From: Sphaerisporangium siamense
GTDB lineage: Bacteria; Actinomycetota; Actinomycetes; Streptosporangiales; Streptosporangiaceae
DNA: 64,000 nt
Direction: 5' to 3'
Assembly (NCBI RefSeq): GCF_014205275.1
Contig: NZ_JACHND010000001.1
Location: forward strand, 7,378,001 to 7,442,000
Part shown: in pieces, positions 1 through 64,000 of the stretch
Position numbering within the stretch: position 1 is the stretch's first letter
Layout: every line of letters starts with the position of its first letter
The notes under the pieces: model-generated
The model's database searches: none
Told to the model about the DNA's origin: nothing
What the model saw: the letters and a program-made list of their open reading frames with translations, nothing else
Made by a program: the position numbers and the translations under genes

Positions 1-839
1 TCCTGGCCGCCTGCGCGGCCGGGCTGGTCCTGCTCGCGGGCGCGGGCGCCCTGGCGGCCGACGGGCGGGCGCCCGGCTCCGGCGCCCCCGCGCCGGGCAC
101 GCCCGCGGCCGCCGCGCCGGTCGGTCCGGGCCCCGCGAGCCCGGCCCCCGGCCCCTCGGGCAGCCGCTCGCCCTCGGGCAGCCCCTCGCCGTCGGGGGCC
201 GCCGACGGCGTGCCGCAGGCCCGCGCGGGCGACCCCGGCGAGGACACCCCGGCCGGCCGCGGCGAGCGCGCGCGGGTGCGGGTGCCGCGTGCGGCGCAGG
301 GCCGGTACGCGGTGGCCCGCGGCGGCGACGCGCCGCCGAAGGGCCACAAGGGCCCGCTCGTGCGCTACCTGGTGGAGGTCGAGCGCGGGCTGCCCTTCGA
401 CCCGGAGGAGTTCGCGGCCGAGGTGCACCGCACCCTCAACGACCGGCGCGGCTGGGGCGCCGGGGGCCGCATGCGGTTCAAGAGGGTGGACCAAGGCCCG
501 GCGCGGTTCCGCGTCGCGCTGTCCAGCCCGGCGACGACGGACGCGCAGTGCCTGCCGCTGCGCACGCTGGGCGAGGTCTCCTGCTGGAACGGCCGGCGCT
601 CGGTCATCAACGCCAAGCGCTGGGCCTTCGGCGTCGAAGGGTACGGCGACGACCTCGGCGCCTACCGCGAGTACGTGATCAGCCACGAGGTGGGCCACGC
701 GCTCGGCCACGGCCACGAGCCCTGCCCGTCGCGCGGCAGGCCCGCGCCCGTGATGACCCAGCAGACCATCTCGCTGCAGGGCTGCCGCCCCAACCCCTGG
801 CCCTACCCGCGCGCGGGCCGGAAGAAGGACCGCGGGTAG
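1..839 (+). CDS. DUF3152 domain protein, secreted zinc-protease-like (5' end missing)
   Basis: The reading frame is open from the window edge, so the true start lies upstream. The visible part begins with a hydrophobic stretch (LAACAAGLVLLAGAGAL), read as the end of a signal peptide or membrane anchor, followed by about 55 residues rich in Pro, Ser and Gly as a wall-spanning linker. The C-terminal 150 residues carry HEVGHALGHGHE, an HExxHxxGHxH zinc site, and a Met after it (PAPVMTQQ), as in metzincin-like proteases. Conserved Cys residues (QCLPL, SCWNG, EPCP, QGC) may form disulfides. This matches the actinobacterial DUF3152 family, whose substrate is unknown. An extracytoplasmic peptidase role is inference. 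It is followed by a cell-wall amidase gene with its own promoter. Confidence 0.85.
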   Translation, partial: LAACAAGLVLLAGAGALAADGRAPGSGAPAPGTPAAAAPVGPGPASPAPGPSGSRSPSGSPSPSGAADGVPQARAGDPGEDTPAGRGERARVRVPRAAQGRYAVARGGDAPPKGHKGPLVRYLVEVERGLPFDPEEFAAEVHRTLNDRRGWGAGGRMRFKRVDQGPARFRVALSSPATTDAQCLPLRTLGEVSCWNGRRSVINAKRWAFGVEGYGDDLGAYREYVISHEVGHALGHGHEPCPSRGRPAPVMTQQTISLQGCRPNPWPYPRAGRKKDRG

Positions 840-880
840 CCCCGCCTCCCGTCACGCACCGACACGCCGCGTCACGGACG

Positions 881-909
881 GTGACCGGCGGCCCGTGATC
901 TCGTAGGGT
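881..909 (+). promoter_or_regulatory. Putative promoter of the amidase gene
   Basis: GTGACC (881-886), a 17-bp spacer and TAGGGT (904-909) resemble a housekeeping-sigma promoter. It lies 84 bp before the amidase start in a 154-bp gap. This is a pattern match only. Confidence 0.4.
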
Positions 910-993
910 GGCCGTCGTGCTCCCGGCCCGGCGTCCCCGAGCGCGGGCGAGCCGCACGGGAGCCCGTGCCGGTCGAGCGAATCGGGGTGCCGG

Positions 994-2832
994 ATGCGCG
1001 CAGCGTTGACCGCCTCGGCGGCGGTGTCCCTGGTCTGGTCCCTCCTTTGGTCCCTGCTCGCCGCCCCGGCGCCCGCCGGCGCCACTCCCCCGCCCGGCGC
1101 GTCGTCCCGGCAGGAGGCGTTCCGCGCCGCGGCCTGGCGGTACGGCGTGCCGGAGAAGGTGCTGCTCGGCGTCTCGTACCTGGAGTCGCGCTGGGACGCC
1201 AACGACGGCCTGCCCAGCGTCACCGGCGGCTACGGGCCCATGCACCTCACCCTCGGCGGGCCCGCGCCGTCCACCGCCGAGCGGGCCGCCCGCCTCACCG
1301 GCATCCCCGCGGACCTGCTGACGCGGGACCCGGCCGCCAACGTGCTCGGCGGCGCCGCCCTGCTCGCCCGCCACCAGAGTGACCTCGGCGCGCCGCCGGA
1401 CGCCGGCCCCGCCCGCTGGTACGACGCCGTGGCCCGCTACTCGGGCGCCCGGGACCCCGGCACGGCCCGCCGGTTCGCCCGCGAGGTGTTCGCCGTGATC
1501 AGGCACGGGGCGAGCCGCGTCACCGACGACGGCCAGAAGGTTTCGCTGCCCCCGTCACCGGAGATCGCTCCGCCCATGGAGGAATCGCGCGGGGCCGGCG
1601 GGCGCGGCGAGGCCAAGGACGTCGACTGCCCGCGGCGGCTCGCGTGCGCCTGGATGCCCGCGCCGTACCAGAGGCTGCCGGGCGACGGCCGCACGTACGG
1701 CAACCACGACCTGTCGGACCGCCCCCGCACCCAGAAGATCCGGTACATCGTCGTCCACGACACCGAGGAGACCTTCGACAGGACCCTCGGCCTGGTCTCC
1801 GACCCGGCCTACGTGAGCTGGCACTACACCGTCCGCTCCGCCGACGGGTACATCGCCCAGCACGTCCGGGCCAGGGACGTCGCCTGGCACGCCGGGAACT
1901 GGTACGTCAACGCCACCTCGATCGGCATCGAGCACGAGGGCTACCTCGCCCGCGGCGCCTGGTACACCGAGGCGATGTACCGCGCTTCCGCCCGGCTCGT
2001 GCGCCACCTGGCCAAGAGGTACGGCATCCCGCTGGACCGGGCGCACATCCTCGGCCACGACAACGTGCCCGGCACGACGCCGGCGACGATGGCCGGCATG
2101 CACGTGGACCCGGGGCCGTACTGGGACTGGGGACACTACTTCGAGCTGCTCGGCCGCCCGATCCGTCCCACGGCCGGCCCGCGCGGGGGGCTGGTGACGA
2201 TCCGCACCGACTACGCCTCGCACCGGCCGCGCTACACCGGCTGCGAGGCGGCCGGGGTGGACTGCCGCCCGCACGGCTCGTCGGCGGTCCGGCTGCACAC
2301 CGAGCCGGACGAGGACGCCCCGCTGGTGCGGGACGCCGGCCGCAAACCTGGACGGTCCACCTACGACGTGTACGACCACGGGGCGCGGGCGTCGACCGGG
2401 CAGCGGTTCGCCGTCGCCGCCCGCCGGGGCGACTGGACGGCCATCTGGTACCTGGGCCGGATCGCCTGGTTCCACGACCCGCCGGAGGCGCCGACGGCGG
2501 TGAACGCCACCGGGCCGGTCGTCACGCCGCGGCGGGGCCTGGCGAGCGTGCCGGTGTACGGCAGGGCCTACCCCGAGCCGGAGGCGTATCCGAAGGGCGT
2601 GCCCGTCCAGGACATCGTCCCGCTGCGGTACGAGATCCCCGAGGGGCAGCGGTACGCCGTGGGCCTGTCCACGCGCGGGGAGTACTACTACGCCACGACC
2701 TTCGACCCCGCCGACCACCGGGTCGTCAGGGGCCGCGTGCTCTACCACCAGATCCAGTTCGGTCACCGGGTGGCGTACGTCATGGCCGGCGACGTGGACC
2801 TGCTGCCCTCGGCGTCGGGGGCGCCCCGGTGA
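994..2832 (+). CDS. N-acetylmuramoyl-L-alanine amidase with N-terminal transglycosylase-like domain
   Basis: This 612-residue secreted protein probably acts on peptidoglycan. Residues 1-29 form a signal peptide (hydrophobic core VSLVWSLLWSLLAA, cleavage near AGA). Residues 38-170 look like a lysozyme/transglycosylase helical fold: YGVPEKVLLGVSYLESRWD supplies the typical catalytic Glu after YxxP, and GGYGPMHL follows. Residues 230-390 form an Amidase_2/PGRP domain with zinc ligands in YIVVHDTEET, the WHYTV motif and the GHDNVPG...HVDPGPYWDW segment. Residues 400-612 appear to be SH3-like beta modules (RLHTEPDEDAPLV). The fusion suggests one enzyme cutting glycan and peptide linkages. The start is the first ATG giving a complete signal peptide. 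Confidence 0.88.
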   Translation: MRAALTASAAVSLVWSLLWSLLAAPAPAGATPPPGASSRQEAFRAAAWRYGVPEKVLLGVSYLESRWDANDGLPSVTGGYGPMHLTLGGPAPSTAERAARLTGIPADLLTRDPAANVLGGAALLARHQSDLGAPPDAGPARWYDAVARYSGARDPGTARRFAREVFAVIRHGASRVTDDGQKVSLPPSPEIAPPMEESRGAGGRGEAKDVDCPRRLACAWMPAPYQRLPGDGRTYGNHDLSDRPRTQKIRYIVVHDTEETFDRTLGLVSDPAYVSWHYTVRSADGYIAQHVRARDVAWHAGNWYVNATSIGIEHEGYLARGAWYTEAMYRASARLVRHLAKRYGIPLDRAHILGHDNVPGTTPATMAGMHVDPGPYWDWGHYFELLGRPIRPTAGPRGGLVTIRTDYASHRPRYTGCEAAGVDCRPHGSSAVRLHTEPDEDAPLVRDAGRKPGRSTYDVYDHGARASTGQRFAVAARRGDWTAIWYLGRIAWFHDPPEAPTAVNATGPVVTPRRGLASVPVYGRAYPEPEAYPKGVPVQDIVPLRYEIPEGQRYAVGLSTRGEYYYATTFDPADHRVVRGRVLYHQIQFGHRVAYVMAGDVDLLPSASGAPR

Positions 2833-2883
2833 CGCGCGGGACGGGCCGGCGTCCCCGTCAGCGGTCCGGGGCCGGTGATCGGA

Positions 2884-3450
2884 TCAGTAGTCGGGCAGGA
2901 CGCCCTTCAGCCCGGCGCGGGCCTCTGCCGGGTCGTCGGAAGCGGCGCGCACGCCGGTGAGGCGCTCGGCCAGCGCGAGCGCGGCCTCCACTCCGGTCTC
3001 CGGGCCGTCCTCGCCGTCCTCGGCGATCAGGCCGAGGTCGCGCATCTCGGCGAAGTGGCGGTCGGGGTCGGCGCCGGACCGCGAGTCGCCGGGGAACTGG
3101 GGGTCGAAGCCGAGGATCTCTCTGCCGTCCTCGTAGTAGACGAAGGTCTGGTCGAAGTCGGCGTTGCGGAACACGCTGGCCACGGCGGTGCCCGCGGACA
3201 GGGGGCGCAGCAGTTCGTCCATCGTGCCCGCGTAGCCGTTCTCCTCGACCAGCAGGGCGCCCCCGTCGGCGCTCTCGCCGCGCAGGACGCCCCCGAGGAC
3301 GTCCTCGTCCTCCTCCTCGTCCTCGCTCAGCACCTCGACGCCGATGCGCCGGAAGGCCTCCTCCGGAGTGAGGCCGCGCACGAACGTGAGGCAGAAGCCG
3401 AGTTCGCGGGTCGAGAACCAGTCGTATCCGTCCAAGGTGACACCACTCAC
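2884..3450 (-). CDS. DUF6461 domain protein
   Basis: The protein has 188 residues if read from the GTG at 3450, which is preceded by CCAGGAGATCAC, a good ribosome-binding site. The longer frame back to 3645 lacks such a site and has an atypical composition. The N-terminus (GYDWFSTRELGFCLTFVRGLTPEEAFRRI, given in parts here as GYDWF and LGFCLTFV) matches the actinobacterial DUF6461 family, in which a short 'W...E..G.C.TFV.G.....' start is typical. The rest is acidic (EDEEEDED) with no signal peptide or membrane segment. Function is unknown; members are often scattered near immunity or conflict genes. It converges on the amidase gene, with 51 bp between stops. Confidence 0.7.
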   Translation of the reverse strand: MSGVTLDGYDWFSTRELGFCLTFVRGLTPEEAFRRIGVEVLSEDEEEDEDVLGGVLRGESADGGALLVEENGYAGTMDELLRPLSAGTAVASVFRNADFDQTFVYYEDGREILGFDPQFPGDSRSGADPDRHFAEMRDLGLIAEDGEDGPETGVEAALALAERLTGVRAASDDPAEARAGLKGVLPDY

Positions 3451-3785
3451 GTGATCTCCTGGCTTGTCCTCGAATGAGCCCGCCGAGTACCGGTCGAGCC
3501 GACCGACAATTGTCGGCCGTACCGGTGTCCACGCCGTGACACGCCCGTGGCCTGGCCATGACGGCCCGGTTGCGGTGCGGGGACGCGCCGCCGCACCCCG
3601 AAACAGCACACCGACAAAGACACACTTACGGTGATAATGCGCCACCTAGGCGGATATAACCGAAATCAGGACGAATATACGCGCCGCCGCTTCAGGCAAT
3701 ATTACGGAGTTGTACCGCATCTCACGAGAAGATATTCCTCGGCATTCCTATTCGCTAGCTTTCCAGTCAAGGAACGGGGGGTGGC
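3451..3785 (+). other. Divergent, A+T-rich intergenic region
   Basis: This 335-bp gap separates the DUF6461 gene from the rightward three-gene NTPase operon. It is clearly richer in A+T than the flanking genes (for example around 3640-3770), as expected for a promoter region. The short open frames in it show no coding features. Confidence 0.5.
3710..3738 (+). promoter_or_regulatory. Putative promoter of the membrane protein/NTPase operon
   Basis: TTGTAC (3710-3715), a 17-bp spacer and TATTCC (3733-3738) fit a sigma-70-like promoter. Transcription would start near 3745, about 40 bp before the ATG at 3786. This is an inference from pattern and position. Confidence 0.4.
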
Positions 3786-4637
3786 ATGGGAAGGCGGCGC
3801 GGCGGCCTGGCGGCGCTCGTGCTGTGGGCCCTGCTGTGCCTGGGAGCCTCCGCCCCGGCCCTGGACGGCGACCCCGCGGGCGACATGAAGGCCGTCTACT
3901 GCCTGAGCCGGCCGCACCGCGCCGACCTCATCGAGGCCGCCGTCGTCCTCAAGGCGGGCGCCCGCGACACCGCCACCGGCCCCGAGGCACTGAAGACGCC
4001 GGGCAAGGTCTACGCGACGCCGGAGCTGTGGCGCGAGGGCGACTCCGAGGCGTTCGACCGGGTGTGCTCGGCCCTGGTCGCCACCGTCCCGCAGCTCACC
4101 GCCCCCGCCGAGCCCAGCCCGCTCGCGGACATGGCCGCCGTCGTCCTCCCGCTGATCCTGGGCGCGGCGCTCACCATCGCCGGCCAGCGCGCCGACGCCG
4201 CCCTCGCCCGCCGCGCGCAGGACCACGACGGGGCGCGCGGCGCGGCGGCCCGGTTCCAGCGCGCCGCCCAGGACTACCTCACCGCCTGGGTGGACGACGA
4301 GACCGCCCCGAGCGCCCAGGCGTCGGAGGCGGCGCTCGACCTGCTCGCCGCGGTGGCGCGCCTCGGCGGCGGCGCGCGCCGTACGGCCGCCGCCCGCGTC
4401 ACCGCCGCGCTGCCGGTCCCCTACGACCTGAACGTGATCCACGACGGCGAGCCCGGCCACGAGCGGCGCAGAACGCTCGCCGCCGGGGAGCTCGCCCGCC
4501 TGGCCGCGATCGTCCACGCCACGGAGGTGCTCATTCGTACGCGCGCGTTCTGGCCCGCCCCGGCCTCCGATCCCGCACCTCCGCCTCCGGGGGGCGGCCC
4601 CGCGACGGCCCCGGGCACGGGAGGAGGCGCCGCGTGA
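3786..4637 (+). CDS. Two-pass membrane protein, first gene of the NTPase operon
   Basis: I do not recognise this 283-residue protein. Residues 6-24 are a signal peptide or first membrane helix. Residues 28-112 would be outside the cell and include Cys39 and Cys94. Residues 116-134 (MAAVVLPLILGAALTIAG) form a clear second helix. Residues 135-255 are Ala/Arg-rich and helical, probably a cytoplasmic coiled region, and the tail is Pro/Gly-rich. The ATG follows GGGGGGTGGC. Its stop overlaps the start of the next gene (GTGA at 4634-4637), so the two products are probably made in fixed ratio. The arrangement suggests a membrane partner or effector for the two downstream NTPases. The function is unknown and this role is inference. 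Confidence 0.75.
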   Translation: MGRRRGGLAALVLWALLCLGASAPALDGDPAGDMKAVYCLSRPHRADLIEAAVVLKAGARDTATGPEALKTPGKVYATPELWREGDSEAFDRVCSALVATVPQLTAPAEPSPLADMAAVVLPLILGAALTIAGQRADAALARRAQDHDGARGAAARFQRAAQDYLTAWVDDETAPSAQASEAALDLLAAVARLGGGARRTAAARVTAALPVPYDLNVIHDGEPGHERRRTLAAGELARLAAIVHATEVLIRTRAFWPAPASDPAPPPPGGGPATAPGTGGGAA

Positions 4638-5731
4638 TCGAGAACAGCTTCGGCATACCGGAACTGCGCGAGCAGCTCCTCGGCGACGGCCTGGAGCTGG
4701 AGAACGTCACCGACGTCCCGCTGTGCCCGTGGCGCATCCGCGGCCACCATCTGCTGCGCGTCGAGGTGGACGACACCGAGGAGGCGTTCCAGAGCTTCCG
4801 CCGCCGGCTTCACGACGTGCGCGACCTGCTGGAGGACGGGCGCCTGGTGGTGGTCAACGGCATCGAGGGCAGCGGCAAGACCACGCTCATCCACCGCTGC
4901 GTGGACGACCTGCAGAGCAGGATCGTCCAGGCCCTCGGCCACATCCCCGACGACACGCCCACCGGGGAGCCCGGCGACTGGGCGCTCCGCTCCCATGAGG
5001 ACCGGATCTGCATCGCGGACCTCAGCGACAAGGCGTCCAAGGTCGCCTACGTCAACGGGCAGATCTGCCCGATCTCCGTCATCAACCGGCGGATCTTCGA
5101 GCGGGTGGTGGACGCCCTGGCCCGGCGGTTCGGCCCGTCCGAGAAGCTCAGAGCGCTGGCGGCCAACGAGCGGGACTCGCCGGAGATCCTCTACGAGAAG
5201 CTCAGCGAGGAGTTCCTGCAGGACCGGAAATTCTTCCTGCTGGTGATCCTTCCGTCCATCAAGCTCGGCCCGAGGCTCGCGCACCTGGAGTTCCTGAGGT
5301 CCTACGTCAACTTCACCGATCCGCGCCTGGTGTTCTTCGGAGAGACGACGGAACGCGATATCGCGGGCGAGCTGGGACCGTTCGATTACCGCAAGAAGGA
5401 CGTCCTGGTGAACGTTTCGGTGGGCGAACTCAAGGACATCGACCTTGAAAAGTTCGTCAAGACCCGGACCAGCCGCAAGGGCCTCGCGAAGTCGCACGTC
5501 ATCATAGCGCCGCGGACGTTGTCCGATGCCAGGCCCGATATCGACTATAAGACCGTGCGCGTGCTGCAGAACTGGCTGTTCGAGGTCGGCGAGATCGCCC
5601 GCGGGGCCTCGCGCGAGGAGATCCTGCCGGACGACTTCACGGTCTACCAGGAACGGCTGCTCGGCACGCTCGTCCGCCACAGGGTCGAGCCTCGATCCGG
5701 AGGGGATGGCCAGGGTGAACCCCAAGGATGA
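4634..5731 (+). CDS. P-loop NTPase (AAA/STAND-like), 365 residues
   Basis: This is the second gene of the operon. It starts at a GTG overlapping the upstream stop and preceded by GGGAGGAGGCGCC. Residues 76-84 are a textbook Walker A (GIEGSGKTT) after a beta strand (RLVVVN). A hydrophobic strand near 200-206 (FFLLVIL) occupies the Walker B position but ends in Leu-Pro instead of Asp/Glu, and RLVFFGETTE resembles a sensor-1 strand. Hydrolysis may therefore be weak or regulated. About 280 residues follow the P-loop without recognised effector motifs. The first 70 residues resemble no family I know. The base composition of 5230-5560 is less G+C-rich than its neighbours, a possible sign of transfer. 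The function is unknown; coupling to the genes on both sides indicates a complex. Confidence 0.75.
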   Translation: MIENSFGIPELREQLLGDGLELENVTDVPLCPWRIRGHHLLRVEVDDTEEAFQSFRRRLHDVRDLLEDGRLVVVNGIEGSGKTTLIHRCVDDLQSRIVQALGHIPDDTPTGEPGDWALRSHEDRICIADLSDKASKVAYVNGQICPISVINRRIFERVVDALARRFGPSEKLRALAANERDSPEILYEKLSEEFLQDRKFFLLVILPSIKLGPRLAHLEFLRSYVNFTDPRLVFFGETTERDIAGELGPFDYRKKDVLVNVSVGELKDIDLEKFVKTRTSRKGLAKSHVIIAPRTLSDARPDIDYKTVRVLQNWLFEVGEIARGASREEILPDDFTVYQERLLGTLVRHRVEPRSGGDGQGEPQG

Positions 5732-8171
5732 CAGGGTCGATCCCCGGGACAACCCGTTCCCTTCCGTCCCCATCGCCCGGCTGACGGGCAGCTCCGACCT
5801 GCTCCCCGTCGGCCTCCAGGGCGGCCGGGTGCCCATCACCGTGGAGACCGGCGCCATCGCGGCCATGCGCGCCCAGCTCGACGCCTGGCGACGCCAGAGG
5901 CTGAACGTGCCGTCCGTGGGCCGCGCCCTGGCCGTGGTCGGCGACCTCGGCACCGGCAAGAGCCACATCGCGCGCGACCTCGCCCACACCGTGATGACCC
6001 GGCCCGGTCCCGCCGCGCCCGTGCTGTGGCTGATCGACGAGCCGGTCTGGGACTTCGGCCAGATCTACCGCGAGCGGCTGGTCACCGACCTCAAGGACCA
6101 GAAGAGCGTCTTCTACGAGGTCCTGCTGGACTACTACTCCGACGTGACCGCCGAGAGCCTCGCCGGCTCCCGGTCCCTGGACTCGATCGCCGCCGGGCTC
6201 AAGGGCCGCGACCTGGACCCGCAGGCGGTCATCGACGCGCTCAACCTGTCGGAGGCCGCGATCCGGGCCGACCTCGAACGGCGGCTCCAGGGCCTCACCG
6301 AGCACGGCAAGTTCGCCTCCGCGCTGGCCCTGCTCCAGATCCCGGGGTTCCAGAACGCCGTCTGGGAGTGGTTCATGGGCCATCCCCCCAGCGACATCCT
6401 CAGGGAACGCGGCATCGACTCCCCCATCGACGACGTGAGCTCGGTCTTCGAGGCGCTGGCCGTGTTCGCCTTCCTGTACGGGCGGGCGGGACGGCGGTTC
6501 ATCCTCGTCGTCGACATGCTGGAGAAGGTCCTGGAGTGGCCCATCGACCGGCGGACCGCGTTCGTCCAGGCCTTCGAGAAGCTCGTCAACGTGTACGTCA
6601 GCGTGGGCGGCCTGCTGGTCTTCTGCGTGGTCCCCGACGCGCTCGGCATGCTCGGCGAGGGTGTGCAGGAGCGCATCCGGCCGATCCGCACCACGGCCCT
6701 GACCGACGAGGAGACCGTCGAGCTGACCCGCCGGTACCTGGAACGCGCCCGCGGCACCAGGGGGGCCGCGCTCGACGCGCCCGGCCCGGAGCCGGACGTT
6801 CCCGCCGCGCCTCCGCCGGTACCGGGCGCGCCGGAGGAGGCCCCCGCCGACCTGGCGCCCTTCACCGTCGGCTCGCTGCGCTACATCCGCTCGCTGGCCG
6901 GCGGCGTCCCGCGCCGGGTGCTCAAGATCTGCCATCACGCCTGGGCGCAGGCGGCGCGGCGCTCCCCCGGCGACGGGCCGTCCGTCGTGGACGAGGTCAT
7001 CGTGCGCGACGCGGTCCGCGCCACCTTCGAGACCGCCACGCTGGAACAGGTGCGCGCGTCCATCCGCAGCGTGCTGGAACTGGAGTCGCGGCGCTTCGAG
7101 CCGAGCCCGGTCCGGTTCAGCGCCCGCCCGGCGGGCGAGGCGGGCAAGGTCGACTTCTGGATACCCGTGGGACGGCAGGGCGCGGCGATCGCCGTGCTCA
7201 CCACGGACTCGGTCATGCAGTCGAGCCAGGTGGAGCGGCTGGAGCGCATCGTGTGGGCGGCGCGCAAGGACACGGGGGCGGCCCCGTGTCAGCCGCTGGT
7301 GGTGGTCAACGGCTACCTGTCCCCCGCGCTGCGCCAGCGGATCGCCGAGCTCACCGACGCCCAGCCCGTCGTCTACAGCGACCGCGACTTCACGCTCACG
7401 CTGCGCGAGGCCGTGCGGGAGCTGGCGCGCCGCCTGGAGGCGGCCGACCGGGACGGCGTGCTGGACGTCATCCGCAGCCGCGTGGAGGACATCTCCTACC
7501 AGCAGACCACCGTCCTGGACTACCTGCAGCGGATCGACGGCCGGGTGGAGCAGGCCGACGCGGCGTCCGCGCGGCGGCTCGGCGAGCTGCTCAGGTCACT
7601 GCCCGCGGAGCCGGAGCCGCGGGAACGGCGCCGCGAGCATGCCCACCCTCGGGCCGCACGGCACCGGATGCCCGAGGACGTCGAGCGGCACTTCGACCGG
7701 GCCTTCGACGCGATCGGGCTGATGAGCGGCGTCCCGGCCACGTTCAGGGACGTGTTCACCGTGGACGAGACGGCGGCGGCCGACGTGCGCCCGCGGCGGC
7801 TCGGCTTCACCATGGACGAGTTCCAGGCCGTCGGCGTGGCGGTGCTGCTGGAGAAGCTGCTGGAGGCGTTCCGCGACAGCGTGGCCGCCTGGCTGGAGCA
7901 GGCGGACGCCGCGCGGTCACTGCCCGGGGAGACGGTGCCGACGACGGCCCAGGAGCGGCGGCTGCGCACCATCTGCCGGAGTTACGAGATCACCGCGGAG
8001 ATGCTGCCGGTGTTCCGGCTGGAGAGCATGGCGGCCTTCGGGCCGTTCACCGAGGGGCCCGAGCCGATCGAGCACGCCTCGCGCACGTTCCGCAGGGCCG
8101 AGGCGGAGGACGCGCTGTCCCGGCTCGGCGAGCGCGTGCTGGCGGCGGCCATGGCCAGCGTGCGGACCTAG
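5706..8171 (+). CDS. Large AAA-type P-loop NTPase, 821 residues
   Basis: This is the third gene of the operon. The ATG at 5706 lies 26 bp inside the previous gene and follows GATCCGGAGGGG. Walker A is GDLGTGKSH (residues 79-87) and Walker B is FILVVDMLE (about 264-272), followed by a long helical segment. A Pro/Ala-rich linker (about 355-385) leads to a winged-helix-like region, then a stretch with VDFWIPVGRQGAAIAVLTTD (about 480-500) that looks like a Rossmann or nuclease-like core. The C-terminal 170 residues (HFDRAFDAIGLM onward) are alpha-helical. There are no membrane segments. I cannot assign a family; it resembles AAA/STAND NTPases of conflict systems. It converges on an antiporter gene 49 bp away. 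Confidence 0.75.
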   Translation: MARVNPKDDRVDPRDNPFPSVPIARLTGSSDLLPVGLQGGRVPITVETGAIAAMRAQLDAWRRQRLNVPSVGRALAVVGDLGTGKSHIARDLAHTVMTRPGPAAPVLWLIDEPVWDFGQIYRERLVTDLKDQKSVFYEVLLDYYSDVTAESLAGSRSLDSIAAGLKGRDLDPQAVIDALNLSEAAIRADLERRLQGLTEHGKFASALALLQIPGFQNAVWEWFMGHPPSDILRERGIDSPIDDVSSVFEALAVFAFLYGRAGRRFILVVDMLEKVLEWPIDRRTAFVQAFEKLVNVYVSVGGLLVFCVVPDALGMLGEGVQERIRPIRTTALTDEETVELTRRYLERARGTRGAALDAPGPEPDVPAAPPPVPGAPEEAPADLAPFTVGSLRYIRSLAGGVPRRVLKICHHAWAQAARRSPGDGPSVVDEVIVRDAVRATFETATLEQVRASIRSVLELESRRFEPSPVRFSARPAGEAGKVDFWIPVGRQGAAIAVLTTDSVMQSSQVERLERIVWAARKDTGAAPCQPLVVVNGYLSPALRQRIAELTDAQPVVYSDRDFTLTLREAVRELARRLEAADRDGVLDVIRSRVEDISYQQTTVLDYLQRIDGRVEQADAASARRLGELLRSLPAEPEPRERRREHAHPRAARHRMPEDVERHFDRAFDAIGLMSGVPATFRDVFTVDETAAADVRPRRLGFTMDEFQAVGVAVLLEKLLEAFRDSVAAWLEQADAARSLPGETVPTTAQERRLRTICRSYEITAEMLPVFRLESMAAFGPFTEGPEPIEHASRTFRRAEAEDALSRLGERVLAAAMASVRT

Positions 8172-8220
8172 GGCCGCGGCCGGCGTAGGGCGAGAGCCGT
8201 CGCGCCGAAGGCGGGCGGCG

Positions 8221-9441
8221 TCACCGCTTGCGCGCGTGCGAGCCCATGGCGAGGACGTGGCGGACGGCCAGCGGGCGGAACGCCGGGAACGGCGCGGGGC
8301 TCGGCACACGGACACCGGTGCGGACCGGGACGGGCACGGGAACCGGGCGGGTGATCCTGTCCCACACGCCGTTCGTGACGATGTGCAGGACGTTGACGGT
8401 CAGGATGGCCGGGGCGATCACCCGCACGGCCGCGGGCAGATGCGGCTGCAGGGCCAGGGCCAGGATGATCGCGGTGATGCCGTTCTGCTGGCCGAGGGCC
8501 AGGCGGACCCGGTCGGCCGCGCCGAAGCGGCGGCCGATGAGCAGCCCGGCGACCACCTGCGCCCCGAAGGCGGCGAGCCCGAGGATCAGCCCGAGCCGGA
8601 GGTCCACGCCGCCGATGAGCAGCATGCCGAGCACGAACGCGGCGAGGTAGAAGGCGACGGAGGTGACGCGGCCGACGAGCGCCTCGACGCCGCGGGGGCG
8701 GTAGAACAGGCCCGCGAGGGCGACGCCGAGCATCAGGAACTGCCAGGCGGCGAGGGCGAGCAGCCCGGCGAGCACGATCATGGCGACCAGCGGGAAGGCG
8801 GGATGCTCCTTGAGCGGCCGGCGCGCCGGGCGGCGCGCGGCGAGCCACCAGGCGGCCCCGGCCGCCGCGGCGAACGCGGCGTTGGCCGCGAGGCCCGTGC
8901 CGTACGACGTCAGGCCGCCCATGGAGCCGCCCGCGGCCGGGCTCAGGGTGGTCGTGACGAGGTAGACGGTGAGCAGGGCCGTGACGGGGTCGTCGAAGGA
9001 GGCCCAGGCGAGCAGGAGCGAGCGGGCGCGGCCGGACATCTTCGAGCGGCCGATCATCGCGCTCACCGACAGCGGGTCGATCTGGGCCACGGCGACGCCG
9101 AGGATCATGGCCGTGGTACTGCCGGAGGCCAGGTACATGACCACGGCGATCAGCGCCGCCTTCAGCGCCACGCCGACGGTGACCGCGGCGACGACGGTGG
9201 GGACGTCCTGCACGGCGTCGCGGGTGATGCCCGAGGCGCTGCCGTACAGGCCCACGGCCAGCAGCGCGTTGACGCCCCACAGGTACCACGGCGAGGTGAC
9301 GGCCAGGCCGTGGCCGCCGGGGCCGGTGAGACCGGCGGCGGCGAGCCCGAGCGCGGTCACGAGGAGTACGGCCACGAGCCGTCCGGAGGATCGCTCGACG
9401 AAAGCGGTGAGCACCTTCACCACGGTCCTCCACATCGACAC
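8221..9441 (-). CDS. Cation/proton antiporter-like membrane protein
   Basis: This 406-residue protein has about 11-12 hydrophobic segments. The central motif AQIDPLSVSAM, followed by SFDDPVTALL, is typical of the CPA1/NhaP sodium/hydrogen exchanger family, in which paired Asp residues in the membrane bind the ion. A C-terminal repeat element, FGQxNGITA-like (LALGQQNGITAIIL), also fits. It would exchange Na+ or K+ for H+ across the cytoplasmic membrane. The start is a GTG at 9441 with AGGG five bases upstream; an ATG six bases later is the alternative. It is transcribed alone, facing an A+T-rich 179-bp gap. Confidence 0.8.
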   Translation of the reverse strand: MSMWRTVVKVLTAFVERSSGRLVAVLLVTALGLAAAGLTGPGGHGLAVTSPWYLWGVNALLAVGLYGSASGITRDAVQDVPTVVAAVTVGVALKAALIAVVMYLASGSTTAMILGVAVAQIDPLSVSAMIGRSKMSGRARSLLLAWASFDDPVTALLTVYLVTTTLSPAAGGSMGGLTSYGTGLAANAAFAAAAGAAWWLAARRPARRPLKEHPAFPLVAMIVLAGLLALAAWQFLMLGVALAGLFYRPRGVEALVGRVTSVAFYLAAFVLGMLLIGGVDLRLGLILGLAAFGAQVVAGLLIGRRFGAADRVRLALGQQNGITAIILALALQPHLPAAVRVIAPAILTVNVLHIVTNGVWDRITRPVPVPVPVRTGVRVPSPAPFPAFRPLAVRHVLAMGSHARKR

Positions 9442-9620
9442 CGCAGCCCTGTATTAATTAGTCACCACGTATTTTAGTGCTTTCCCCGGCCGCGGTCACC
9501 GGTCCTCGGAGGGAAATCAATGATCGAACATGGGTTATGGCCGGGATATTAACCGCCTTTTCCGGCGTCCATCTCATCGGCGGATATATCAGCTTTATCC
9601 ATGGTTCTTCCCGGTGGCCG

Positions 9621-10625
9621 TCACCCGGCGACCGCGCCCAGCGCCTCGGCCAGCCGGCGCAGCCGCAGCTCGGCCTGATCCACCTTGTCCTGCAGCAGGG
9701 TGACGCCGAACAGGAAGTCCCCGAGGCCGGCGCCCAGCCAGTGCACGTAGAGCGCGCCCTCCTCGACGTCCAGCACGAGCCGCGTGATCGGCGAGTCCCC
9801 GGCGCGGCGCAGGGTCTGCCGCAGCCGCGCGACGTCGGTGCGCAGCCGCCCGGCGATCTCGTGGTAGAGGTCCCTGCGCCTGCGCACCCCGACGTTCCTG
9901 AACAGGGGGGCGAGCGCGGGGTCGTCGAGCACGTCGCCGGTGTGGACCGGCCACCAGCCGCGGTGGAGGGCCGCGTAGTTGAGGTCGCCGGCGTTGACGG
10001 CGTGCGCCCACAGGTCGAACAGCTTGGCCTGGGGCGCCTCCGCCATGCCGGGCTCGCCCCGGACGTAGGGGACGCTCGGCGCGTCGAGCTCGGGCAGCTC
10101 GGACACCGGAACGCCGCCGGGGTTCTGCCCGCCGAGGCGCAGGTCCACCACCCGGGTCTCGGTGACCAGGGCGTTGACCGCCCAGTCCATGGCGGACACG
10201 CGGTCCGCGGCGAGCGTGGCGCCGACGAGGTACTCCCCCGCGCGGACGCGCCCGCAGTGGAACGCGGCGTCCTCGGTCTGCACCACCGTGCGCATGAGCA
10301 CGCCGGAGTCCAGCGCCTCCAGCGCGGCGCCGAAATCCTCCACGCGGCTGATGAGCTGGCGGGTGACGTTGCGGTGATTCTCCCGCACCCCGTGGACCGG
10401 TTCGGAAAAGCGTTCCGCGTATTCGCCGGACTCGAAGGCGTCGACCGAGAAGTCGAACACGCCGCTTCCGTAATGCGCGACATAATCCAGGCCGGGACCC
10501 GCGGCGACGGCGTCCCTGCACCGGTCGATCAGGTTCGCGTACGCCTGCCCCACGTGCGGGTCGCGGGTCACGGTCACGCCGGCGTCGCGTGCCGCGCGCG
10601 TCCCTTCGCCGAGAACCTCTGCCAT
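9621..10625 (-). CDS. Uncharacterised protein downstream of fxsT
   Basis: The protein has 334 residues from the ATG at 10625, which follows GGAAGGGGACGACG; a longer frame to 10679 would overlap the fxsT stop and lacks a site. I do not recognise it. It is soluble, without signal peptide or membrane helix, and is acidic in its first half (YVAHYGSGVFDFSVDAFESG). It has Trp-rich elements (GWWPVHTGDV, DLWAHAVNAGD) and a C-terminal helical pair. A segment VLDVEEGALYVHWLGAGLG looks like a beta-hairpin. It lies 50 bp behind fxsT on the same strand, so it is probably co-transcribed and may act in the same pathway. That link is inference. Confidence 0.7.
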   Translation of the reverse strand: MAEVLGEGTRAARDAGVTVTRDPHVGQAYANLIDRCRDAVAAGPGLDYVAHYGSGVFDFSVDAFESGEYAERFSEPVHGVRENHRNVTRQLISRVEDFGAALEALDSGVLMRTVVQTEDAAFHCGRVRAGEYLVGATLAADRVSAMDWAVNALVTETRVVDLRLGGQNPGGVPVSELPELDAPSVPYVRGEPGMAEAPQAKLFDLWAHAVNAGDLNYAALHRGWWPVHTGDVLDDPALAPLFRNVGVRRRRDLYHEIAGRLRTDVARLRQTLRRAGDSPITRLVLDVEEGALYVHWLGAGLGDFLFGVTLLQDKVDQAELRLRRLAEALGAVAG

Positions 10626-10675
10626 CGTCGTCCCCTTCCCGTCGGTCCAGCGGACCGGGCTTCCCCGCCGTCGCC

Positions 10676-13600
10676 TCACAGCCCCGGTATCTCAAGGTCG
10701 ATGTCCGCGCGCACGGCGCGGCCGGTCAGCCCCGCGCCCGCCAGCCTGCTCCTAGTGTCGGAGAGGTTCTTCTCCACCAGCACGGCGTTCGGGTGGCCGG
10801 GCACGCCCGCGTCGCGGAAGCCGTCCAGCGCCGCCTGCTCCAGGCCCGCCGCGCGGGCGTGCTCGCCGCGCAGCACCAGCGTGTTGGCGTAGGCCACGCT
10901 CGCGGCGATCAACCAGGGGTGGTGCGGGACCAGCCAGCGGCGCAGCCGCCCGAGGGCCTTGGCCCCGATCTCGGCCGCCCCCACCAGGTCGCCGGAGTTG
11001 CGCAGGTACGCCGCCAGGCCCACCTCGCACACCCCCGCGTACGGGTGGTCGGGGCCGAGCGTGTCGCGCAGCCCGGCCAGGCACGCCTCGGACTCGTAGG
11101 CCGCCGCCTGGTGCTTGCCCAGGGCGTCCAGGTCCGCCGCGAGGCTGGCCCGGCAGATGAGGGTGACCAGGTCGCGGTCGCCCTGGTGGGCGCGAAGGTC
11201 GGCCAGGATGCGCTCGTCGCGCTCGCGGGCGTTCTCCGGCCTGCCGAGCCTGCGCTCGGTGATGGCGAGGCCGCTCTCGGCGCGCAGCACCTCCAGGCTG
11301 GGGCCGCGGCGCCCGGCGCGGCCGAGCGTGCCCCGGTGCGGCAGCACGCGTTTGAGCAGGGTGAACGAGTCGTCCAGCCGGCCGAGGTCGCGATGGTAGC
11401 GCGCCATCGTGATCGCGGTGCGCACGGCCGCGGGGTCGCCCTCGCCGGCCATGCGCACGCGCAGGTCGTAGCGCTCTTCCGCCAGCTCCAGCGCGCGCCG
11501 CGCGTCGCCGACCAGGGCCTCGGAGATCGCCAGGTTGTGCATGGCGTTGCCGGTCAGCGGGTGGTGGGCGCCGAGCAGCTCGCGCAGTCCGCGAAGGACG
11601 TCGCGCTCCATGTCGCGGGCCTCCTCGAACTCGCCCATGGCGCGCAGCGCCGTCGCGTGGGCGCCCGCGGTGAGCAGCGTGCGCGGGTGGTTGACGCCGA
11701 GCACCACCCGCTGGGCCCGCAGCGCCTGGAAGCTGTACCGCAGGTGGTCGTGGTGGTCGCCGCGGCTCCGCGAGACCTCGGCCAGCAGGTCGAGCAGCCG
11801 CAGCCGGGGCAGGGACTCGTCGTCCCAGGCGGCGAGCACCCGCAGGCCGATCTCTTTCACCCGGTCGACGGCGAGCTTGTCGTCGGCGCGCAGGACGAAC
11901 GAGAGCTGGCGCAGGACCCACCGCCGCACCTCGGGCCGCGTGTCGTCCCACGCCTGGACGGCCTCGAAGTGGCGGTCCAGCTCGGCGTGGAGCGCCGGGC
12001 CCGACTCGTCCGCGGGATCGGACGGGGAGAGGGCGGCCAGGGCGCCGCGCAGGTCGCGCAGCAGGCCGCGCACCCCGTCCTCGCCCATCCTCTCGCGGAC
12101 GAGGGCGCGCACCAGGCCGTGCGCGCGGACCGGCTGGTCCGGCCGGCCGAGATCGACCTGGACCAGGCCGTACCGGCCGAGGCTGCGCAGCATGACGTCG
12201 ACCATGAGGGGATCGTTCAGCTTGTCGGCGTCGGTGAGCAGCCCGAGCATCGGGGCCGAGCGGAGCACCCGCAGGGCGACGCCGCGCGGCGACAGGCAGG
12301 CGCACACCCCGAGCAGGCGCAGGGCGGCGTCGCCGCCGAGGTTGTCCCGGCGCAGCGCCCGCCCGCCGATGTCGCCGGGCAGGGTCTCCAGGGCGAGGTC
12401 CAGCATGACGCGGGAGGCGGGGGTGGTCTGGCCTCGGCCCTGGCACTCCCCGAGGACGCGGTCGTACTCGTCGGCGAAGCGCGCGACGGCGTGGCTGAGC
12501 GCGTCGCGGAAGCGGACGCTGTCCTCGCGCACGCGCGAGCGCATGGTGGAGATCCAGGCGCCCGCCACGTCCAGGACCAGGGGGACGCCGCCGACGCGCT
12601 CCACGACGGGCTCGGCCTGCTCCTCCGCGAGGTCGGGCACGTGGCGGGCGAGGAGCGCCAGGGCCTCGGCGCCGGCGAGCGGCCCGATCGCCAGCCCCGG
12701 CCTGCGGGAGTCGAGCGGGGCGGCGCGCGTGGTCACGACGACGTCGCAGCGGTCACGGGTGAGGGGGATGTGGGGCGCGAGATCGTCCTCGCCGACGACG
12801 CCGTCGTAGAGGAGCAGCCAGCTTCCCGACTCCTCGGAGCCGAGGTGGCGCAGCACGGCCTCGGCCGCGTCGGCGCCGGTGGGGATGCCGAGGGCGACGG
12901 CGAGGTCGGCCAGGCCCTGGCGGACGTCGGCGGCGCTCTCGCCCGGGATCCACCACACCAGGTCGTAGGCCCCGGCGAAGCGGTGGCCGTACTCCAGGGC
13001 GACCTCGGACTTGCCGATGCCCGGGGGGCCGTGCAGCGTGCACACGCGCTGGTCCTCGCGCGCCGCGGCGAGGGCGTCGCGCAGCGCGTCGATCTCGCGG
13101 TCGCGGCCGACGAAGCGCGGGTCGCGCGGCGGGAGGCCGACGGTCGCCGGCGTGCCGGGGAACCGGGCGCCGCCGGGGGTGTCGGCGCGCGGGCCTGTGA
13201 CGCGCAGCTCGCGCCGCAGCGTGCGCAGGGCCTCGGCCTCGCCGCGCGCGGGCAGTTCGAGCCGCGGCAGGTGGGTGAGGCCCTCGGGGACGCGCCGGCC
13301 GTCGACGAGCACCAGGCGGATGCCGGACTCCGGGACGCGGCGCAGCCACGCGACCTGCTCGGGCGGCAGGCCGCCGGGGGAGACCACGAGGATCAGGGCG
13401 TCGCCGCCGAGGGCCTGCCCGTCGATCGCGCCGGAGGCCAGGACCCGGACGCGGACCCCGAGGCGTTCGAGCTGGGCGTGCGCCCATTCGGCCCAGGCCC
13501 GGTCGCGGGGCGAGTACACCAGCGTCACCCGCCGCAGCGCGCCCGCCCGGCCGCCGGTCAGCTCCGCGGCCAGCCGTTCGTAGGCGACGCGCAGCCCGTC

Positions 13601-14302
13601 GGCCTTGCCGGGCGGCTCGTTGAGCGTCGCGAGCGTGTCGGAGAAGGAGTACACCGGCGCGTAGGGAATCTCGACGTAGGCCGGCTCGCGGCCCGCGCCG
13701 AGCTCGGCGAAGCGGCGCGCGACCACGTTCCTGGCCTGTTCCAGGGGGGCGGCGACGCTGGTCTCGGCCTTGATGCCGAGCGCCAGCACCGCGACGGGGC
13801 GCCCCGCGACGAGCTGCACGCGGCGGGCGACGTCGGCGCAGCTCTCGATGCTGCGGATGTTCAGCGGGAAGCAGGCGACGACGACGTCGGCGAGCCCGGA
13901 GAACGTCTCGGGGGCCGGGCCGTACCCCTCGCTGGGGGCGTCGATGAGCACATAGTCGAACGCGGCGGCGGCCTCGCGGATCGTCCGGGCCTGGTCCTCC
14001 CCCCCGGCGGAGAGGTCGAGCTGGAGCAGGCCCATGCGGCCGGAGAGGCTCACCCCGTCGTCGTCGATGGAGACGGCCCACGGGGCGCCCGGCGGATCGG
14101 CGGCGGGCGGGGTGAGGTAGGGGCGCAGATAGTGGTCGGCGCGGATGCGCGAGCCGTGGGCGTCGGCGACGAGGACGTTCAGGCCGTTTCCCGCGAGGAT
14201 CAGCGCCACGTTGACGATCGCCGTGGTGCGGCCGATATTGTCGCTGGTCGAGCAGAACAGGATGACGCGGCCGGCGCCGGGGGTGTCGGCGACCTCGTTC
14301 AT
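10676..14302 (-). CDS. fxsT: FxSxx-COOH system tetratricopeptide repeat protein (FxsT-like)
   Basis: The protein has 1208 residues. The domain order is as follows. A ParA/MinD-like N-terminus has a degenerate P-loop (SDNIGRTT, 20-27). A TIR-like domain comes next at about 260-400 (VTLVYSPRDRAWAEWAHAQL; ALILVVSPGG). An NB-ARC/STAND NTPase follows with Walker A GPPGIGKS near 425-432 and VGRDREIDAL just before it. The last 450 residues are TPR-like repeats (NHPRTL, HHPLTGNAMHNLAI, DHPYAG), each spaced about 42 residues. This architecture is that of FxsT proteins accompanying FxSxx-COOH peptides and their radical SAM maturase. The family's function is not settled; a signalling or immunity role is inferred from the TIR/STAND/TPR design. 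The precursor gene lies immediately upstream on the same strand. Confidence 0.88.
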   Translation of the reverse strand: MNEVADTPGAGRVILFCSTSDNIGRTTAIVNVALILAGNGLNVLVADAHGSRIRADHYLRPYLTPPAADPPGAPWAVSIDDDGVSLSGRMGLLQLDLSAGGEDQARTIREAAAAFDYVLIDAPSEGYGPAPETFSGLADVVVACFPLNIRSIESCADVARRVQLVAGRPVAVLALGIKAETSVAAPLEQARNVVARRFAELGAGREPAYVEIPYAPVYSFSDTLATLNEPPGKADGLRVAYERLAAELTGGRAGALRRVTLVYSPRDRAWAEWAHAQLERLGVRVRVLASGAIDGQALGGDALILVVSPGGLPPEQVAWLRRVPESGIRLVLVDGRRVPEGLTHLPRLELPARGEAEALRTLRRELRVTGPRADTPGGARFPGTPATVGLPPRDPRFVGRDREIDALRDALAAAREDQRVCTLHGPPGIGKSEVALEYGHRFAGAYDLVWWIPGESAADVRQGLADLAVALGIPTGADAAEAVLRHLGSEESGSWLLLYDGVVGEDDLAPHIPLTRDRCDVVVTTRAAPLDSRRPGLAIGPLAGAEALALLARHVPDLAEEQAEPVVERVGGVPLVLDVAGAWISTMRSRVREDSVRFRDALSHAVARFADEYDRVLGECQGRGQTTPASRVMLDLALETLPGDIGGRALRRDNLGGDAALRLLGVCACLSPRGVALRVLRSAPMLGLLTDADKLNDPLMVDVMLRSLGRYGLVQVDLGRPDQPVRAHGLVRALVRERMGEDGVRGLLRDLRGALAALSPSDPADESGPALHAELDRHFEAVQAWDDTRPEVRRWVLRQLSFVLRADDKLAVDRVKEIGLRVLAAWDDESLPRLRLLDLLAEVSRSRGDHHDHLRYSFQALRAQRVVLGVNHPRTLLTAGAHATALRAMGEFEEARDMERDVLRGLRELLGAHHPLTGNAMHNLAISEALVGDARRALELAEERYDLRVRMAGEGDPAAVRTAITMARYHRDLGRLDDSFTLLKRVLPHRGTLGRAGRRGPSLEVLRAESGLAITERRLGRPENARERDERILADLRAHQGDRDLVTLICRASLAADLDALGKHQAAAYESEACLAGLRDTLGPDHPYAGVCEVGLAAYLRNSGDLVGAAEIGAKALGRLRRWLVPHHPWLIAASVAYANTLVLRGEHARAAGLEQAALDGFRDAGVPGHPNAVLVEKNLSDTRSRLAGAGLTGRAVRADIDLEIPGL

Positions 14303-14431
14303 GACCCACCACTTCCGCCCGCCGTTCCCTGGGAATGCGGAAACGGCCGCAGCTTTGTCGAGCGCCAGATGGGGGATTAAGTATAGGCACCGGGCGCATG
14401 CGACGGGCGCCGTGGGATGCCGCGTTCCGCT

Positions 14432-14671
14432 TCACTGCGCGGGGGGCGGATCGGCCTCTCGTTCGTAATCGGCGGGATGGGTTCTCTCGTAATCAGTGGA
14501 AAACGCGGCCACCCCTCGAATCGCCTCGGCGCGGATCCTTCGCAAGGCAAATATCAGGGCAGATTCGGACATTTCTGCCACAATGTCGAGGGGGACACCG
14601 GAAAGGTCGACCAGGTCGGAGTCCAGGCCGCCATCGAAGGCGTCCCCGTCGCCGTCGCTTTCCCGCCTCAT
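14432..14671 (-). CDS. fxsA: Candidate FxSxx-type RiPP precursor with extended C-terminus (FxsA-like)
   Basis: This 79-residue peptide has the FxsA leader signature DLVDLSGVPLDIVAEM (residues 19-34) and a helical SALIFALRRIRAEA segment. It then reaches VAAF at 54-57, where FxSxx precursors normally end in Phe-x-Ser-x-x. Here the text is FSTDY (57-61), with Thr at the Ser position, and translation continues 18 residues further to a Pro-rich end. The extension carries two imperfect DYER repeats (60-63 and 68-71). The core could be FST, or the aromatic/acidic repeats could be additional modification sites. It is translated toward fxsT and lies opposite the radical SAM gene. The start ATG has AGGGG eight bases upstream and overlaps the stop of a tiny upstream frame. 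Confidence 0.72.
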   Translation of the reverse strand: MRRESDGDGDAFDGGLDSDLVDLSGVPLDIVAEMSESALIFALRRIRAEAIRGVAAFSTDYERTHPADYEREADPPPAQ

Positions 14672-14703
14672 TCGAGGCGCCCCTGCGGGTATGAGCCGGA
14701 CAT
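14668..14703 (-). other. Possible 11-codon leader ORF coupled to fxsA
   Basis: An ATG at 14703 with AGGAG seven bases upstream opens an 11-codon frame (MSGSYPQGRLE). Its TGA (14670-14668) overlaps the fxsA ATG as ATGA. The ribosome-binding site here is better than that of fxsA, so translation may be coupled. It could also be coincidence; the peptide has no known relatives. Confidence 0.35.
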
Positions 14704-14850
14704 GCGGGACTCCTGCCGCTGGTCGGGATCACTGCCAGGTGGATTCATAAGGGGGACCACCGCGGTTCTCGTACGGCCCGACGGGCTTCACCATCATAGC
14801 CGGGTAATCTTCCCACGGCCCCGGCCGCCGACGCGGCCCGATCATCGGAC

Positions 14851-14881
14851 TTGACGGCGGATCGGCACCGTGAACTACTCT
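14851..14881 (+). promoter_or_regulatory. Putative promoter of the radical SAM gene
   Basis: TTGACG (14851-14856) and TACTCT (14876-14881) are separated by 19 bp, slightly longer than ideal. The site lies 33 bp before the GTG at 14914, in the divergent gap to fxsA. Confidence 0.35.
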
Positions 14882-14913
14882 GAAGTGCCGGAGCTGATAT
14901 CCATGGGGCATAT

Positions 14914-16200
14914 GTGACTGTCAAGCCAGGTGCGGAAGGAAGGGCCGGCGACTCGGGCGACGCGATAAAGCCAGACCATATCAGGGCTTCCGAATGGCCC
15001 TATACCTTGGACGTCGGCGCGCGGATCGCGAAAGGGTGGACACCCCGGCCGTTCACGAGTTTCATCCTCAAGCTGCACAGCCGGTGCGATCTCGCCTGCG
15101 GTTACTGCTACATGTACCAGGCCGCCGACCAGAGCTGGCGCCACCGGCCCCGCGCGATGCCGAGGTCCACCGTCGCCCACACCGCCGCCCGGATCGCCGA
15201 GCACGCCGAGGCGCACGATCTGGCCGAGGTCGGCATCGTCCTGCACGGCGGCGAGCCCCTGCTCGCCGGGCCGGACCTCATCGCCAACACCGTCCGCGCC
15301 CTCCGCCGGGCCCTCGGCCCGCGCAGGCGGGCCCGGTTCGCCGTCCAGACCAACGGCATGCTGCTCGACGAGCGCTACCTGCGCCTGTTCGCCGAGCTCG
15401 GCGTCACCGTCGGCGTCAGCCTCGACGGCGACGCGGAGGCCCACGACCGCCACCGCCGCCGCGCCGACGGGCGAGGCAGCCACGCCCGGGTCGCGGCGGC
15501 GCTCGAACTCCTCCGCCAGGGCCCCTACCGGCACCTGTACGGCGGCCTGCTGTGCACCGTGGACCCGCGCAACGACCCGATCCGCGTCTACGAGGGGTTG
15601 CTGCGCTTCGACCCGCCCGCGATCGACTTCCTGCTCCCCCACGGCAACTGGACCTCCCCGCCGCCCGGCCGCTCCCCCGGCGACGCGCGCACGCCGTACG
15701 CCGACTGGCTGATCGCCGTCTTCGACCGCTGGTACGCCGCCGAGACCCGGCCCACCGGCGTCCGCCGCTTCGAAGAGATCATGCACCTCCTGCTCGGCGG
15801 CGCCGCGCCGGCGGAGAGCCTCGGCCTGGAGCCGATGAGCTGCGTGATCGTCGAGACCGACGGCGCCATCGAGCAGTCCGACGTCCTGAAGACCGCCTAC
15901 CCGGGCGCCCCGGGCACCGGGCTGAACGTGGCGAGCGCGTCCTTCGACGACGCCCTGCTGCTCGCGCCCATCGTCGCCCGCCAGATCGGCCCGGACGCGC
16001 TCGCGCCCGCCTGCCGGTCGTGCGAGCTGCTCCGCGTGTGCGGCGGCGGCCACTACGCCGACCGCTACCGCGCCGGGTCGGGGTTCGCCAACCCCAGCGT
16101 CTACTGCCCCGACTTGTACAAGCTGATCACCCACATCCGCCGGCGGCTCGCCGCCGACGTGGCCCGGCTGCGCCGCTCGCTGCGCCCCGTGGCCTCGTGA
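14914..16200 (+). CDS. fxsB: FxsB-like radical SAM/SPASM peptide maturase (rSAM part only)
   Basis: The protein has 428 residues. WPYTLDV then FTSFILKLHSRCDLACGYCYMY (split as FILKLHSRC and DLACGYC) carries the SAM-binding [4Fe-4S] CxxxCxxC (Cys58, 62, 65). The radical SAM GGEP motif (112-115) and QTNG (145-148) follow. C-terminal Cys310, Cys367, Cys370, Cys376 and Cys398 fit a SPASM domain with auxiliary clusters. It matches FxsB, which joins an aromatic side chain to a nearby residue of its RiPP precursor to make a cyclophane. Known FxsB proteins usually continue into an HExxH domain. Here the frame stops and that domain is a separate overlapping gene. The start is a GTG; an upstream ATG in another frame is rejected. 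Confidence 0.88.
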   Translation: MTVKPGAEGRAGDSGDAIKPDHIRASEWPYTLDVGARIAKGWTPRPFTSFILKLHSRCDLACGYCYMYQAADQSWRHRPRAMPRSTVAHTAARIAEHAEAHDLAEVGIVLHGGEPLLAGPDLIANTVRALRRALGPRRRARFAVQTNGMLLDERYLRLFAELGVTVGVSLDGDAEAHDRHRRRADGRGSHARVAAALELLRQGPYRHLYGGLLCTVDPRNDPIRVYEGLLRFDPPAIDFLLPHGNWTSPPPGRSPGDARTPYADWLIAVFDRWYAAETRPTGVRRFEEIMHLLLGGAAPAESLGLEPMSCVIVETDGAIEQSDVLKTAYPGAPGTGLNVASASFDDALLLAPIVARQIGPDALAPACRSCELLRVCGGGHYADRYRAGSGFANPSVYCPDLYKLITHIRRRLAADVARLRRSLRPVAS

Positions 16201-17528
16201 GCCCGCGTCGGCATTCGCTGCCGGCCGGCCTGTTCGACAGTCTCGCCGCCGGCGGCGGCGGCGCCGCGGCGGTGCGCGCGCTTGCGGCGGCCGAGCACAG
16301 CAAGCGGCTGGTCCTGCTGCGCGCCGTCGTCGACACGGCCGCGGCGGCCGGTCATCCCGGGGCGCGCCGGGCCGCCGACGCCTACGCGCTGCTGGCCCGG
16401 CTCCAGCGCGCGGTCCCCGCCGCCGTCCGCGACGCGGTGACCTACCCGGCCGTCGGGTTCTGGGCCCTGCGCGTGCTGCGCGGGCTCATGCTCGGCGACC
16501 CCCGGGCCGATCCGGCCCAGCTCGCCGCGGTGGCCGCCGTCGCCGCCGTGCGGGGCCGGGTGCCGCTGCGGGTGGGCGTGCCCGTGACGCGGGGCCGGGT
16601 CACGCTGCCGTCGCTGGGCGCCGCCCTGCTGCCCGGCACGCCGGAGGCGTGGGCGGCCGTGCGGCCCGACGGGCGGGGCGGCGCCGTGGTCACCGTGGCC
16701 GGGCGCGCGGTCACCGTGCCGCGCGACCCGCACACCGAGGCCGGCGCCTGGCTCGGCCTGCGCCGCCTGAGCGCCGGAACCGCCGACGCCGCGGTCACGT
16801 TCCTCGTGGACGACACCGACCCGCTGCGCTTCCCGCCGCACCCGCGGGTGGGCCCGCGTCTGTCCCCCGGCGAGGCCGCCGCGTGGCAGACGATGATCGG
16901 CCGGGGCTGGGACCTGCTCGGGCGGGCACATCGCGGGGTGGCCGGCGAGGTGGCGGCGGGGCTGTGGGTGCTCGTCCCGCTCCAGGCCCCGCCGGACGGC
17001 ACCGCGAGCGCGACGTCGGCGGAGGCGTTCGGCTGCGTCGCCATGTCCCGCCCGTCCCGCCCGCTGGACGTGGCCCGGGCCCTGGCGCACGAGGTGCAGC
17101 ACGCCAAGCTCGCCGCGCTCGGCACGATGTTCCCGCTGATCGCCGAACCCGGCGGCGAGAGGTTCTACGCCCCCTGGCGGGAGGACCCCCGGCCCGCCGA
17201 GGGCCTGCTGCAGGGGGCCTACGCCCACCTCGGCATCGCGCGGTTCCTGCGCAGGCAGTGGGAGGGCGAGAGCGACCCGGCGGCCCGCCTGGACGCGCAG
17301 ACCGAGTTCGCCCGCTGGCGGGAGGCGACCTGGGACGTCGCGCACGTGCTGCTCGGCGGCGGCCTGCTCACCGGGCTCGGCGAGCGGTTCGTCACCGGCA
17401 TGGTGAGAACGCTCGCCGAGCTGCGGGCCGAGGACGTGCCCCGCGAGGCGGTCGGCCGGGCCGGGCGCCTCGCCGAGGAGCACCTGACCCGGTGGCTGAC
17501 CCGCGCCGGGACGGGCGTCAGTCGTTGA
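16197..17528 (+). CDS. HExxH domain protein, split-off partner of FxsB
   Basis: This 443-residue protein starts at a GTG sharing GTGA with the fxsB stop. It begins [16 protein letters not shown], the usual opening of the HExxH domain that follows rSAM in FxsB fusions. The first half is Ala-rich helical. Residues 298-302 are HEVQH, inside [13 protein letters not shown], with downstream acidic and Tyr residues ([22 protein letters not shown]) typical of this family. Related HExxH domains have been described as 2-oxoglutarate-dependent peptide beta-hydroxylases, so a second modification of the precursor is possible. This is inference. It overlaps the convergent glyS gene by 11 bp. Confidence 0.8.
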
Positions 17529-18906
17529 GGTGCTGGCGCAGGTAGGACTCGACCTGGTCGAGCGCGATGCGCTTCTGCGCCATGGAGTCGCGCTCGCGGA
17601 TCGTCACGGCGTTGTCCTCCAGGGTGTCGAAGTCGACCGTGACGCAGAACGGCGTGCCGATCTCGTCCTGGCGGCGGTAGCGGCGGCCGATCGCCCCGGC
17701 GTCGTCGAACTCGACGTTCCAGCGGCGGCGCAGCAGGGTGGCCAGGTCGCGCGCCTTGGGCGACAGGTCGGAGTTGCGCGACAGCGGCAGGACGGCCGCC
17801 TTGACCGGCGCGAGGCGGTGGTCGAGGCGCATGACCGTGCGCTGCTCCATGACGCCCTTGGCGTTCGGGGCCTCGTCCACCGTGTAGGCGTCGATCAGGA
17901 AGGTGAGCGTGCAGCGGTCGACGCCGGCGGCCGGCTCGATGACGTACGGCACGTAGCGCTCGCCGGAGTCCTGCTCGAAGAACGACAGGTCGGTGCCGGA
18001 GGCGGCGGCGTGGGTGCTGAGGTCGAAGTCGGTGCGGTTGGCGACGCCCTCCAGCTCACCCCACTCCGAGCCGGTGAAGTTGAAGCGGTACTCGATGTCG
18101 ACGGTGCGCTTGGAGTAGTGGGACAGCTTGTCCTTCGGGTGCTCGTACAGCCTCAGGTTCTCGGGGGTGATGCCGAGGTCGGTGTACCAGCGGAAGCGCT
18201 CGTCGATCCAGTACTGGTGCCACTCCTCGTCGCTGCCGGGCTTGACGAAGAACTCCATCTCCATCTGCTCGAACTCGCGGGTGCGGAAGATGAAGTTGCC
18301 CGGGGTGATCTCGTTGCGGAACGACTTGCCGATCTGGCCGATGCCGAACGGGATCTTCTTGCGCGAGGACTGCTGGACGTTGAGGTAGTTGATGAAGATG
18401 CCCTGCGCGGTCTCGGGGCGCAGGTAGGCCAGGCCGGACTCGTCCTCGACCGCGCCGAGGTAGGTCTTCAGCAGGCCGTTGAACATGCGGGGGGCGGTGA
18501 AGGCGCCCTTGGTGCCGCAGTTGGGGCAGACCAGGTCGGCCAGGCCGTTCTCGGGGGCCCGGCCGCCGTGCTTCTCGGCGTAGGCCTCTTCGAGGTGGTC
18601 GGCGCGGAAGCGCTTGTGGCAGGACTGGCACTCGGTCAGCGGGTCGACGAACTCCTTGACGTGGCCGCTGGCCTCCCAGACCTCGCGGGCCAGGATGACC
18701 GAGGAGTCCAGGCCGACGATGTCGTCGCGGCCCTGCACCATGGACTTCCACCACTCGCGCTTGACGTTGTTCTTGAGCTCGACGCCGAGCGGGCCGTAGT
18801 CCCAGGACGCGCGCAGACCTCCGTAGATCTCGCTCGACGGGTACACGAGCCCACGCCGTTTGGCGAGGCTGACGATCGTGTCCATGATGTCGGTGCGGCG
18901 GGCCAT
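17518..18906 (-). CDS. glyS: Glycyl-tRNA synthetase, homodimeric type
   Basis: This 462-residue class II aminoacyl-tRNA synthetase charges tRNA-Gly in the cytoplasm. The N-terminus ([20 protein letters not shown]) and [15 protein letters not shown] form the dimer/motif 1 region. A zinc-ribbon insert supplies C-x2-C pairs (ECQSCHK; LVCPNCG). Motif 2 is FRNEITP with [10 protein letters not shown], and the Gly-binding [15 protein letters not shown] and the motif 3 region near [10 protein letters not shown] follow. The C-terminal anticodon-binding domain is present, with SLRQ-type ending shown as SYLRQHLND. Length and order are normal for actinobacterial GlyRS. It appears to be monocistronic. Confidence 0.96.
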
Positions 18907-19023
18907 CGAGAATCTCCATCCGGCTGGCGGTCGGGGTTGGGTCGTGCGATCACAGGGCGCGTCACCTGCTCGATCACACCAAGCTTAGGGGAACGCGCGA
19001 CGCGACCCGCCCACAATCGCCGG

Positions 19024-19305
19024 TCAGGCGATCTCCTCCATGATCTCGAAGGCGCTGGGCTCGTTGACGACCATGTCCATGGTCGGATACATGTCCATGC
19101 GCGCCGCCGACAGGGCGCGCCGGTAGAAGCCGGCGCCGTCCCATTCGCTGACCAGCGCCCACAGGTTCGGCTCGTCCACGGATCTGCCGATCCTCCCGGA
19201 GCGGAACCCGGCCTGGGCGGCCAGCACGGCGAGGACGGATCGGGCGGACCGCGTGAACTCTTCGGCGCGCGCCTCGGGAACGGAGTACCGGATGACCGCG
19301 AACAT
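19024..19305 (-). CDS. Small antibiotic-biosynthesis-monooxygenase-like protein
   Basis: The protein has 93 residues from ATG 19305; another ATG lies at 19317, and neither has a strong ribosome-binding site. MFAVIRYSVPEA, followed by a helix of about 20 residues and GFRSGRIGRSVDEPN, LWALVSEWDGAGFYRRAL, gives the beta-alpha-beta-beta ferredoxin-like pattern of ABM domains (dimeric alpha/beta barrel). Catalytic residues cannot be assigned. Many such proteins are heme-degrading or quinol oxygenases, and many are simply uncharacterised. It is divergent from the DUF6703 gene across 65 bp. Confidence 0.75.
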   Translation of the reverse strand: MFAVIRYSVPEARAEEFTRSARSVLAVLAAQAGFRSGRIGRSVDEPNLWALVSEWDGAGFYRRALSAARMDMYPTMDMVVNEPSAFEIMEEIA

Positions 19306-19369
19306 GCCGTTCAGCATGCCAGCACCCGCGGGGTGCCGCCGCGCGGGTCCGCGCCGATAGGCTCGAACC

Positions 19370-19837
19370 GTGGCCGACAAGCACGACTCCGCCTCCTCGT
19401 CCTCGCCGAAGTCCGGGCCGAACTCCGCGCAGAGGTCCGCCCGGGAGCGTTCGGTCCCGGCGCATCCTCTGGCGCGCCGGCCGGCCGGCGGGAACGCACG
19501 TCCCGCGGGCCGCCCGCTGCCGCGCGGCGAGCACTTCATGACGCCCGGCGCCACGGGCCTGCGCCGCGCTGTCGAGCGCAAGAGCGCGGCCCCGCTGGTC
19601 TACCTGTACGGCCTGCCGCGCTGGATCATCCCCGTGGTGCTGGTGGTGCTGCTGCTGGTGGCGCTCGCCGTGCCCGACTGGCGGGGCGGGCTGGCCGCGC
19701 TGCCGGTGCTGGCCTTCGTGGCCTGGCTGGCCTACATGTCGTGGCCGTCGCTGGGCGCGGGAGCGAGGATCCTCCGGGTGGCGCTCGGGGTCTTCCTCGT
19801 CCTGCTGGCCGCGGAGCGCTTCGGCCTGATCTTCTGA
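19370..19837 (+). CDS. DUF6703 small membrane protein
   Basis: This 155-residue protein has a disordered, Ser/Arg/Pro-rich first 60 residues and then two or three membrane helices (WIIPVVLVVLLLVALAV; LAALPVLAFVAWLAYM; ILRVALGVFLVLLAAERF). The layout matches actinobacterial DUF6703 proteins of unknown function. The GTG start has no ribosome-binding site, but TAGGCT at 19358-19363 would place the transcript start at or next to the GTG, so the mRNA may be leaderless. Confidence 0.75.
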   Translation: MADKHDSASSSSPKSGPNSAQRSARERSVPAHPLARRPAGGNARPAGRPLPRGEHFMTPGATGLRRAVERKSAAPLVYLYGLPRWIIPVVLVVLLLVALAVPDWRGGLAALPVLAFVAWLAYMSWPSLGAGARILRVALGVFLVLLAAERFGLIF

Positions 19838-19895
19838 GCCCGTCCGGGCCGCGCCCCGCGCGGCCTCCGGGTATTCCGGTCGTCGGCGGGTGATT

Positions 19896-19925
19896 TTGAC
19901 AACCGTTTTCATTCTGCAGCATACT
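19896..19925 (+). promoter_or_regulatory. Zur-box promoter of the zinc uptake operon
   Basis: TTGACA (19896-19901), an 18-bp spacer and CATACT (19920-19925) form a strong promoter. Overlapping the -35 element is TGACAACCGTTTTCA (19897-19911), an inverted repeat TGAxAAC-x-GTTxTCA close to the actinobacterial Zur operator. Zinc-loaded Zur bound there would block RNA polymerase. The predicted transcript start falls at the GTG codon (19933). Confidence 0.7.
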
Positions 19926-19932
19926 CGACTTC

Positions 19933-20889
19933 GTGCCGCCCTTTTCGCCCAAAACCCGCCGAGCCGGACGGCTGTCGTGGCCGCGACGGCGCGCCGCCGC
20001 CGTGCTCGGCGCCGCCGCGCTGCTCGCCACCCCCGCCTGCTCGGAAGGCGTGACGGCCTCCGCGGACCAGGCCGAGGGCAGGCCGACGGTGCTCGCCGCC
20101 TTCTACCCGCTGGAGTGGATCTCCGTGAAGGCCGGCGGCCAGGACGCCGCGGTGACCGGCCTCACCCAGCCCGGCGTCGAGCCGCACGACCTTGAGCTGA
20201 CCCCGCGCCAGATCGCCGACATCGAGCGGGCCGACCTGATCGTCTACATCAAGGGCGTGCAGCCGGCCGTCGACGAGGCCGTCATGGAGCACGCCGCCGG
20301 CAAGGCGTTCGACGCCGCCTCGGTGGTCGCCACGGTGCCGTCCACCGCCGAGCAGCGCTCCACCGGCGACGGCGTCTCCTACGACCCCCACCTGTGGCTG
20401 GACCCGTCCCGGCTCGCCACCGTCGTGGCCAAGCTCGGCGAGCGGCTCGCCGCGATCGACCGCGCCCACGCCGCCGGGTACGCCTCGCGGGCCGGCACGG
20501 CGGCCGGCGAGCTGAACGCGCTGGACGCCGAGTTCCGCCGCACCCTGGCCGGGTGCGCCACCCGCACCCTCGTCACCAGCCACACGGCGTTCGGCTATCT
20601 GGCGGAACGTTACAACCTGCGGCAGGTCGGCATCAGCGGCCTCGACCCCGAGGCCGAGCCCGACCCGGCCCGCCTCGCGCGGGTGGCCGCCACCGCCCGC
20701 GAGGAGGGCGTGACCACGATCTTCACCGAGGAACTCGTCAGCCCCAAGGTCGCCGAGGTCCTCGCCGGAGAGGTCGGCGCCAAGACGGCCGTGCTCAACC
20801 CGATCGAGAGCCGTCCCGCCCAGGGCGACTACCTGTCCGCCGCGCGCGCCAACCTCTCCGCGCTCCGCACCGCACTGGGATGCCCATGA
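19933..20889 (+). CDS. znuA: Zinc ABC transporter substrate-binding lipoprotein
   Basis: The protein has 318 residues. The N-terminus is an Arg-rich signal peptide ending in a lipobox-like ATPAC at about residue 36. VLAAFYPLEWI is the typical cluster A-1 start. GVEPHDLELTPRQ, YDPHLWLDP, SHTAFGYLAERYNL and FTEELVSPKVAEVL supply the metal-ligand His/Asp/Glu positions of ZnuA/TroA proteins. A short His-poor loop (STAEQRSTGDGVS) replaces the His-rich loop of some relatives. The protein captures Zn2+ outside the membrane for ZnuBC. It is the first gene of a four-gene operon under a Zur-box promoter; GTG is the probable leaderless start. Confidence 0.92.
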   Translation: MPPFSPKTRRAGRLSWPRRRAAAVLGAAALLATPACSEGVTASADQAEGRPTVLAAFYPLEWISVKAGGQDAAVTGLTQPGVEPHDLELTPRQIADIERADLIVYIKGVQPAVDEAVMEHAAGKAFDAASVVATVPSTAEQRSTGDGVSYDPHLWLDPSRLATVVAKLGERLAAIDRAHAAGYASRAGTAAGELNALDAEFRRTLAGCATRTLVTSHTAFGYLAERYNLRQVGISGLDPEAEPDPARLARVAATAREEGVTTIFTEELVSPKVAEVLAGEVGAKTAVLNPIESRPAQGDYLSAARANLSALRTALGCP

Positions 20890-21680
20890 TGACCGGATCC
20901 GCACAGGCGACCGGCGTCGCCCCGCCGCCGGTGACGGCGGACACCACGCCGGCGTTCGCCATGACCGAGGGCCGCGTCGCGCTGGACGGCCGCCCGGTGC
21001 TGCGGGGCATCGACCTGCGCGTCACCCCCGGCGAGGTGGTGGCCGTGCTCGGGGCCAACGGCTCGGGCAAGTCCACGCTGATCCGCGCCCTGCTCGGCCT
21101 GACACCGCTGTCGGGCGGCTCCACCGAGCTGTACGGCGTCCCGCCGGCCCGGTTCCGGCAGTGGTGGCGCGTCGGCTACGTCCCCCAGCGCCTGTCGGTG
21201 GGCGGCGGCGTGCCCGCGACCGTGCGCGAGGTCGTGACCTCCGGCCGCGTCGCCCGTCAGCGGCGCCTGCGCCGCGCGAACGCCGAGGACCGCGCCGCCG
21301 TGGCCCGCGCGCTGGACGCGGTGGGCCTGACCGCCCGCGCGGGCGACCCGGTGGGGTGGCTGTCCGGCGGTCAGCAGCAGCGGGTGCTGATCGCCCGCGC
21401 GCTCGCCGGCGACCCGGACACCTACGTCATGGACGAGCCGACGGCGGGCGTGGACGCCGAGAACCAGCGGCACCTGGCCGCCACGCTGGCCGTGCTGGTG
21501 GAGCGGGGCAAGACCGTCCTGCTGGTCGCGCACGAGCTGGGCCCGATGGCGCCGCTGATCACCCGGTCGGTGGTCCTGCGCGACGGCCTCGTCGTCCACG
21601 ACGGCGCTCCCCCGCGCGGCGAACCCGCCCACCCCGCCCATCACGCCGCCGACCTGCCGGGGCCGGGGGCCGCGCGATGA
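20886..21680 (+). CDS. znuC: Zinc ABC transporter ATP-binding protein
   Basis: The protein has 264 residues. Walker A is GANGSGKST, the Q-loop is YVPQRL, the signature is LSGGQQQR, Walker B is TYVMDEPT, and the switch His lies in LLVAHELG. It energises Zn2+ uptake with ZnuA and ZnuB. The ATG at 20886 shares ATGA with the znuA stop; a second ATG follows directly and another lies six bases upstream. Confidence 0.93.
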   Translation: MMTGSAQATGVAPPPVTADTTPAFAMTEGRVALDGRPVLRGIDLRVTPGEVVAVLGANGSGKSTLIRALLGLTPLSGGSTELYGVPPARFRQWWRVGYVPQRLSVGGGVPATVREVVTSGRVARQRRLRRANAEDRAAVARALDAVGLTARAGDPVGWLSGGQQQRVLIARALAGDPDTYVMDEPTAGVDAENQRHLAATLAVLVERGKTVLLVAHELGPMAPLITRSVVLRDGLVVHDGAPPRGEPAHPAHHAADLPGPGAAR

Positions 21681-22510
21681 TCGAGATGCTGCGGTACGAC
21701 TTCATGTGGCGGGCGCTGGCCGCGGCGCTCCTGGTCGGCCTGTCGGCCCCGGCGGTCGGCACCTTCATCGTCCAGCGCCGCCTCGCCCTGCTCGGCGACG
21801 GCATCGGCCACGTCGCGCTCACCGGCGTGGCGCTCGGCTTCCTGACCGGCACCGCCCCCGTGCTCACCGCCGTCGTGGTGGCCGTGCTGGGGGCGGTCGC
21901 GATCGAGCTGGTGCGGGCGCGCGGCCGCACCACCGGCGACGTGGCGCTGGCGCTGCTCTTCTACGGCGGCATCGCGGGCGGCGTGCTGCTCATCGGGCTC
22001 GCGCCCGGCGGCAGCAACGCGACGCTGACCTCCTACCTGTTCGGCTCGATCAGCAGCGTGAGCGGGCAGGACGTGTGGGTGATCGCGGTGCTGGCCGCCT
22101 TCGTGCTCGGCGTGGTCGCGGTCTTCGGCCGCGAGCTGTTCGTGCTGTGCCAGGACGAGGACGTCGCCCGGGTGAACGGGCTTCCGGTGCGCTTCCTCAG
22201 CCTGCTCGTCGCGGTCACCGCCGCGCTCACCGTCGTGATCGCGATGCGCGTGGTGGGCCTGCTGCTGGTGAGCGCGCTCATGGTGGTGCCGGTGGCGACC
22301 AGCCAGCAGATCACCCGGGGCTTCGTGACCACCATGCTGCTGGCCATGGGCCTCGGCGTGGCCGCGACGGTGGGCGGGCTCACCTCCGCCTTCTACGCGG
22401 GGGTCGCGCCGGGCGCGGCGATCGTTCTGCTCGCCTTGTGTGGGTTCGTCATAGCCCTGGGCGTGGGTAGATTCGTACGGCGGGGCCGCGCTCAGCAGGC
22501 CGGCCCCTAA
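21677..22510 (+). CDS. znuB: Zinc ABC transporter permease
   Basis: This 277-residue protein has about eight membrane helices of the ABC-3 family. It starts MIEMLRYDFMWRALAAALLVG and carries the conserved LGDGIGHVALTGVALGF and LLVSALMVVPVATSQQ segments. It forms the Zn2+ channel. Its ATG overlaps the znuC stop (ATGA), and the gene ends 34 bp before zur. Confidence 0.93.
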   Translation: MIEMLRYDFMWRALAAALLVGLSAPAVGTFIVQRRLALLGDGIGHVALTGVALGFLTGTAPVLTAVVVAVLGAVAIELVRARGRTTGDVALALLFYGGIAGGVLLIGLAPGGSNATLTSYLFGSISSVSGQDVWVIAVLAAFVLGVVAVFGRELFVLCQDEDVARVNGLPVRFLSLLVAVTAALTVVIAMRVVGLLLVSALMVVPVATSQQITRGFVTTMLLAMGLGVAATVGGLTSAFYAGVAPGAAIVLLALCGFVIALGVGRFVRRGRAQQAGP

Positions 22511-22544
22511 CCGCGCGCTCGCGCCGTACACAGGAGTGCAGCCC

Positions 22545-22934
22545 ATGACGAGCCGCCGTGACGCCGTACGGGACATTCTCCAGCGAAGCGAGGGGTTCCG
22601 CAGCGCTCAGGACATCTACGCAGAGATGCGGGCCGGTGGGGCGAAGATCGGCCTCACCACCGTGTACCGCGCGCTCCAGTCCCTGGCCGACTCCAACCAG
22701 GTCGACGTCCTGCGCACGGACGACGGCGAGTCGGTCTACCGCGCCTGCGCCACCGGCACCCACCACCATCACCTGGTGTGCCGGCGCTGCGGCCACACGG
22801 TCGAGGTGGCGGGCCCGGCCGTCGAGCGGTGGGCGGAGGCGGTGGGCGCCGAGCACGGCTTCACGGCGGTCACGCACACCGTCGAGGTTTTCGGCACCTG
22901 CGGCTCCTGCGCGCGGGTCGCCTCGGCGGGCTGA
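22545..22934 (+). CDS. zur: Fur-family zinc uptake regulator
   Basis: The protein has 129 residues. A winged-helix DNA-binding domain (FRSAQDIYAEM; GLTTVYRALQSL) is followed by a dimerisation domain with THHHHLVCRRCGHTVEV and a second CxxC (GTCGSC), the Zn-binding pattern of Fur/Zur proteins. Placement at the end of znuACB identifies it as the zinc-responsive repressor, probably acting on the palindrome at 19897-19911. The start is ATG 22545 with ACAGGAG eight bases upstream. Confidence 0.92.
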   Translation: MTSRRDAVRDILQRSEGFRSAQDIYAEMRAGGAKIGLTTVYRALQSLADSNQVDVLRTDDGESVYRACATGTHHHHLVCRRCGHTVEVAGPAVERWAEAVGAEHGFTAVTHTVEVFGTCGSCARVASAG

Positions 22935-23068
22935 CACGACGCCGGCACGACGGGACGCGCCCGCGCGAAGTCGGGATACGCTTCCGGGAAGGGGTAACCG
23001 GAGGGCCGCGCCGCCCTGTGGACCCGCCCTGCGCGCGGCCCGCCCGCGCTCCGCCCGAGGGGGAGCCC

Positions 23069-23617
23069 ATGCCGTTGAGTCATGACATGGTGTGCTCGCT
23101 CGCCGCGGCCGCCGATCTCGTCAACTCCGCGCCCGAGACCGGCGGTCCTGACTGGCTCACCGACCTCGCCGGTCTCCACGCCTACCTCGAACGCCACGAG
23201 GTGAGCGGCGTCGGCTCCGTGACGGAGGCCGACCTGGCGGAGGTGCGCGCCCTGCGCGCGACCTTCCAGGAGGTGTTCGCCGCGCCCGACGCGGGCGCGG
23301 CGGTGGCCCTGCTGAACGTCCTGCTGGAGCGCACCCGCATCGCGGCCCGCCTGACCGAGCACGACGGCTGGCCGCTGCACGTCCACTACTTCGCGCCGGG
23401 GGCGTCGGTCGCCGAGCACCTCGCGGCCGACTACGGGGTGGCGCTGGCCCACCTGCTGGTCGAGAACGAGTGGGAGCGGCTGCGCACCTGCGCCGCCCCC
23501 GACTGCGACAAGGTCTTCGTGGACGAGTCCCGCAACCGCTCCCGCGTCTACTGCGACAGCCGCACCTGCGGCAACCGCATGCACGTCGCCGCCTACCGGG
23601 CGCGCAGGAGGGCCTGA
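23069..23617 (+). CDS. CGNR zinc finger / ABATE-domain regulator
   Basis: The protein has 182 residues. The N-terminal ABATE domain (DLVNSAPETGG...) is followed by a C-terminal CGNR zinc finger: LRTCAAPDCDKVFVDESRN, then SRVYCDSRTCGNR, with four Cys ligands. Members are thought to be DNA-binding regulators, often of stress or antibiotic genes. The ATG is preceded by GAGGGGGAGCCC. Its stop is five bases from the uppS stop (convergent). Confidence 0.88.
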   Translation: MPLSHDMVCSLAAAADLVNSAPETGGPDWLTDLAGLHAYLERHEVSGVGSVTEADLAEVRALRATFQEVFAAPDAGAAVALLNVLLERTRIAARLTEHDGWPLHVHYFAPGASVAEHLAADYGVALAHLLVENEWERLRTCAAPDCDKVFVDESRNRSRVYCDSRTCGNRMHVAAYRARRRA

Positions 23618-23622
23618 GGGCC

Positions 23623-24426
23623 TCAGTCGAGGTCGGGGTCGGCGTCGGGGCCGGGCACCGGATTGGGCACGGCGCCGCCGTACCTTCTGTCGCGTTTGGC
23701 GTAGACCTCGCAGGCGTGCCACAGGTCGCGGCGGTCGAAGTCGGGCCAGAGCTGGTTGAGGAAGACCATCTCGGCGTAGGCGGACTGCCAGAGCAGGAAG
23801 TTAGACGTGCGCTGCTCGCCGGAGGACCGCAGGAACAGGTCGACGTCCGGCATCTCGGGCTCGTCCAGGTAGCGGGCGAAGGTGCGCTCGGAGACCTTGC
23901 CGGGCTTGATCCGGCCCGCGGCGATGTCCTCGGCCAGGCGGAGGGCGGCGTCGACGATCTCGGCCCGGCCGCCGTAGTTGACACAGAACTGCAGGTTCAG
24001 CGTGGTGTTGCCGCGCGTCATCTGCTCCGCCTCCTGGAGCTCCTTGATGACGCTCTTCCAGAGCCTGCCCGGCCGTCCGGCCCAGCGGACGCGCACGCCC
24101 ATGGCGTTCAGCTCGTCCCTGCGCCTGCGGATCACCTCGCGGTTGAACCCCATGAGGAAGCGCACCTCGTCCGGGGAACGGCGCCAGTTCTCGGTCGAGA
24201 AGGCGTAGGCCGACAGGTTGGGGATGCCGAGCTCGATGGCCCCCTCGATCGCGTCGAACAGCGACGCCTCCCCCGCCCGGTGCCCTTCCGTCCTCGGCAG
24301 CCCCCTGGCCTTGGCCCACCGCCCGTTGCCGTCCATGACGATGGCGACGTGCCGGGGGATCAGATCCCGCGGGATCGACGGGGGCACGGCCCCCGACGGG
24401 TGGGGGTTCGGCGGACGGACGTTCAC
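23623..24426 (-). CDS. uppS: Isoprenyl (undecaprenyl) diphosphate synthase, cis type
   Basis: This 267-residue cis-prenyltransferase condenses isopentenyl diphosphate to make the lipid carrier for cell-wall synthesis. Motifs are [13 protein letters not shown] (catalytic Asp), [15 protein letters not shown], and [20 protein letters not shown] (shown to 20 residues), all conserved. The GTG start at 24426 has CAGGAGA nine bases upstream; the frame further upstream is inside recO. It is 49 bp behind recO, and recO-uppS is a common actinobacterial order. Confidence 0.94.
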
Positions 24427-24475
24427 GATCTGCTTCTCCTGTGGGTGTCGGGAGTGCCGCGACGACCGGGCGGTC

Positions 24476-25204
24476 TCAGACGCGCTCGACGTGTCGTAGC
24501 GAGCGTATTCCGTGTTCGAGGTGCCATTGCAGGTAAGCCGCGACCAGGCCGCTGCACTCGGCGCGGTGGCGCTGCTCGGAGGCGTCGGCGGAGGCCCAGT
24601 CGCCACGGGTGAGGGCGATCATGAGGCCGATGGTCTCGGCCGCGGGGACGGCGGCGCCGGGTGGACGGCAGCCGCCGCAGACCACGCCGCCCGCCGCGAT
24701 GGCGAAGGCCCGGATGGCGGGCGTGGAGCAGCGCGCGCAGGAGTCGAGCGCGGGGGCGTACCCGGCCACGGCCAGCGAGCGCAGGAAGTAGGCGTCGAGG
24801 ACCAGCCGGGCCTCGTGGTCGCCGTCGGCGAGGGTGCGCAGGCCGCCGACCAGCAGCAGGAACTGCCGCAGCGCCGGTTCCTTCTCGCCCATGACCAGAC
24901 GGTCGGCGGTCTCCAGCATGGCGGTGCCCGCGGTGTAGCGGGGGTAGTCGGAGACCAGGGCCTCGCCGTACGGCCTGAGCGTCTCGACCTGGGTGACCAC
25001 GTCGAGCGAGCGCCCGGTGTGGAACTGCACGTCGATGTGCGTGAAGGGTTCGAGCCGCGCGCCGAACCTGGACATGGTGCGCCGGACGCCCTTGGCGACC
25101 CCGCGGACCTTGCCCGTGCGTTTGGTCAGGACCGTGACGATGCGGTCGGCCTCGCCCAGCTTCTGGGTGCGCAGCACGATGCCCTCGTCGCGGTAGAGGT
25201 TCAC
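24476..25204 (-). CDS. recO: DNA repair protein RecO
   Basis: The protein has 242 residues. The N-terminal OB fold starts [20 protein letters not shown] and includes [18 protein letters not shown] helical domain and a zinc-binding segment follow, with C-x2-C pairs (SCARC; VCGGC). RecO loads RecA onto SSB-covered DNA with RecR. The start is the GTG at 25204, the only one that keeps the complete OB fold. It lies upstream of uppS in the same transcription unit. Confidence 0.94.
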
Positions 25205-25473
25205 CCGCCCAGTCTAGAGACGTGCGGGAGCGCCGCGACGGCCCCGATGCCGTTCCAGGCCCCTGAATCCCGACATATGACGTTCACAAATATGGACAAA
25301 CAACGTAAAAACGCTCAAAATTGCCAAAAGGTGATCTGACCCCGCCAAGCGACGAATCGATCTCGGGTCAACCCTCGATGGCATCCTCCCGGCGAACAGT
25401 CACTAAACTTTTTTCCCTGGCGACGCCCTGAGATGTCCGCCGCCGGTCCCCGCACGCTGCCTGAAAGGGTGAC

Positions 25474-27051
25474 ATGACCCGCGTGGTCCTGCTGGGCGCC
25501 TCGCCCGGCCCGATCGCTTACGACGAGCCGAACGTCCCGCCCGCCCGCCTGGCGCTGACGTCGCTCCCCGGCTCCCCCACCGTCCTGGCACGGCTGTACG
25601 GCCAGCTCACCGCCATGGACCCGGAGCCCGTCGCCATCGTCCGCCCCGCCGACGCCGACGATCACCGCCGGCACGCCGCGCGGGTCGTCGAGTCCGCCGA
25701 CACCGCCGCCGACCTGCGGGCGCTCGCCGACGCCGCCGAGACCGCGGGCGACAACCTCCTCCTCATCCCCTCCGGGGCCGTCGTCCACGACGAGCTGATC
25801 TACCAGATCACCAAGTCGAAGCGCGGCGCGCTGGCCCTGGTCGCCAAGGAGCCCCGCGAGGAGGACGAGAACGGCGAGCCCGTCGGCTACGACGTCCCCA
25901 TCGAGGACGCCGAGCCGGAGATCGGCGACCGCGTCCTCGAAGGGCTCATGGTCCGCGCCCGCGTGAGCCGCACCCGCGTGGTGTCCGTGGGCTCGGCCTA
26001 CCACGCGGTCACCCGCCCGAACGCGATCCTGCTCGGCCCGGTGCACGTCCACCAGCGCCACGCCGCCGTCCTGGCCGAGGCCGCGCGCGAGCTGGCCGAC
26101 ATGGCGCACCTGTTCGGGCCCGAGGACGACCTCGTCCAGCTCCTGGTGCTGGGCCTGGTCCGCAAGGGCGTCTCGGTCGGCATCCGCGGCCGCAGGGACC
26201 TGTTCTACGCCCGCGTCGGCTCCCAGGCCGAGACCGACGCCGCCGTGGCCGCCATGGCGGGCATCAACGAGGACCGGGCGCGGCTCAACAACGCGGTCAA
26301 GGGCGCGGACGGCTTCTTCACCACGTACTTCGTCAGCACCTACTCGCGCTTCATCGCCCGCTGGGCGGCCCGGCGCGGCCTCACCCCGAACCAGGTCACG
26401 CTGATCTCGATCGCGCTCGGCGTGCTGTCGGCCGGGGCCTTCGCGACGGGCACCCGCGCCGGCGCGGTGGCCGGCGGGCTGCTGATCTACTTCGCGTTCG
26501 TGTTCGACTGCGTGGACGGCCAGCTCGCCCGGTACGCCCGCAAGTTCGGCGTGCTCGGCGCGTGGCTGGACGCCACCTTCGACCGCGCCAAGGAGTACGT
26601 CGTGTTCGCGGGCCTCGCCGTCGGCTCGATCGTCGCCGGCCAAGGCGACGTCTGGACGCTGGCGCTGGTCGCCCTGTCGGTGCAGTCCGTGCGCCACCTG
26701 CTGGACTTCTCCTTCGGCGTGGCCAACCGCCGCAAGCCGCCGGTCCCCCTGCCCACCCTGGCGCTGAACGTCCCCGACGACCGTCCTCTGCGCGACGCGC
26801 TGGAGAAGCGCCGCAACACCCGCACCGGCGGCGTGCGCGGCCTGCTCAAGCTGTGGACGCGCGCCGGGCGGTTCCGCGCCGTCCACTGGGCGCGCAAGAT
26901 GATCGTCTTCCCGATCGGCGAGCGGTTCGCCGCCATCGCGATCACCGCGGCGATCTTCGAGCCCCGCATCACGTTCCTCACGCTGGTCATCTGGGGCACG
27001 ATCGCCGCCGCCTACACGCTCACCGGACGTCTCATGAGGTCGCTCGCATGA
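25474..27051 (+). CDS. CDP-alcohol phosphatidyltransferase with N-terminal nucleotidyltransferase-like domain
   Basis: The protein has 525 residues. Residues 1-270 resemble a degenerate sugar/inositol-phosphate nucleotidyltransferase fold (MTRVVLLGASPG start). Residues 300-510 are a membrane CDP-alcohol phosphotransferase with the full motif D-G-x2-A-R-x8-G-x3-D-x3-D in VDGQLARYARKFG and AWLDATFDR. LTPNQVTLISI precedes it, as usual. The fusion resembles bifunctional enzymes making phosphodiester-linked polyols or phospholipids, but the acceptor cannot be told. Five or six membrane helices are present. The ATG follows GAAAGGGTGAC. The stop overlaps the start of the DUF5941 gene (ATGA). Confidence 0.85.
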   Translation: MTRVVLLGASPGPIAYDEPNVPPARLALTSLPGSPTVLARLYGQLTAMDPEPVAIVRPADADDHRRHAARVVESADTAADLRALADAAETAGDNLLLIPSGAVVHDELIYQITKSKRGALALVAKEPREEDENGEPVGYDVPIEDAEPEIGDRVLEGLMVRARVSRTRVVSVGSAYHAVTRPNAILLGPVHVHQRHAAVLAEAARELADMAHLFGPEDDLVQLLVLGLVRKGVSVGIRGRRDLFYARVGSQAETDAAVAAMAGINEDRARLNNAVKGADGFFTTYFVSTYSRFIARWAARRGLTPNQVTLISIALGVLSAGAFATGTRAGAVAGGLLIYFAFVFDCVDGQLARYARKFGVLGAWLDATFDRAKEYVVFAGLAVGSIVAGQGDVWTLALVALSVQSVRHLLDFSFGVANRRKPPVPLPTLALNVPDDRPLRDALEKRRNTRTGGVRGLLKLWTRAGRFRAVHWARKMIVFPIGERFAAIAITAAIFEPRITFLTLVIWGTIAAAYTLTGRLMRSLA

Positions 27052-27767
27052 TCACCCATCCGCAGGCCGCCGCCGCCCCCGTCCCCGACCCCGAGGAGGA
27101 GCGCCGCCGCGTGCAGACGGCTCGCCTGCTCGCCTACCGGGACGACGGCCCGCTGGTGGCGCTGCTGCGCGGCGCGATGGGGCCGGGCCTGCCCCCGGTC
27201 CCCGCCACGCTCGCCGCCCTGGCGGCCGTGGTCGCGATCGGCGCGACCGGCGTCCTCGGGGACGGCACGGGCGCGGTCATGCTGCTGCCGGTGGCGGCGA
27301 TGCTCGTGCTGGTGATCCCCACCGCGCCGCGCGACCACCTGGGCCGGTTCGACTGGCTGGTCCCGCCGGTGATCCGGGGCACCGAGTTCCTCACGGTCAT
27401 CCTGCTCGGCCTCGCGGCGGACACGCCCAAGTGGCTGCTGTTCGTGCTGATCTACGTGGTCGGCTACCACACCTACGACACGGTGTACCGCACCCGCCAG
27501 GGCATCTGGCCGGCCCCGTGGGTGTTCCAGGCCGGACTCGGCTGGGAGACCCGCCTGCTCCTCCTCGGCGTGGGCGCGGCCCTCGGCGTGCTCACCTGGG
27601 TGGTGGCCGCCCTGTGCCTGTACCTCGGCGTGCTGTTCGCCGTCGAGAGCGTCACGAGCTGGGTGCGCCTCGACAAGCAGGCCTCCCCCGCCCAGGCCTC
27701 CGACGACCTGGAGGCCTCCCCCGAGGAGGCCATGGAACAGGCCACCGGCGAGGCCGACAAGGCCTGA
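27048..27767 (+). CDS. DUF5941 membrane protein
   Basis: The protein has 239 residues and five or six membrane helices. RRRVQTARLLAYRDDGPL, IRGTEFLTVILLGLA and YHTYDTVYRTR are typical of DUF5941, which is found next to or fused with CDP-alcohol phosphotransferases in actinobacteria. This agrees with the overlapping upstream gene. The acidic tail ends in a 14-bp tandem duplication (27754-27781) that repeats the stop codon. The function is unknown; a role in the same polar-lipid pathway is inferred. Confidence 0.8.
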   Translation: MITHPQAAAAPVPDPEEERRRVQTARLLAYRDDGPLVALLRGAMGPGLPPVPATLAALAAVVAIGATGVLGDGTGAVMLLPVAAMLVLVIPTAPRDHLGRFDWLVPPVIRGTEFLTVILLGLAADTPKWLLFVLIYVVGYHTYDTVYRTRQGIWPAPWVFQAGLGWETRLLLLGVGAALGVLTWVVAALCLYLGVLFAVESVTSWVRLDKQASPAQASDDLEASPEEAMEQATGEADKA

Positions 27768-27784
27768 CCGACAAGGCCTGACCG

Positions 27785-27818
27785 AAGGAGGCGGGAGCGG
27801 TCACGCTCCCGCCTCCTT
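27785..27818 (+). terminator. Strong stem-loop terminator
   Basis: A perfect 15-bp stem (27785-27799 with 27804-27818) closes a four-base loop. It ends the CDP-alcohol/DUF5941 transcript 18 bp after the stop and insulates the AsnC gene. There is only a weak T-run, as usual in this G+C range. Confidence 0.8.
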
Positions 27819-27873
27819 GTCTTCTCCGGTGTGACCCCGGGATGTGTGCGCGAGGCGTACGGGCTGTATACAG

Positions 27874-28341
27874 GTGCCCGTGGAGCTGGATGCGCTTGAT
27901 CGTGCGATCGTCGGGGCCCTGGTCGAGGACGCCCGCTCGACGTACGCGGAGATCGGGCAGCGGATCGGCCTGTCGGCCCCCGCGGTCAAGCGCCGGGTGG
28001 ACCGCCTGCTGAGCACCGGCGCCATCACCGGCTTCACCGCGCGCGTGGATCCGTCCGCGCTCGGCTGGACCACCGAGGCGTACGTCGAGCTGTTCTGCCG
28101 CGGCAAGACCTCCCCCGCCGAGATCGGCGCCGCGGTGGCGCGGCACCCCGAGGTGATCTCCGCCTGCACGATCACCGGCGAGGCCGACGCGCTGCTGCAC
28201 ATCCGCGCCACCGACGTCCGGCACGTCGAGCAGGTCATCGAACGCGTGGCGGCCGAGCCGTTCGTCGTGCGCACCAAGAGCGTGATCGTGCTGTCCCGGC
28301 TCATCGACACGCCGCACGCCCGCAACGGGATCGCGCCGTAA
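27874..28341 (+). CDS. Lrp/AsnC-family transcriptional regulator
   Basis: The protein has about 155 residues. LDALDRAIVGALVEDARSTYAE opens the helix-turn-helix (SAPAVKRRVDRL is the recognition helix). It is followed by an RAM ligand-binding domain (VISACTITGEADALLHI; RTKSVIVLSRLI). The start is uncertain: GTG at 27874 or 27880, with a -10-like TGTATA just upstream, so the mRNA could be leaderless. It lies ahead of ddaH-rocD and is likely their amino-acid-responsive regulator; that link is inference. Confidence 0.87.
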   Translation: MPVELDALDRAIVGALVEDARSTYAEIGQRIGLSAPAVKRRVDRLLSTGAITGFTARVDPSALGWTTEAYVELFCRGKTSPAEIGAAVARHPEVISACTITGEADALLHIRATDVRHVEQVIERVAAEPFVVRTKSVIVLSRLIDTPHARNGIAP

Positions 28342-28494
28342 ACCGGATCGCCGTCCCACGCAACAAATCGCCGTTTCGGCCCGTTATAACGCAACCGATC
28401 CCCGATGCCGCGCAATCGGCGCGCCTGGCAGGGCCCGTTACCCGTTTCTAGGCTGATCTCATCCCTGACCAGCCGTTTTCCGACGGAGTGATAG

Positions 28495-29295
28495 ATGGCC
28501 CACACCCGGCATTACCTCATGTGCCGTCCCGAGTACTTCGCGGTCGAGTACGCCATCAACCCCTGGATGGACCCGGCCGCCGGCGCCGACGCCGGCGTCG
28601 CCGTCCGGCAGTGGGAGAGGCTCAAGGACGTCTACGAGGAACTGGGTCACACCGTCAGCCTGATCGACCCGATCGAGGGCCTGCCGGACATGGTCTTCGC
28701 CGCGAACGGCGCCCTGGTCGCCGGGGGCCGGGTCTACGGCGCCCGGTTCGCCAGCGTCGAGCGCGCCCCCGAGGGCCCTGCCTACCTGCGCTGGTTCCAG
28801 GACAACGGGTACGGCCCCGTGATGGAGCCCACGCAGACCAACGAGGGCGAGGGGGACTTCCTCACCCTGGACGACGTGATCCTCGCCGGGACCGGCTTCC
28901 GCACGGCGATCACGGCGCACAAGGAGGCCCAGGAGTTCCTCGGCCGCCCCGTCGTGACGCTCCAGCTCGTCGACCCGCGCTACTACCACCTGGACACCGC
29001 GCTGTTCCCCATCGACGGCGGCAACGTCGCCTACTACCCCGGCGCGTTCTCGCGCGGCAGCCAGGAGGTGCTGCGGCGCATGTTCCCCGGCGCCGTCCTC
29101 GCCTCGGCCGAGGACGCCGCGGTGCTCGGCCTCAACGCCGTCAGCGACGGCCACAACGTGGTGATCAACGCGGAGGCCGCCGACCTCTCGCTAGAATTGA
29201 AACGCCGGGGACTGAACGTCATCCCCGTCGGCCTGAGCGAGCTGCGCAAGGCCGGCGGCGGTCCGAAATGCTGCACCCTGGAGATCCGCGTATGA
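28495..29295 (+). CDS. ddaH: Dimethylarginine dimethylaminohydrolase
   Basis: This 266-residue member of the guanidino-modifying superfamily makes citrulline and dimethylamine from methylated arginine. FAANGALV and FLTLDDVILAG are conserved. The catalytic His is in YYHLDTALFP, and the nucleophilic Cys is in the C-terminal GGPKCCTLEIR. NEGEGDF binds the substrate guanidinium. The ATG follows ACGGAGTGATAG. The stop overlaps the rocD start (ATGA), linking arginine-derivative breakdown to ornithine degradation. A related arginine deiminase activity cannot be excluded. Confidence 0.9.
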   Translation: MAHTRHYLMCRPEYFAVEYAINPWMDPAAGADAGVAVRQWERLKDVYEELGHTVSLIDPIEGLPDMVFAANGALVAGGRVYGARFASVERAPEGPAYLRWFQDNGYGPVMEPTQTNEGEGDFLTLDDVILAGTGFRTAITAHKEAQEFLGRPVVTLQLVDPRYYHLDTALFPIDGGNVAYYPGAFSRGSQEVLRRMFPGAVLASAEDAAVLGLNAVSDGHNVVINAEAADLSLELKRRGLNVIPVGLSELRKAGGGPKCCTLEIRV

Positions 29296-30581
29296 CCTCC
29301 CCGCAGACGACCCGCGACCTCATCGAGCTGAGCGAGCGGCACAGCGCCCACAACTACCACCCGCTGCCGGTCGTCGTGCGCGAGGCGCGCGGCGCGTGGG
29401 TCACCGACGTCGAGGGCGCCCGGTACCTCGACTGCCTGGCGGGCTACTCGTCGCTCAACTTCGGCCACGGCAACCCCGTGATCCTGCGGGCCGCCCAGGA
29501 GCAGCTCCAGCGGCTCACCCTCACCAGCCGGGCGTTCTTCCACGACCGGTTCGCGGCCTTCTGCCAGGGCCTGGCCGCGCTGTGCGGCAAGGACATGGTG
29601 CTGCCCATGAACACCGGCGCCGAGGCCGTCGAGACCGCGATCAAGGTGGCACGCAAGTGGGGCTACGAGGTCAAGGGCGTCACCGCGGACCGCGCCAACA
29701 TCGTGGTCATGGAGGACAACTTCCACGGCCGCACGACCACGATCGTGAGCTTCTCCACCGACCCCGACGCCCGCGACGGCTTCGGCCCGGCGACCCCGGG
29801 GTTCAGGATCGTCAAGTACGGCTCGGCGGAGGCGATCCGCGAGGCCATCGACGCGGACACCGTCGCGGTGCTGCTGGAGCCGATCCAGGGCGAGGCGGGC
29901 GTGCTGGTGCCCCCGGCCGGCTACCTCACCCAGGTCCGCGAGATCTGCGACGAGCACGACGTGCTGTTCATCGCCGACGAGATCCAGTCGGGGCTCGGCC
30001 GCACGGGCGACACCTTCGCGTGCGACCACGAGGGCGTCGTCCCGGACATGTACGTGCTGGGCAAGGCGCTCGGCGGCGGCGTCGTGCCGGTCTCCGCGGT
30101 GGTGGCCGACGCCGGCGTGCTCGGCGTGATCAAGCCGGGGCAGCACGGCTCGACGTTCGGCGGCAACCCGCTGGCCTGCGCCGTGGGCGAGGCGGTCGTG
30201 GGGCTGCTGGCGACCGGCGAGTTCCAGGCCAGGGCGCGGGAGCTCGGCGCGCTGCTGCACGAGCGGTTGCGCGGGCTGATCGGCCCGGCGGGAGGGCACG
30301 GTGAGGAGGGTGAGCAGGGTGAGCAGGGTGAGCAGGGCCACGGTGTGGTCGCGGTGCGGGGCCGTGGCCTGTGGGCCGGGGTGGACATCGACCCTTCGCT
30401 CGGCACGGGCCGCGAGGTCTGCGAGGCGCTGATGCGGCGCGGCGTGCTGGCCAAGGACACCCACGGCTCGACGATCAGGCTGGCGCCGCCGCTGGTGGTG
30501 TCGGAGGAGGAGCTGAACTGGGCGGTCGACCGCCTGGCCGAGGCGCTGGCCGAGCTGGCCGGCCGCGCGGGGCGCGCTTAG
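29292..30581 (+). CDS. rocD: Ornithine--oxo-acid aminotransferase
   Basis: This 429-residue class III PLP enzyme converts ornithine and 2-oxoglutarate to glutamate semialdehyde. SAHNYHPLPVV, NTGAEAVETAIK, FHGRTTTIVSFS, FIADEIQSGLGRTG and the PLP lysine in YVLGKALGGGVVP are all present. An extra low-complexity insert (GEEGEQGEQGEQG) near residues 337-349 sits in a surface loop and comes from a 9-bp tandem repeat. It is the second gene of the ddaH-rocD operon. Confidence 0.94.
   Translation: MTSPQTTRDLIELSERHSAHNYHPLPVVVREARGAWVTDVEGARYLDCLAGYSSLNFGHGNPVILRAAQEQLQRLTLTSRAFFHDRFAAFCQGLAALCGKDMVLPMNTGAEAVETAIKVARKWGYEVKGVTADRANIVVMEDNFHGRTTTIVSFSTDPDARDGFGPATPGFRIVKYGSAEAIREAIDADTVAVLLEPIQGEAGVLVPPAGYLTQVREICDEHDVLFIADEIQSGLGRTGDTFACDHEGVVPDMYVLGKALGGGVVPVSAVVADAGVLGVIKPGQHGSTFGGNPLACAVGEAVVGLLATGEFQARARELGALLHERLRGLIGPAGGHGEEGEQGEQGEQGHGVVAVRGRGLWAGVDIDPSLGTGREVCEALMRRGVLAKDTHGSTIRLAPPLVVSEEELNWAVDRLAEALAELAGRAGRA
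30300..30335 (+). repeat. 9-bp in-frame tandem repeat in rocD
   Basis: Four units of GGTGAGSAG (the first unit has G, the others C at position S) run head to tail and encode Gly-Glu-Glu/Gln triplets. As the unit is a multiple of three, copy-number change would alter loop length, not frame. Confidence 0.85.
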
Positions 30582-30593
30582 GCGCCGGTCCGC

Positions 30594-30627
30594 GGCCACC
30601 GGCTGTCACCGCGCGCCGCCGGTGGCC
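30594..30627. terminator. Bidirectional terminator hairpin
   Basis: GGCCACCGG (30594-30602) and CCGGTGGCC (30619-30627) form a perfect 9-bp stem with a 16-base loop. It lies between the convergent rocD and PhoD-like genes. Confidence 0.6.
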
Positions 30628-30635
30628 CGCCCGGC

Positions 30636-32222
30636 TCAGGGCGCGAGCCGGACGGCGGTGACTTCCTCGAAGTCGGGGCGGGCGGTGTGCCAGCGGACGA
30701 CGGCCGAGCGGCCGTCCAGGTCCAGCGACGCCAGGGCGTTGGGGAACCACGGGCCGTCGGTGATCTTCCAGCGGAGCGTGCGGCGGGGCAGCTTGGCCGT
30801 GCGGACCAGGATGATCCCGGCCAGGCTCGCGACGCCGAACGAGCCGATGACGTTGGCCAGGCGCAGCACCCGGCTCAGGGGGTTGCGGATGGGCGAGCAG
30901 ACGGCCTGGTAGATGCGCGCGGAGTCCAGGTCGGCCGAGACGGGGCCCGCCGCCGCCAGGTAGGAGTAGTGCACGTCCCCCGACATCAGCACGATGGTGG
31001 CGGGGGCGCGGCCCTTGCGGCCGGAGGCGACGTCGACCAGGACGTGGCCGAACTCCTCGAACGAGCGGCGGAAGGCCCCCCAGTGTTCGAGGTCGAGCGC
31101 CTGGCGCAGCTTCTCGCCCCACCGGGCGGCCCTGCGTCCCCAGGCGCCGTCGGCGACGGCCTCGTTCCAGCTCTCGACGTCGAAGATGCCGCTCGGCAGG
31201 AAGACCGGCACCGAGGAGCCGATGAGCAGATGGTCCACGTCGCCGGTGGCCAGCTCGGTGAACCAGTCCCACTCCTCCTGGTCGAGCATCCTGCGGTCGC
31301 CGGTGTCGAGCTTCCTGGCGCTGCGGGTGTCCAGCATGACCAGGCGCGTGCGGGAGATGTCGCGGGAGTAGCTCCACCGCGCCGAGGCCGGGTCCGCGTC
31401 GGCCTTCGCGGCGAAGGCGTCCAGAAGGGCGCCGCCGTCGCCGTCGCGGCCCTCGGCGACGACCGCGGCGTAGACGGGGTCGGCCTTGCGCTCGGACGGC
31501 GAGAGGTTGCCGATGTGCTGGTACACCCAGTACGCGCCGAGGGCCGAGACGATGCGGGTCTGCCACCAGGGCAGCTCGGCGATCTCGCGGCGCCAGGTCT
31601 CGGAGGTGTTCCAGTCGTCGCGCACGTCGTGGTCGTCGAAGATCATCGCGGTGGGGACGGTGGACAGGACCCAGCGGACCACCGGGTCGGTCCACGCCTG
31701 CCGGTACAGCTCCGCGTACTCCTCGAAGTCGACGATCTCGTCGGGGCCGTCCTGCCTGCGGGCGTGGATGAAGTCGAGCATCTCCTGCGACGGCTCGTCG
31801 GCGTAGACCTGGTCGCCGAGGAACAGCATGAGGCTCGGCAGGTCGCCGCCCTCCATCAGGTGCCGGCCGTAGGCGTGCAGGACGTCGACGCCGTGCGTCC
31901 TGACGTGCTCGTCGTCGTGGGGGACGCTGGTGCGGCAGGAGCCGAATACCACTTTGCCGACCTCGCCCAGCGGACATATGCGGCTCGGGGGCGCGCCGTC
32001 CAGCGGCCAGACCGTCTCGCCGTCCAGTTCCACGGTGTACGGCCCGGTGGCCTCGATGTCGACGAGCGCGTAATGGTGGCCGTGGACCGTGAAGGTGCGA
32101 TCGGCGGTGCGCAGGCCCCCGGCCTCGATCGTGACCTCGCACGGCGCGCTCGTCTCCACCCATACCGAGGCGCCCGCCTCGTCGACGTACCGCAGCAACG
32201 GCCCCACCAGCAGATCGGGCAC
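30636..32222 (-). CDS. PhoD-like alkaline phosphatase family protein
   Basis: The protein has 528 residues from the GTG at 32222, which follows GAGGGGAGGCCAC; an ATG seven codons upstream lacks a ribosome-binding site. VVFGSCRTS, LFLGDQVYAD, MIFDDHDVRDDWN and VLMSGDVHYSYLAAA provide the metal-binding Asp/His set of PhoD-like phosphodiesterases/phosphatases. There is no Tat or Sec signal, so unlike classical PhoD it is probably cytoplasmic. The substrate is unknown. It is the second gene after a MarR regulator on the same strand, 55 bp behind it. Confidence 0.87.
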   Translation of the reverse strand: MPDLLVGPLLRYVDEAGASVWVETSAPCEVTIEAGGLRTADRTFTVHGHHYALVDIEATGPYTVELDGETVWPLDGAPPSRICPLGEVGKVVFGSCRTSVPHDDEHVRTHGVDVLHAYGRHLMEGGDLPSLMLFLGDQVYADEPSQEMLDFIHARRQDGPDEIVDFEEYAELYRQAWTDPVVRWVLSTVPTAMIFDDHDVRDDWNTSETWRREIAELPWWQTRIVSALGAYWVYQHIGNLSPSERKADPVYAAVVAEGRDGDGGALLDAFAAKADADPASARWSYSRDISRTRLVMLDTRSARKLDTGDRRMLDQEEWDWFTELATGDVDHLLIGSSVPVFLPSGIFDVESWNEAVADGAWGRRAARWGEKLRQALDLEHWGAFRRSFEEFGHVLVDVASGRKGRAPATIVLMSGDVHYSYLAAAGPVSADLDSARIYQAVCSPIRNPLSRVLRLANVIGSFGVASLAGIILVRTAKLPRRTLRWKITDGPWFPNALASLDLDGRSAVVRWHTARPDFEEVTAVRLAP

Positions 32223-32277
32223 GTGGCCTCCCCTCGTGAGCATGCAATATGAACCATATGCACGAACTCGCCCGAGG

Positions 32278-32748
32278 TTAGCGTTCCAGTGCCTCTACCA
32301 GAAGTTCGAGGTCGCGCATGAGCCCTTCCGTCCGGGCCGCGCCGTAGGTGGCGAGGATCGCCCGATGGTGCTCGGCGATGCCCGCCTCCAGGCGGCCCAG
32401 AAGCTCACTGCCCCGATTTGCCAGGAAAACCGCTACTTTGCGGCGATCTGCCGGATCATGTCCCCGGTAGACCACCGCCCGGTCCACGAGACGGTCCACC
32501 GCCTTGGTCAACGTGGGGTGCGGCATGAGCGCGGCCTCGGCCAGGTGACCCATGGAGTGCCCGCGCCCGTCGGCCAGCGCCTGAAGGATGCGCCACTGCT
32601 CGACCGTGACGTCCTCGGCCGCCAGCGCGGCGGCCAGCCCGCGGTTGACGGTGCGCTCCGCGCGGGTCAGCAGGTAGGCCAGCGACGAACCGAGACCCCG
32701 GGACGCCGGCGCCTCCTGCCTCGCCGGGAGATGAGGTGTCGTCGTCAT
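32278..32748 (-). CDS. MarR-family regulator
   Basis: The protein has 156 residues. VTVEQWRILQALADGRGHSM begins the winged helix, LTKAVDRLVDRAVVYRGHD is the recognition helix and wing, and DPADRRKVAVFLANRG completes the MarR signature. It is divergent from the AmiC-like gene across 48 bp. A MarR-type protein in the mycobacterial acetamidase operon (AmiA) is a known parallel. It could also control the downstream phosphatase gene. Confidence 0.9.
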   Translation of the reverse strand: MTTTPHLPARQEAPASRGLGSSLAYLLTRAERTVNRGLAAALAAEDVTVEQWRILQALADGRGHSMGHLAEAALMPHPTLTKAVDRLVDRAVVYRGHDPADRRKVAVFLANRGSELLGRLEAGIAEHHRAILATYGAARTEGLMRDLELLVEALER

Positions 32749-32796
32749 CGCCGAACTCCCTTCGTGCGCGGGTGTCCGAGGAGGATACTCTTACGT

Positions 32797-33891
32797 GTGA
32801 CCCATCCCGTCACGGTCGTCATCGACCCCCTCGAAGCGCATCTGCTCAAGGCCGAGACGTTTCGCGTCGGGCTGGTCGTCCCCGTCTCCGGGGTGCTCGG
32901 CCTGGCCGGGCCGTGCGCGATCAACTGCGCCATGCTGGCCGCCTCCGAGGTCAACGCGAGCGGCGGGGTGCTCGGCAAGGCGATCGAGCTGGTCCTGATC
33001 GACGCCGGCGCCGCCCCGGCCGAGGTGGCGCGCGAGGTCGCCGGACTGGCGTCCGCCGGAGCCGTCCAGGGACTCGTCGGCACCCACACCAGCGACGTCC
33101 GTGTCGCCATCGAGCGGTCGGTCGCCGGCGCGGTACCGTTCGTCTACACGCCTCCCTACGAGGGCGGCGCGCGGCGCCCGGGGGTGTACTTCCTCGGCGA
33201 GCCCGCCTCGCGCCAGGTCGGCCCCGGACTCGATTGGCTCATCGACAACCGGCGGGCCAGGCGGTGGTTCCTGCTCGGCAACGACTACGTCTGGCCGCAC
33301 CTGGTTCACGCCTCGGCCCGCGCCCACCTGCGCGCCAGGTCCGCGACCGTCATAGGCGAGCGGTTCGTGCCCTTCGGAGCCATCGACACCGGCCGGATCA
33401 TCGAACAACTCGCCGCCGTACGTCCGGACGCGGTGCTGGTCAACCTCATCGGCAGCGATCTGGTGGCCTTCAACCGGGCGTTCACCGCGAGCGGACTCGG
33501 CTGCGCGCGGCTGTGCGGCGCCCTGGAGGAGCACGGGCTGCTGGCCATCGGCGGGGACACCACCGGCGAGCTGTACGCCGCCATGGGCTACTTCGGCAGC
33601 CTGGCCACCGAGGCCAACCTCGGGCTGGCCGAGCGCTACACGCGCGGCTTCGGCCCGGCGGCGCCGCTGCTCAACGGGCACGGGCACGGCTGCTACGAAG
33701 GCGTGGCGATGCTGGCGGCCCTGGCGCGGCGCGCGGGATCCCCGTCCGTGCGGGCGATCGAGACGACCGCGGACGGCACCACGATCACCGGCGGCCGTGG
33801 CCGGCTCACCCTGGAGGACCGCCAGGTCAACCAGCGCGTCTACGTCGGACGGGCCGACGGCCTGGACTTCGATGTGGTGACCTCCGTCTGA
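32797..33891 (+). CDS. AmiC/UrtA-type periplasmic-binding-fold protein without signal peptide
   Basis: This 364-residue type 1 periplasmic-binding-protein fold starts ETFRVGLVVPVSGVLGLAGP and carries EVNASGGVLGKAIELVLIDAG, typical of branched-chain amino acid/urea/amide-binding proteins. There is no signal peptide or lipobox, so it is probably a cytoplasmic sensor like AmiC rather than a transporter subunit. No ABC permease or ATPase genes are nearby. The GTG at 32797 has GAGGAGG about nine bases upstream. The MarR gene on one side and an amino acid permease plus acetamidase on the other suggest amide sensing (inference). Confidence 0.78.
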   Translation: MTHPVTVVIDPLEAHLLKAETFRVGLVVPVSGVLGLAGPCAINCAMLAASEVNASGGVLGKAIELVLIDAGAAPAEVAREVAGLASAGAVQGLVGTHTSDVRVAIERSVAGAVPFVYTPPYEGGARRPGVYFLGEPASRQVGPGLDWLIDNRRARRWFLLGNDYVWPHLVHASARAHLRARSATVIGERFVPFGAIDTGRIIEQLAAVRPDAVLVNLIGSDLVAFNRAFTASGLGCARLCGALEEHGLLAIGGDTTGELYAAMGYFGSLATEANLGLAERYTRGFGPAAPLLNGHGHGCYEGVAMLAALARRAGSPSVRAIETTADGTTITGGRGRLTLEDRQVNQRVYVGRADGLDFDVVTSV

Positions 33892-34044
33892 AGGGGAGGG
33901 GCCAAGCGGCATAACGGTCAGGAAAGCGGGCGGCGTCCCCCGGTGACGTCCCCGCGCGCACCCTGGGCAGCGCGCACGAAACCGCAGGTCATCACGGCGG
34001 CACAGCACTCGCGCGCCCGGGTGTCCCTTCTGTAAAAGTTTGTC

Positions 34045-34073
34045 GCGAAACCTTTTCGGTTTCAAGGTTTCGC
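34045..34073. promoter_or_regulatory. Inverted-repeat operator upstream of the permease/acetamidase genes
   Basis: GCGAAACCTT (34045-34054) and AAGGTTTCGC (34064-34073) are a perfect 10-bp inverted repeat spaced by 9 bp, and the spacer holds a third GGTTTC. It lies 41 bp before the permease ATG, in an A+T-rich stretch. It looks like a repressor or activator site; the protein is unknown, with the MarR or AmiC-like neighbours as candidates. A hairpin in RNA is also possible. Confidence 0.55.
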
Positions 34074-34113
34074 CCTATCGTACGGCTCTGCCCTGCGTTT
34101 GAAGGAGCCGTTC

Positions 34114-35544
34114 ATGACTTCCCCCTTCGATGCGCCGCCGTCGAGCCCCCAGGCGTCGCCCGCCGACTCCGGCGTCGAGCGTTTCGGCTACAAGCAGGAG
34201 CTCCAGCGCTCGCTGAGCTTCACCGACCTGCTGATCTACGGGCTCATCTTCATGGTGCCGATCGCGCCGTTCGGCATCTTCGGCAGCGTCTTCCAGGCGT
34301 CCGGCGGCATGGTCGCGCTCGCCTACGTCATCGGCATGGTCGCGATGGCGTTCACGGCGCTGTCGTACGCGCAGATGGCGCGCGCCTTCCCGATGGCCGG
34401 CTCGGTCTACACCTACGCGGGCCGGGGGATCGCCGCGCCGGTGGGCTTCCTCGCGGGCTGGGTGATCCTGCTCGACTACGTGCTCGTGCCCGCGCTGCTG
34501 TACCTGGTGGCCAGCGCGGCGATGGCGTCGTTCGTCCCCGCCATCCCGATCTGGGCCTGGCTGATCGGCTTCATCGTGCTCAACACGGTGGTCAACTACT
34601 TCGGCATCGAGACGACCGCGCGGATGAACCGCGTCATGCTGGTCGCCGAGCTCATCATCCTCGCGATCTTCATCGTCATCGGGCTGGTCGCGCTCGCCCA
34701 GGGCAAGGGTCACGGCGGCGCCCTCACCCCCCTCTTCGACTCCTCGACCTTCTCCTGGCCGCTGGTCTTCGGGGCCGTGTCGGTGGCCGTGCTGTCCTTC
34801 CTCGGCTTCGACGGCATCTCGATGCTCGCCGAGGAGAGCCGCGAGAGCACGCGCAAGCTCGGCCGCTCCATGGTCTACGCGCTGATGCTCGCGGGCGCGC
34901 TGTTCATCGTGCAGACCTGGGTCGCCGCGCTGCTCGCGCCGAACCGCGCCGAGCTGCTCGCCAACGGCGACCCGGCCGGCAGCGCCTTCTACGACACCGC
35001 CGAGTACGCGGGCGGCCACTGGCTGAGCGTGCTCACCGCCATCGCCACCGCCGTCGCGTGGGGCTTCGCCAACTCCCTCGTCGCCCAGGCCGCCACCTCG
35101 CGCCTGCTGTTCGCGATGGCCAGGGACCGGCAGCTCCCGCGCTTCCTCGGCAAGGTGCACCCCAAGCACAAGGTGCCCGTGAACGCCACCTTCCTCGTCG
35201 CCGCGGTGTCCCTGGCGCTCGGCCTCTACATGAGCACCCGCGACGACGGCATTCCGGTGCTCAGCTCGCTGGTGAACTTCGGCGCGATGACCGCCTTCCT
35301 CGCCCTCCACATCTCGGTCGTCGTCCACTACGTCGTGCGCAAGCGCAGCCGCGCCTGGTGGCCCCACCTCATCGCCCCGGCCGCCGGCTTCCTGATCCTG
35401 CTCTACGTCGTCATCAACGCCAAGATCGCCGCGCAGACGGTCGGCCTGCTCTGGCTCGCCGTCGGCGTGCTGATCCTCGTCTACATGCGCATATTCGGCC
35501 GGAATCTCAAGCTGTCCGGCATGAACTCGGAGGTCCACAAGTGA
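34114..35544 (+). CDS. APC-family amino acid/amine permease
   Basis: The protein has 476 residues and 12 hydrophobic helices. LSFTDLLIYGLIFMVPIAPFG is helix 1 with its unwound region, and FPMAGSVYTYAGRGI and SFLGFDGISMLAEESR are family motifs. The ATG at 34114 has AAGGAG six bases upstream; an in-frame ATG five codons earlier has none. It probably imports an amino acid, amine or amide in symport with H+. The stop overlaps the acetamidase start, so uptake and hydrolysis are probably coupled. Confidence 0.88.
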   Translation: MTSPFDAPPSSPQASPADSGVERFGYKQELQRSLSFTDLLIYGLIFMVPIAPFGIFGSVFQASGGMVALAYVIGMVAMAFTALSYAQMARAFPMAGSVYTYAGRGIAAPVGFLAGWVILLDYVLVPALLYLVASAAMASFVPAIPIWAWLIGFIVLNTVVNYFGIETTARMNRVMLVAELIILAIFIVIGLVALAQGKGHGGALTPLFDSSTFSWPLVFGAVSVAVLSFLGFDGISMLAEESRESTRKLGRSMVYALMLAGALFIVQTWVAALLAPNRAELLANGDPAGSAFYDTAEYAGGHWLSVLTAIATAVAWGFANSLVAQAATSRLLFAMARDRQLPRFLGKVHPKHKVPVNATFLVAAVSLALGLYMSTRDDGIPVLSSLVNFGAMTAFLALHISVVVHYVVRKRSRAWWPHLIAPAAGFLILLYVVINAKIAAQTVGLLWLAVGVLILVYMRIFGRNLKLSGMNSEVHK

Positions 35545-36551
35545 ACGTCATCTCCTACCGGCCCGGCCCTGACGAGCTGTCGTACACGTTCGGCGGGCGC
35601 CCCGCCGTCGGCGCGGTCAAGCCCGGGACGATCGTGGAGCTGTTTACCGAGGACTGCTTCGGCGGCCGCGTCCGCGGCGTGGACGACCTGCCGTCCGAGG
35701 TCTGCGAGTTCCCGTACCTCAACCCGGTCACCGGGCCCTTCCACGTCGACGGCGCCGAGCCCGGCGACACGCTCGCGCTGCACTTCGTCTCCATCGAGCC
35801 CGCGCGCGACTGGGCGGTCTCGACCACGTTCCCGCACTTCGGGGCGCTGACCGCCACCCACACCACCGCGATGCTGCACCCGCCGCTCGACGAGGTCGTG
35901 TGGATGTACGAGGTGGACAGGGAGCGGCGGACCGTCCGCTACCGGGCCAGGCGCGGGGACTTCACCGTCGAGATGCCGCTCGACCCCATGCACGGCACGG
36001 TCGGCGTCGCGCCCGCCGCCTCGGAGGCGCGGATGACGATCACGCCCGACGCGCACGGCGGCAACATGGACACCCCCGAACTGCGTGCCGGGGTCACCGT
36101 CTACCTGGGCGTCAACGTCGAGGGCGCCCTGTTCTCCATCGGCGACGGGCACTGCCGCCAGGGCCACGGCGAGGTGTGCGGCACCGCGGTCGAGGCGGCG
36201 ATGAACACGGTCGTCGCCGTCGAGCTGATCAAGGGCGTCGCGACGCCGTGGCCGAGGCTGGAGGACGACGCCCACCTGATGTCCACCGGCTCGGCCCGTC
36301 CCCTGGAGGACGCCTACCGCATCAGCCAGCACGACCTGGTGACCTGGGCGGCCTCGCTCACCGGGCTCGACGAGCTGGACGCCTACCAGCTCGTCAGCCA
36401 GGGCGGCGAGGCCCCGGTGGGCAACGTCTGCGACAGCAACTACACGATGGTCGCCAAGCTTCCCAAGGCGTACCTCGGCGCCCCCGACCCGTACGAGTCC
36501 GCGCACACACGGCTGCGCGGACTGGGCCGGGAGTACCTCTCCTCCCGCTGA
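35541..36551 (+). CDS. Acetamidase/formamidase family protein
   Basis: The 336-residue FmdA/AmdA family protein hydrolyses short amides to carboxylate and ammonia. NPVTGPFHVDGAEPGDTLAL, the metal-binding PHFGAL and GGNMDT segments, and SIGDGHCRQGHGEVCGTAVE are characteristic. It starts at a GTG sharing GTGA with the permease stop, after CTCGGAGG. It is shorter than the 400-residue Fmd enzymes but normal for the actinobacterial short type. The substrate may be the compound imported by the permease. Confidence 0.9.
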   Translation: MNVISYRPGPDELSYTFGGRPAVGAVKPGTIVELFTEDCFGGRVRGVDDLPSEVCEFPYLNPVTGPFHVDGAEPGDTLALHFVSIEPARDWAVSTTFPHFGALTATHTTAMLHPPLDEVVWMYEVDRERRTVRYRARRGDFTVEMPLDPMHGTVGVAPAASEARMTITPDAHGGNMDTPELRAGVTVYLGVNVEGALFSIGDGHCRQGHGEVCGTAVEAAMNTVVAVELIKGVATPWPRLEDDAHLMSTGSARPLEDAYRISQHDLVTWAASLTGLDELDAYQLVSQGGEAPVGNVCDSNYTMVAKLPKAYLGAPDPYESAHTRLRGLGREYLSSR

Positions 36552-36685
36552 GGCCGCGGCCCGGGGACGCCCCGCCGGATTCCCTGAGTCCTCGTGACTC
36601 CCTGGTCCGAGGACTTCCGGCGCGGCGTCCCCGGCGCCGCCGAGACCGTGGCCGGCCGCGTACGGCCGGCGTCTTCCCACGCGCC

Positions 36686-36727
36686 TCCCACGCGCGTCTC
36701 ACCACGGGGGCGGAGACGCGCGTGGGA
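36686..36727. terminator. Bidirectional terminator (15-bp stem), with a second hairpin just upstream
   Basis: A perfect 15-bp stem (36686-36700 with 36713-36727) encloses a 12-base loop between convergent genes. A shorter stem, GCCGGCC (36651-36657) with GGCCGGC (36664-36670), precedes it. Confidence 0.75.
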
Positions 36728-36759
36728 CCACTCTCCCGCCGGCCGCACCGCCGGTCGTC

Positions 36760-37668
36760 CTAGCCGGCGGCGGTGACGACGCGCTCGCACAGCTCATGGG
36801 TCAGCAGGGCGTCCCGCGCCGAGACGACGCGCCCCGCGCGCACCGCGGCGAGGAACTCGGCGCAGAGCTGCTCGATGCCCCGCTGGCGCCCGACCGGCGT
36901 CCAGTCGCCGCGCCGCACCAGCGTCTCGCCCCCGGCGTACTCCACCACGTCCCCGAGGTTGACCACCCGGCGCTTGCGCCCGCCCCCGATGACCTCACAA
37001 CTCTCCTCGGCGTCCCCGCTCACCCTGCTCATGACCCCGATCGCCGTGAACGCCCCGGCCGCGTGGTCGCCGGTGAGGTGCAGGACCACGTGTTCCAGGA
37101 GTCCTTCCCGGACACGGACGTCCACCGTCACGCCGGAGACGTCGCCCGGCGCGAGGAAGCGCAGGGTGTCGACCACGTGGATGAAGTCGTCGAAGACCAC
37201 CCGCCGGGCGACGTCCTGCTGCCCCGTGCGGTTCTTCTGCATGACGACCAGGTCGCGCGGCCCGTCGAGCAGCGCGGCGTACCCGGGGGCGTGCCTGCGG
37301 TTGAACCCCACCATCAGCGACCGCCCGCCCTCCTCCGCGAGCCGCACCAGCTTCTCGGCGTCCGGCAGGTTGTCCGCCAGCGGCTTGTCCACGTAGACGT
37401 GCACGCCGGCCCGCAGCAACGTCTCGACGATCTCGACGTGCGCCGCGGTCGCGGCGTGCACGAACGCCGCCTCGACGCCGGCGGCGACCACCTCGTCAAC
37501 GGAGGTGACCCGCGCCGGGATCCGGTAGGCGTCCCCCAGGCGGTCGAGCGTGGCCCGGTTCCGCGTGCAGAGCAGTACGTCCACCCCCGGCGTCGCCGCC
37601 AGCACCGGCAGGTACGCCTTCTCCGCGATGTCCCCGAGCCCGACCATCGCCACCCGCGTCACGTCCAT
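36760..37668 (-). CDS. Gfo/Idh/MocA-family oxidoreductase
   Basis: The protein has 302 residues. VAMVGLGDIAEKAYLPVL is the NAD(P)-binding Rossmann start, and VDKPLADNLPDAEKLV holds the EKP-like (here DKP) lysine. Asp/His in FDDFIHVVDTLRFL fit the catalytic site. The substrate, often a sugar or inositol derivative, cannot be inferred, and no pathway genes adjoin it. Confidence 0.88.
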   Translation of the reverse strand: MDVTRVAMVGLGDIAEKAYLPVLAATPGVDVLLCTRNRATLDRLGDAYRIPARVTSVDEVVAAGVEAAFVHAATAAHVEIVETLLRAGVHVYVDKPLADNLPDAEKLVRLAEEGGRSLMVGFNRRHAPGYAALLDGPRDLVVMQKNRTGQQDVARRVVFDDFIHVVDTLRFLAPGDVSGVTVDVRVREGLLEHVVLHLTGDHAAGAFTAIGVMSRVSGDAEESCEVIGGGRKRRVVNLGDVVEYAGGETLVRRGDWTPVGRQRGIEQLCAEFLAAVRAGRVVSARDALLTHELCERVVTAAG

Positions 37669-37726
37669 GCCGAGAGCCTACGGGCGCGCATGGCGCCCTA
37701 CGGGAGCGGCCCCGGTACGCTCCGGC

Positions 37727-38695
37727 TCAGCGGACGACCTGCAAGAGGCCGAGGTTCTTGGCCTTGGCGGGCTCGGTGAGGGTCTGGAGGCGCTTGCCGG
37801 TCGCGTCCAGGACCACCAGGTCGTTGTGCGTCCGGCCGGCGACGCGGACCACCAGGCGGCCGTCCGCGAGATACAGCGCGCCGACGAGCCGGCCCTTGAC
37901 CGGGATGGGCAGCTTCTTGCCGGTCACCGTGTCGACGACGGTCGGGGTGAACTGGCTCGGCCAGCCGCCGTCGCCCTGCGGCTCGCCCCTGCGCACCATG
38001 TGGACGATCACGTTGCGGCCGTTGGGAGACAGGCTCTGCACGTGGGTCGGGTAGGCGATGCCCTTGGCCTTCACCGTCTTGCCGGTCTGCAGGTCCAGCT
38101 TGTGGACGCCGTTGGCGGAGCCCGCGTACCCGGCCAGGTAGCGGCCGTCGCCCGACCAGGTCAGGTGGCAGACCCCTTCGGTGACGCCCGCCTTGCGCCT
38201 GCCGGTGCCGTCCAGGTTGACGATCGTCACCGGGGAGGCGTCGGTCTTGCTCGGGTTCACGAAGGCCACCCGCCGGGAGTCCGGCGACCACGTCGGCGTC
38301 AGGCAGGGGCCGCCGTTCACCGCGCCCTTGGCGATCGTCGTCACCCGGCCGCTCTGGCTCACCTTCACCTCGCCGCGCGGGGTGATCCAGGCGACCTTCC
38401 TGCCGTCGGGGGACGCCGCGAACTCGAAGTTGTCCGAGGGGGTGCCGATCCGGGTGAAGCCCTTGCCGGGCTCGTAGCGGTCGATGCCGATGCGGTCGGT
38501 GTAGGAGTAGAAGACGGCCGCGCCCGTCAGGGGGCGCACGCGGAGTGCCGTGGCGGCGTCTTTGACGGCGGGCTTGGCGGCGGGCTTGGCGGCGGTGGCG
38601 GCGCTCGCTGAGGCGAGGGCCGGGGACGACAGGGTGGCCAGCGTGGCGGCCGTCGCCGCGGCCAACGCCGCGGCGGCCGGGACCCGAAGCTTCAC
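37727..38695 (-). CDS. Secreted TolB/WD40-like beta-propeller protein
   Basis: The protein has 322 residues from the GTG at 38695, chosen for GGAG eight bases upstream; an ATG at 38713 is the alternative. An Ala-rich signal peptide (about 1-32) is followed by TolB-type repeats with the SPDGRKVAWI, SPDSRRVAFV and SGDGRYLAGY motifs. The fold is a beta-propeller, probably outside the cell and protein-binding. No enzymatic residues are recognised. Confidence 0.78.
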   Translation of the reverse strand: MKLRVPAAAALAAATAATLATLSSPALASASAATAAKPAAKPAVKDAATALRVRPLTGAAVFYSYTDRIGIDRYEPGKGFTRIGTPSDNFEFAASPDGRKVAWITPRGEVKVSQSGRVTTIAKGAVNGGPCLTPTWSPDSRRVAFVNPSKTDASPVTIVNLDGTGRRKAGVTEGVCHLTWSGDGRYLAGYAGSANGVHKLDLQTGKTVKAKGIAYPTHVQSLSPNGRNVIVHMVRRGEPQGDGGWPSQFTPTVVDTVTGKKLPIPVKGRLVGALYLADGRLVVRVAGRTHNDLVVLDATGKRLQTLTEPAKAKNLGLLQVVR

Positions 38696-38847
38696 GGGGG
38701 TGTCTCCGTCCATGGGTGCGTGCTCGTGTTCGTACTCAGGGTTGGACGCCGCCGAGCCCGGCATTGTTCGCCGCACCGCCCGGTCGCCTCCTCCCAGCCG
38801 AGCATGATCCCATCCCTTGTCCTCCGGCCGCGGCGGGGGATCGCCCG

Positions 38848-39786
38848 TCATGCCGCCTTGGTCGCGCGTATCCACGCGATGGTGCGCTCCAGCGCCTCGT
38901 CCATCGGCGTCGGCGCGACGCCGAACGTCGACTCGAACGCCGTGGAGTCCATGACGAACGGGCGCGTGAACTGGTGACGCGTCTCCTCCAGCTCGCGCGG
39001 CAGCGGCGAGAAGGCCCCGGCCGCGCGCATCACCCAGTGCGGGATCGGCTTCACCCGTGGGGCGCGGACTCCGGCGACGGCGGCCGCCCGGTCGGCCATC
39101 TCCTGGATCGTCAGGGCCGGGGTCGTGGGGACGTGCCAGGGGCGGCCCCACGCCCGCTCGTCGGACCCGGCCGTCATCAGGGCGCGCGCCACGTCCGGCA
39201 GGTACGTCATGCTGTGCGGCTGGTGCGGGTCGGCGGGGACGCGCACGGGCCTGCCCGCCAGGATGGGGGCGAGGAACCGGTCCCCGAGGAAGGACTGGCC
39301 GGTCATCTCCGGGCCGAAGTAGTCGGATGCGCGCACCTCGGTGGCGCGCAGCAGTCCGGCCCGGTGGGCGGCGAGCGCGTCGGCCCACATGCGGGCGCGG
39401 ACGCGGCCCTTGGCGCCGGTCGAGGCGAGCGGCGTGTCCTCGGTCATCGGACGGTCGACGGGGCCGTACCCGTACAGGTTGCCCAAGGTGACGAGCACGG
39501 CGCCGCTCATCTCCGCCGCCTGGAGCAGGGCGGCGGCGATGGGAGGCCAGTCCTGCGGCCAGCGGTGGTAGCGGGGGTTGGCGCAGTTGTAGAGGGCGTC
39601 GGCCTTCCCCGCGACCTTGGTCAGCCGGGCGGCGTCCCCGGCGTCGGCCGCGACCCGCGTCACCCCGGGCAGGACCGGGCCGGAGCCCGACCGGGTCACG
39701 ATGACGACGTCGTGCCCCGCGTCGGCGAGCAGCCCGGCGAGCCGCGCCCCGACCTGCCCCGCCCCGACGACGACGTGCTTCCCCAT
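38848..39786 (-). CDS. NAD-dependent epimerase/dehydratase family protein
   Basis: The protein has 312 residues. HVVVGAGQVGARLAGLLADAG is a GxGxxG NAD(P) site, and VTLGNLYGYGPVDRPMTE contains the SDR Tyr region, though the YxxxK spacing is atypical (YGY). SYFGP-like text (ASDYFGPEM) is typical of extended/atypical SDRs. The ATG at 39786 has AAAGGAC nine bases upstream. The substrate is unknown. Confidence 0.82.
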   Translation of the reverse strand: MGKHVVVGAGQVGARLAGLLADAGHDVVIVTRSGSGPVLPGVTRVAADAGDAARLTKVAGKADALYNCANPRYHRWPQDWPPIAAALLQAAEMSGAVLVTLGNLYGYGPVDRPMTEDTPLASTGAKGRVRARMWADALAAHRAGLLRATEVRASDYFGPEMTGQSFLGDRFLAPILAGRPVRVPADPHQPHSMTYLPDVARALMTAGSDERAWGRPWHVPTTPALTIQEMADRAAAVAGVRAPRVKPIPHWVMRAAGAFSPLPRELEETRHQFTRPFVMDSTAFESTFGVAPTPMDEALERTIAWIRATKAA

Positions 39787-39905
39787 GATCATGTCCTTTC
39801 CGCGACGGCCCCTTAGTTCGGGGCGCGCCATCGAGCCTTTTGTGGCGATCCTTGTGAGTTCGAGCTACTTGCGGTCTCTGGCGGGTCGTCGTGCGGACGG
39901 CCCCG

Positions 39906-40253
39906 CTATGCGACCTGCTTCCAGGCGACGCGCAGGGCCGCGTTGACGGCGAAGGCCGCCGCGAAGACGAGCGCGGCCGTCGTGAGGCCGGCGGCGGCGG
40001 TCGCCATGACGCCCCCGCTGAACCAGAGCACCTCCAGCAGGGCACGCGACGCCCCGCGCAGGGGAACACGCGCCTTGGGCGACCCCAGCAACCCCCACAC
40101 CACGGCGAACGCCACCGGCCCGCCGACCCCCGCGAGGATCCTGACCGGCCAGGCCGCCCCCAGCGTGAACCCCCAGTACCCGACGGCCAGGTACACGGCC
40201 AGTTCGAGCACGAACATCAGCCCCATGTTGGTTCCCTTGGCCACGCCCGTCAT
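39906..40253 (-). CDS. YrdB-family (DUF2568) small membrane protein
   Basis: The protein has 115 residues and four membrane helices. LELAVYLAVGYWGF, ILAGVGGPVAFAVVWGLLGSPKA and VLWFSGGVMATA match YrdB/DUF2568. The function is unknown. The ATG at 40253 follows GGGAG. Its upstream region carries two palindromes shared with a tetR promoter 7 kb away, so it may belong to that regulon. Confidence 0.8.
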   Translation of the reverse strand: MTGVAKGTNMGLMFVLELAVYLAVGYWGFTLGAAWPVRILAGVGGPVAFAVVWGLLGSPKARVPLRGASRALLEVLWFSGGVMATAAAGLTTAALVFAAAFAVNAALRVAWKQVA

Positions 40254-40292
40254 CGTGCACTCCCGCAAAGATCTGGATTCCCGCTCCGTTCT

Positions 40293-40342
40293 GAGAGCAA
40301 TGCTCTCGCACGAGAACAGCACTCGTCAAGAGCACTGCTCTC
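40293..40342. promoter_or_regulatory. Pair of TetR-type operator palindromes
   Basis: GAGAGCAATGCTCTC (40293-40307) is a perfect 7-1-7 palindrome, and AAGAGCACTGCTCTC (40328-40342) is a near-copy. They lie between the divergent YrdB gene and the Trypco/trypsin-NACHT operon. On the minus strand TTGACG lies between the two sites, as a -35 would. Related sites precede the tetR gene at 47725. Confidence 0.65.
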
Positions 40343-40531
40343 GCACACGTCCGCCGCTCTCCTCAGGACCCGCCATAGAGAAGGGATGGAGAAGGCGCGA
40401 AGGCGGAGAAGGCCGGGCATGCAGAAGGCACCAGGGTCGGACGGGGAGAAAGCACGCCGTCGTCCCCGGCAGGGTTACGATCCGGCATACGTGCTGCAGG
40501 CGACCCCCTTCACCTCTCCCCCGGAGCCGAT

Positions 40532-40852
40532 GTGAGCGAGCTCATGCGTATGCCCCTGTCCGGCGGCGGTCACGTCATCGTGGAACTGCCGGAGGACACG
40601 CCGGGAGTGCGGCGCGCGTCGCGGCCCGGGGAGCGGATCGAGGCGGCGGTGACCTCCCTGCAGTCCGCGCTCCAGCCGATCAGGGAGGCCGCCGAGGCCG
40701 CCCTCGACACCTTCCGTGCCGCCGGCCCGGACGAGGTGGAGATCGAACTCGGCGTCAAGCTCAACGCCGAGGCAGGGGCACTGATCGCCAAGTCCTCGGC
40801 CGAGGGCCACCTCACCGTGAAGCTGGTCTGGCACCGCGCCACGGAGTCCTGA
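40532..40852 (+). CDS. Trypco1 (CU044_2847-family) protein
   Basis: The protein has 106 residues. MPLSGGGHVIVELPED opens a beta-rich N-terminus, a helix follows, and the C-terminus DEVEIELGVKLNAEAGALIA with HLTVKLVW matches the trypsin-co-occurring domain 1. Such domains accompany trypsin-like proteases in predicted NTP-dependent conflict systems of multicellular bacteria. The GTG start has CGGAG upstream. It ends one base before the giant trypsin-NACHT gene, so the two are co-translated. Confidence 0.82.
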   Translation: MSELMRMPLSGGGHVIVELPEDTPGVRRASRPGERIEAAVTSLQSALQPIREAAEAALDTFRAAGPDEVEIELGVKLNAEAGALIAKSSAEGHLTVKLVWHRATES

Positions 40853-40853
40853 C

Positions 40854-43800
40854 ATGCGCCCATGGTCGGTCCGCGTCCACGGCCCCCGAGGCATCTGCGG
40901 CGCCGGCGTCCTCCTCGACCCTCACCACGTCCTGACCTGCGCCCACGTCGTCAACACCGCCCTCGGCCGCCCCCCGGACGCCCCGGAACTCCCCGCCAGC
41001 CCGATCGAGCTGGACTTCCCGTTCAGCGCGGACGGCCACCGTCTCAGCGCGTGGGTCGCGGACGGCGGCTGGTTCCCGATCCAGGGCGACGAGCGCGGCG
41101 ACGTGGCCGTCCTCGCCCTGGCCGCCCCGGCTCCGGACGGCGCCGCCCCGGCCGTGTTCCGCGAGCGGGCCGAGCGCGGCACGCCCGTGCACGCCTACGG
41201 CTACCCACCCGGCGTGGACACCGGCGTCTGGGCCGTCTCCTACGAGGTCGGCGACCCCGGCGGCCCCGAGTGGATCCAGCTCGACGCGACCAGACCCACC
41301 GGCCGCCGCATCGAGCACGGCTTCAGCGGGGCCGCCGTCGAGCGCCTCGGCGACGGCCGCGTCGTCGGCATCGTCGTCACGGAGGACCCGACGGACACGG
41401 CCAAGGTCGCCTGGATGCTGCCCACGTCGGTCCTGTCGTCCCGCTGGCGATTACCGCACGTCGAGCGCTCGCCGCACGTCCCCGCGCACGACCGGTCGCG
41501 CGGCGGTCCGCCAGGCCCCGCCGCGCGGCCGGCGTGCCTCGCGGACGCGGCGCCGGAAGTGGCCGGGGTGCTCCGCATCATGCGGCAGGTCGCCGACGAC
41601 CTGCCGTACCCGCTGCGCGGCGGCCACGGCCGCCTGCCCCTGTCCGGCGTCTACGTCCGCCAGAGCGTCACCGCCGCCTCCGAGTCGCGCCGGCCGTGGG
41701 ACGAGGGAATCGAGGACATGGCGGAGGAGGAGCGGCGCCCCGCCTCCGGGCCGTCCCAGCCCTTCGAGCAGGTCTTCGAGCGGCACGACCACCTGGTGAT
41801 CGAGGGCGCCGCCGGGCTCGGCAAGAGCACGCTCGGCCGGGTGCTGACCCGGCACATGGCCGAGCGCGTCCTGGACTCCCAGGACATCCCCGCCGACGGT
41901 GACCCGGCCCACATGGCCGGGCGCGTCCTGGACTCCCAGAACGCCCCCGCCGACGGTGATCCGGCCCTGGTCCCGATCATGCTGCCCGCGCGCGTGCTGG
42001 CCGGCCACCTGGACCGTAGCTGGCCCGAGGCGCTCCAGGCGGCGGTGACCGCGGAGTACGGACGCCCCGACGGCGAGGTACCCGCCGGCGTGTTCTCTCG
42101 CCCCCTGCACGGCAGGCGCTGGCTGATCGTCGTGGACGCCCTGGACGAGATCCCCCACCAGGACGACCGGGAGCGCCTGCTGACGGCGCTGGCCGCCCGC
42201 CTCCCCGACGGCGACGGCCCGGCCCGGTACCTGATCACGACCCGCCCGCTCTCCCCCGGGGAGATCGACCGGCTGCGCGGCCCCCGGGTCGGCTTCTACG
42301 CGCTCCAGCCCTTCGACGACGAGGCCCTGCGCGCGTTCGCCCACAACTGGTTCGACCCCGGGAACATCCCCTCGGGCGACGCGGCGGCCGAGGAGTTCCT
42401 GCGCCAGGTGCGGCTGGCCGGCCTGGAGGAGATCCTCGAAGTGCCGCTGCTGGCCACGGTCGCCGCGCACGTCCACCAGTCCCGCCGCGACCGCCCGCTC
42501 CCCGCCGGCCGCTACGAGCTGTACGAGGAGTACATGGCGCAGTTCGCCCGGGCTCGTTCCGGGACGGCCGCCACCACCCTGGCGCCCCTCGGCGACCTAC
42601 CGGGCGGTCCGGCCCTGGCGACGTGGCTGAGCGAACACCAGGCCGACCTGATGGAGGAACTGGCCACCGCGTACACGACCAGCGAGCGTGCGCTGATCGA
42701 GGTGGCGCGGCGCTTCCTCGCCGAGCACGCGCCCATGCCCGCGCGCCTGCCGCTCGACTGGGACGACGTCCTCGCGGAATGGCTGTGCCGGTCGGGCATC
42801 CTCGGCAGGAGCGGAACGCGCCTGCGCTTCCTGCACCAGACCTTCGCCGAACACCTGGCCGCCACCGCCCGCGCCAAGGCCCTGCCCGACACGTTCGCCC
42901 CCGACGAACCGCCCTGGGACGAGCTCGTCCGCGACATGCTGCTGGAAGACGAGAACGCCCGGCGCGTGCTGCTGCACCACCTGCACCTGCGCGGACCGGG
43001 CGCGGCGCTGCTCGACTGGCTCCAGCAGGGCACCCTCGACCAGCGAGCCTGCGCCGAGACCCTGATCCAGGAGGGCACCCCCACCTCGGAATCCCAACTC
43101 GACGTCCACCTGACCAGGGTGGAGCGGCAGGTGCGGGCGGGCCGGCCTGCGGAACTCAAGAACCTCGCGGGTCTGACCCGCCACGCCATGGTCCGCCGCC
43201 GCCTGGAGGCCCTCCTCACCGAGACCACGGCGCTCTCCGCGTACGAGACGATCACCCTGGTCGACCTGCTGCGGGAACGGTCCGACCACGTGCGCCGCGA
43301 GGGCCCGTCTCTGCTGCGGACGCTAGCCACCTCGGACGGCTCGGTCCACCTTCCCTTAGAGGCGGCCGTGGTCCTGGCTCGCTTCGGCGGGGAGCACCGC
43401 GCCGAGGGCGCCCACGTGCTCTACGCGATCGGCGTCGATCCCTCTTGCGACATCCTCGTCCGGGAGCACGCCGGGGAGGCCCTGGCCCGGCTGGGCCCCG
43501 AGAACCGCACGCGTGCCGGAGATGCCTTCCATCGGCTGGCCGCCGATCCGGCCGTCTGGTTCTGGACTCGCCTTCGTTCCGCCGAGCGGCTCGCCGCCCT
43601 CGGGGGAGAGCACCGAACCCGGGCGGCGGAGATCCTTCGCGCCATGGCCGCGAACACAGAGGCCCCCGGTTGGGCGCGGCACCCGCCCGCGAAAGAGCTG
43701 GCCAAGCTCGGCGGGCGGCACCGTGCCGAAGCACTGGACCTGTTGCGCCGTCTGGCGGACGAGCCGGACGTCGACGCGTACGAACGGGGCGAGGCGCTGG

Positions 43801-46800
43801 TCGCCATGGCGGAGATCGAGCCGCTGCACCGCTCCGAGGCCGCCGACGCCCTCACGCGCCTGGCCACCGACCTCACGGTGGACGCGTGGACCCGCTTCCG
43901 GGCCGCTCGGGAGCTGGCGGATCTCGGCGCCGAGAGCCGTGCGAAGGCCGCGAGGATCTTCTTCGACCAAGCGCGCGATCCGGACACGGACCCGGGCAGC
44001 CGGCAGAGCTCCGCCGTCGAGCTGAGCAATCTCGGCACGCAGTTCCATGCATGGGCCCGCGAGGCCCTGCGCCTCGTCGGCACGGACCTCACCATCAGCC
44101 CGGACGAGGCCAGGACGGCGGCGACCCGGCTGCCCCTGCTCCGCGCGGAGGGCCACGCGCACGCCGCGGAGATCCTCCTGCGCCTCGCCGCCGCCTCGAG
44201 TGTGCCGGTGTACGAGCGATTCAGGGCGGCCACGACGCTGGCCAAGCTGGGAGGCGAGTACACCGATCGCGTACACGGGCTGGTGGTCGGGCTCCTGGAC
44301 GATCCGCTCGCCCCGTCCTTCGCGCGCGTGCTGGCGGCGGCGATCTGGGCTGCGCTCAGACCCCATGACACGCCCGTGACGGCCGCGCTGGTCCACCAAT
44401 TGGCCATGGCGCCGACAACACCTCCGGAGGCCCGTATCCTCGGCGCCCGTGCGTTGCTCGGTATGGAAGATCGTGGCCTCGGCCGCGCCGCGGAGGTATT
44501 GGGCGTCGTGGCCTCCGACCACTTGGCCGGCGCGCGCGAGCGCGAGCGGGCGGCTGATGAGCTTTTGTCGCTCGGAGACGAGAACCGCGATCGCGCCGCC
44601 GTCCATTATGGCGAGATCGCCACCGACCCCACCACCGACGGGGGAGACCGGGTGAACAGCGCCCGGGCCGCAGCGTTGGTGGGGAGTGGCCGTATCCACG
44701 GTACCGAGATCCTTTACGGATTCGTTCTCGATCCCACGGTCGAACCCAGGATCCGGATGATCGCCGTCGGCTATTTGGTGATGGGGGGCAGGGAGCATCA
44801 CCAGCGGGTGATCTCCACGCTATACGGTCTCATCAGCGACCCCGCAGCGCCCGTCGAGTTACGTGTCAGCGCCGCCCGGAGGCTCACCGACTTCGGCCCC
44901 GAGCATCGCGAGCGCGCGCTCAAGGTCATCTACCGGCTGGCAGCGGATCCCGGGCTGAGCGACGAGGACAAGCTGGGCTTTCTAACCGCGGTCGACTTGA
45001 TGGACCGCGAGCGCCGCGCGGAGGTCGCCGTATCGCTCCGCCGGCTCACCACGGATCCGTTCACGCCGGCCGTGACTCGCCGGTCCGCCGCGGTGGAGCT
45101 TGGGAAGCTGGGCGGCGAACACACGTCATGGGCCACCGCTGTGCTGCACCGGCTGGCCACCGACCCCGCCCTCCCCCCTGACGCCCGCCGGTCGGCGGCC
45201 GAGGAGCTGGCCACGTTGGGCGAGGACGGCAGGCGTCAGGCGGTGGACGTCATGCACGGCCTCGCGCTGGACCCCCGGTCCGTTCCGGAGGACCGTGGCG
45301 AGGCGGCGTACGAGCTGGCCAAGCTGAGCGGCGCGGATCGGGACCGCGGCGCGCGTGTCCTTCTCGGCATCGCCGTAGACCCGCGCGTGGCGCCGGGCGA
45401 CCGGTGCTCGGCGGCCTGGCGGCTCGGACGGCTCGGCGGCGGCCATCGCGACCGCGGCGCGGAGATCCTCGACGACCTCGCCCGCGACCCGGCCGCCGAT
45501 CCCGACGACCGCCTCATCGCCGCACGCCGACTCGTCACGCTCGGCCCGGCCGCCCAGCCCCGCGCCGTGGACGCGCTGTCCCGGCTCGCCCGCGACCCCG
45601 GCGCCGGGGCGTTCGTCCGCCGGTGGGCGGCCGAGTCCCTGGCCGAGCTGCCCTCGCCGCACACCGAGGCCCTCGCCGCCGACTGCCTCGCCTTGCTCGC
45701 CGAGGACGGAGCAGCCGACGCCTGGAACCGCTGCTGGGCCATCGAGCGCCTCATGACCCTGGACTCGGCGGCCCGCCGCCGCGCCCTGAAGGCGGCGTAC
45801 GACTTCACCCGGGAGCAGGCACCCCCGCCCTCGTCACGCGCCGAGCCCCTCCCCCGGGACACGGCTCTCGCACAGATGGTCCGCGCGAGCATGGCCGTCG
45901 CGGACACGGTCGCGGCGGACACAGTCGCGGCGGACACGGTTCGCGGTGGCAGGCTGCCGACGGAGGCGGCTCTTGGTGGCAAGGTTTCGGCGGACACGGC
46001 GGCCGGTGGGACGGCCGGGTGGTGCGGTCGCGACATGGTGGAGTGGCCTGGTGGCGATGGCGAGCTCGATCTGCCGCGTGTGCTGGCCGTCGCCTGGTTG
46101 GCCGATATCGGTGACGAGCATCATCATCGCGCGGTCGATCTGCTCACCCGGTTCTCCGAGGACCGCGCGCACTCGGGCCGCGACCGCATTCTGGCCGCCT
46201 TCTCGCTGCTCGGCCTCAGTCACATCCACCGCGAGCGCGGCGCACGCCTGCTCCGGTGGATCGCCGACGACCCGCGCCTGCGGGCCTGGGAGCGCCGCCA
46301 GGCCGCCGACGTACTCACGAGGCTCGGCCACGAACATCGCGCCACGGCGGCGGCCCTGCTCGGCGCCATCGTGGCCGACGCCTCGGCCGACCTCTGGGAG
46401 CGCGTGGAGGCCGCGCAGGCACTGGACGTGCTGGACCCCACCGGACGGCCCGCCGCAGTGGCCGCGCTACGGCCGGTCGTCGGCGAGTACGCGGTTCCCG
46501 TCGAGCAGCGCCTTGCGGCGGTGGACGTCCTTCTCCGGCTCGGCCCCGAGGGACGCTGCGCAGCGATCGACCTGCTCTGGGAGATCGCCGGGGAGGTGGA
46601 GGACGAGGCCCGCCGACGCGCCCTCCTCATCCTCGCCCGGATGGAGGACGGACCTCGCGAGGAGGCGGCCCGGCGGCTCGGGGCCCTGGCCGCCGATGCG
46701 TACGTCGCCGCGGACGTGCGTCTGCGGGCGGCGCTGGACCTGGCGCGCATGGGCGACGCGTGGCACGCGGGGGCGGTGAAAGCACTCCGCCGACTCGCCG

Positions 46801-47663
46801 CCGATCCAGAAGTCGACCCCGTACGGCGCGCTCTCACACTGGACGCCCTCGACAAGGCCGTCCACCTCGTCCACCCCCAAGACCCCGACAACCCGGAGAA
46901 CAATCCCAACGGCCCCGACACACCCGCCGGCCCCGCGTCGTACGGCGGTGCGGCGCCCGCGCCGGCGGGCACGTCACGACGTGAGGTCGCGGAAGCGCTT
47001 CTCCTGGCCGCTCGGGACGCCTCCGTACACGTACCGCTGCGCAGGGAGGCCGCGCATGTCCTAGCCAATGATCACGACGGGTACCGGACGCAAGCGGCGG
47101 AGATCCTACGAGAGCTCGCCGCGACACGGTCCGCCCCGCCCCGGGAACGCCGGGCGGCTGTACGTGACCTCGCGAGTCTGGGACCTGAGCACCACGCCGA
47201 TGCCACGCGCATCCTCCAGGAGATCGCCGCCGCACCCGCCGCGAACAGGACGGACACGGTGGAGACAGTGCGGGCCGGATATCCGAAGGGCTTTGCGGAG
47301 GACCGGGAGGCCGCAGGCGTTGCGGAGACAGCGGAAGTGGGGGACGGCTCATACGAGCGGGGGATGGCGCTGCTTCTGCTCGCCTCCCTCGATCCGTCGT
47401 ATCGGAAGGCCGCGGCCGACGCCGCGACGCGAATTCTCGAAGACCCGCGCGTTCCTCCCCGTGAACTTCTGGACGTCGCCGGGGAGCTCCCCGGACTCGG
47501 TGCCCGGTACCGGCACCACGCCGCCATGGCGCTCTACGCTCTCGCCACCGACTCCTCGGCGACCACGGAGGACAGGCGCCGCGCGGCGGGAGCCATCGCC
47601 GATCTGGTGGGCGGCGAAGGGCGGGTCAGGGGGCCGCTTTGGGTCAGGGAACACGTCGCGTGA
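40854..47663 (+). CDS. Giant trypsin-NACHT-HEAT repeat protein (2269 residues)
   Basis: Residues 1-195 are a trypsin-like serine protease with an intact triad: His31 (TCAHVV), Asp83 (GDVAVL) and Ser158 (GFSGAAV). Residues 290-560 are a NACHT/STAND NTPase: Walker A GAAGLGKST (318-326) and Walker B WLIVVDALDE (423-432), with LITTRPLSP as sensor. Helical adaptor segments follow. From about 770 to 2250 there are more than 30 HEAT-like repeats of about 38 residues (pattern R.AA.eLa.LG.ehR..A..vL..LA.DP). The design suggests a sensor (repeats), a switch (NACHT) and an effector (protease), kept inactive until a trigger binds. There is no signal peptide. Internal tandem duplications lie at 41853 and 45900. 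The system's trigger and substrate are unknown. Confidence 0.88.
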   Translation: MRPWSVRVHGPRGICGAGVLLDPHHVLTCAHVVNTALGRPPDAPELPASPIELDFPFSADGHRLSAWVADGGWFPIQGDERGDVAVLALAAPAPDGAAPAVFRERAERGTPVHAYGYPPGVDTGVWAVSYEVGDPGGPEWIQLDATRPTGRRIEHGFSGAAVERLGDGRVVGIVVTEDPTDTAKVAWMLPTSVLSSRWRLPHVERSPHVPAHDRSRGGPPGPAARPACLADAAPEVAGVLRIMRQVADDLPYPLRGGHGRLPLSGVYVRQSVTAASESRRPWDEGIEDMAEEERRPASGPSQPFEQVFERHDHLVIEGAAGLGKSTLGRVLTRHMAERVLDSQDIPADGDPAHMAGRVLDSQNAPADGDPALVPIMLPARVLAGHLDRSWPEALQAAVTAEYGRPDGEVPAGVFSRPLHGRRWLIVVDALDEIPHQDDRERLLTALAARLPDGDGPARYLITTRPLSPGEIDRLRGPRVGFYALQPFDDEALRAFAHNWFDPGNIPSGDAAAEEFLRQVRLAGLEEILEVPLLATVAAHVHQSRRDRPLPAGRYELYEEYMAQFARARSGTAATTLAPLGDLPGGPALATWLSEHQADLMEELATAYTTSERALIEVARRFLAEHAPMPARLPLDWDDVLAEWLCRSGILGRSGTRLRFLHQTFAEHLAATARAKALPDTFAPDEPPWDELVRDMLLEDENARRVLLHHLHLRGPGAALLDWLQQGTLDQRACAETLIQEGTPTSESQLDVHLTRVERQVRAGRPAELKNLAGLTRHAMVRRRLEALLTETTALSAYETITLVDLLRERSDHVRREGPSLLRTLATSDGSVHLPLEAAVVLARFGGEHRAEGAHVLYAIGVDPSCDILVREHAGEALARLGPENRTRAGDAFHRLAADPAVWFWTRLRSAERLAALGGEHRTRAAEILRAMAANTEAPGWARHPPAKELAKLGGRHRAEALDLLRRLADEPDVDAYERGEALVAMAEIEPLHRSEAADALTRLATDLTVDAWTRFRAARELADLGAESRAKAARIFFDQARDPDTDPGSRQSSAVELSNLGTQFHAWAREALRLVGTDLTISPDEARTAATRLPLLRAEGHAHAAEILLRLAAASSVPVYERFRAATTLAKLGGEYTDRVHGLVVGLLDDPLAPSFARVLAAAIWAALRPHDTPVTAALVHQLAMAPTTPPEARILGARALLGMEDRGLGRAAEVLGVVASDHLAGARERERAADELLSLGDENRDRAAVHYGEIATDPTTDGGDRVNSARAAALVGSGRIHGTEILYGFVLDPTVEPRIRMIAVGYLVMGGREHHQRVISTLYGLISDPAAPVELRVSAARRLTDFGPEHRERALKVIYRLAADPGLSDEDKLGFLTAVDLMDRERRAEVAVSLRRLTTDPFTPAVTRRSAAVELGKLGGEHTSWATAVLHRLATDPALPPDARRSAAEELATLGEDGRRQAVDVMHGLALDPRSVPEDRGEAAYELAKLSGADRDRGARVLLGIAVDPRVAPGDRCSAAWRLGRLGGGHRDRGAEILDDLARDPAADPDDRLIAARRLVTLGPAAQPRAVDALSRLARDPGAGAFVRRWAAESLAELPSPHTEALAADCLALLAEDGAADAWNRCWAIERLMTLDSAARRRALKAAYDFTREQAPPPSSRAEPLPRDTALAQMVRASMAVADTVAADTVAADTVRGGRLPTEAALGGKVSADTAAGGTAGWCGRDMVEWPGGDGELDLPRVLAVAWLADIGDEHHHRAVDLLTRFSEDRAHSGRDRILAAFSLLGLSHIHRERGARLLRWIADDPRLRAWERRQAADVLTRLGHEHRATAAALLGAIVADASADLWERVEAAQALDVLDPTGRPAAVAALRPVVGEYAVPVEQRLAAVDVLLRLGPEGRCAAIDLLWEIAGEVEDEARRRALLILARMEDGPREEAARRLGALAADAYVAADVRLRAALDLARMGDAWHAGAVKALRRLAADPEVDPVRRALTLDALDKAVHLVHPQDPDNPENNPNGPDTPAGPASYGGAAPAPAGTSRREVAEALLLAARDASVHVPLRREAAHVLANDHDGYRTQAAEILRELAATRSAPPRERRAAVRDLASLGPEHHADATRILQEIAAAPAANRTDTVETVRAGYPKGFAEDREAAGVAETAEVGDGSYERGMALLLLASLDPSYRKAAADAATRILEDPRVPPRELLDVAGELPGLGARYRHHAAMALYALATDSSATTEDRRRAAGAIADLVGGEGRVRGPLWVREHVA
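41853..41966 (+). repeat. 57-bp tandem duplication inside the NACHT domain
   Basis: Two adjacent 57-bp copies (41853-41909 and 41910-41966) encode HMAERVLDSQDIPADGDPA and HMAGRVLDSQNAPADGDPA. The few differences suggest a recent event. It lies shortly after Walker A and keeps the frame. Confidence 0.9.
45900..45944 (+). repeat. 15-bp tandem repeat in a linker of the giant protein
   Basis: Three copies of a 15-bp unit (GCGGACACGGTCGCG-like) encode ADTVA repeats in a non-HEAT linker (about residues 1683-1697). It is in frame, so copy-number change would only vary linker length. Confidence 0.75.
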
Positions 47664-47677
47664 CGTGCGGATCAGTC

Positions 47678-47711
47678 CGGAGCGATGCTCTCTATTGATA
47701 GCAGTGCTCTG
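47678..47711. promoter_or_regulatory. Two operator half-copies before tetR
   Basis: CGGAGCGATGCTCTC (47678-47692) and GATAGCAGTGCTCTG (47697-47711) each match 12 of 15 bases of the palindrome at 40293. They end 13 bp before the tetR start, as expected for autoregulation. Confidence 0.6.
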
Positions 47712-47724
47712 CTATGGTGGAAGG

Positions 47725-48429
47725 ATGAACGCCAGTCGTACCGCGAGGGAGCGGGTCAGGGCCGAGTTGATCGGGGAGATCAAGGAGGCGGCGCGGCGGC
47801 AGCTCGCGGTGGAGGGGGCCACGGGGCTGTCGTTGCGGGCCGTGGCGCGGGAGCTCGGCATGGTGTCGTCGGCGATCTATCGCTACTTCCCCAGCAGGGA
47901 CGAGCTGCTGACCGCGCTGATCATCGAGGCCTTCGACGCGGTGGGCGCGGCGGTCGAGGCGGCGGACGCGGCGTGTCCCAGGGATGCGTATCTGGACCGG
48001 TGGATGGCCGCCTGCCGGGCCATCCGAAGCTGGGCGCTGGCCCATCCGCACGAGTACGCGCTGATCCACGGCTCGCCGGTGCCCGGTTACGTCGCCCCGC
48101 GGGACACGGCCGCGGCCGCCGCGCGGGACGGCATCGTGATGGCGGCGATCCTGAGCGAGGCGCACAAGGCGGGACGGCTCGCTCCCCGCCCCTCGGAACT
48201 CCCGCCTGTGCCGCCCTCCTTCGCCGAGGACGCGGCCGGGCTGCGCGAGGCCCTGTTCTTCGCCCTGCCCGACGACCTCATCATGCAGGCGGTGATGGCC
48301 TGGACGTCGATCTACGGCGTGGTCAGCTTCGAGCTGTTCGGCATGTACAACAACGTCATCACCGACACCGCCGCCGCGTTCGACCATCACGCCCTGTGCC
48401 AGGCCCGTCTCATGGGCTTCGGGGACTGA
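47725..48429 (+). CDS. TetR-family regulator with WHG-type C-terminus
   Basis: The protein has 234 residues. The N-terminal helix-turn-helix (LSLRAVARELGMVSSAIYRY) is typical. The C-terminal domain has the W-H/HG-like region (WALAHPHEYALIHGSPVPGY) of TetR_C WHG proteins. The ATG follows GTGGAAGG. It is 61 bp behind the giant protease gene. The operator-like palindromes before it and upstream of the Trypco operon suggest that it controls both. The ligand is unknown. Confidence 0.9.
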   Translation: MNASRTARERVRAELIGEIKEAARRQLAVEGATGLSLRAVARELGMVSSAIYRYFPSRDELLTALIIEAFDAVGAAVEAADAACPRDAYLDRWMAACRAIRSWALAHPHEYALIHGSPVPGYVAPRDTAAAAARDGIVMAAILSEAHKAGRLAPRPSELPPVPPSFAEDAAGLREALFFALPDDLIMQAVMAWTSIYGVVSFELFGMYNNVITDTAAAFDHHALCQARLMGFGD

Positions 48430-48607
48430 GCGAGGAGTCGGCGCCGGGCGGGTGCCCGCGCGCGACAATCGGCGCGGCGAGGGGCTCTCGCGCCATACGA
48501 TGCGCACACGGGGCGAAAGCATGCGACCCGCCCACCGGCCGGTCGTGAGGCGGGCGCGGGCGGCGGGCTTCGAGGACGAGGCGCGGGCGCGGAACGGAGG
48601 AGCGGCG

Positions 48608-49735
48608 ATGGGCGAGCCGGCGACCGAGCACGCCGAGCACGCTGAGGAGGGCTCTGGCCGCGCCGGTCACGCCGATCGGACCGGCCACACCGATCGCGCC
48701 GGCCTGTCCCGCACGCAGGTGCCGCGTGATCGGCCGCGTGAGGGGGCCGCCGTCTGGCATCACCGGGGCGACAAGTGGCTGGCGCTCGGGGTGTGGACGG
48801 AGCGGCGGGCCGGGCTGGGTGAGGACGCGGACCCGCTGCTGGTGCACCACGGCCCCACCCGCGAGGGCATCGTGGGAGTCTTCGACGGCGCGGGCGGCGC
48901 GGGCGCCGCGGTGGTCTGGCGGTCGCGTGACGGGCTTCTCCGGACCGGCGCCTGGGCAGGGTCGCGCATGGCGCGCGCGTGCGTCGAGTCCTGGTTCCTG
49001 GACGGCGTCGCGGACGGCACGCCGTTCGAGGCCGAAGAGCTGCGCGGACGGCTCGCGGCGGAGCTGGCCGCGGCCCGTCCCCGCACCACCAGCAAGATCA
49101 TCAGCTCGATGCGCAGGGACCTGCCGTCCACGATGGCCGCGATCCGCTACAAGGCCGGGAACGGCGGGGTGGAGTGCGAGGCGCTGTGGGCGGGCGACTC
49201 CCGGGCGTACGCGCTCACGCCGGGCGCGGGGCTGCGGGCGCTCACCCGCGACCACACCGTCGAGACCGACGCGCTGGAACAGCTCCTGCAGGACCCTCCG
49301 CTGACGAACATGCTGTGCGCCGACCGCGCCTTCACCGTCGAGGCCCACCGCACGCCGCTGGACACCCCGTGCGTGCTGGTCTGCGCCACCGACGGCTTCT
49401 TCGGGTACGTCGAGACGCCGTCCGACTTCGAGCGCCACCTGCTCGGCACGCTCGCCGAGTCGCGGGACGAGCGCGACTGGGCCGAGCGGCTTGCCGACCG
49501 CGTCTCGGGGTACTCGGCGGACGACGCGTCGCTGAGCCTGGCGGCGTTCGGGTTCGCCGGCCTGGACGACCTGAGGGAAGGGTTCGGCCCCCGCCTCCGC
49601 GAGCTGGAGGAGGGCTACGCGGGCGCGGAGGACGGCGACCAGGCCGCGCGCACGCGGTGGCGGGAACGTGCCTGGCAGGACTACCGGCGGTGCTACGAGG
49701 AGCTCATGCCGCCGCCGCGCGAAGGGACGAGATGA
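48608..49735 (+). CDS. PP2C-like protein phosphatase
   Basis: The protein has 375 residues. After a His/Glu/Gly-rich disordered start, the PPM motifs appear in order: GVFDGAGGAG (metal-binding Asp), LWAGDSRAYAL, LVCATDGFFGY and SADDASLSLAAF (last metal Asp). It would remove phosphate from Ser/Thr. The ATG at 48608 follows GGAGGAGCGGCG. It overlaps the kinase gene by ATGA. PP2C, kinase and vWA genes in a row match the TerY-P-type phosphorylation triad known from many bacteria. Confidence 0.85.
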   Translation: MGEPATEHAEHAEEGSGRAGHADRTGHTDRAGLSRTQVPRDRPREGAAVWHHRGDKWLALGVWTERRAGLGEDADPLLVHHGPTREGIVGVFDGAGGAGAAVVWRSRDGLLRTGAWAGSRMARACVESWFLDGVADGTPFEAEELRGRLAAELAAARPRTTSKIISSMRRDLPSTMAAIRYKAGNGGVECEALWAGDSRAYALTPGAGLRALTRDHTVETDALEQLLQDPPLTNMLCADRAFTVEAHRTPLDTPCVLVCATDGFFGYVETPSDFERHLLGTLAESRDERDWAERLADRVSGYSADDASLSLAAFGFAGLDDLREGFGPRLRELEEGYAGAEDGDQAARTRWRERAWQDYRRCYEELMPPPREGTR

Positions 49736-50718
49736 AGTTCGGCGCAGTGATCAGGGGTTACCACGTCGTCAGCGAGCCGACCAACGACGGCGGCGGCAAG
49801 TGCGTGTGGGCCTTCGCGGTGCGAGGCGGGCGCGAGTACTTCATCAAGCGCTTCCTGGAGCCGAAGCGGCCCCGCGAGGGGTCCACCGCGTCGGCGGCGA
49901 GCAAGGCGCTGCGGCTGCGCGAGTGCGAGGAGTTCGAGCGGCGTCAGCGGGCCATCATGGACCGGCTCTCCTACGACGTGACCGGCGCGGGCAACCTCGT
50001 CCTGGCCGCCGACTTCTTCCACGAGGGCACGACGTACTACAAGGTGACCGAGCGCATCGTCCCCTCTCCCCTGGACGAGCCGCACGGCCTCACGCCGCGC
50101 GGGAAGTCCGTGCTGTTGAAGACCCTCGGGCTGAGCGTCGGGCTGCTGCACGGCATCGGCGTCGTCCACGGCGACCTGAAGCCGTCCAACGTGCTCATCC
50201 AGAAGAAGAACCCGCGCGCCTTCCACACCGCCAAGCTCATCGACTTCGACGACTCCTACATCTCCGGGCGCCCGCCGGGGCGGGAGACCATCACCGGCGA
50301 CTCGGTGTACGGCGCGCCGGAGTGGCGGCGGTACGTGCAGGGCGACCCGGACTCGCGTCCGGACCACCTGACGACGTCGGTGGACGTCTTCGCGCTCGGG
50401 CTCATGGCGCACCGGTACCTGACCGGCGCGATCCCCGGGTTCGACGAGCGGCACGACTCGCCCGCCGACGCCGTGATGGCGGGCGAGGCCCTGCGCATGG
50501 ACGACCGGCTGGGCGCGCCCGTGCGCGCGCTGCTCTCGGCCATGACGGCCCTGGACCCGGCCGCCCGGCCGCCGGTCTCGGCGTTCCTGGCTACGCTTGG
50601 CGATCCGGAGGCGTGCGTGCTGCACGTACGGCCCCCCGAGGGGCCCGGGCCCGCCATGCCCCCTCCCCCGCGGCCGGGCTCGCGCGTGCGCATCAACCTC
50701 GGCGACGGCCGTCGCTGA
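49732..50718 (+). CDS. Serine/threonine protein kinase
   Basis: This 328-residue cytoplasmic kinase has a Gly-rich loop (EPTNDGGGKCVWAF), the ATP-binding Lys in YFIKRFLE, the catalytic loop GVVHGDLKPSNVL and the DFG equivalent LIDFDDSY; GAPEWRRY is the APE motif. There is no transmembrane or PASTA region; the C-terminus is a short Pro-rich tail. It is the partner of the overlapping PP2C gene and the following vWA gene. Confidence 0.9.
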   Translation: MKFGAVIRGYHVVSEPTNDGGGKCVWAFAVRGGREYFIKRFLEPKRPREGSTASAASKALRLRECEEFERRQRAIMDRLSYDVTGAGNLVLAADFFHEGTTYYKVTERIVPSPLDEPHGLTPRGKSVLLKTLGLSVGLLHGIGVVHGDLKPSNVLIQKKNPRAFHTAKLIDFDDSYISGRPPGRETITGDSVYGAPEWRRYVQGDPDSRPDHLTTSVDVFALGLMAHRYLTGAIPGFDERHDSPADAVMAGEALRMDDRLGAPVRALLSAMTALDPAARPPVSAFLATLGDPEACVLHVRPPEGPGPAMPPPPRPGSRVRINLGDGRR

Positions 50719-50781
50719 CCCCACGGCCCGGCCGGGACGGTCCCGGCGGGCTCGCGAACGATCGGAAGGGACGAACCGGCA

Positions 50782-51489
50782 ATGACAACCGGCCAGCAGC
50801 ACACCGGGAACCTGCGGTACGCGGTCGACATCGTGCTGTGCATCGACGTGACCGAGAGCATGCGCCCGGTGCTGGACACCGTCAAAGAGAGCGCCCTGTC
50901 GTTCCACGAGCGGCTGGAGTCCGTGATGACGCGGGCGGGCAAGGCGATCAGTCAGCTCCGCCTGAGGGTGATCGGCTTCCGCGACTTCGCCGACCGCGCC
51001 GACGACGCGATCGAGGAGAGCGACTTCTTCGTCCTTCCCGACCAGGCGCCCGAGTTCGAGAGGTTCGTGCGCCGCCTGGAGGCGACCGGCGGCGGCGACT
51101 TCCCCGAGTCCGGGCTGGAGGCCCTCGCGCTGGCCATCAACGCGCCCTGGGAGAAGGGCCTGGACCGGCGGCGTCACGTCATCGTCCTGTTCACCGACGC
51201 CCCCGCGCACCCGATCGGCACGCCGGAGGCCATGGCCGCGCACACCTACCCGATGCACATCCCGCGCACCATGGACGAGCTGTTCGAGGAGTGGGGGTAC
51301 GCGAGCAGCCAGACGGCCGTCATGGAGCACTCGGCGAAGCGGCTCGTCCTGTTCGCCCCCGACACCGAGCCGTGGACCGGCATCACCGACGAGTGGAGCC
51401 TCACCATGCAGTTTCCGTCAAAAGCGGGCGAAGGTCTCCAGGACGTCGAAATGGATGAAATCATTAACACCATCGTGCACAGCCTCTGA
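50782..51489 (+). CDS. vWA domain protein (TerY-like)
   Basis: The protein has 235 residues. DIVLCIDVTESM carries the metal-ion-dependent adhesion site (D-x-T-x-S variant DVTES). The second Asp/Thr elements are GFRDFAD and LFTDAPAH. The rest is a complete vWA fold. In TerY-P triads this protein is the proposed scaffold or substrate of the kinase and phosphatase. The ATG has GGAAGGGACGAACCGGCA upstream. It is 63 bp behind the kinase gene and the last triad member before the zinc-finger gene. Confidence 0.88.
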   Translation: MTTGQQHTGNLRYAVDIVLCIDVTESMRPVLDTVKESALSFHERLESVMTRAGKAISQLRLRVIGFRDFADRADDAIEESDFFVLPDQAPEFERFVRRLEATGGGDFPESGLEALALAINAPWEKGLDRRRHVIVLFTDAPAHPIGTPEAMAAHTYPMHIPRTMDELFEEWGYASSQTAVMEHSAKRLVLFAPDTEPWTGITDEWSLTMQFPSKAGEGLQDVEMDEIINTIVHSL

Positions 51490-51700
51490 CGCCCGCGCCG
51501 CCCGCCCCCGAACCCGAGGACGTACCGTGAGGACGGACGGCGACGCCGAGGGGGGAGAACGGTCCACGCCCTCGACGGGACCGGTCCCCTGAGGGCGAGC
51601 GGTAGCGTCCATGAGGACGGAAAGCAGCGCCCCGGAAGACGGCACGCGGGCCGCCGGACGGGGCGTGTTCGGCGGAGTGGGTCGATCGGCAGGGGGTGCC

Positions 51701-52435
51701 ATGGCAGGTACTACATGGCAGTGCGCGGCCTGCGACACCTACAACGACGCGCAGCAGGCCCGCTGCATGGTCTGCGACGAACGCCGCGCCCCCGAACCGC
51801 CGTCTCCCGCCGCCGCCCCGCCCGGCGCTCCCCAGGGGAACACCGGTCGTCCCGCGCCCAGCGACGGCCGTACCCAGCCCCGTCCCGGACGACCTCCCGG
51901 CTTCCGGGGCGGTCCCGTGCCCCCGGCCGGACCGGTCCGCCCGCCCGCCCCCGGGTACCCCGCACGCCCGGGAGGCTCCCCGTACGGCGGCGCGCCCGGC
52001 GGCCGTCCTGTGCCACCACCCGGCATGCCACCGTCCGGCATGCCGCCGCGGCCGGGAACTGTCCCCCCGGGCCGCCCGGGCACGGCCTACCCTCCGTCCG
52101 CGGGCCCCACGGGCACCGCTCACCGCCCCGGTCCCGCGGGCGGTGCGGCCGGTCCCACCGGCACGGGGTATCCCCCGTCGGCCGCCTGGCCCTACCCCCT
52201 CACGCCCACCGGCCCGGCGAACCCCACCGGCCTGACGGGAGCGCCGTTCCGGCCGCCCGGTCACATGGCGCCGTACGTCCCTCCGGGCACGCCCCTGCGC
52301 CCGCCCGGCACCGGCCCCGTGGTCCCCGCCCGCGCCGGCCTGACGTTCGGCGGCTGCCTCGCCATCGGCGCGGCCTGTTTCTTCGGCCTTGTGATCCTCC
52401 TCATGGTCCTCGGTCTGCTGGCCAGCCTCTTCTGA
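51701..52435 (+). CDS. RanBP2-type zinc-finger protein with Pro-rich linker and C-terminal membrane helix
   Basis: The protein has 244 residues from the ATG at 51701, which follows CAGGGGGTGCC; an upstream ATG at 51611 lacks a site. Residues 4-26 are a zinc finger of the form W-x-C-x2-C...N...C-x2-C (TWQCAACDTYN; ARCMVCDER). About 180 Pro/Gly-rich residues follow, then a single membrane helix (CFFGLVILLMVLGLLASLF) at the very C-terminus. It looks like a tail-anchored adaptor that could tether the phosphorylation cassette to the membrane. The role is inferred from adjacency only. Confidence 0.75.
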   Translation: MAGTTWQCAACDTYNDAQQARCMVCDERRAPEPPSPAAAPPGAPQGNTGRPAPSDGRTQPRPGRPPGFRGGPVPPAGPVRPPAPGYPARPGGSPYGGAPGGRPVPPPGMPPSGMPPRPGTVPPGRPGTAYPPSAGPTGTAHRPGPAGGAAGPTGTGYPPSAAWPYPLTPTGPANPTGLTGAPFRPPGHMAPYVPPGTPLRPPGTGPVVPARAGLTFGGCLAIGAACFFGLVILLMVLGLLASLF

Positions 52436-52473
52436 TCCGGGCGTCCGCATGACCCCGCACCGGCCCGGCGGGG

Positions 52474-53118
52474 TCAGCGGCCGAGCAGCGTGTCGATTTC
52501 GGCGTCGAACAGCAGGGCGGGGTCGAAGCCCATTCCGGTGAAGTGGCCGGCGAGTTCCAGGGACAGGACGCCGTGCAGGCGCGTCCAGCAGGCCAGGGCG
52601 AGGCGCAGCGTCTGCGGGGAGACCGGCTTTCCGCCGTCCCAGTGCCGGTGCCCGTCGAGGTGGTCGTCGAAGCCGGTCTTCGCGGCGCCGGTGGACGGGG
52701 CCTCGCAGGCGTCGAGCAGGACCGCCATGATCTCGCCGCTGATCGCGGTGATGTCGTCGGGGGCGTGGTAGCCGGGGATGGGCGTGCCGTAGATGAGCAG
52801 GTACCGCTGGGGGTCGGCCAGCGCCCAGCGGCGCAGCGCGTGCGCGAGGCCCGGCAGGCCGGCGCCGTCCGCGGCGGCGGCCAGGAAGGCGTCGGCGAGG
52901 CTGCGGTAGGCGTCCCTGACCAGCTCGGTGATCAGGTCGTCGCGGCCGGCGAAGTAGCGGTAGAGCGCCGGGCCGCTCATGCCCATCTGCTTGGCGATCG
53001 CGTTGAGGGACAGCGCGGACGCCCCGGCCGTGGCGATCTGCTCCCACGCCCGCTCCTTGATCTCCGTACGCACCTGCGTCCGGTACCGCTCACGCGGAGA
53101 ATCCACGGTCTTCGCCAT
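52474..53118 (-). CDS. TetR-family regulator
   Basis: The protein has 214 residues. LSLNAIAKQMGMSGPALYRY is the helix-turn-helix, and WALADPQRYLLIYGTPIPGY identifies the WHG-type ligand domain, related to the regulator at 47725. It is divergent from the reductase gene across 152 bp; the pair is a common design in which the repressor controls itself and the enzyme. Confidence 0.9.
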   Translation of the reverse strand: MAKTVDSPRERYRTQVRTEIKERAWEQIATAGASALSLNAIAKQMGMSGPALYRYFAGRDDLITELVRDAYRSLADAFLAAAADGAGLPGLAHALRRWALADPQRYLLIYGTPIPGYHAPDDITAISGEIMAVLLDACEAPSTGAAKTGFDDHLDGHRHWDGGKPVSPQTLRLALACWTRLHGVLSLELAGHFTGMGFDPALLFDAEIDTLLGR

Positions 53119-53226
53119 GCCACCACCTCGCCGTTCGGATGGTTACACCGTATCGCGGACGGTAGCCAATCTAACGAATCTCCCCCGGTCTTCTTGACGG
53201 CACGCCCCGGCGCCTGGCAGGGTTAT

Positions 53227-53241
53227 GTTACAAGTTCTAAC
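53227..53241. promoter_or_regulatory. Operator-like palindrome before the reductase gene
   Basis: GTTACAAGTTCTAAC is an imperfect 15-bp palindrome (one mismatched pair), 29 bp before the ATG at 53271. It is the likely TetR site. Confidence 0.5.
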
Positions 53242-53270
53242 TAACACAAGAGCATGTAATGGAGGTTCTC

Positions 53271-54302
53271 ATGGCCGGAGAAGAGCGCGTCGAGGTGGTC
53301 CTGCCGGGCAAGGTCGAGCCGGACGGGCTCGTGATCCGGCACGTCCCCGTCCCCGTGCCCGGCGCGGGGCAGGTCCTGGTCCGCGTGGAGGCGACCGGGG
53401 TGTCGTTCGCCGAGCAGCAGATGCGGCGTGGCCGCTACTACGACCAGCCGCCCTTCCCCTTCGTGCCCGGGTACGACCTGGTCGGCACGGTGGTCGCGAC
53501 CGGCACGGGCGTCAGGTCCGGCCTGGCCGGCGCACGGGTCGCCGCGCTCACCAAGGTGGGCGCCTGGGCCAGCCACGTGCCGCTGGACGCGGCGGACGTC
53601 GTCGAGGTGCCGGACGGCGTCGGCGCCGCCGAGGCGGAGACCGCGGTCGTGAACGGCATCACGGCCTGGCAGATGCTGCACCGCAAGGCGCGGGTCCGCG
53701 CCGGGCAGACCATCCTCGTGCACGGCGCCAACGGCGGGGTCGGCATGATGCTCGTCCAGCTGGCCCGCAGCGCGGGCGTACGGGTCATCGGGACGGCGTC
53801 CGCGCGCCACCACGACACCCTGCGCGGGCTCGGCGTGACCCCCATCGACTACCGCGCCGGGGACGTCCCCGCCCGGGTGCGGGAGCTGGCGCCCGGCGGC
53901 GTGGACGCGGTATTCGACCACGTCGGCGGGCGCAGCGTCCTCGACTCCTGGCGGCTGCTCGCCCCCGGCGGCACCCTCGTCTCCTACGGCAGCGCGTCCA
54001 CCCGCGACGACACCGGCTCCAAGCAGTGGCCCATCCTGAAGATCCTCGGCCGCACATGGCTGTGGAACGCCCTGCCCAACCGCCGCCGCGCGTACTTCTT
54101 CAACGTCTGGGCCGGCCGCGCCCTCGCCAAGGCCCGCTTCCGCGCCCGGCTGCGCGCCGACCTCACCCAGGTCTTCGCGGCCCTGAAGACCGGGGCCATC
54201 TCCCCGGCCATCGCCGCCGAACTCCCCCTGTCCCAGGCCGCCGACGCCCTGCGCCTGGCCGAATCCGGCACGGTCACCGGCAAGATCATCCTCACCGCCT
54301 GA
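53271..54302 (+). CDS. Zinc-type MDR-family NAD(P)-dependent reductase
   Basis: This 343-residue medium-chain reductase is of the quinone-reductase type. VRVEATGVSFAEQQMRRG and FPFVPGYDLVGTVVATG form the N-terminal domain, and ILVHGANGGVGMMLVQLARSAG is the cofactor site. The catalytic zinc ligands are absent, so it probably reduces C=C or quinone bonds. The ATG at 53271 has GGAGG five bases upstream; an in-frame ATG four codons earlier is less likely. Confidence 0.9.
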   Translation: MAGEERVEVVLPGKVEPDGLVIRHVPVPVPGAGQVLVRVEATGVSFAEQQMRRGRYYDQPPFPFVPGYDLVGTVVATGTGVRSGLAGARVAALTKVGAWASHVPLDAADVVEVPDGVGAAEAETAVVNGITAWQMLHRKARVRAGQTILVHGANGGVGMMLVQLARSAGVRVIGTASARHHDTLRGLGVTPIDYRAGDVPARVRELAPGGVDAVFDHVGGRSVLDSWRLLAPGGTLVSYGSASTRDDTGSKQWPILKILGRTWLWNALPNRRRAYFFNVWAGRALAKARFRARLRADLTQVFAALKTGAISPAIAAELPLSQAADALRLAESGTVTGKIILTA

Positions 54303-54388
54303 TCCCGTGTTCGGCGGAGCCCCGGGGAGGACCGGCCGCGAGTGGACGGCCTCCGGCTCGGGGTTGCGCGGATTGGGATGATGGGCGG

Positions 54389-55135
54389 ATGGAACGAGAT
54401 CTGCTCAGCGCCCTCGCGCACCGGGACCATCCGATCGCCGCGCCCGTCTCGGAGGCGAACCTCGATCGGCTGCTGCGGCGGGCCGCGCTGCCGGACGCCG
54501 CCCGTGTCCTCGACCTCGGGTGCGGCGAGGGCGAATGGTCGCTGCGGACGCTCGAACTCGTTCCCTCCGCCGTGGCCGACGGCGTCGACATCTCGCCGCA
54601 CGTCCTCGCCTCCGCCGGGCGGGCGGCGGCCGCGCGAGGGTTGTCCGACCGGCTCACGCTCCACTCCACGCCCGCCGAGCGCTTCTCCGCCCCCGAGCCG
54701 TACGACCTCGTGCTGTGCATGGGCGCCACGCACGCCTTCGGCGGCCTCAAGCCGACGATGGACGCGATCGCCCGCCTCGTATGCCCCGGCGGGCTCGCGC
54801 TGGTGGGCGAGGGATTCTGGGAACGGCCTCCCACCGCCGAACTGGCCGAGGCCATCGGCGACTACCGCGACCTGGCGGGCACCGTCGAGACGGCCGAGTC
54901 CGACGGGTGGCTGACCGTCTACGCCCATGTGAGCACGCTGGAGGAGTGGGACGAGTACGAGTGGTCCTGGACCGGCTCCCTGTCCCGCTGGGCCGCCGAG
55001 AACCCCGGCCCCGACGGCGACCAGGCGCTCGCCACCGCGAGAGAACACCGCGACCTGTGGCTCAACGGCTACCGGGCCACCCTCGGCTTCGTCTCCCTGC
55101 TCCTGCGACGCGCCCAGGGCCTGAGTGATCAGTAG
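54389..55135 (+). CDS. SAM-dependent methyltransferase (class I)
   Basis: The protein has 248 residues. ARVLDLGCGEGEWSLRTLEL is motif I, ADGVDISPHVLASAG is motif II, and YDLVLCMGATHAFGG and GGLALVGEGFWER follow. The substrate is unknown. It lies 9 bp before a second methyltransferase gene on the same strand. Confidence 0.9.
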   Translation: MERDLLSALAHRDHPIAAPVSEANLDRLLRRAALPDAARVLDLGCGEGEWSLRTLELVPSAVADGVDISPHVLASAGRAAAARGLSDRLTLHSTPAERFSAPEPYDLVLCMGATHAFGGLKPTMDAIARLVCPGGLALVGEGFWERPPTAELAEAIGDYRDLAGTVETAESDGWLTVYAHVSTLEEWDEYEWSWTGSLSRWAAENPGPDGDQALATAREHRDLWLNGYRATLGFVSLLLRRAQGLSDQ

Positions 55136-55144
55136 GCTGCGACG

Positions 55145-55918
55145 ATGGAACGCGTAACCGAGGTGCCCGAGAGCTTCGCCCGGTCCGCGGATCGGGGCCA
55201 GGTGAACGACTACGACGCTTTCGCCGAGGCGTACGCGGCGGAGAACGAGAACAACCTCGTGAACGCGTACTACGAGCGGCCCGCGATGCTGGCCCTCGCC
55301 GGAGACGTGGCCGGCCGTCGCGTCCTGGACGCCGGTTGCGGCTCGGGCGCCCTGTCCGCCGCGCTACGCGACCGGGGTGCGGTCGTCACCGGCATCGACG
55401 CCAGCGCCACGATGCTGGCACTGGCCAGGCGGCGGCTGGGCGACGACGCGGCGCTGCGCGTGGCCGACCTGCGCGACCGCCTGCCGTTCGCCGACGGCGC
55501 GTTCGACGACGTGGTCGCGTCGCTGGTGCTGCACTACCTGGAAGACTGGGGGCCGGCGCTGGCCGAGCTGCGGCGCGTGCTCAGGCCCGGCGGCCGGCTG
55601 ATCGCGTCGGTGGACCACCCGTTCGTGGCCTACACGATCCAGGATCCCCGGCCGGACTACTTCGCCGCGACCAGCTACAGCTTCGAGTGGACGTTCGACG
55701 GGCGGTCCGTCCCGATGAGGTTCTGGCGCAGGCCGTTGCACGCGATGACCGAGGCCTTCACCACCGCCGGTTTCCGCCTGGCCGTCATCGGCGAGCCGCA
55801 GCCCGACCCGGCCGCCCGCGAGCTGTTCCCCGACGGCTTCCACGACCTTTCGAGCAAACCCGTCTTCCTGTTCTTCGTCGTCGAGGTGCCACCGCCGGCT
55901 GCGGGCTCGGACGACTAG
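55145..55918 (+). CDS. SAM-dependent methyltransferase (UbiE/COQ5-like)
   Basis: The protein has 257 residues. RRVLDAGCGSGALSAALRDRG is motif I, VVTGIDASATML is motif II, and DDVVASLVLHYLEDW and LRPGGRLIASVDHP are conserved. The substrate is unknown. The TAG stop is part of the CTAG target of the adjacent insertion sequence, so the C-terminus may be original. Confidence 0.9.
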   Translation: MERVTEVPESFARSADRGQVNDYDAFAEAYAAENENNLVNAYYERPAMLALAGDVAGRRVLDAGCGSGALSAALRDRGAVVTGIDASATMLALARRRLGDDAALRVADLRDRLPFADGAFDDVVASLVLHYLEDWGPALAELRRVLRPGGRLIASVDHPFVAYTIQDPRPDYFAATSYSFEWTFDGRSVPMRFWRRPLHAMTEAFTTAGFRLAVIGEPQPDPAARELFPDGFHDLSSKPVFLFFVVEVPPPAAGSDD

Positions 55919-55919
55919 C

Positions 55920-57029
55920 TGTACTGACCACAGAGGTTGGGTACGGGGCGACACGAGCGAATGATCTTGTAATGGGTGAGGGCCTTCGGGTTCGGTGTGG
56001 ATTGCGACATCTGCACCAAGACCCGAAAGGCCCTCATGCCCCACCGTAACGCCCCCCTGACCGAACTGGGACGCCTTCGCCTGGCCCGGTGCGTCGTCGA
56101 GGACGGCTGGCCACTGCGCCGTGCCGCCGAACGCTTCCAGGTCGCGGTGACCACCGCCCGCCGCTGGGCCGAGCGCTACCGCCTGCACGGTGCGGCAGGC
56201 ATGACCGACCGCTCCAGCCGTCCACGCCACAGCCCTCGGCGTACTCCAACCCGTACCGAGCGGCGCATCATCAAGGTCCGTCTGGCCCGCCGCTGGGGAC
56301 CGGCCCGCATCGCCTACCTGCTGCGCCTCAACCCCGCCACCGTGCACCGCGTCCTGACCCGCTACCGCCTGGCCCGACTGTCACACCTGGACCGCGCCAC
56401 GGCCACCCCCATCCGCCGCTACGAGCGCGCCACCCCCGGTGAACTCATCCACGTCGACATCAAAAAGCTCGGCAACATCCCCGACGGCGGCGGCCACAAG
56501 ATCCACGGCCGGGCGGCAGGCGGCCGCAACAGCTCCGCCCACCGCGACCCGGCCCGGCCACGAACCCGCCACGGCCGCCCCAACCTGGGCTACGGCTACC
56601 TGCACAACGCCATCGACGACCACTCCCGCCTGGCCTACACCGAAATCCTGCCCGACGAGACCAAGGAAACCGCCACCGCGTTCTGGCTACGGGCCCAGGC
56701 ATACTTCACCAGCTGCGGCATCACCGTGCAGCGGGTACTGACCGACAACGGCTCGGCCTACCGCTCCCACCTATGGCGCGACACCCTGACCGCAGCCGGC
56801 ATCACCCACAAACGCACCCGCCCCTACCGTCCCCAGACCAACGGCAAGGTCGAACGCTACAACCGCACCCTGCTGGACGAATGGGCCTACGCCCACCCCT
56901 ACCGGTCAGAGACCGAACGCCGCCAAGCACTCCCACAGTGGCTCCACACCTACAATCACCACCGCGGCCACACCGCACTGAACGGCGCACCACCCGCCAG
57001 CCGCGTACCCAACCTCACGGGACAGAACA
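55920..57029 (+). mobile_element. IS481-family insertion sequence, complete
   Basis: The 1110-bp element begins TGT and ends ACA. Its ends are imperfect inverted repeats: about 24 of 30 bases match, sharing GAGGTTGGGTACG in the inner part. Flanks are ACTAGC (55914-55919) and CCTAGC (57030-57035), matching the NCTAGN target known for IS481 with one difference between the copies. One intact transposase gene is present. Confidence 0.85.
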
Positions 57030-57034
57030 CCTAG
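56036..57034 (+). CDS. IS481-family transposase
   Basis: The protein has 332 residues. An N-terminal helix-turn-helix (PLRRAAERFQVAVTTARRWA) is followed by the RNase H-fold integrase core with DDE: Asp in ELIHVDIKKL, Asp in VLTDNGSAY, and Glu in NGKVERYNRTLLDEW. The length is normal. The stop codon TAG (57032-57034) lies outside the element, in the duplicated CTAG target. The start is ATG 56036; the frame is open further upstream. Confidence 0.9.
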   Translation: MPHRNAPLTELGRLRLARCVVEDGWPLRRAAERFQVAVTTARRWAERYRLHGAAGMTDRSSRPRHSPRRTPTRTERRIIKVRLARRWGPARIAYLLRLNPATVHRVLTRYRLARLSHLDRATATPIRRYERATPGELIHVDIKKLGNIPDGGGHKIHGRAAGGRNSSAHRDPARPRTRHGRPNLGYGYLHNAIDDHSRLAYTEILPDETKETATAFWLRAQAYFTSCGITVQRVLTDNGSAYRSHLWRDTLTAAGITHKRTRPYRPQTNGKVERYNRTLLDEWAYAHPYRSETERRQALPQWLHTYNHHRGHTALNGAPPASRVPNLTGQNT

Positions 57035-57037
57035 CCG

Positions 57038-57053
57038 GTCCCGGATCCGGGAC
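57038..57053. terminator. Perfect 16-bp palindrome at the IS/hydrolase junction
   Basis: GTCCCGGATCCGGGAC sits between the IS end and the 3' end of the hydrolase gene. It could terminate transcription from either side or be part of an operator; it has no T-run. Confidence 0.35.
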
Positions 57054-57058
57054 AGGTC

Positions 57059-57886
57059 CTATTCCTTGGCGAGGGCATCGGCCAGCGTCCCGGCGAACTC
57101 GGCGGGCCGGGACCAGTAGCCGGTGTGGTCACCCGGAAAGTCCGCCACGCGCCGTCCCCACCGATCGGCCAGGACAGCACTCGTGCGGTGGCAGAACGAC
57201 TCGCGTGCCTCGCCCCCGGCCATCACGATCCGTTCCTGCCGAGCGTCCAGCGCGGCCAGGTCGAGGTGGACGCACGGCGCCTGCCGGACCTCGTGCGCGA
57301 GGAAGAAGTCGAAGTTGCCCATGACCCGGCGCAGCAGCCCGGCATCGGCGTCGGCCGGTTTCCGCAGGTCGCCCAGTCCCGTGCCCGCGGCGAACGCCTG
57401 AATCGCCGGACCGATGCCATCGCGCCGGTAGGTGACGTACACGTCCTCGAAGAAGGTCTGCCACCGGGCGGCGTCCGGGAGCAGCGGTGTCAGGGGCGGC
57501 TCGTGGGCGACCAGCCGGGTGACCAGGTCGGGGTGGCCGGCCGCCAGCGCGAGCCCGATGACGGCGCCCGCGCTGCTGCCCAGCACGTGGGCCGGGCCGG
57601 TGGCGACGGTCTCCAGCAGGCGCCGGGCGTCCTCGGTGTGCGTCCTGAGCCAGCCGGCGGGGGTCCATCCGTGGGGTGGCGGCTCCTTCAGCGCGCTGCG
57701 CGAGAAGCCGCGCCGGTCGTAGCTGATCACGGTGTACCGGTCGGCGAGCAGGCCGGCCAGTGCCTCGTACAGGCCGGCGTCACCGTTGCTGCCGGGAATC
57801 AACAGAAGCGCCGGCCCCTGACCGCGAACCTGGTAATAGATATCGGCCCCAGGCAGGTGCAGGTTATCGGTGCGCGGGTCGGGCAT
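57059..57886 (-). CDS. Alpha/beta hydrolase
   Basis: The protein has 275 residues. ALLLIPGSNGDAGLYEALAG (oxyanion region), the nucleophile elbow HVLGSSAGAVIG, and the catalytic His in FPGDHTGYW support an alpha/beta hydrolase. The substrate is unknown. Its 3' end lies next to an insertion sequence. The start ATG is at 57886. Confidence 0.88.
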   Translation of the reverse strand: MPDPRTDNLHLPGADIYYQVRGQGPALLLIPGSNGDAGLYEALAGLLADRYTVISYDRRGFSRSALKEPPPHGWTPAGWLRTHTEDARRLLETVATGPAHVLGSSAGAVIGLALAAGHPDLVTRLVAHEPPLTPLLPDAARWQTFFEDVYVTYRRDGIGPAIQAFAAGTGLGDLRKPADADAGLLRRVMGNFDFFLAHEVRQAPCVHLDLAALDARQERIVMAGGEARESFCHRTSAVLADRWGRRVADFPGDHTGYWSRPAEFAGTLADALAKE

Positions 57887-57937
57887 CGCGTTCTCCTGAC
57901 GTTCGAACCTGATCCGACGGCCTGTTCGTGAGCGGAA

Positions 57938-58010
57938 CGCCGTTCTCCGAGGAGGAACGGCGCACCGGAGAACGGCAGAGAAGGAACTCGCAGGTCAGCT
58001 GCCACGTTGA
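57938..58010 (-). pseudogene. Scar of a deleted DUF397 gene with its terminator
   Basis: 57938-57976 repeats the hairpin found behind the intact DUF397 gene (59896-59937). 57990-58010 matches the first codons of that gene (CAGGTCAGC...CACGTTGATT, encoding M-x-ADLR on the minus strand). The body of the gene is missing between these two pieces, as in an internal deletion of a former second copy. Confidence 0.6.
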
Positions 58011-58193
58011 TTTAACAGTAATAGCCGTTTCGTCGGGATGCGGGGCGGATTTCGGATCGCGCCCGACCGGCGGAAAGAGACCCGTTCCCCATCGCCGCGG
58101 GACAGTAGAGTTGAGTGCGGGGGCCAGATCGATCGCCGGATCACGACCGGGCGGGTGGTGAGGTTGCTCTCCGACACAATAAGACTGTTACGA

Positions 58194-59267
58194 ATGCGGT
58201 CATGGGTCGCCAGGCGTCGCCGCCTGCCCCCGCGAAACGAAGCCTTGATGGCGCGGTACCGCGAACTGTACGAATCCGCCGGGCAGTTCTTTCTGCCGCA
58301 TCTCGCCGACGACCTGGACGCGTACCTCACCGCCGCCGCCCCGGCCGGAGGGTCCGACGCGGTACGGCACCTGTACGGACTCCGCTTCTCCTATCCCGAC
58401 GATCCGCTGGTCACCATGACCGGGCTGCTCGGCCTGAATCCGCCTCCCGACATCCTGATCGGCAGCGTGCCGCGCACGATGCTGTACGACCCGCTGGAGG
58501 ACGAGCACCGGCCGTTCCTGGTCCCGAACCTGGTCACCTACCAGGTGGACGAGGGCTGCCTGATCATCGGCAGTGCCCAGTTCGTGCGCCTGGTCGACGA
58601 GTTCGCGTCGGTCATCTCCTCCACCACCCCGGGCCTGGACGGCCGGCCCGTGTTCAACATCTCTCCCCAGCGCATCATCGACGGGCTCGCCTCGATCGTC
58701 AGCGACCGGTGGATGTCGGAGTCCACCCCGCCCACCTTCGGGCACGGCTACCTGCCCGAGGACATCATGGCGAACCCGACGTGGGCCGTCATGAACACCA
58801 TGGCGTCGCTCGCCTGCTGGTCGTTCCTCGTCCACCACGAGCTCGCGCACATCGAGCTCGGGCATCTCGCCGGCGCCGCGTCGCCCGCCGACGCCGGCTG
58901 GTCGGCCGCCCAGGAACTCGCCGCCGACGAGTGGGCGTTGAGGCGGTGCGTCGAACCGTTCCTCTCCTACATGAAGGCGCCGCTCTTCGTGCGGGGAGCG
59001 GCCCACGGCACGGCCGGTTTCTGCATCGGCACCGTGCTCAAACTGATCGGGCTCCTGGCGACCCTCGACGCCAGAAGGCCCTCGGGCTCGCACACCCACC
59101 CGGAACCGCAGGCGCGGACCGAGGCGGCGGAGCGGGTGATGGCGGAGGAGGCCTACCGGCTGTCGTCCCCCGACGGCCTGGCCACCGCTCTGTTCGGCGC
59201 CGCCTCGGCGTTCCACCACATGATCGGCGACCGCCTGCCGGACCTCGACCGAGGAGATCACGCGTGA
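58194..59267 (+). CDS. HExxH metallopeptidase-like protein
   Basis: The protein has about 357 residues from the ATG at 58194; ATG 58248 and 58038 are alternatives and none has a clear ribosome-binding site. The core is FLVHHELAHIELGHL, an HExxH motif with a following His, then AQELAADEWALRR, giving the third ligand Glu/Asp as in M48/M78 and Lit-type (U49) peptidases. The flanking sequence is unfamiliar. There are no membrane helices. Lit-type enzymes cut host proteins on phage infection, so a defence role is possible but unproven. Its stop overlaps the next gene (GTGA). Confidence 0.7.
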   Translation: MRSWVARRRRLPPRNEALMARYRELYESAGQFFLPHLADDLDAYLTAAAPAGGSDAVRHLYGLRFSYPDDPLVTMTGLLGLNPPPDILIGSVPRTMLYDPLEDEHRPFLVPNLVTYQVDEGCLIIGSAQFVRLVDEFASVISSTTPGLDGRPVFNISPQRIIDGLASIVSDRWMSESTPPTFGHGYLPEDIMANPTWAVMNTMASLACWSFLVHHELAHIELGHLAGAASPADAGWSAAQELAADEWALRRCVEPFLSYMKAPLFVRGAAHGTAGFCIGTVLKLIGLLATLDARRPSGSHTHPEPQARTEAAERVMAEEAYRLSSPDGLATALFGAASAFHHMIGDRLPDLDRGDHA

Positions 59268-59833
59268 TCGACGACCCCGTCCCCGCGACGTCCGCCGTCC
59301 CGTTCGACGGCGCCTCGCTGAAGGAGGTGAGCGACGAGGCGGTGGCCGCGTTCCTGGGAGCCGGGCACGACTCGCGCCAGGTCATCGAGTTCCGGCACGT
59401 CGGCAACACCGTGGTCGTGCACAGCAGGTCGTGGAAGAACGTCGTCTACAACTTCCGCAAGGACGTGCAGGCCGTGCTCGGCGCCGCCGGCATGGTCACC
59501 GCTCCCTTCTTCACCGAGCCCGTCACCGGCGTGGTCATCACCGGAGTGCTCGCCTGTCTCAACTGCTGGCACCTGCTCGCCTCGACCCGCAAGATAGAAC
59601 TCGCCGAGCCGCACGCCCTGCTGGTCTCCCGGCTCTCGGTCGCCCGGCTGGCCGGACAGGACGGCAACCCCGCCGTGCTGCGCTACCTGACCGCCGAGTT
59701 CCAGGCCAAGGGATGGGACCTCGACAGCGTCATCGACGACCTCCAGTCCATGCGAATCCTCGCCGCCGACCGCGACCGGCAGCGCCTCGTCCTACGCGAC
59801 CGCATCCTGATCACCCGCCGCCCCACCCCCTGA
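59264..59833 (+). CDS. Small membrane-associated protein coupled to the metallopeptidase
   Basis: The protein has 189 residues. The GTG overlaps the upstream stop and follows GAGGAGATCACGC, so translation is coupled. FRKDVQAVLGAAGMV precedes two hydrophobic segments (TAPFFTEPVTGVVITGVLACLNCWHLLA). The C-terminal 80 residues look like a winged helix (FQAKGWDLDSVIDDLQSMRIL). I do not recognise the family. It could be a membrane anchor, inhibitor or target of the peptidase. Confidence 0.65.
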   Translation: MIDDPVPATSAVPFDGASLKEVSDEAVAAFLGAGHDSRQVIEFRHVGNTVVVHSRSWKNVVYNFRKDVQAVLGAAGMVTAPFFTEPVTGVVITGVLACLNCWHLLASTRKIELAEPHALLVSRLSVARLAGQDGNPAVLRYLTAEFQAKGWDLDSVIDDLQSMRILAADRDRQRLVLRDRILITRRPTP

Positions 59834-59895
59834 ATCACCCCCGCGCCCCCGGCGCGCTCCGCCCAACCTGACCCGGCGACCAGTGCGTGACCGGA

Positions 59896-59937
59896 CGCCG
59901 TTCTCCGAGGAGAAATCGCGACGCTCGGAGAACGGCG
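59896..59937. terminator. Bidirectional terminator between convergent genes
   Basis: CGCCGTTCTCCGAG (59896-59909) pairs perfectly over 14 bp with CTCGGAGAACGGCG (59924-59937), loop 14. A near-copy of this hairpin occurs at 57938-57976. Confidence 0.75.
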
Positions 59938-59950
59938 GAAGCGGACCTCG

Positions 59951-60154
59951 TCAGGCCTCGAACCGTCCGGAGCGCACGCCGTTCAGGAACGCCGACCACG
60001 CGCCCGGCGCGACGACCAGCGCAGGACCTGCCGGGTCCTTGCTGTCACGCACCGCGAGAACACCCGGCAGATTCGACGCGACTTCCACGCAGTTACCCGT
60101 GTCCGCACTGAAAGAGCTCTTGCGCCAACGGGCACCCCGCAGGTCAGCGGTCAC
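59951..60154 (-). CDS. DUF397 protein
   Basis: The protein has 67 residues. ARWRKSSFSADTGNCVEVA and VAVRDSKDP-like text (LAVRDSKDPAGP) with WSAFLNGVRSG are the DUF397 signature. These small actinobacterial proteins pair with the HTH-DUF5753 regulator upstream and are thought to modulate it. The GTG start lies inside the end of the regulator gene (11-bp overlap). Confidence 0.93.
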   Translation of the reverse strand: MTADLRGARWRKSSFSADTGNCVEVASNLPGVLAVRDSKDPAGPALVVAPGAWSAFLNGVRSGRFEA

Positions 60155-60980
60155 GTTGATTCACCACTCTCTCTAGAAGTTTGACCGACTGCTTAAACGG
60201 TAAGGCTTCCGCCCTTATCGCGTCATACCGTGCCGTGAGCGCCGCGATGGTCTGTGGCTCGTCCACCGTGCGCCCATGCGGTTGCGCCTCCATGTAGGCG
60301 GCATATGGCCAACCGACGCGTTCGGCGACGATGAACCCACCTGCAAGCCCACAGTGCGCCTCGGTCTCATAAGGCACGACCTGTATGGTCACCATAGGGT
60401 GCTGCGCGATCTCGATCAGGTACTTCACCTGCTCCCGCATCACTTCCGCCCCACCAATGGAGCGATGCAGCACGGCCTCGTCCACGATGACGCTGATCAT
60501 CGGAGGCTTTTCGCGACCGAGAATCGCCTGTCGCCGCATCCGTTGCGTAAGGCGTTCGTCCAGCTCTTCCCCAGAGGTGCCGGGTGAGGTCGCCAGGATC
60601 GCGCGGGCGTACGCCTGCGTCTGGAGCAGGCCGGGCACGAGCATCGGTTCCCAGTTGTGCAGCGCCGTGGCCTCCTCCTCCACTTCGAGCCACGGCCTGA
60701 AGTATTCGGGAGCCGTCCGCCACGTCGTGGCGGCGTACAGCCTGACCATGATGCCGTCGAGCGCCAGGGCCCGATCGCACAGCTCGGCGAATCGCTCGGT
60801 CGGCCGGCGTTTGGTCAGCTCGATCAGGTTGACCATGGAGTCCGAATAGCCGGTGAGCCACCCGAGCCTCTTCTGCGAGAGCCCGGCCGCCTGCCGGTAG
60901 CGTCGTAATTCGTAGGCGAAGAGGGCGCGCGGCGATTCACGTGGATCTATCTCTCTGCCGGAAGACAATTGCCCCTCCAT
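60144..60980 (-). CDS. XRE-family regulator with DUF5753
   Basis: The protein has 278 residues. LRRYRQAAGLSQKRLGWLTG begins the helix-turn-helix, and residues 90-270 form the DUF5753 domain (WEPMLVPGLLQTQAYARAIL; VIVDEAVLHRSIGG; IQVVPYETEAHCGL). WhiJ-like pairs of this type regulate development or antibiotic production in streptomycetes. It is translationally coupled with the DUF397 gene. Confidence 0.93.
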   Translation of the reverse strand: MEGQLSSGREIDPRESPRALFAYELRRYRQAAGLSQKRLGWLTGYSDSMVNLIELTKRRPTERFAELCDRALALDGIMVRLYAATTWRTAPEYFRPWLEVEEEATALHNWEPMLVPGLLQTQAYARAILATSPGTSGEELDERLTQRMRRQAILGREKPPMISVIVDEAVLHRSIGGAEVMREQVKYLIEIAQHPMVTIQVVPYETEAHCGLAGGFIVAERVGWPYAAYMEAQPHGRTVDEPQTIAALTARYDAIRAEALPFKQSVKLLERVVNQRDR

Positions 60981-61358
60981 TTCTCAGAAGCGGACATTTA
61001 TGCACGATTTACAGAGTCCCACTGACAAAACCCCTAGGGCTGCCGTGGCGGAAATCCGCTGCCGATCGTAACCCGAGGTCACCGAGCCAGGAGTGCGAAT
61101 TCGTCAAGACGCGAAACCCGCCGGCGACCGAAGCAGGGCGATATTTGTTCCGCGCGCTTCGCGTTGCTCCGCTGGAGCGTCGCCCGGTTCTGGGGTGGGC
61201 CAACGGCGAACGGCGTCCTTACAAATTCCGACGCCGTCATGTATTCCGTACCGCATTCCAGCCCTCAGAGACGCCGGGAAAAGCCCCCACCATGGCCTAC
61301 AGCACTGACAAGACCCATGTTGATGTTGTCGACGTCATCGGTGGCCACGGCAGAGGGA
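60981..61358. other. Intergenic region without a supported gene
   Basis: This 378-bp stretch is less G+C-rich than its neighbours and lies upstream of the HTH gene. CATAAA-type -10 sequences occur near 60995 on the minus strand. A short frame from ATG 61292 (MAYSTDKTHVDVVDVIGGHG...) runs into the adjacent gene in antisense; it has unusual codon use and may be a fragment. I see nothing else. Confidence 0.4.
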
Positions 61359-61726
61359 TCAGCTCACCCCTCCCACGCTGGCTTTGCCGTCCCGTGCCGC
61401 CGCCGCGTAGAACGGCCCGAGGCCCTCGAACCCCTCATAGGCGTCGCCTTCCGGGTCCCGCTGGGCGGGGTCGAAGCCCCATCCCTCGCCCATCAAACCT
61501 TTCGCGACCGCGGCGACCTGGGCGGGGTCGAGGACGAACGCCGGGCCGTAGCCGAACTCGTATCCCTCGATGTCGTTCTCGCCGATCTCACCGATCGCCG
61601 CCGATCGCCGCCGATCGCCGCCGATCGCCGCCGATCGCCGCCGATCGCCTCGATCAGATCGGGCTTCGCCCGCACGGACTCCAGCAGCTCGCCATCGATC
61701 TTCGCGAGGTTCAGCCACATCGACAT
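61359..61726 (-). pseudogene. DUF1877-like gene, frame broken at a 10-bp tandem repeat
   Basis: The start ATG at 61726 lies two bases after the stop of the FAD monooxygenase gene. The N-terminal frame reads MSMWLNLAKIDGELLESV... and then enters the repeat at 61591-61648. The downstream half (GYEFGYGPAFVLDPAQVAAV, FYAAAARDGK) is intact but in another frame. Both halves resemble DUF1877/YfbM proteins, with the family's middle segment missing. One additional 10-bp unit, or two fewer, would join the frames. This could be a decayed gene, an ON/OFF switch or a sequencing error. Confidence 0.55.
61591..61648. repeat. 10-bp tandem repeat, 5.8 copies
   Basis: The unit CCGATCGCCG repeats head to tail five times plus eight bases with no mismatch. 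As 10 is not a multiple of three, each gain or loss shifts the reading frame of the surrounding DUF1877-like gene. Confidence 0.9.
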
Positions 61727-61728
61727 GG

Positions 61729-62856
61729 TCACGAATGGTGCTCGGTGAACATCTCGATCAGGCCGTCGGGGACGTCGTCGCCGAACAGGTGCTCGCGGAT
61801 GTGGGCGTCGTCGGTGGCGGCTTCGACGCTGCGGATGAACATGGCCTGTTCGTATTCGGCGAGGGCGGCCTCGACATCGCCGGGGTGCGCGGCGAGGGCC
61901 TTGCCGAGTTCGGCGCCGTCGTACATGGCCAGGTTGGCGCCTTCGCCGTTCGGGGCCGCGAGGTGGGCGGCGTCGCCGACCAAGGTCACCCCGGGCACCC
62001 GATCCCACCGGTGCTCGATCGGCAGCGCGTAGTGGGGGCGCAGCACCGGCGGGGTGTCGCCGTCGGTGATCAGCGCGGTGAGCTCCGGGGCCCAGCCGTC
62101 GAACTCCCGCGCGATCCGCGCGGCGGCCGCGGCTGCGTCGGTGAAGTCGATGGCGGCGAACCAGTCCAGCGGCTTGGTGAGCACCACGTACGTGTGCAGG
62201 GTGTCGCCGCTCTCCCGGTGCGCGTGGATCTCCTTGTCCTGCGCGGGCGCCATGAGCGACCCGCCGCCGACCGCTTTCGCGGCGGCGGGGTGCCGGGTGT
62301 CGGCGTCGAACAGGTAGGTCTCGACGAACGACGCGCCGGTGTACTCGGGTGTGGCGGTGGACAGCAGCGGCCGGACCCGTGACCACGCGCCGTCCGCGCC
62401 GACCAGCAGGCTCGTAGTGACGGTGGCGCCGTCGGCGAAGATCACCTCGTGGCGGCCGTCGCCGAGGGCACGGGCGCCACCGGCCTTGCGCCCCCACCGG
62501 ACGGTGCCGGCCGGGAGCGATTCGAGCAGGATCCGTCGCAGCTCGGCACGCTGGACCTCGGGGCGTCCGCCCGTGCCGTCGTCGGCTTTCTCGAACAGGA
62601 CGGTCCCGTCCGGGTTCAGGATGCGCATCGCCTGGCGGCCCTCCAGGACGAGGCCACGGAACTCGTCCATCAGGCCGGCCGCCTCGACGGCGAGTTGCCC
62701 GTTGTAGTCGTGGATGTCGAGCATCCCGCCCTGCGTGCGCGCCGCCGGGGACGGCTCCGCCTCATAGACCGTGGACGGGATGCCGTGGACGTGCAGCACG
62801 CGGGCCAGCGTGAGCCCGCCCAGTCCGGCGCCGATGATCGTGACGGGAGTGCGCAT
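61729..62856 (-). CDS. TetX-like FAD-dependent monooxygenase
   Basis: The protein has 375 residues. VTIIGAGLGGLTLARVLHVHG is the FAD Rossmann motif, LLVGADGAWSRVRP is the DG motif, and VTLVGDAAHLAAPNGEGANLA is the GD motif. It matches TetX/RebC-type flavoprotein hydroxylases, which can inactivate tetracyclines or oxidise aromatics. The substrate is unknown. The ATG follows GAAGGAGCCACC. It is divergent from a TetR gene, with three palindromes between, so it is probably induced by a ligand. Confidence 0.9.
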   Translation of the reverse strand: MRTPVTIIGAGLGGLTLARVLHVHGIPSTVYEAEPSPAARTQGGMLDIHDYNGQLAVEAAGLMDEFRGLVLEGRQAMRILNPDGTVLFEKADDGTGGRPEVQRAELRRILLESLPAGTVRWGRKAGGARALGDGRHEVIFADGATVTTSLLVGADGAWSRVRPLLSTATPEYTGASFVETYLFDADTRHPAAAKAVGGGSLMAPAQDKEIHAHRESGDTLHTYVVLTKPLDWFAAIDFTDAAAAAARIAREFDGWAPELTALITDGDTPPVLRPHYALPIEHRWDRVPGVTLVGDAAHLAAPNGEGANLAMYDGAELGKALAAHPGDVEAALAEYEQAMFIRSVEAATDDAHIREHLFGDDVPDGLIEMFTEHHS

Positions 62857-62925
62857 GGTGGCTCCTTCGCGATCGAGGCCGCCCGGCGAGATCCGGCACG
62901 GCCTGTCTGGGCGTCGTTCCCCCGT

Positions 62926-62976
62926 TGGAACAGCGCTCCACTATGGAACAGTGCTCCATGTTGGAACGACGCTCCA
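62926..62976. promoter_or_regulatory. Three phased TetR operators
   Basis: TGGAACAGCGCTCCA (62926-62940), TGGAACAGTGCTCCA (62944-62958) and TGGAACGACGCTCCA (62962-62976) repeat every 18 bp. Each is a near-palindrome (TGGA...TCCA). They fill the divergent gap between the monooxygenase and tetR genes. Confidence 0.8.
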
Positions 62977-62995
62977 GATATGTCAAGATGGCGGC

Positions 62996-63796
62996 ATGGC
63001 CACGCGAACGCGCCAGTCACAGCGGCGCACAGACGCGCTCTCCCGTGAGCGCATCGTCGAGGCCGCCGTCGAGCTGCTCGACGCGGCCGGCGAGACCGGG
63101 CTGACGGTCCGGGCGCTGACCGAGCGCCTCGCCACCGGACCCGGGACGATCTACTGGCATGTGGGGAACAGGGGCGGGCTGCTCGACGCCGCGACCGACG
63201 CCGTCGTCGCCGCCGCTCTGGCCACCGAGCCCGCGGGAGCTCCGGACACGCCCCAGGACGAGATCCGCGCCGTCGCGCTCGGCCTGTTCGACGCGATCGC
63301 CGCACACCCGTGGCTCGCCACGCAGCTCGCCACGCAACTCTCCCGCAGCCCCTGGGGAGCGGTGACGCCGCGGATCTTCGAAAGCATCGGCCGGCGGGTC
63401 CAGGCCCTGGGCGTGCCCGAGGGCCACTGGTTCACGGCGACCTCGGCGCTGGTGCACTACATCCTCGGCGCCGCCGGCCAGAACGCCGCCAACGCCCGCG
63501 TCCTCGGGTCCGAAGCGGACCGCGCCGAGTTCCTCGACGCCGCGTCGAAGGCATGGGAAGAGCTCGATCCCGACGACTACCCGTTCATCCGGGCCGTCGC
63601 GGACCAGGTGCGCGAGCACGACGACCGCGAGCAGTTCCTCGGCGGGATCGATCTCATCCTGACCGGCGTCACCACCCTCCACCTGCCCGCCCACGACCCC
63701 GGCGAGCCAGGGCGCCGGCCGTCCCCGGAGATCAGGCCCGGCGCAGCCGGCGGATCGGGGACGTCAGCAGCAGGGCCGCGCAGACCGCGAAGCTGA
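62996..63796 (+). CDS. TetR-family regulator
   Basis: The protein has 266 residues. LTVRALTERLATGPGTIYWHV is the helix-turn-helix (TetR-type with GTIYWHV). The C-terminal domain is of the TetR_C type common in MFS and monooxygenase regulators. The last 22 codons overlap the 3' end of the convergent MFS gene by 65 bp and look like a low-complexity extension. The ATG is 19 bp after the third operator. Confidence 0.9.
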   Translation: MATRTRQSQRRTDALSRERIVEAAVELLDAAGETGLTVRALTERLATGPGTIYWHVGNRGGLLDAATDAVVAAALATEPAGAPDTPQDEIRAVALGLFDAIAAHPWLATQLATQLSRSPWGAVTPRIFESIGRRVQALGVPEGHWFTATSALVHYILGAAGQNAANARVLGSEADRAEFLDAASKAWEELDPDDYPFIRAVADQVREHDDREQFLGGIDLILTGVTTLHLPAHDPGEPGRRPSPEIRPGAAGGSGTSAAGPRRPRS

Positions 63797-64000
63797 CGCC
63801 GGCGGAGACCAGCAACAGGTCCCGGGGGGCGACAATCTCCGAGACCGGTCCCACCAGTGCCTGCCCGACGGCTATCCCGGACACCGATCCGGCGACCTCG
63901 TAGGCGGTGACCCGGTTGAGGACGTCGGGGGCGACCTGGGTCTGGACGCTCGTCGCCCACATCACCGACCAGAACGCCACGGCCATCCCGCCCAGCACGT
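63732..64000 (-). CDS. MFS transporter, C-terminal part (continues beyond the window)
   Basis: Only the last 89 or so residues are visible. They contain MLGGMAVAFWSVMWAT, QTQVAPDVLNRVTAYEVAGS and two or three hydrophobic helices, as in the last helices of an MFS drug-exporter-like protein. It is convergent with and overlaps tetR; its substrate is unknown. Confidence 0.8.
   Translation of the reverse strand, partial: VLGGMAVAFWSVMWATSVQTQVAPDVLNRVTAYEVAGSVSGIAVGQALVGPVSEIVAPRDLLLVSAGVSFAVCAALLLTSPIRRLRRA

Follow-up and report, generated by a model that had tools for sequence, protein, structure and literature searches.

The window, that is, the whole 64,000-nucleotide stretch of Sphaerisporangium siamense DNA analysed here, carries a gene set resembling the FxSxx-COOH system (TIGR04268/TIGR04269/NF040586), with an FxsA-type leader, an FxsB maturase, an FxSxx-system TPR protein and an HExxH gene (Table 1). 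It differs from that system in that the precursor has no FxSxx end and scores under the TIGR04268 cut-off, fxsA is divergent from fxsB, and genes for Roadblock-fold, antiporter-fold and AAA-like proteins are attached.

Table 1. Features of the cassette, in positions of the window.
Feature	Position	Strand	Length	Basis or remark
AAA364: small AAA-like NTPase	4637..5731	+		weak AAA_22 match below cut-off; start codon chosen by us
AAA881: AAA-like ATPase	5526..8171	+		weak AAA_16 match below cut-off; start codon uncertain
ANTIP: membrane protein, predicted CPA Na+/H+ antiporter fold	8221..9441	-		fold comparison
X352: predicted Roadblock/LC7 fold	9621..10679	-		fold comparison
FxsT: FxSxx-system NB-ARC/TPR protein	10676..14302	-	1208 aa	NF040586 604 bits (cut-off 300)
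fxsA-type precursor	14432..14671	-	79 aa	conserved leader at about residues 19-55; TIGR04268 below cut-off
Extension, candidate modified core	14432..14503	-		F57-Q79 and stop; read directly; conserved in G003/G008
FxsB: radical SAM/SPASM maturase	14914..16200	+	428 aa	TIGR04269 470 bits (cut-off 370); ChlB (PDB 9gm3) E 8e-83
Predicted stand-alone aKG-HExxH-type peptide hydroxylase	16197..17528	+	443 aa	TIGR04267 171 bits (cut-off 40)

Translation of the fxsA reading frame gives a leader (DLVDLSGVPLDIVAEM) followed by a core in which FSTDY, residues 57-61, continues for 18 more residues before the stop. Candidate motifs in this core are F57-S-T59, two DYER units (D60-Y-E-R63 and D68-Y-E-R71) and a Pro-rich end; the initial annotation was right on all these points, coordinates included. 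The C-terminus reads ...FSTDYERTHPADYEREADPPPAQ and thus lacks the F-x-S-x-x-COOH end required by TIGR04268, and in the 3' region neither alternative frame contains F-x-S-x-x-stop. The TIGR04268 model aligns to leader residues 21-49 only, scoring 17.8 bits where the cut-off is 28 (E-value 0.06 in a whole-genome search); no match over the cut-off was found in the window's own genome, and below-cut-off matches also appear in 8 of 14 control genomes searched identically. Taken by this model alone the peptide is near chance, so what identifies it as FxsA is its neighbourhood, with FxsT and FxsB adjacent, together with the related precursors. A recent tandem duplication of the DYER units was also considered; compared as a direct DNA repeat they agree at 11 of 24 nucleotides, and such an event is therefore not shown at the DNA level.

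FxsB covers positions 1-362 of the 363 in TIGR04269 and is therefore full length; it contains the radical SAM CxxxCxxC motif, and its four C-terminal cysteines align with those of ChlB, as in a SPASM domain. Its PADLOC match to the viperin model pVip (41 bits) we take to reflect similarity common to radical SAM proteins in general. The HExxH protein is, as initially described, a separate open reading frame, starting at GTG 16197 with a 4-nt GTGA overlap with fxsB. Its HEVQH motif occupies residues 298-302, and H298, E299 and H302 are invariant in 13/13 aligned HExxH proteins. Among PDB structures it matches 22nu (E 1e-44) and ChlH (8s5f, E 2e-5), the latter over residues 285-375 only. A search of the window's genome for a second copy found one FxsB and one HExxH protein.

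On the other side of the precursor, both NB-ARC and TPR models exceed their cut-offs on FxsT, and its N-terminus gives a weak ParA-like match (KGGVGR; 18.4 bits, below the cut-off of 90). Adjoining FxsT in 16/16 mapped cassette loci is X352, in which the predicted Roadblock/LC7 fold seemingly occurs in two copies; ANTIP lies beside X352 in 11 of these 16 loci, AAA881 is present in 15 and AAA364 was detected in 6. Fold comparison did better for X352 and ANTIP than profile searches of PDB sequences, which gave three weak matches for X352 (E 0.14 and up) and none for ANTIP; neither protein has a Pfam or NCBIfam match over a cut-off, and ANTIP has none at all. PADLOC found no match for AAA881, ANTIP, X352, FxsT, the HExxH protein or fxsA, and matched AAA364 to mad8 at 20.5 bits, with two further models weaker.

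The extension is kept in four species of one genus, that of the window included; outside them the exact D-Y-x-E/R motif was not seen. A near-twin genome, G004, encodes a peptide 97% identical to that of the window, with start, frame and stop preserved, which makes a frameshift or chance open reading frame unlikely as the origin of the extension. All 8 changed codons in the leader are synonymous, and the protein sequences differ by A67V and A73G, both outside the DYER units. In the other two relatives, G003 and G008, the precursors end LFSNDYIESPPAPS and PISNDYAESPPAL, with extensions FSNDYIESPPAPS and ISNDYAESPPAL, respectively; like the window peptide, they score below the TIGR04268 cut-off or do not match it at all. 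Their cores are identical at 9 of 11 positions, a value reached in 0 of 200000 shuffles, and their leaders at 11 of 35. These two relatives have a single D-Y-x-E, against a pair of DYER units in the window lineage, and Tyr is the sole core aromatic common to all four orthologues. In G008 the Phe position is taken by Ile, the core has no Phe at all and the locus lacks an HExxH gene, but S-N-D-Y-x-E-S-P-P-A is kept; neither Phe nor a locus HExxH enzyme is thus essential to the extended type, and the retained Asp-Tyr-x-Glu suggests that the conserved site is Tyr. Two other HExxH genes lie elsewhere in the G008 genome and could act in trans. Another genome, G654, has an HExxH gene and a precursor with FTTNQEKEP, lacking the corresponding Tyr, and no FxsB match was found in it.

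The initial annotation took a fused HExxH domain to be the usual state of FxsB and treated the extension and the split maturase as two deviations to be checked for co-occurrence. Among the 121 distinct FxsB loci analysed (135 before removal of duplicates), 88 are split with a separate HExxH open reading frame and 13 are fused; one 741-aa open reading frame, listed as fused without the motif (L028), has a separate HExxH frame. Since most of the loci analysed have separate genes, fusion cannot be taken as the norm for them, nor the split as an unusual trait. Split loci carry canonical as well as extended precursors, and co-occurrence of the extension with the split was not seen. The extension itself, whose absence from relatives would by the initial annotation have counted against it, is conserved in them. 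What the extension goes with is the divergent fxsT-fxsA / fxsB-HExxH architecture and the wider cassette, not the split. Extended precursors were found at 15 of 17 loci in which fxsA is divergent from fxsB, compared with 6 of 29 elsewhere (Fisher p 1e-5, in a test that ignores relatedness among related and selected loci and includes the near-duplicates window/G004 and G201/G269). This count omits the duplicate place L144 and the precursors for which no FxsB was retrieved (L219, L072, L191, L222), includes L221 twice, and enters L223, which ends in HMVKL and not FxSxx, as of canonical length. Tail type likewise follows X352: 16 extended and 4 canonical precursors with it, 6 and 22 without (p 9e-5, from lists entered by hand, with G577 left out). 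The sample is uneven, since the precursors were detected by profiles seeded from window-like sequences and most of the FxsB loci initially collected had no precursor in the flanks examined. On the FxsB tree the divergent loci occupy roughly two regions, of which the larger has weak support; they encode FxsT and the Roadblock-fold protein, mostly together with the CPA-antiporter-fold protein and the AAA-like ATPase.

The nearest relatives that have been characterised offer precedents for the chemistry. According to the available text of PMC12636437, ChlB/ChlH, a fused enzyme, adds beta-hydroxyl groups to Asp and His on a cyclophane that is already in place; its radical SAM and HExxH domains are homologous to the window proteins, and the same order, cyclophane and then beta-hydroxylation, would be expected. 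ChlBH is one fused enzyme, whereas the window has two separate genes and a partial ChlH match. The same source describes stand-alone HExxH enzymes, PflC and PosC, which hydroxylate Gln and cut the backbone; these too are separate HExxH genes for a RiPP precursor, but their clusters have an MNIO-nitroreductase in place of FxsB. In the available part of PMC11002830, the triceptide maturases YhhB and YxdB join Tyr to Arg and to Asp, respectively, through i/i+2 crosslinks that set a precedent for Y-E-R in the window. Among NCBIfam models YhhB ranks second for the window FxsB, whose score lies below the YhhB cut-off (351 vs 445 bits); the FxsB cut-off is exceeded. The triceptide motifs F-S-T and Y-E-R are both present in the core, the cyclophanes themselves being predicted; Thr as i+2 partner does not appear among the crosslink examples in that part of PMC11002830. 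A partly comparable gene set was described by Kaur et al. 2020 (PMC7159879), where, in the text available, stand-alone peptide-processing systems of actinobacteria combine a zincin-like gene, an FxSxx-type small protein and an AP-ATPase that bears a MinD/ParA-like domain, the radical SAM/SPASM gene belonging to the FxSxx type. We equate the zincin-like gene with the HExxH gene; that paper differs in reading its product as a peptidase, and its main text does not contain the words antiporter, Roadblock, LC7 or exchanger.

With its extension retained in three related species and its gene placed in a larger cassette, the extended peptide probably represents a functional variant of the known FxsB/HExxH RiPP system. 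The account we favour, and hold to be reasonably likely, is that the precursor of this cassette has a real, selected C-terminal core replacing the FxSxx terminus, with chemistry deduced by analogy. The leader would bring FxsA to FxsB, which would form i/i+2 aryl-to-Cbeta cyclophanes at Omega-x-x motifs; Tyr61-Glu-Arg63 and Tyr69-Glu-Arg71 are the likeliest rings, and Phe57-Ser-Thr59 may be a third. Beta-hydroxylation by the stand-alone HExxH enzyme may follow, on a ring residue or one next to it, with Asp as the best guess. The F-x-T cyclophane, Tyr/Asp-based crosslink and Asp beta-hydroxylation proposed at the outset may each still apply; of the two deviations from which a different modification had been argued, the motifs (F-S-T and Y-E-R twice) do differ from FxSxx-COOH, and the split as a linked deviation falls away. 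As has been suggested for related systems, the product would probably serve as a regulated signal or effector peptide, working together with FxsT and the Roadblock-fold and antiporter-fold proteins. It is tempting to go further and view the divergent loci as a distinct, undescribed peptide-signalling or conflict cassette, in which FxsT and a tandem-Roadblock protein couple a multi-site modified FxsA to a cation antiporter of the CPA type and maturation is modular, but this is tentative. Such a peptide might bear Tyr-x-Arg and Phe-x-Thr cyclophanes and hydroxy-Asp; the modular maturation would comprise radical SAM without a locus HExxH in one relative, HExxH without FxsB in other lineages, and both in most.

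An overlapping possibility, which we rate as doubtful, is that FxsB acts on the Tyr motifs only (Y-x-E/R), Phe being incidental and the HExxH enzyme serving the Phe motif or a neighbouring Asp. The shared Tyr of the four orthologues, the joint loss of Phe and locus HExxH in G008, and the pairing in G654 of an HExxH gene with a Tyr-less precursor and no FxsB match would all fit, but the latter two are single loci whose joint absences may be coincidence. Less probable still is that F57-S-T59, equivalent to FxS, is the whole modified site and the extension a follower, trimmed or used for recognition only. With the Omega position assigned by eye (21 loci), 16 of 17 divergent rows carry F, Y or H there, and tails from different genera look mutually unrelated, as expected of a follower; yet G008 keeps its tail with Ile at that position, the DY unit is doubled in the window lineage, and G003 and G008 resemble each other more in the tail than in the leader. 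Decay of the locus, with the extension arising by stop-codon loss and the split maturase from a broken fusion, is highly improbable: the sub-threshold TIGR04268 score would suit it, but the preserved frame, stop and synonymous leader changes in G004, an extension common to two diverged relatives, the commonness of the split and the invariant HExxH residues all speak against it.

In the curated model a fixed FxSxx terminus defines this class of peptides, and extended members would escape detection. The locus and its relatives provide ready substrates for finding the residues modified by FxsB and by the stand-alone HExxH enzyme, with contrasts between one and two DY-x-E/R units, between Phe present and absent, and between HExxH present and absent at the locus. 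By tying a RiPP to an NB-ARC/TPR regulator and to Roadblock-fold and antiporter-fold proteins, the cassette makes the biological role of the peptide testable.

The extension of the fxsA-type precursor is real, as the initial annotation had proposed: residues 57-79, read directly, are FSTDYERTHPADYEREADPPPAQ and continue beyond the F-x-S-x-x end of canonical members. A matching precursor was found in four of the 11 genomes searched of the genus, namely the window's own, its near-twin G004 (97%), G003 and G008, and the extension is kept in the latter three, where the precursor ends in FSTDYERTHPVDYEREGDPPPAQ, LFSNDYIESPPAPS and PISNDYAESPPAL, respectively. Between the window and G004, eight codons differ within residues 1-56, all of them synonymously, and residues 57-79 carry two synonymous and two amino-acid-changing codons (A67V and A73G), the latter both outside the DYER units. 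The cores of G003 and G008 are identical at 9 of 11 positions, against 11 of 35 in the leader, a core identity reached by none of 200000 shuffles; the window core matches that of G003 at 6 of 11 positions (16 of 200000 shuffles) and that of G008 at 5 of 11 (104 of 200000). A profile built from the four precursors and applied at E 0.01 gave matches in 36 of the 341 genomes of the family and 16 of the 394 of the class, some of them lying within long unrelated ORFs, and further genera carry extensions of different sequence, e.g. YNTDFSQGSPSPLDET, FQNIHGGRLWHMPSDTGDV and HQSSAAQWE. TIGR04268 alone cannot identify the precursor, since its match has E 0.06 in a whole-genome search and sub-cut-off matches also occur in 8 of 14 control genomes.

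Features of the locus, with positions in the window
Feature	Position	Strand	Family match or remark
AAA364, AAA-like ATPase ORF	4637-5731	+	
AAA881, AAA-like ATPase ORF	5526-8171	+	
ANTIP, membrane protein	8221-9441	-	
X352, 352-aa protein	9621-10679	-	
FxsT, NB-ARC/TPR protein	10676-14302	-	NF040586, 604 bits (cut-off 300)
fxsA-type precursor, 79 aa	14432-14671	-	TIGR04268, 17.8 bits (cut-off 28), leader only
FxsB, radical SAM/SPASM maturase	14914-16200	+	TIGR04269, 470 bits (cut-off 370); divergent from precursor gene
HExxH protein	16197-17528	+	TIGR04267, 171 bits (cut-off 40)
ORF convergent to HExxH gene	17518-18906		presumably glycyl-tRNA synthetase

The same annotation took FxsB to end before its usual HExxH domain and regarded the split maturase as a second deviation. 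The window FxsB does not end early, as its match spans 362 of 363 TIGR04269 positions, and separate FxsB and HExxH genes are the ordinary arrangement. FxsB matches at E 1e-50 or better occur in 241 of 341 genomes of the family; among 121 distinct loci analysed, fetched mainly as the closest matches, the HExxH-motif ORF is separate in 88 and fused to FxsB in 13. One further locus has a separate ORF lacking the motif; another was classified as a long motif-free ORF, although a separate HExxH ORF adjoins it; and at 18 no HExxH ORF was found in the sequence examined. The window's genome holds a single FxsB and a single HExxH gene. The original interpretation is partly supported: the extension exists and is conserved in relatives, whereas an unusual split of the maturase is not supported. 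Two divergently oriented FxsB genes, one HExxH-fused and one split, were observed in four genomes (loci L078, L080, L081 and L082).

The extension goes with a divergent fxsA/fxsB architecture. Among 46 precursor rows having an FxsB, more than four residues follow the aromatic position in 15 of 17 divergent versus 6 of 29 co-directional rows (Fisher p 1e-5); independent cases are fewer than these counts, because divergent loci fall into about two groups of the FxsB tree, the larger weakly supported, and because precursor sampling was seeded and uneven, the compared precursors having been found via profiles seeded from window-like sequences and most FxsB loci first fetched having yielded no precursor in the flanks examined. 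The window, G004, G003 and G008 form one clade of this tree (local support 0.986).

A recurrent cassette was mapped at 16 loci (the window and genomes G004, G003, G008, G007, G019, G201, G269, G122, G134, G128, G005, G079, G038, G654 and G014, the last two without adjacent FxsB), in all of which X352 adjoins FxsT on the side away from fxsA. AAA881 is present in 15, the G128 contig ending before reaching it, and AAA364 in six; ANTIP lies between X352 and AAA881, or in the same place before a contig end, in 11, and beyond the ATPases in G079 and G654. In the remaining three divergent rows (G335, G316, G076) X352 stands beside an FxsT-like gene that is separated from fxsA by a few kb, and the cassette-gene scan of co-directional rows found X352 or ANTIP in L223 only. 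AAA881 is not exclusive to the cassette, since weaker matches (57 to 84 bits) occur elsewhere, including at L049 and at five FxsB loci for which no precursor is listed. Across the class, 23 of the 394 sampled genomes gave an X352 match, in some cases a partial one. Partial X352-ANTIP pairs without FxsT occur at L263-L265. Loci L236 (G654, 9693-16327), L251-L254, L256, L267 and L268 combine X352, an FxsT-like gene and HExxH, with no FxsB in the sequence examined. For such FxsB-less cassettes, whole-genome searches found no FxsB in G654 (a single contig), G423, G553 and G376; in G408, G393, G646 and G660 it lies elsewhere in the genome.

The ANTIP family, recurrent in the cassette, has no Pfam or NCBIfam match, and the X352 family, adjoining FxsT at the 16 mapped loci, has none over cut-off. 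The X352 model (pLDDT 87, pTM 0.87) repeats its helix-strand order twice, and about 140 of its columns match single Roadblock/LC7 domains in Foldseek (best MglB 3t1r, E 3e-4, TM by target 0.75), suggesting that both halves may be Roadblock domains. The ANTIP model (pLDDT 80, pTM 0.79) resembles Na+/H+ antiporters of the CPA type, with PaNhaP 4cz9 giving the best match (E 1e-5, TM by query 0.55). Both identities are predicted at the level of fold.

The closest solved relative of the window FxsB is ChlB (E 8e-83), and the HExxH protein is related to 22nu and ChlH. The characterised fused relative is described as forming cyclophanes and as beta-hydroxylating Asp and His on a cyclophane installed beforehand (PMC12636437), and i/i+2 links are described for YhhB (Tyr-Arg) and YxdB (Tyr-Asp) (PMC11002830). 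By analogy, the two Y-E-R units could accommodate rings of the YhhB/YxdB kind. F-S-T occupies the place of F-x-S in canonical members, although Thr as a ring partner is absent from the examples consulted. The G008 core has Ile instead of Phe and retains D-Y-x-E (L070 4900-6800 / L232); no HExxH gene was found at its extended-precursor locus, two lying elsewhere in the genome. In G654, the precursor FTTNQEKEPGGGEAQKE is accompanied by HExxH and FxsT. Because the G008 locus shows no HExxH and the G654 genome no FxsB match, the two maturation steps look separable, judging from gene content. In G014, a 46-bit FxsB match alone (L072 5097-5195), possibly a remnant maturase, lies beside a precursor ending FRNAI. 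Kaur et al. 2020 (PMC7159879) proposed a role in conflict systems for such peptides, as either toxin or signal.
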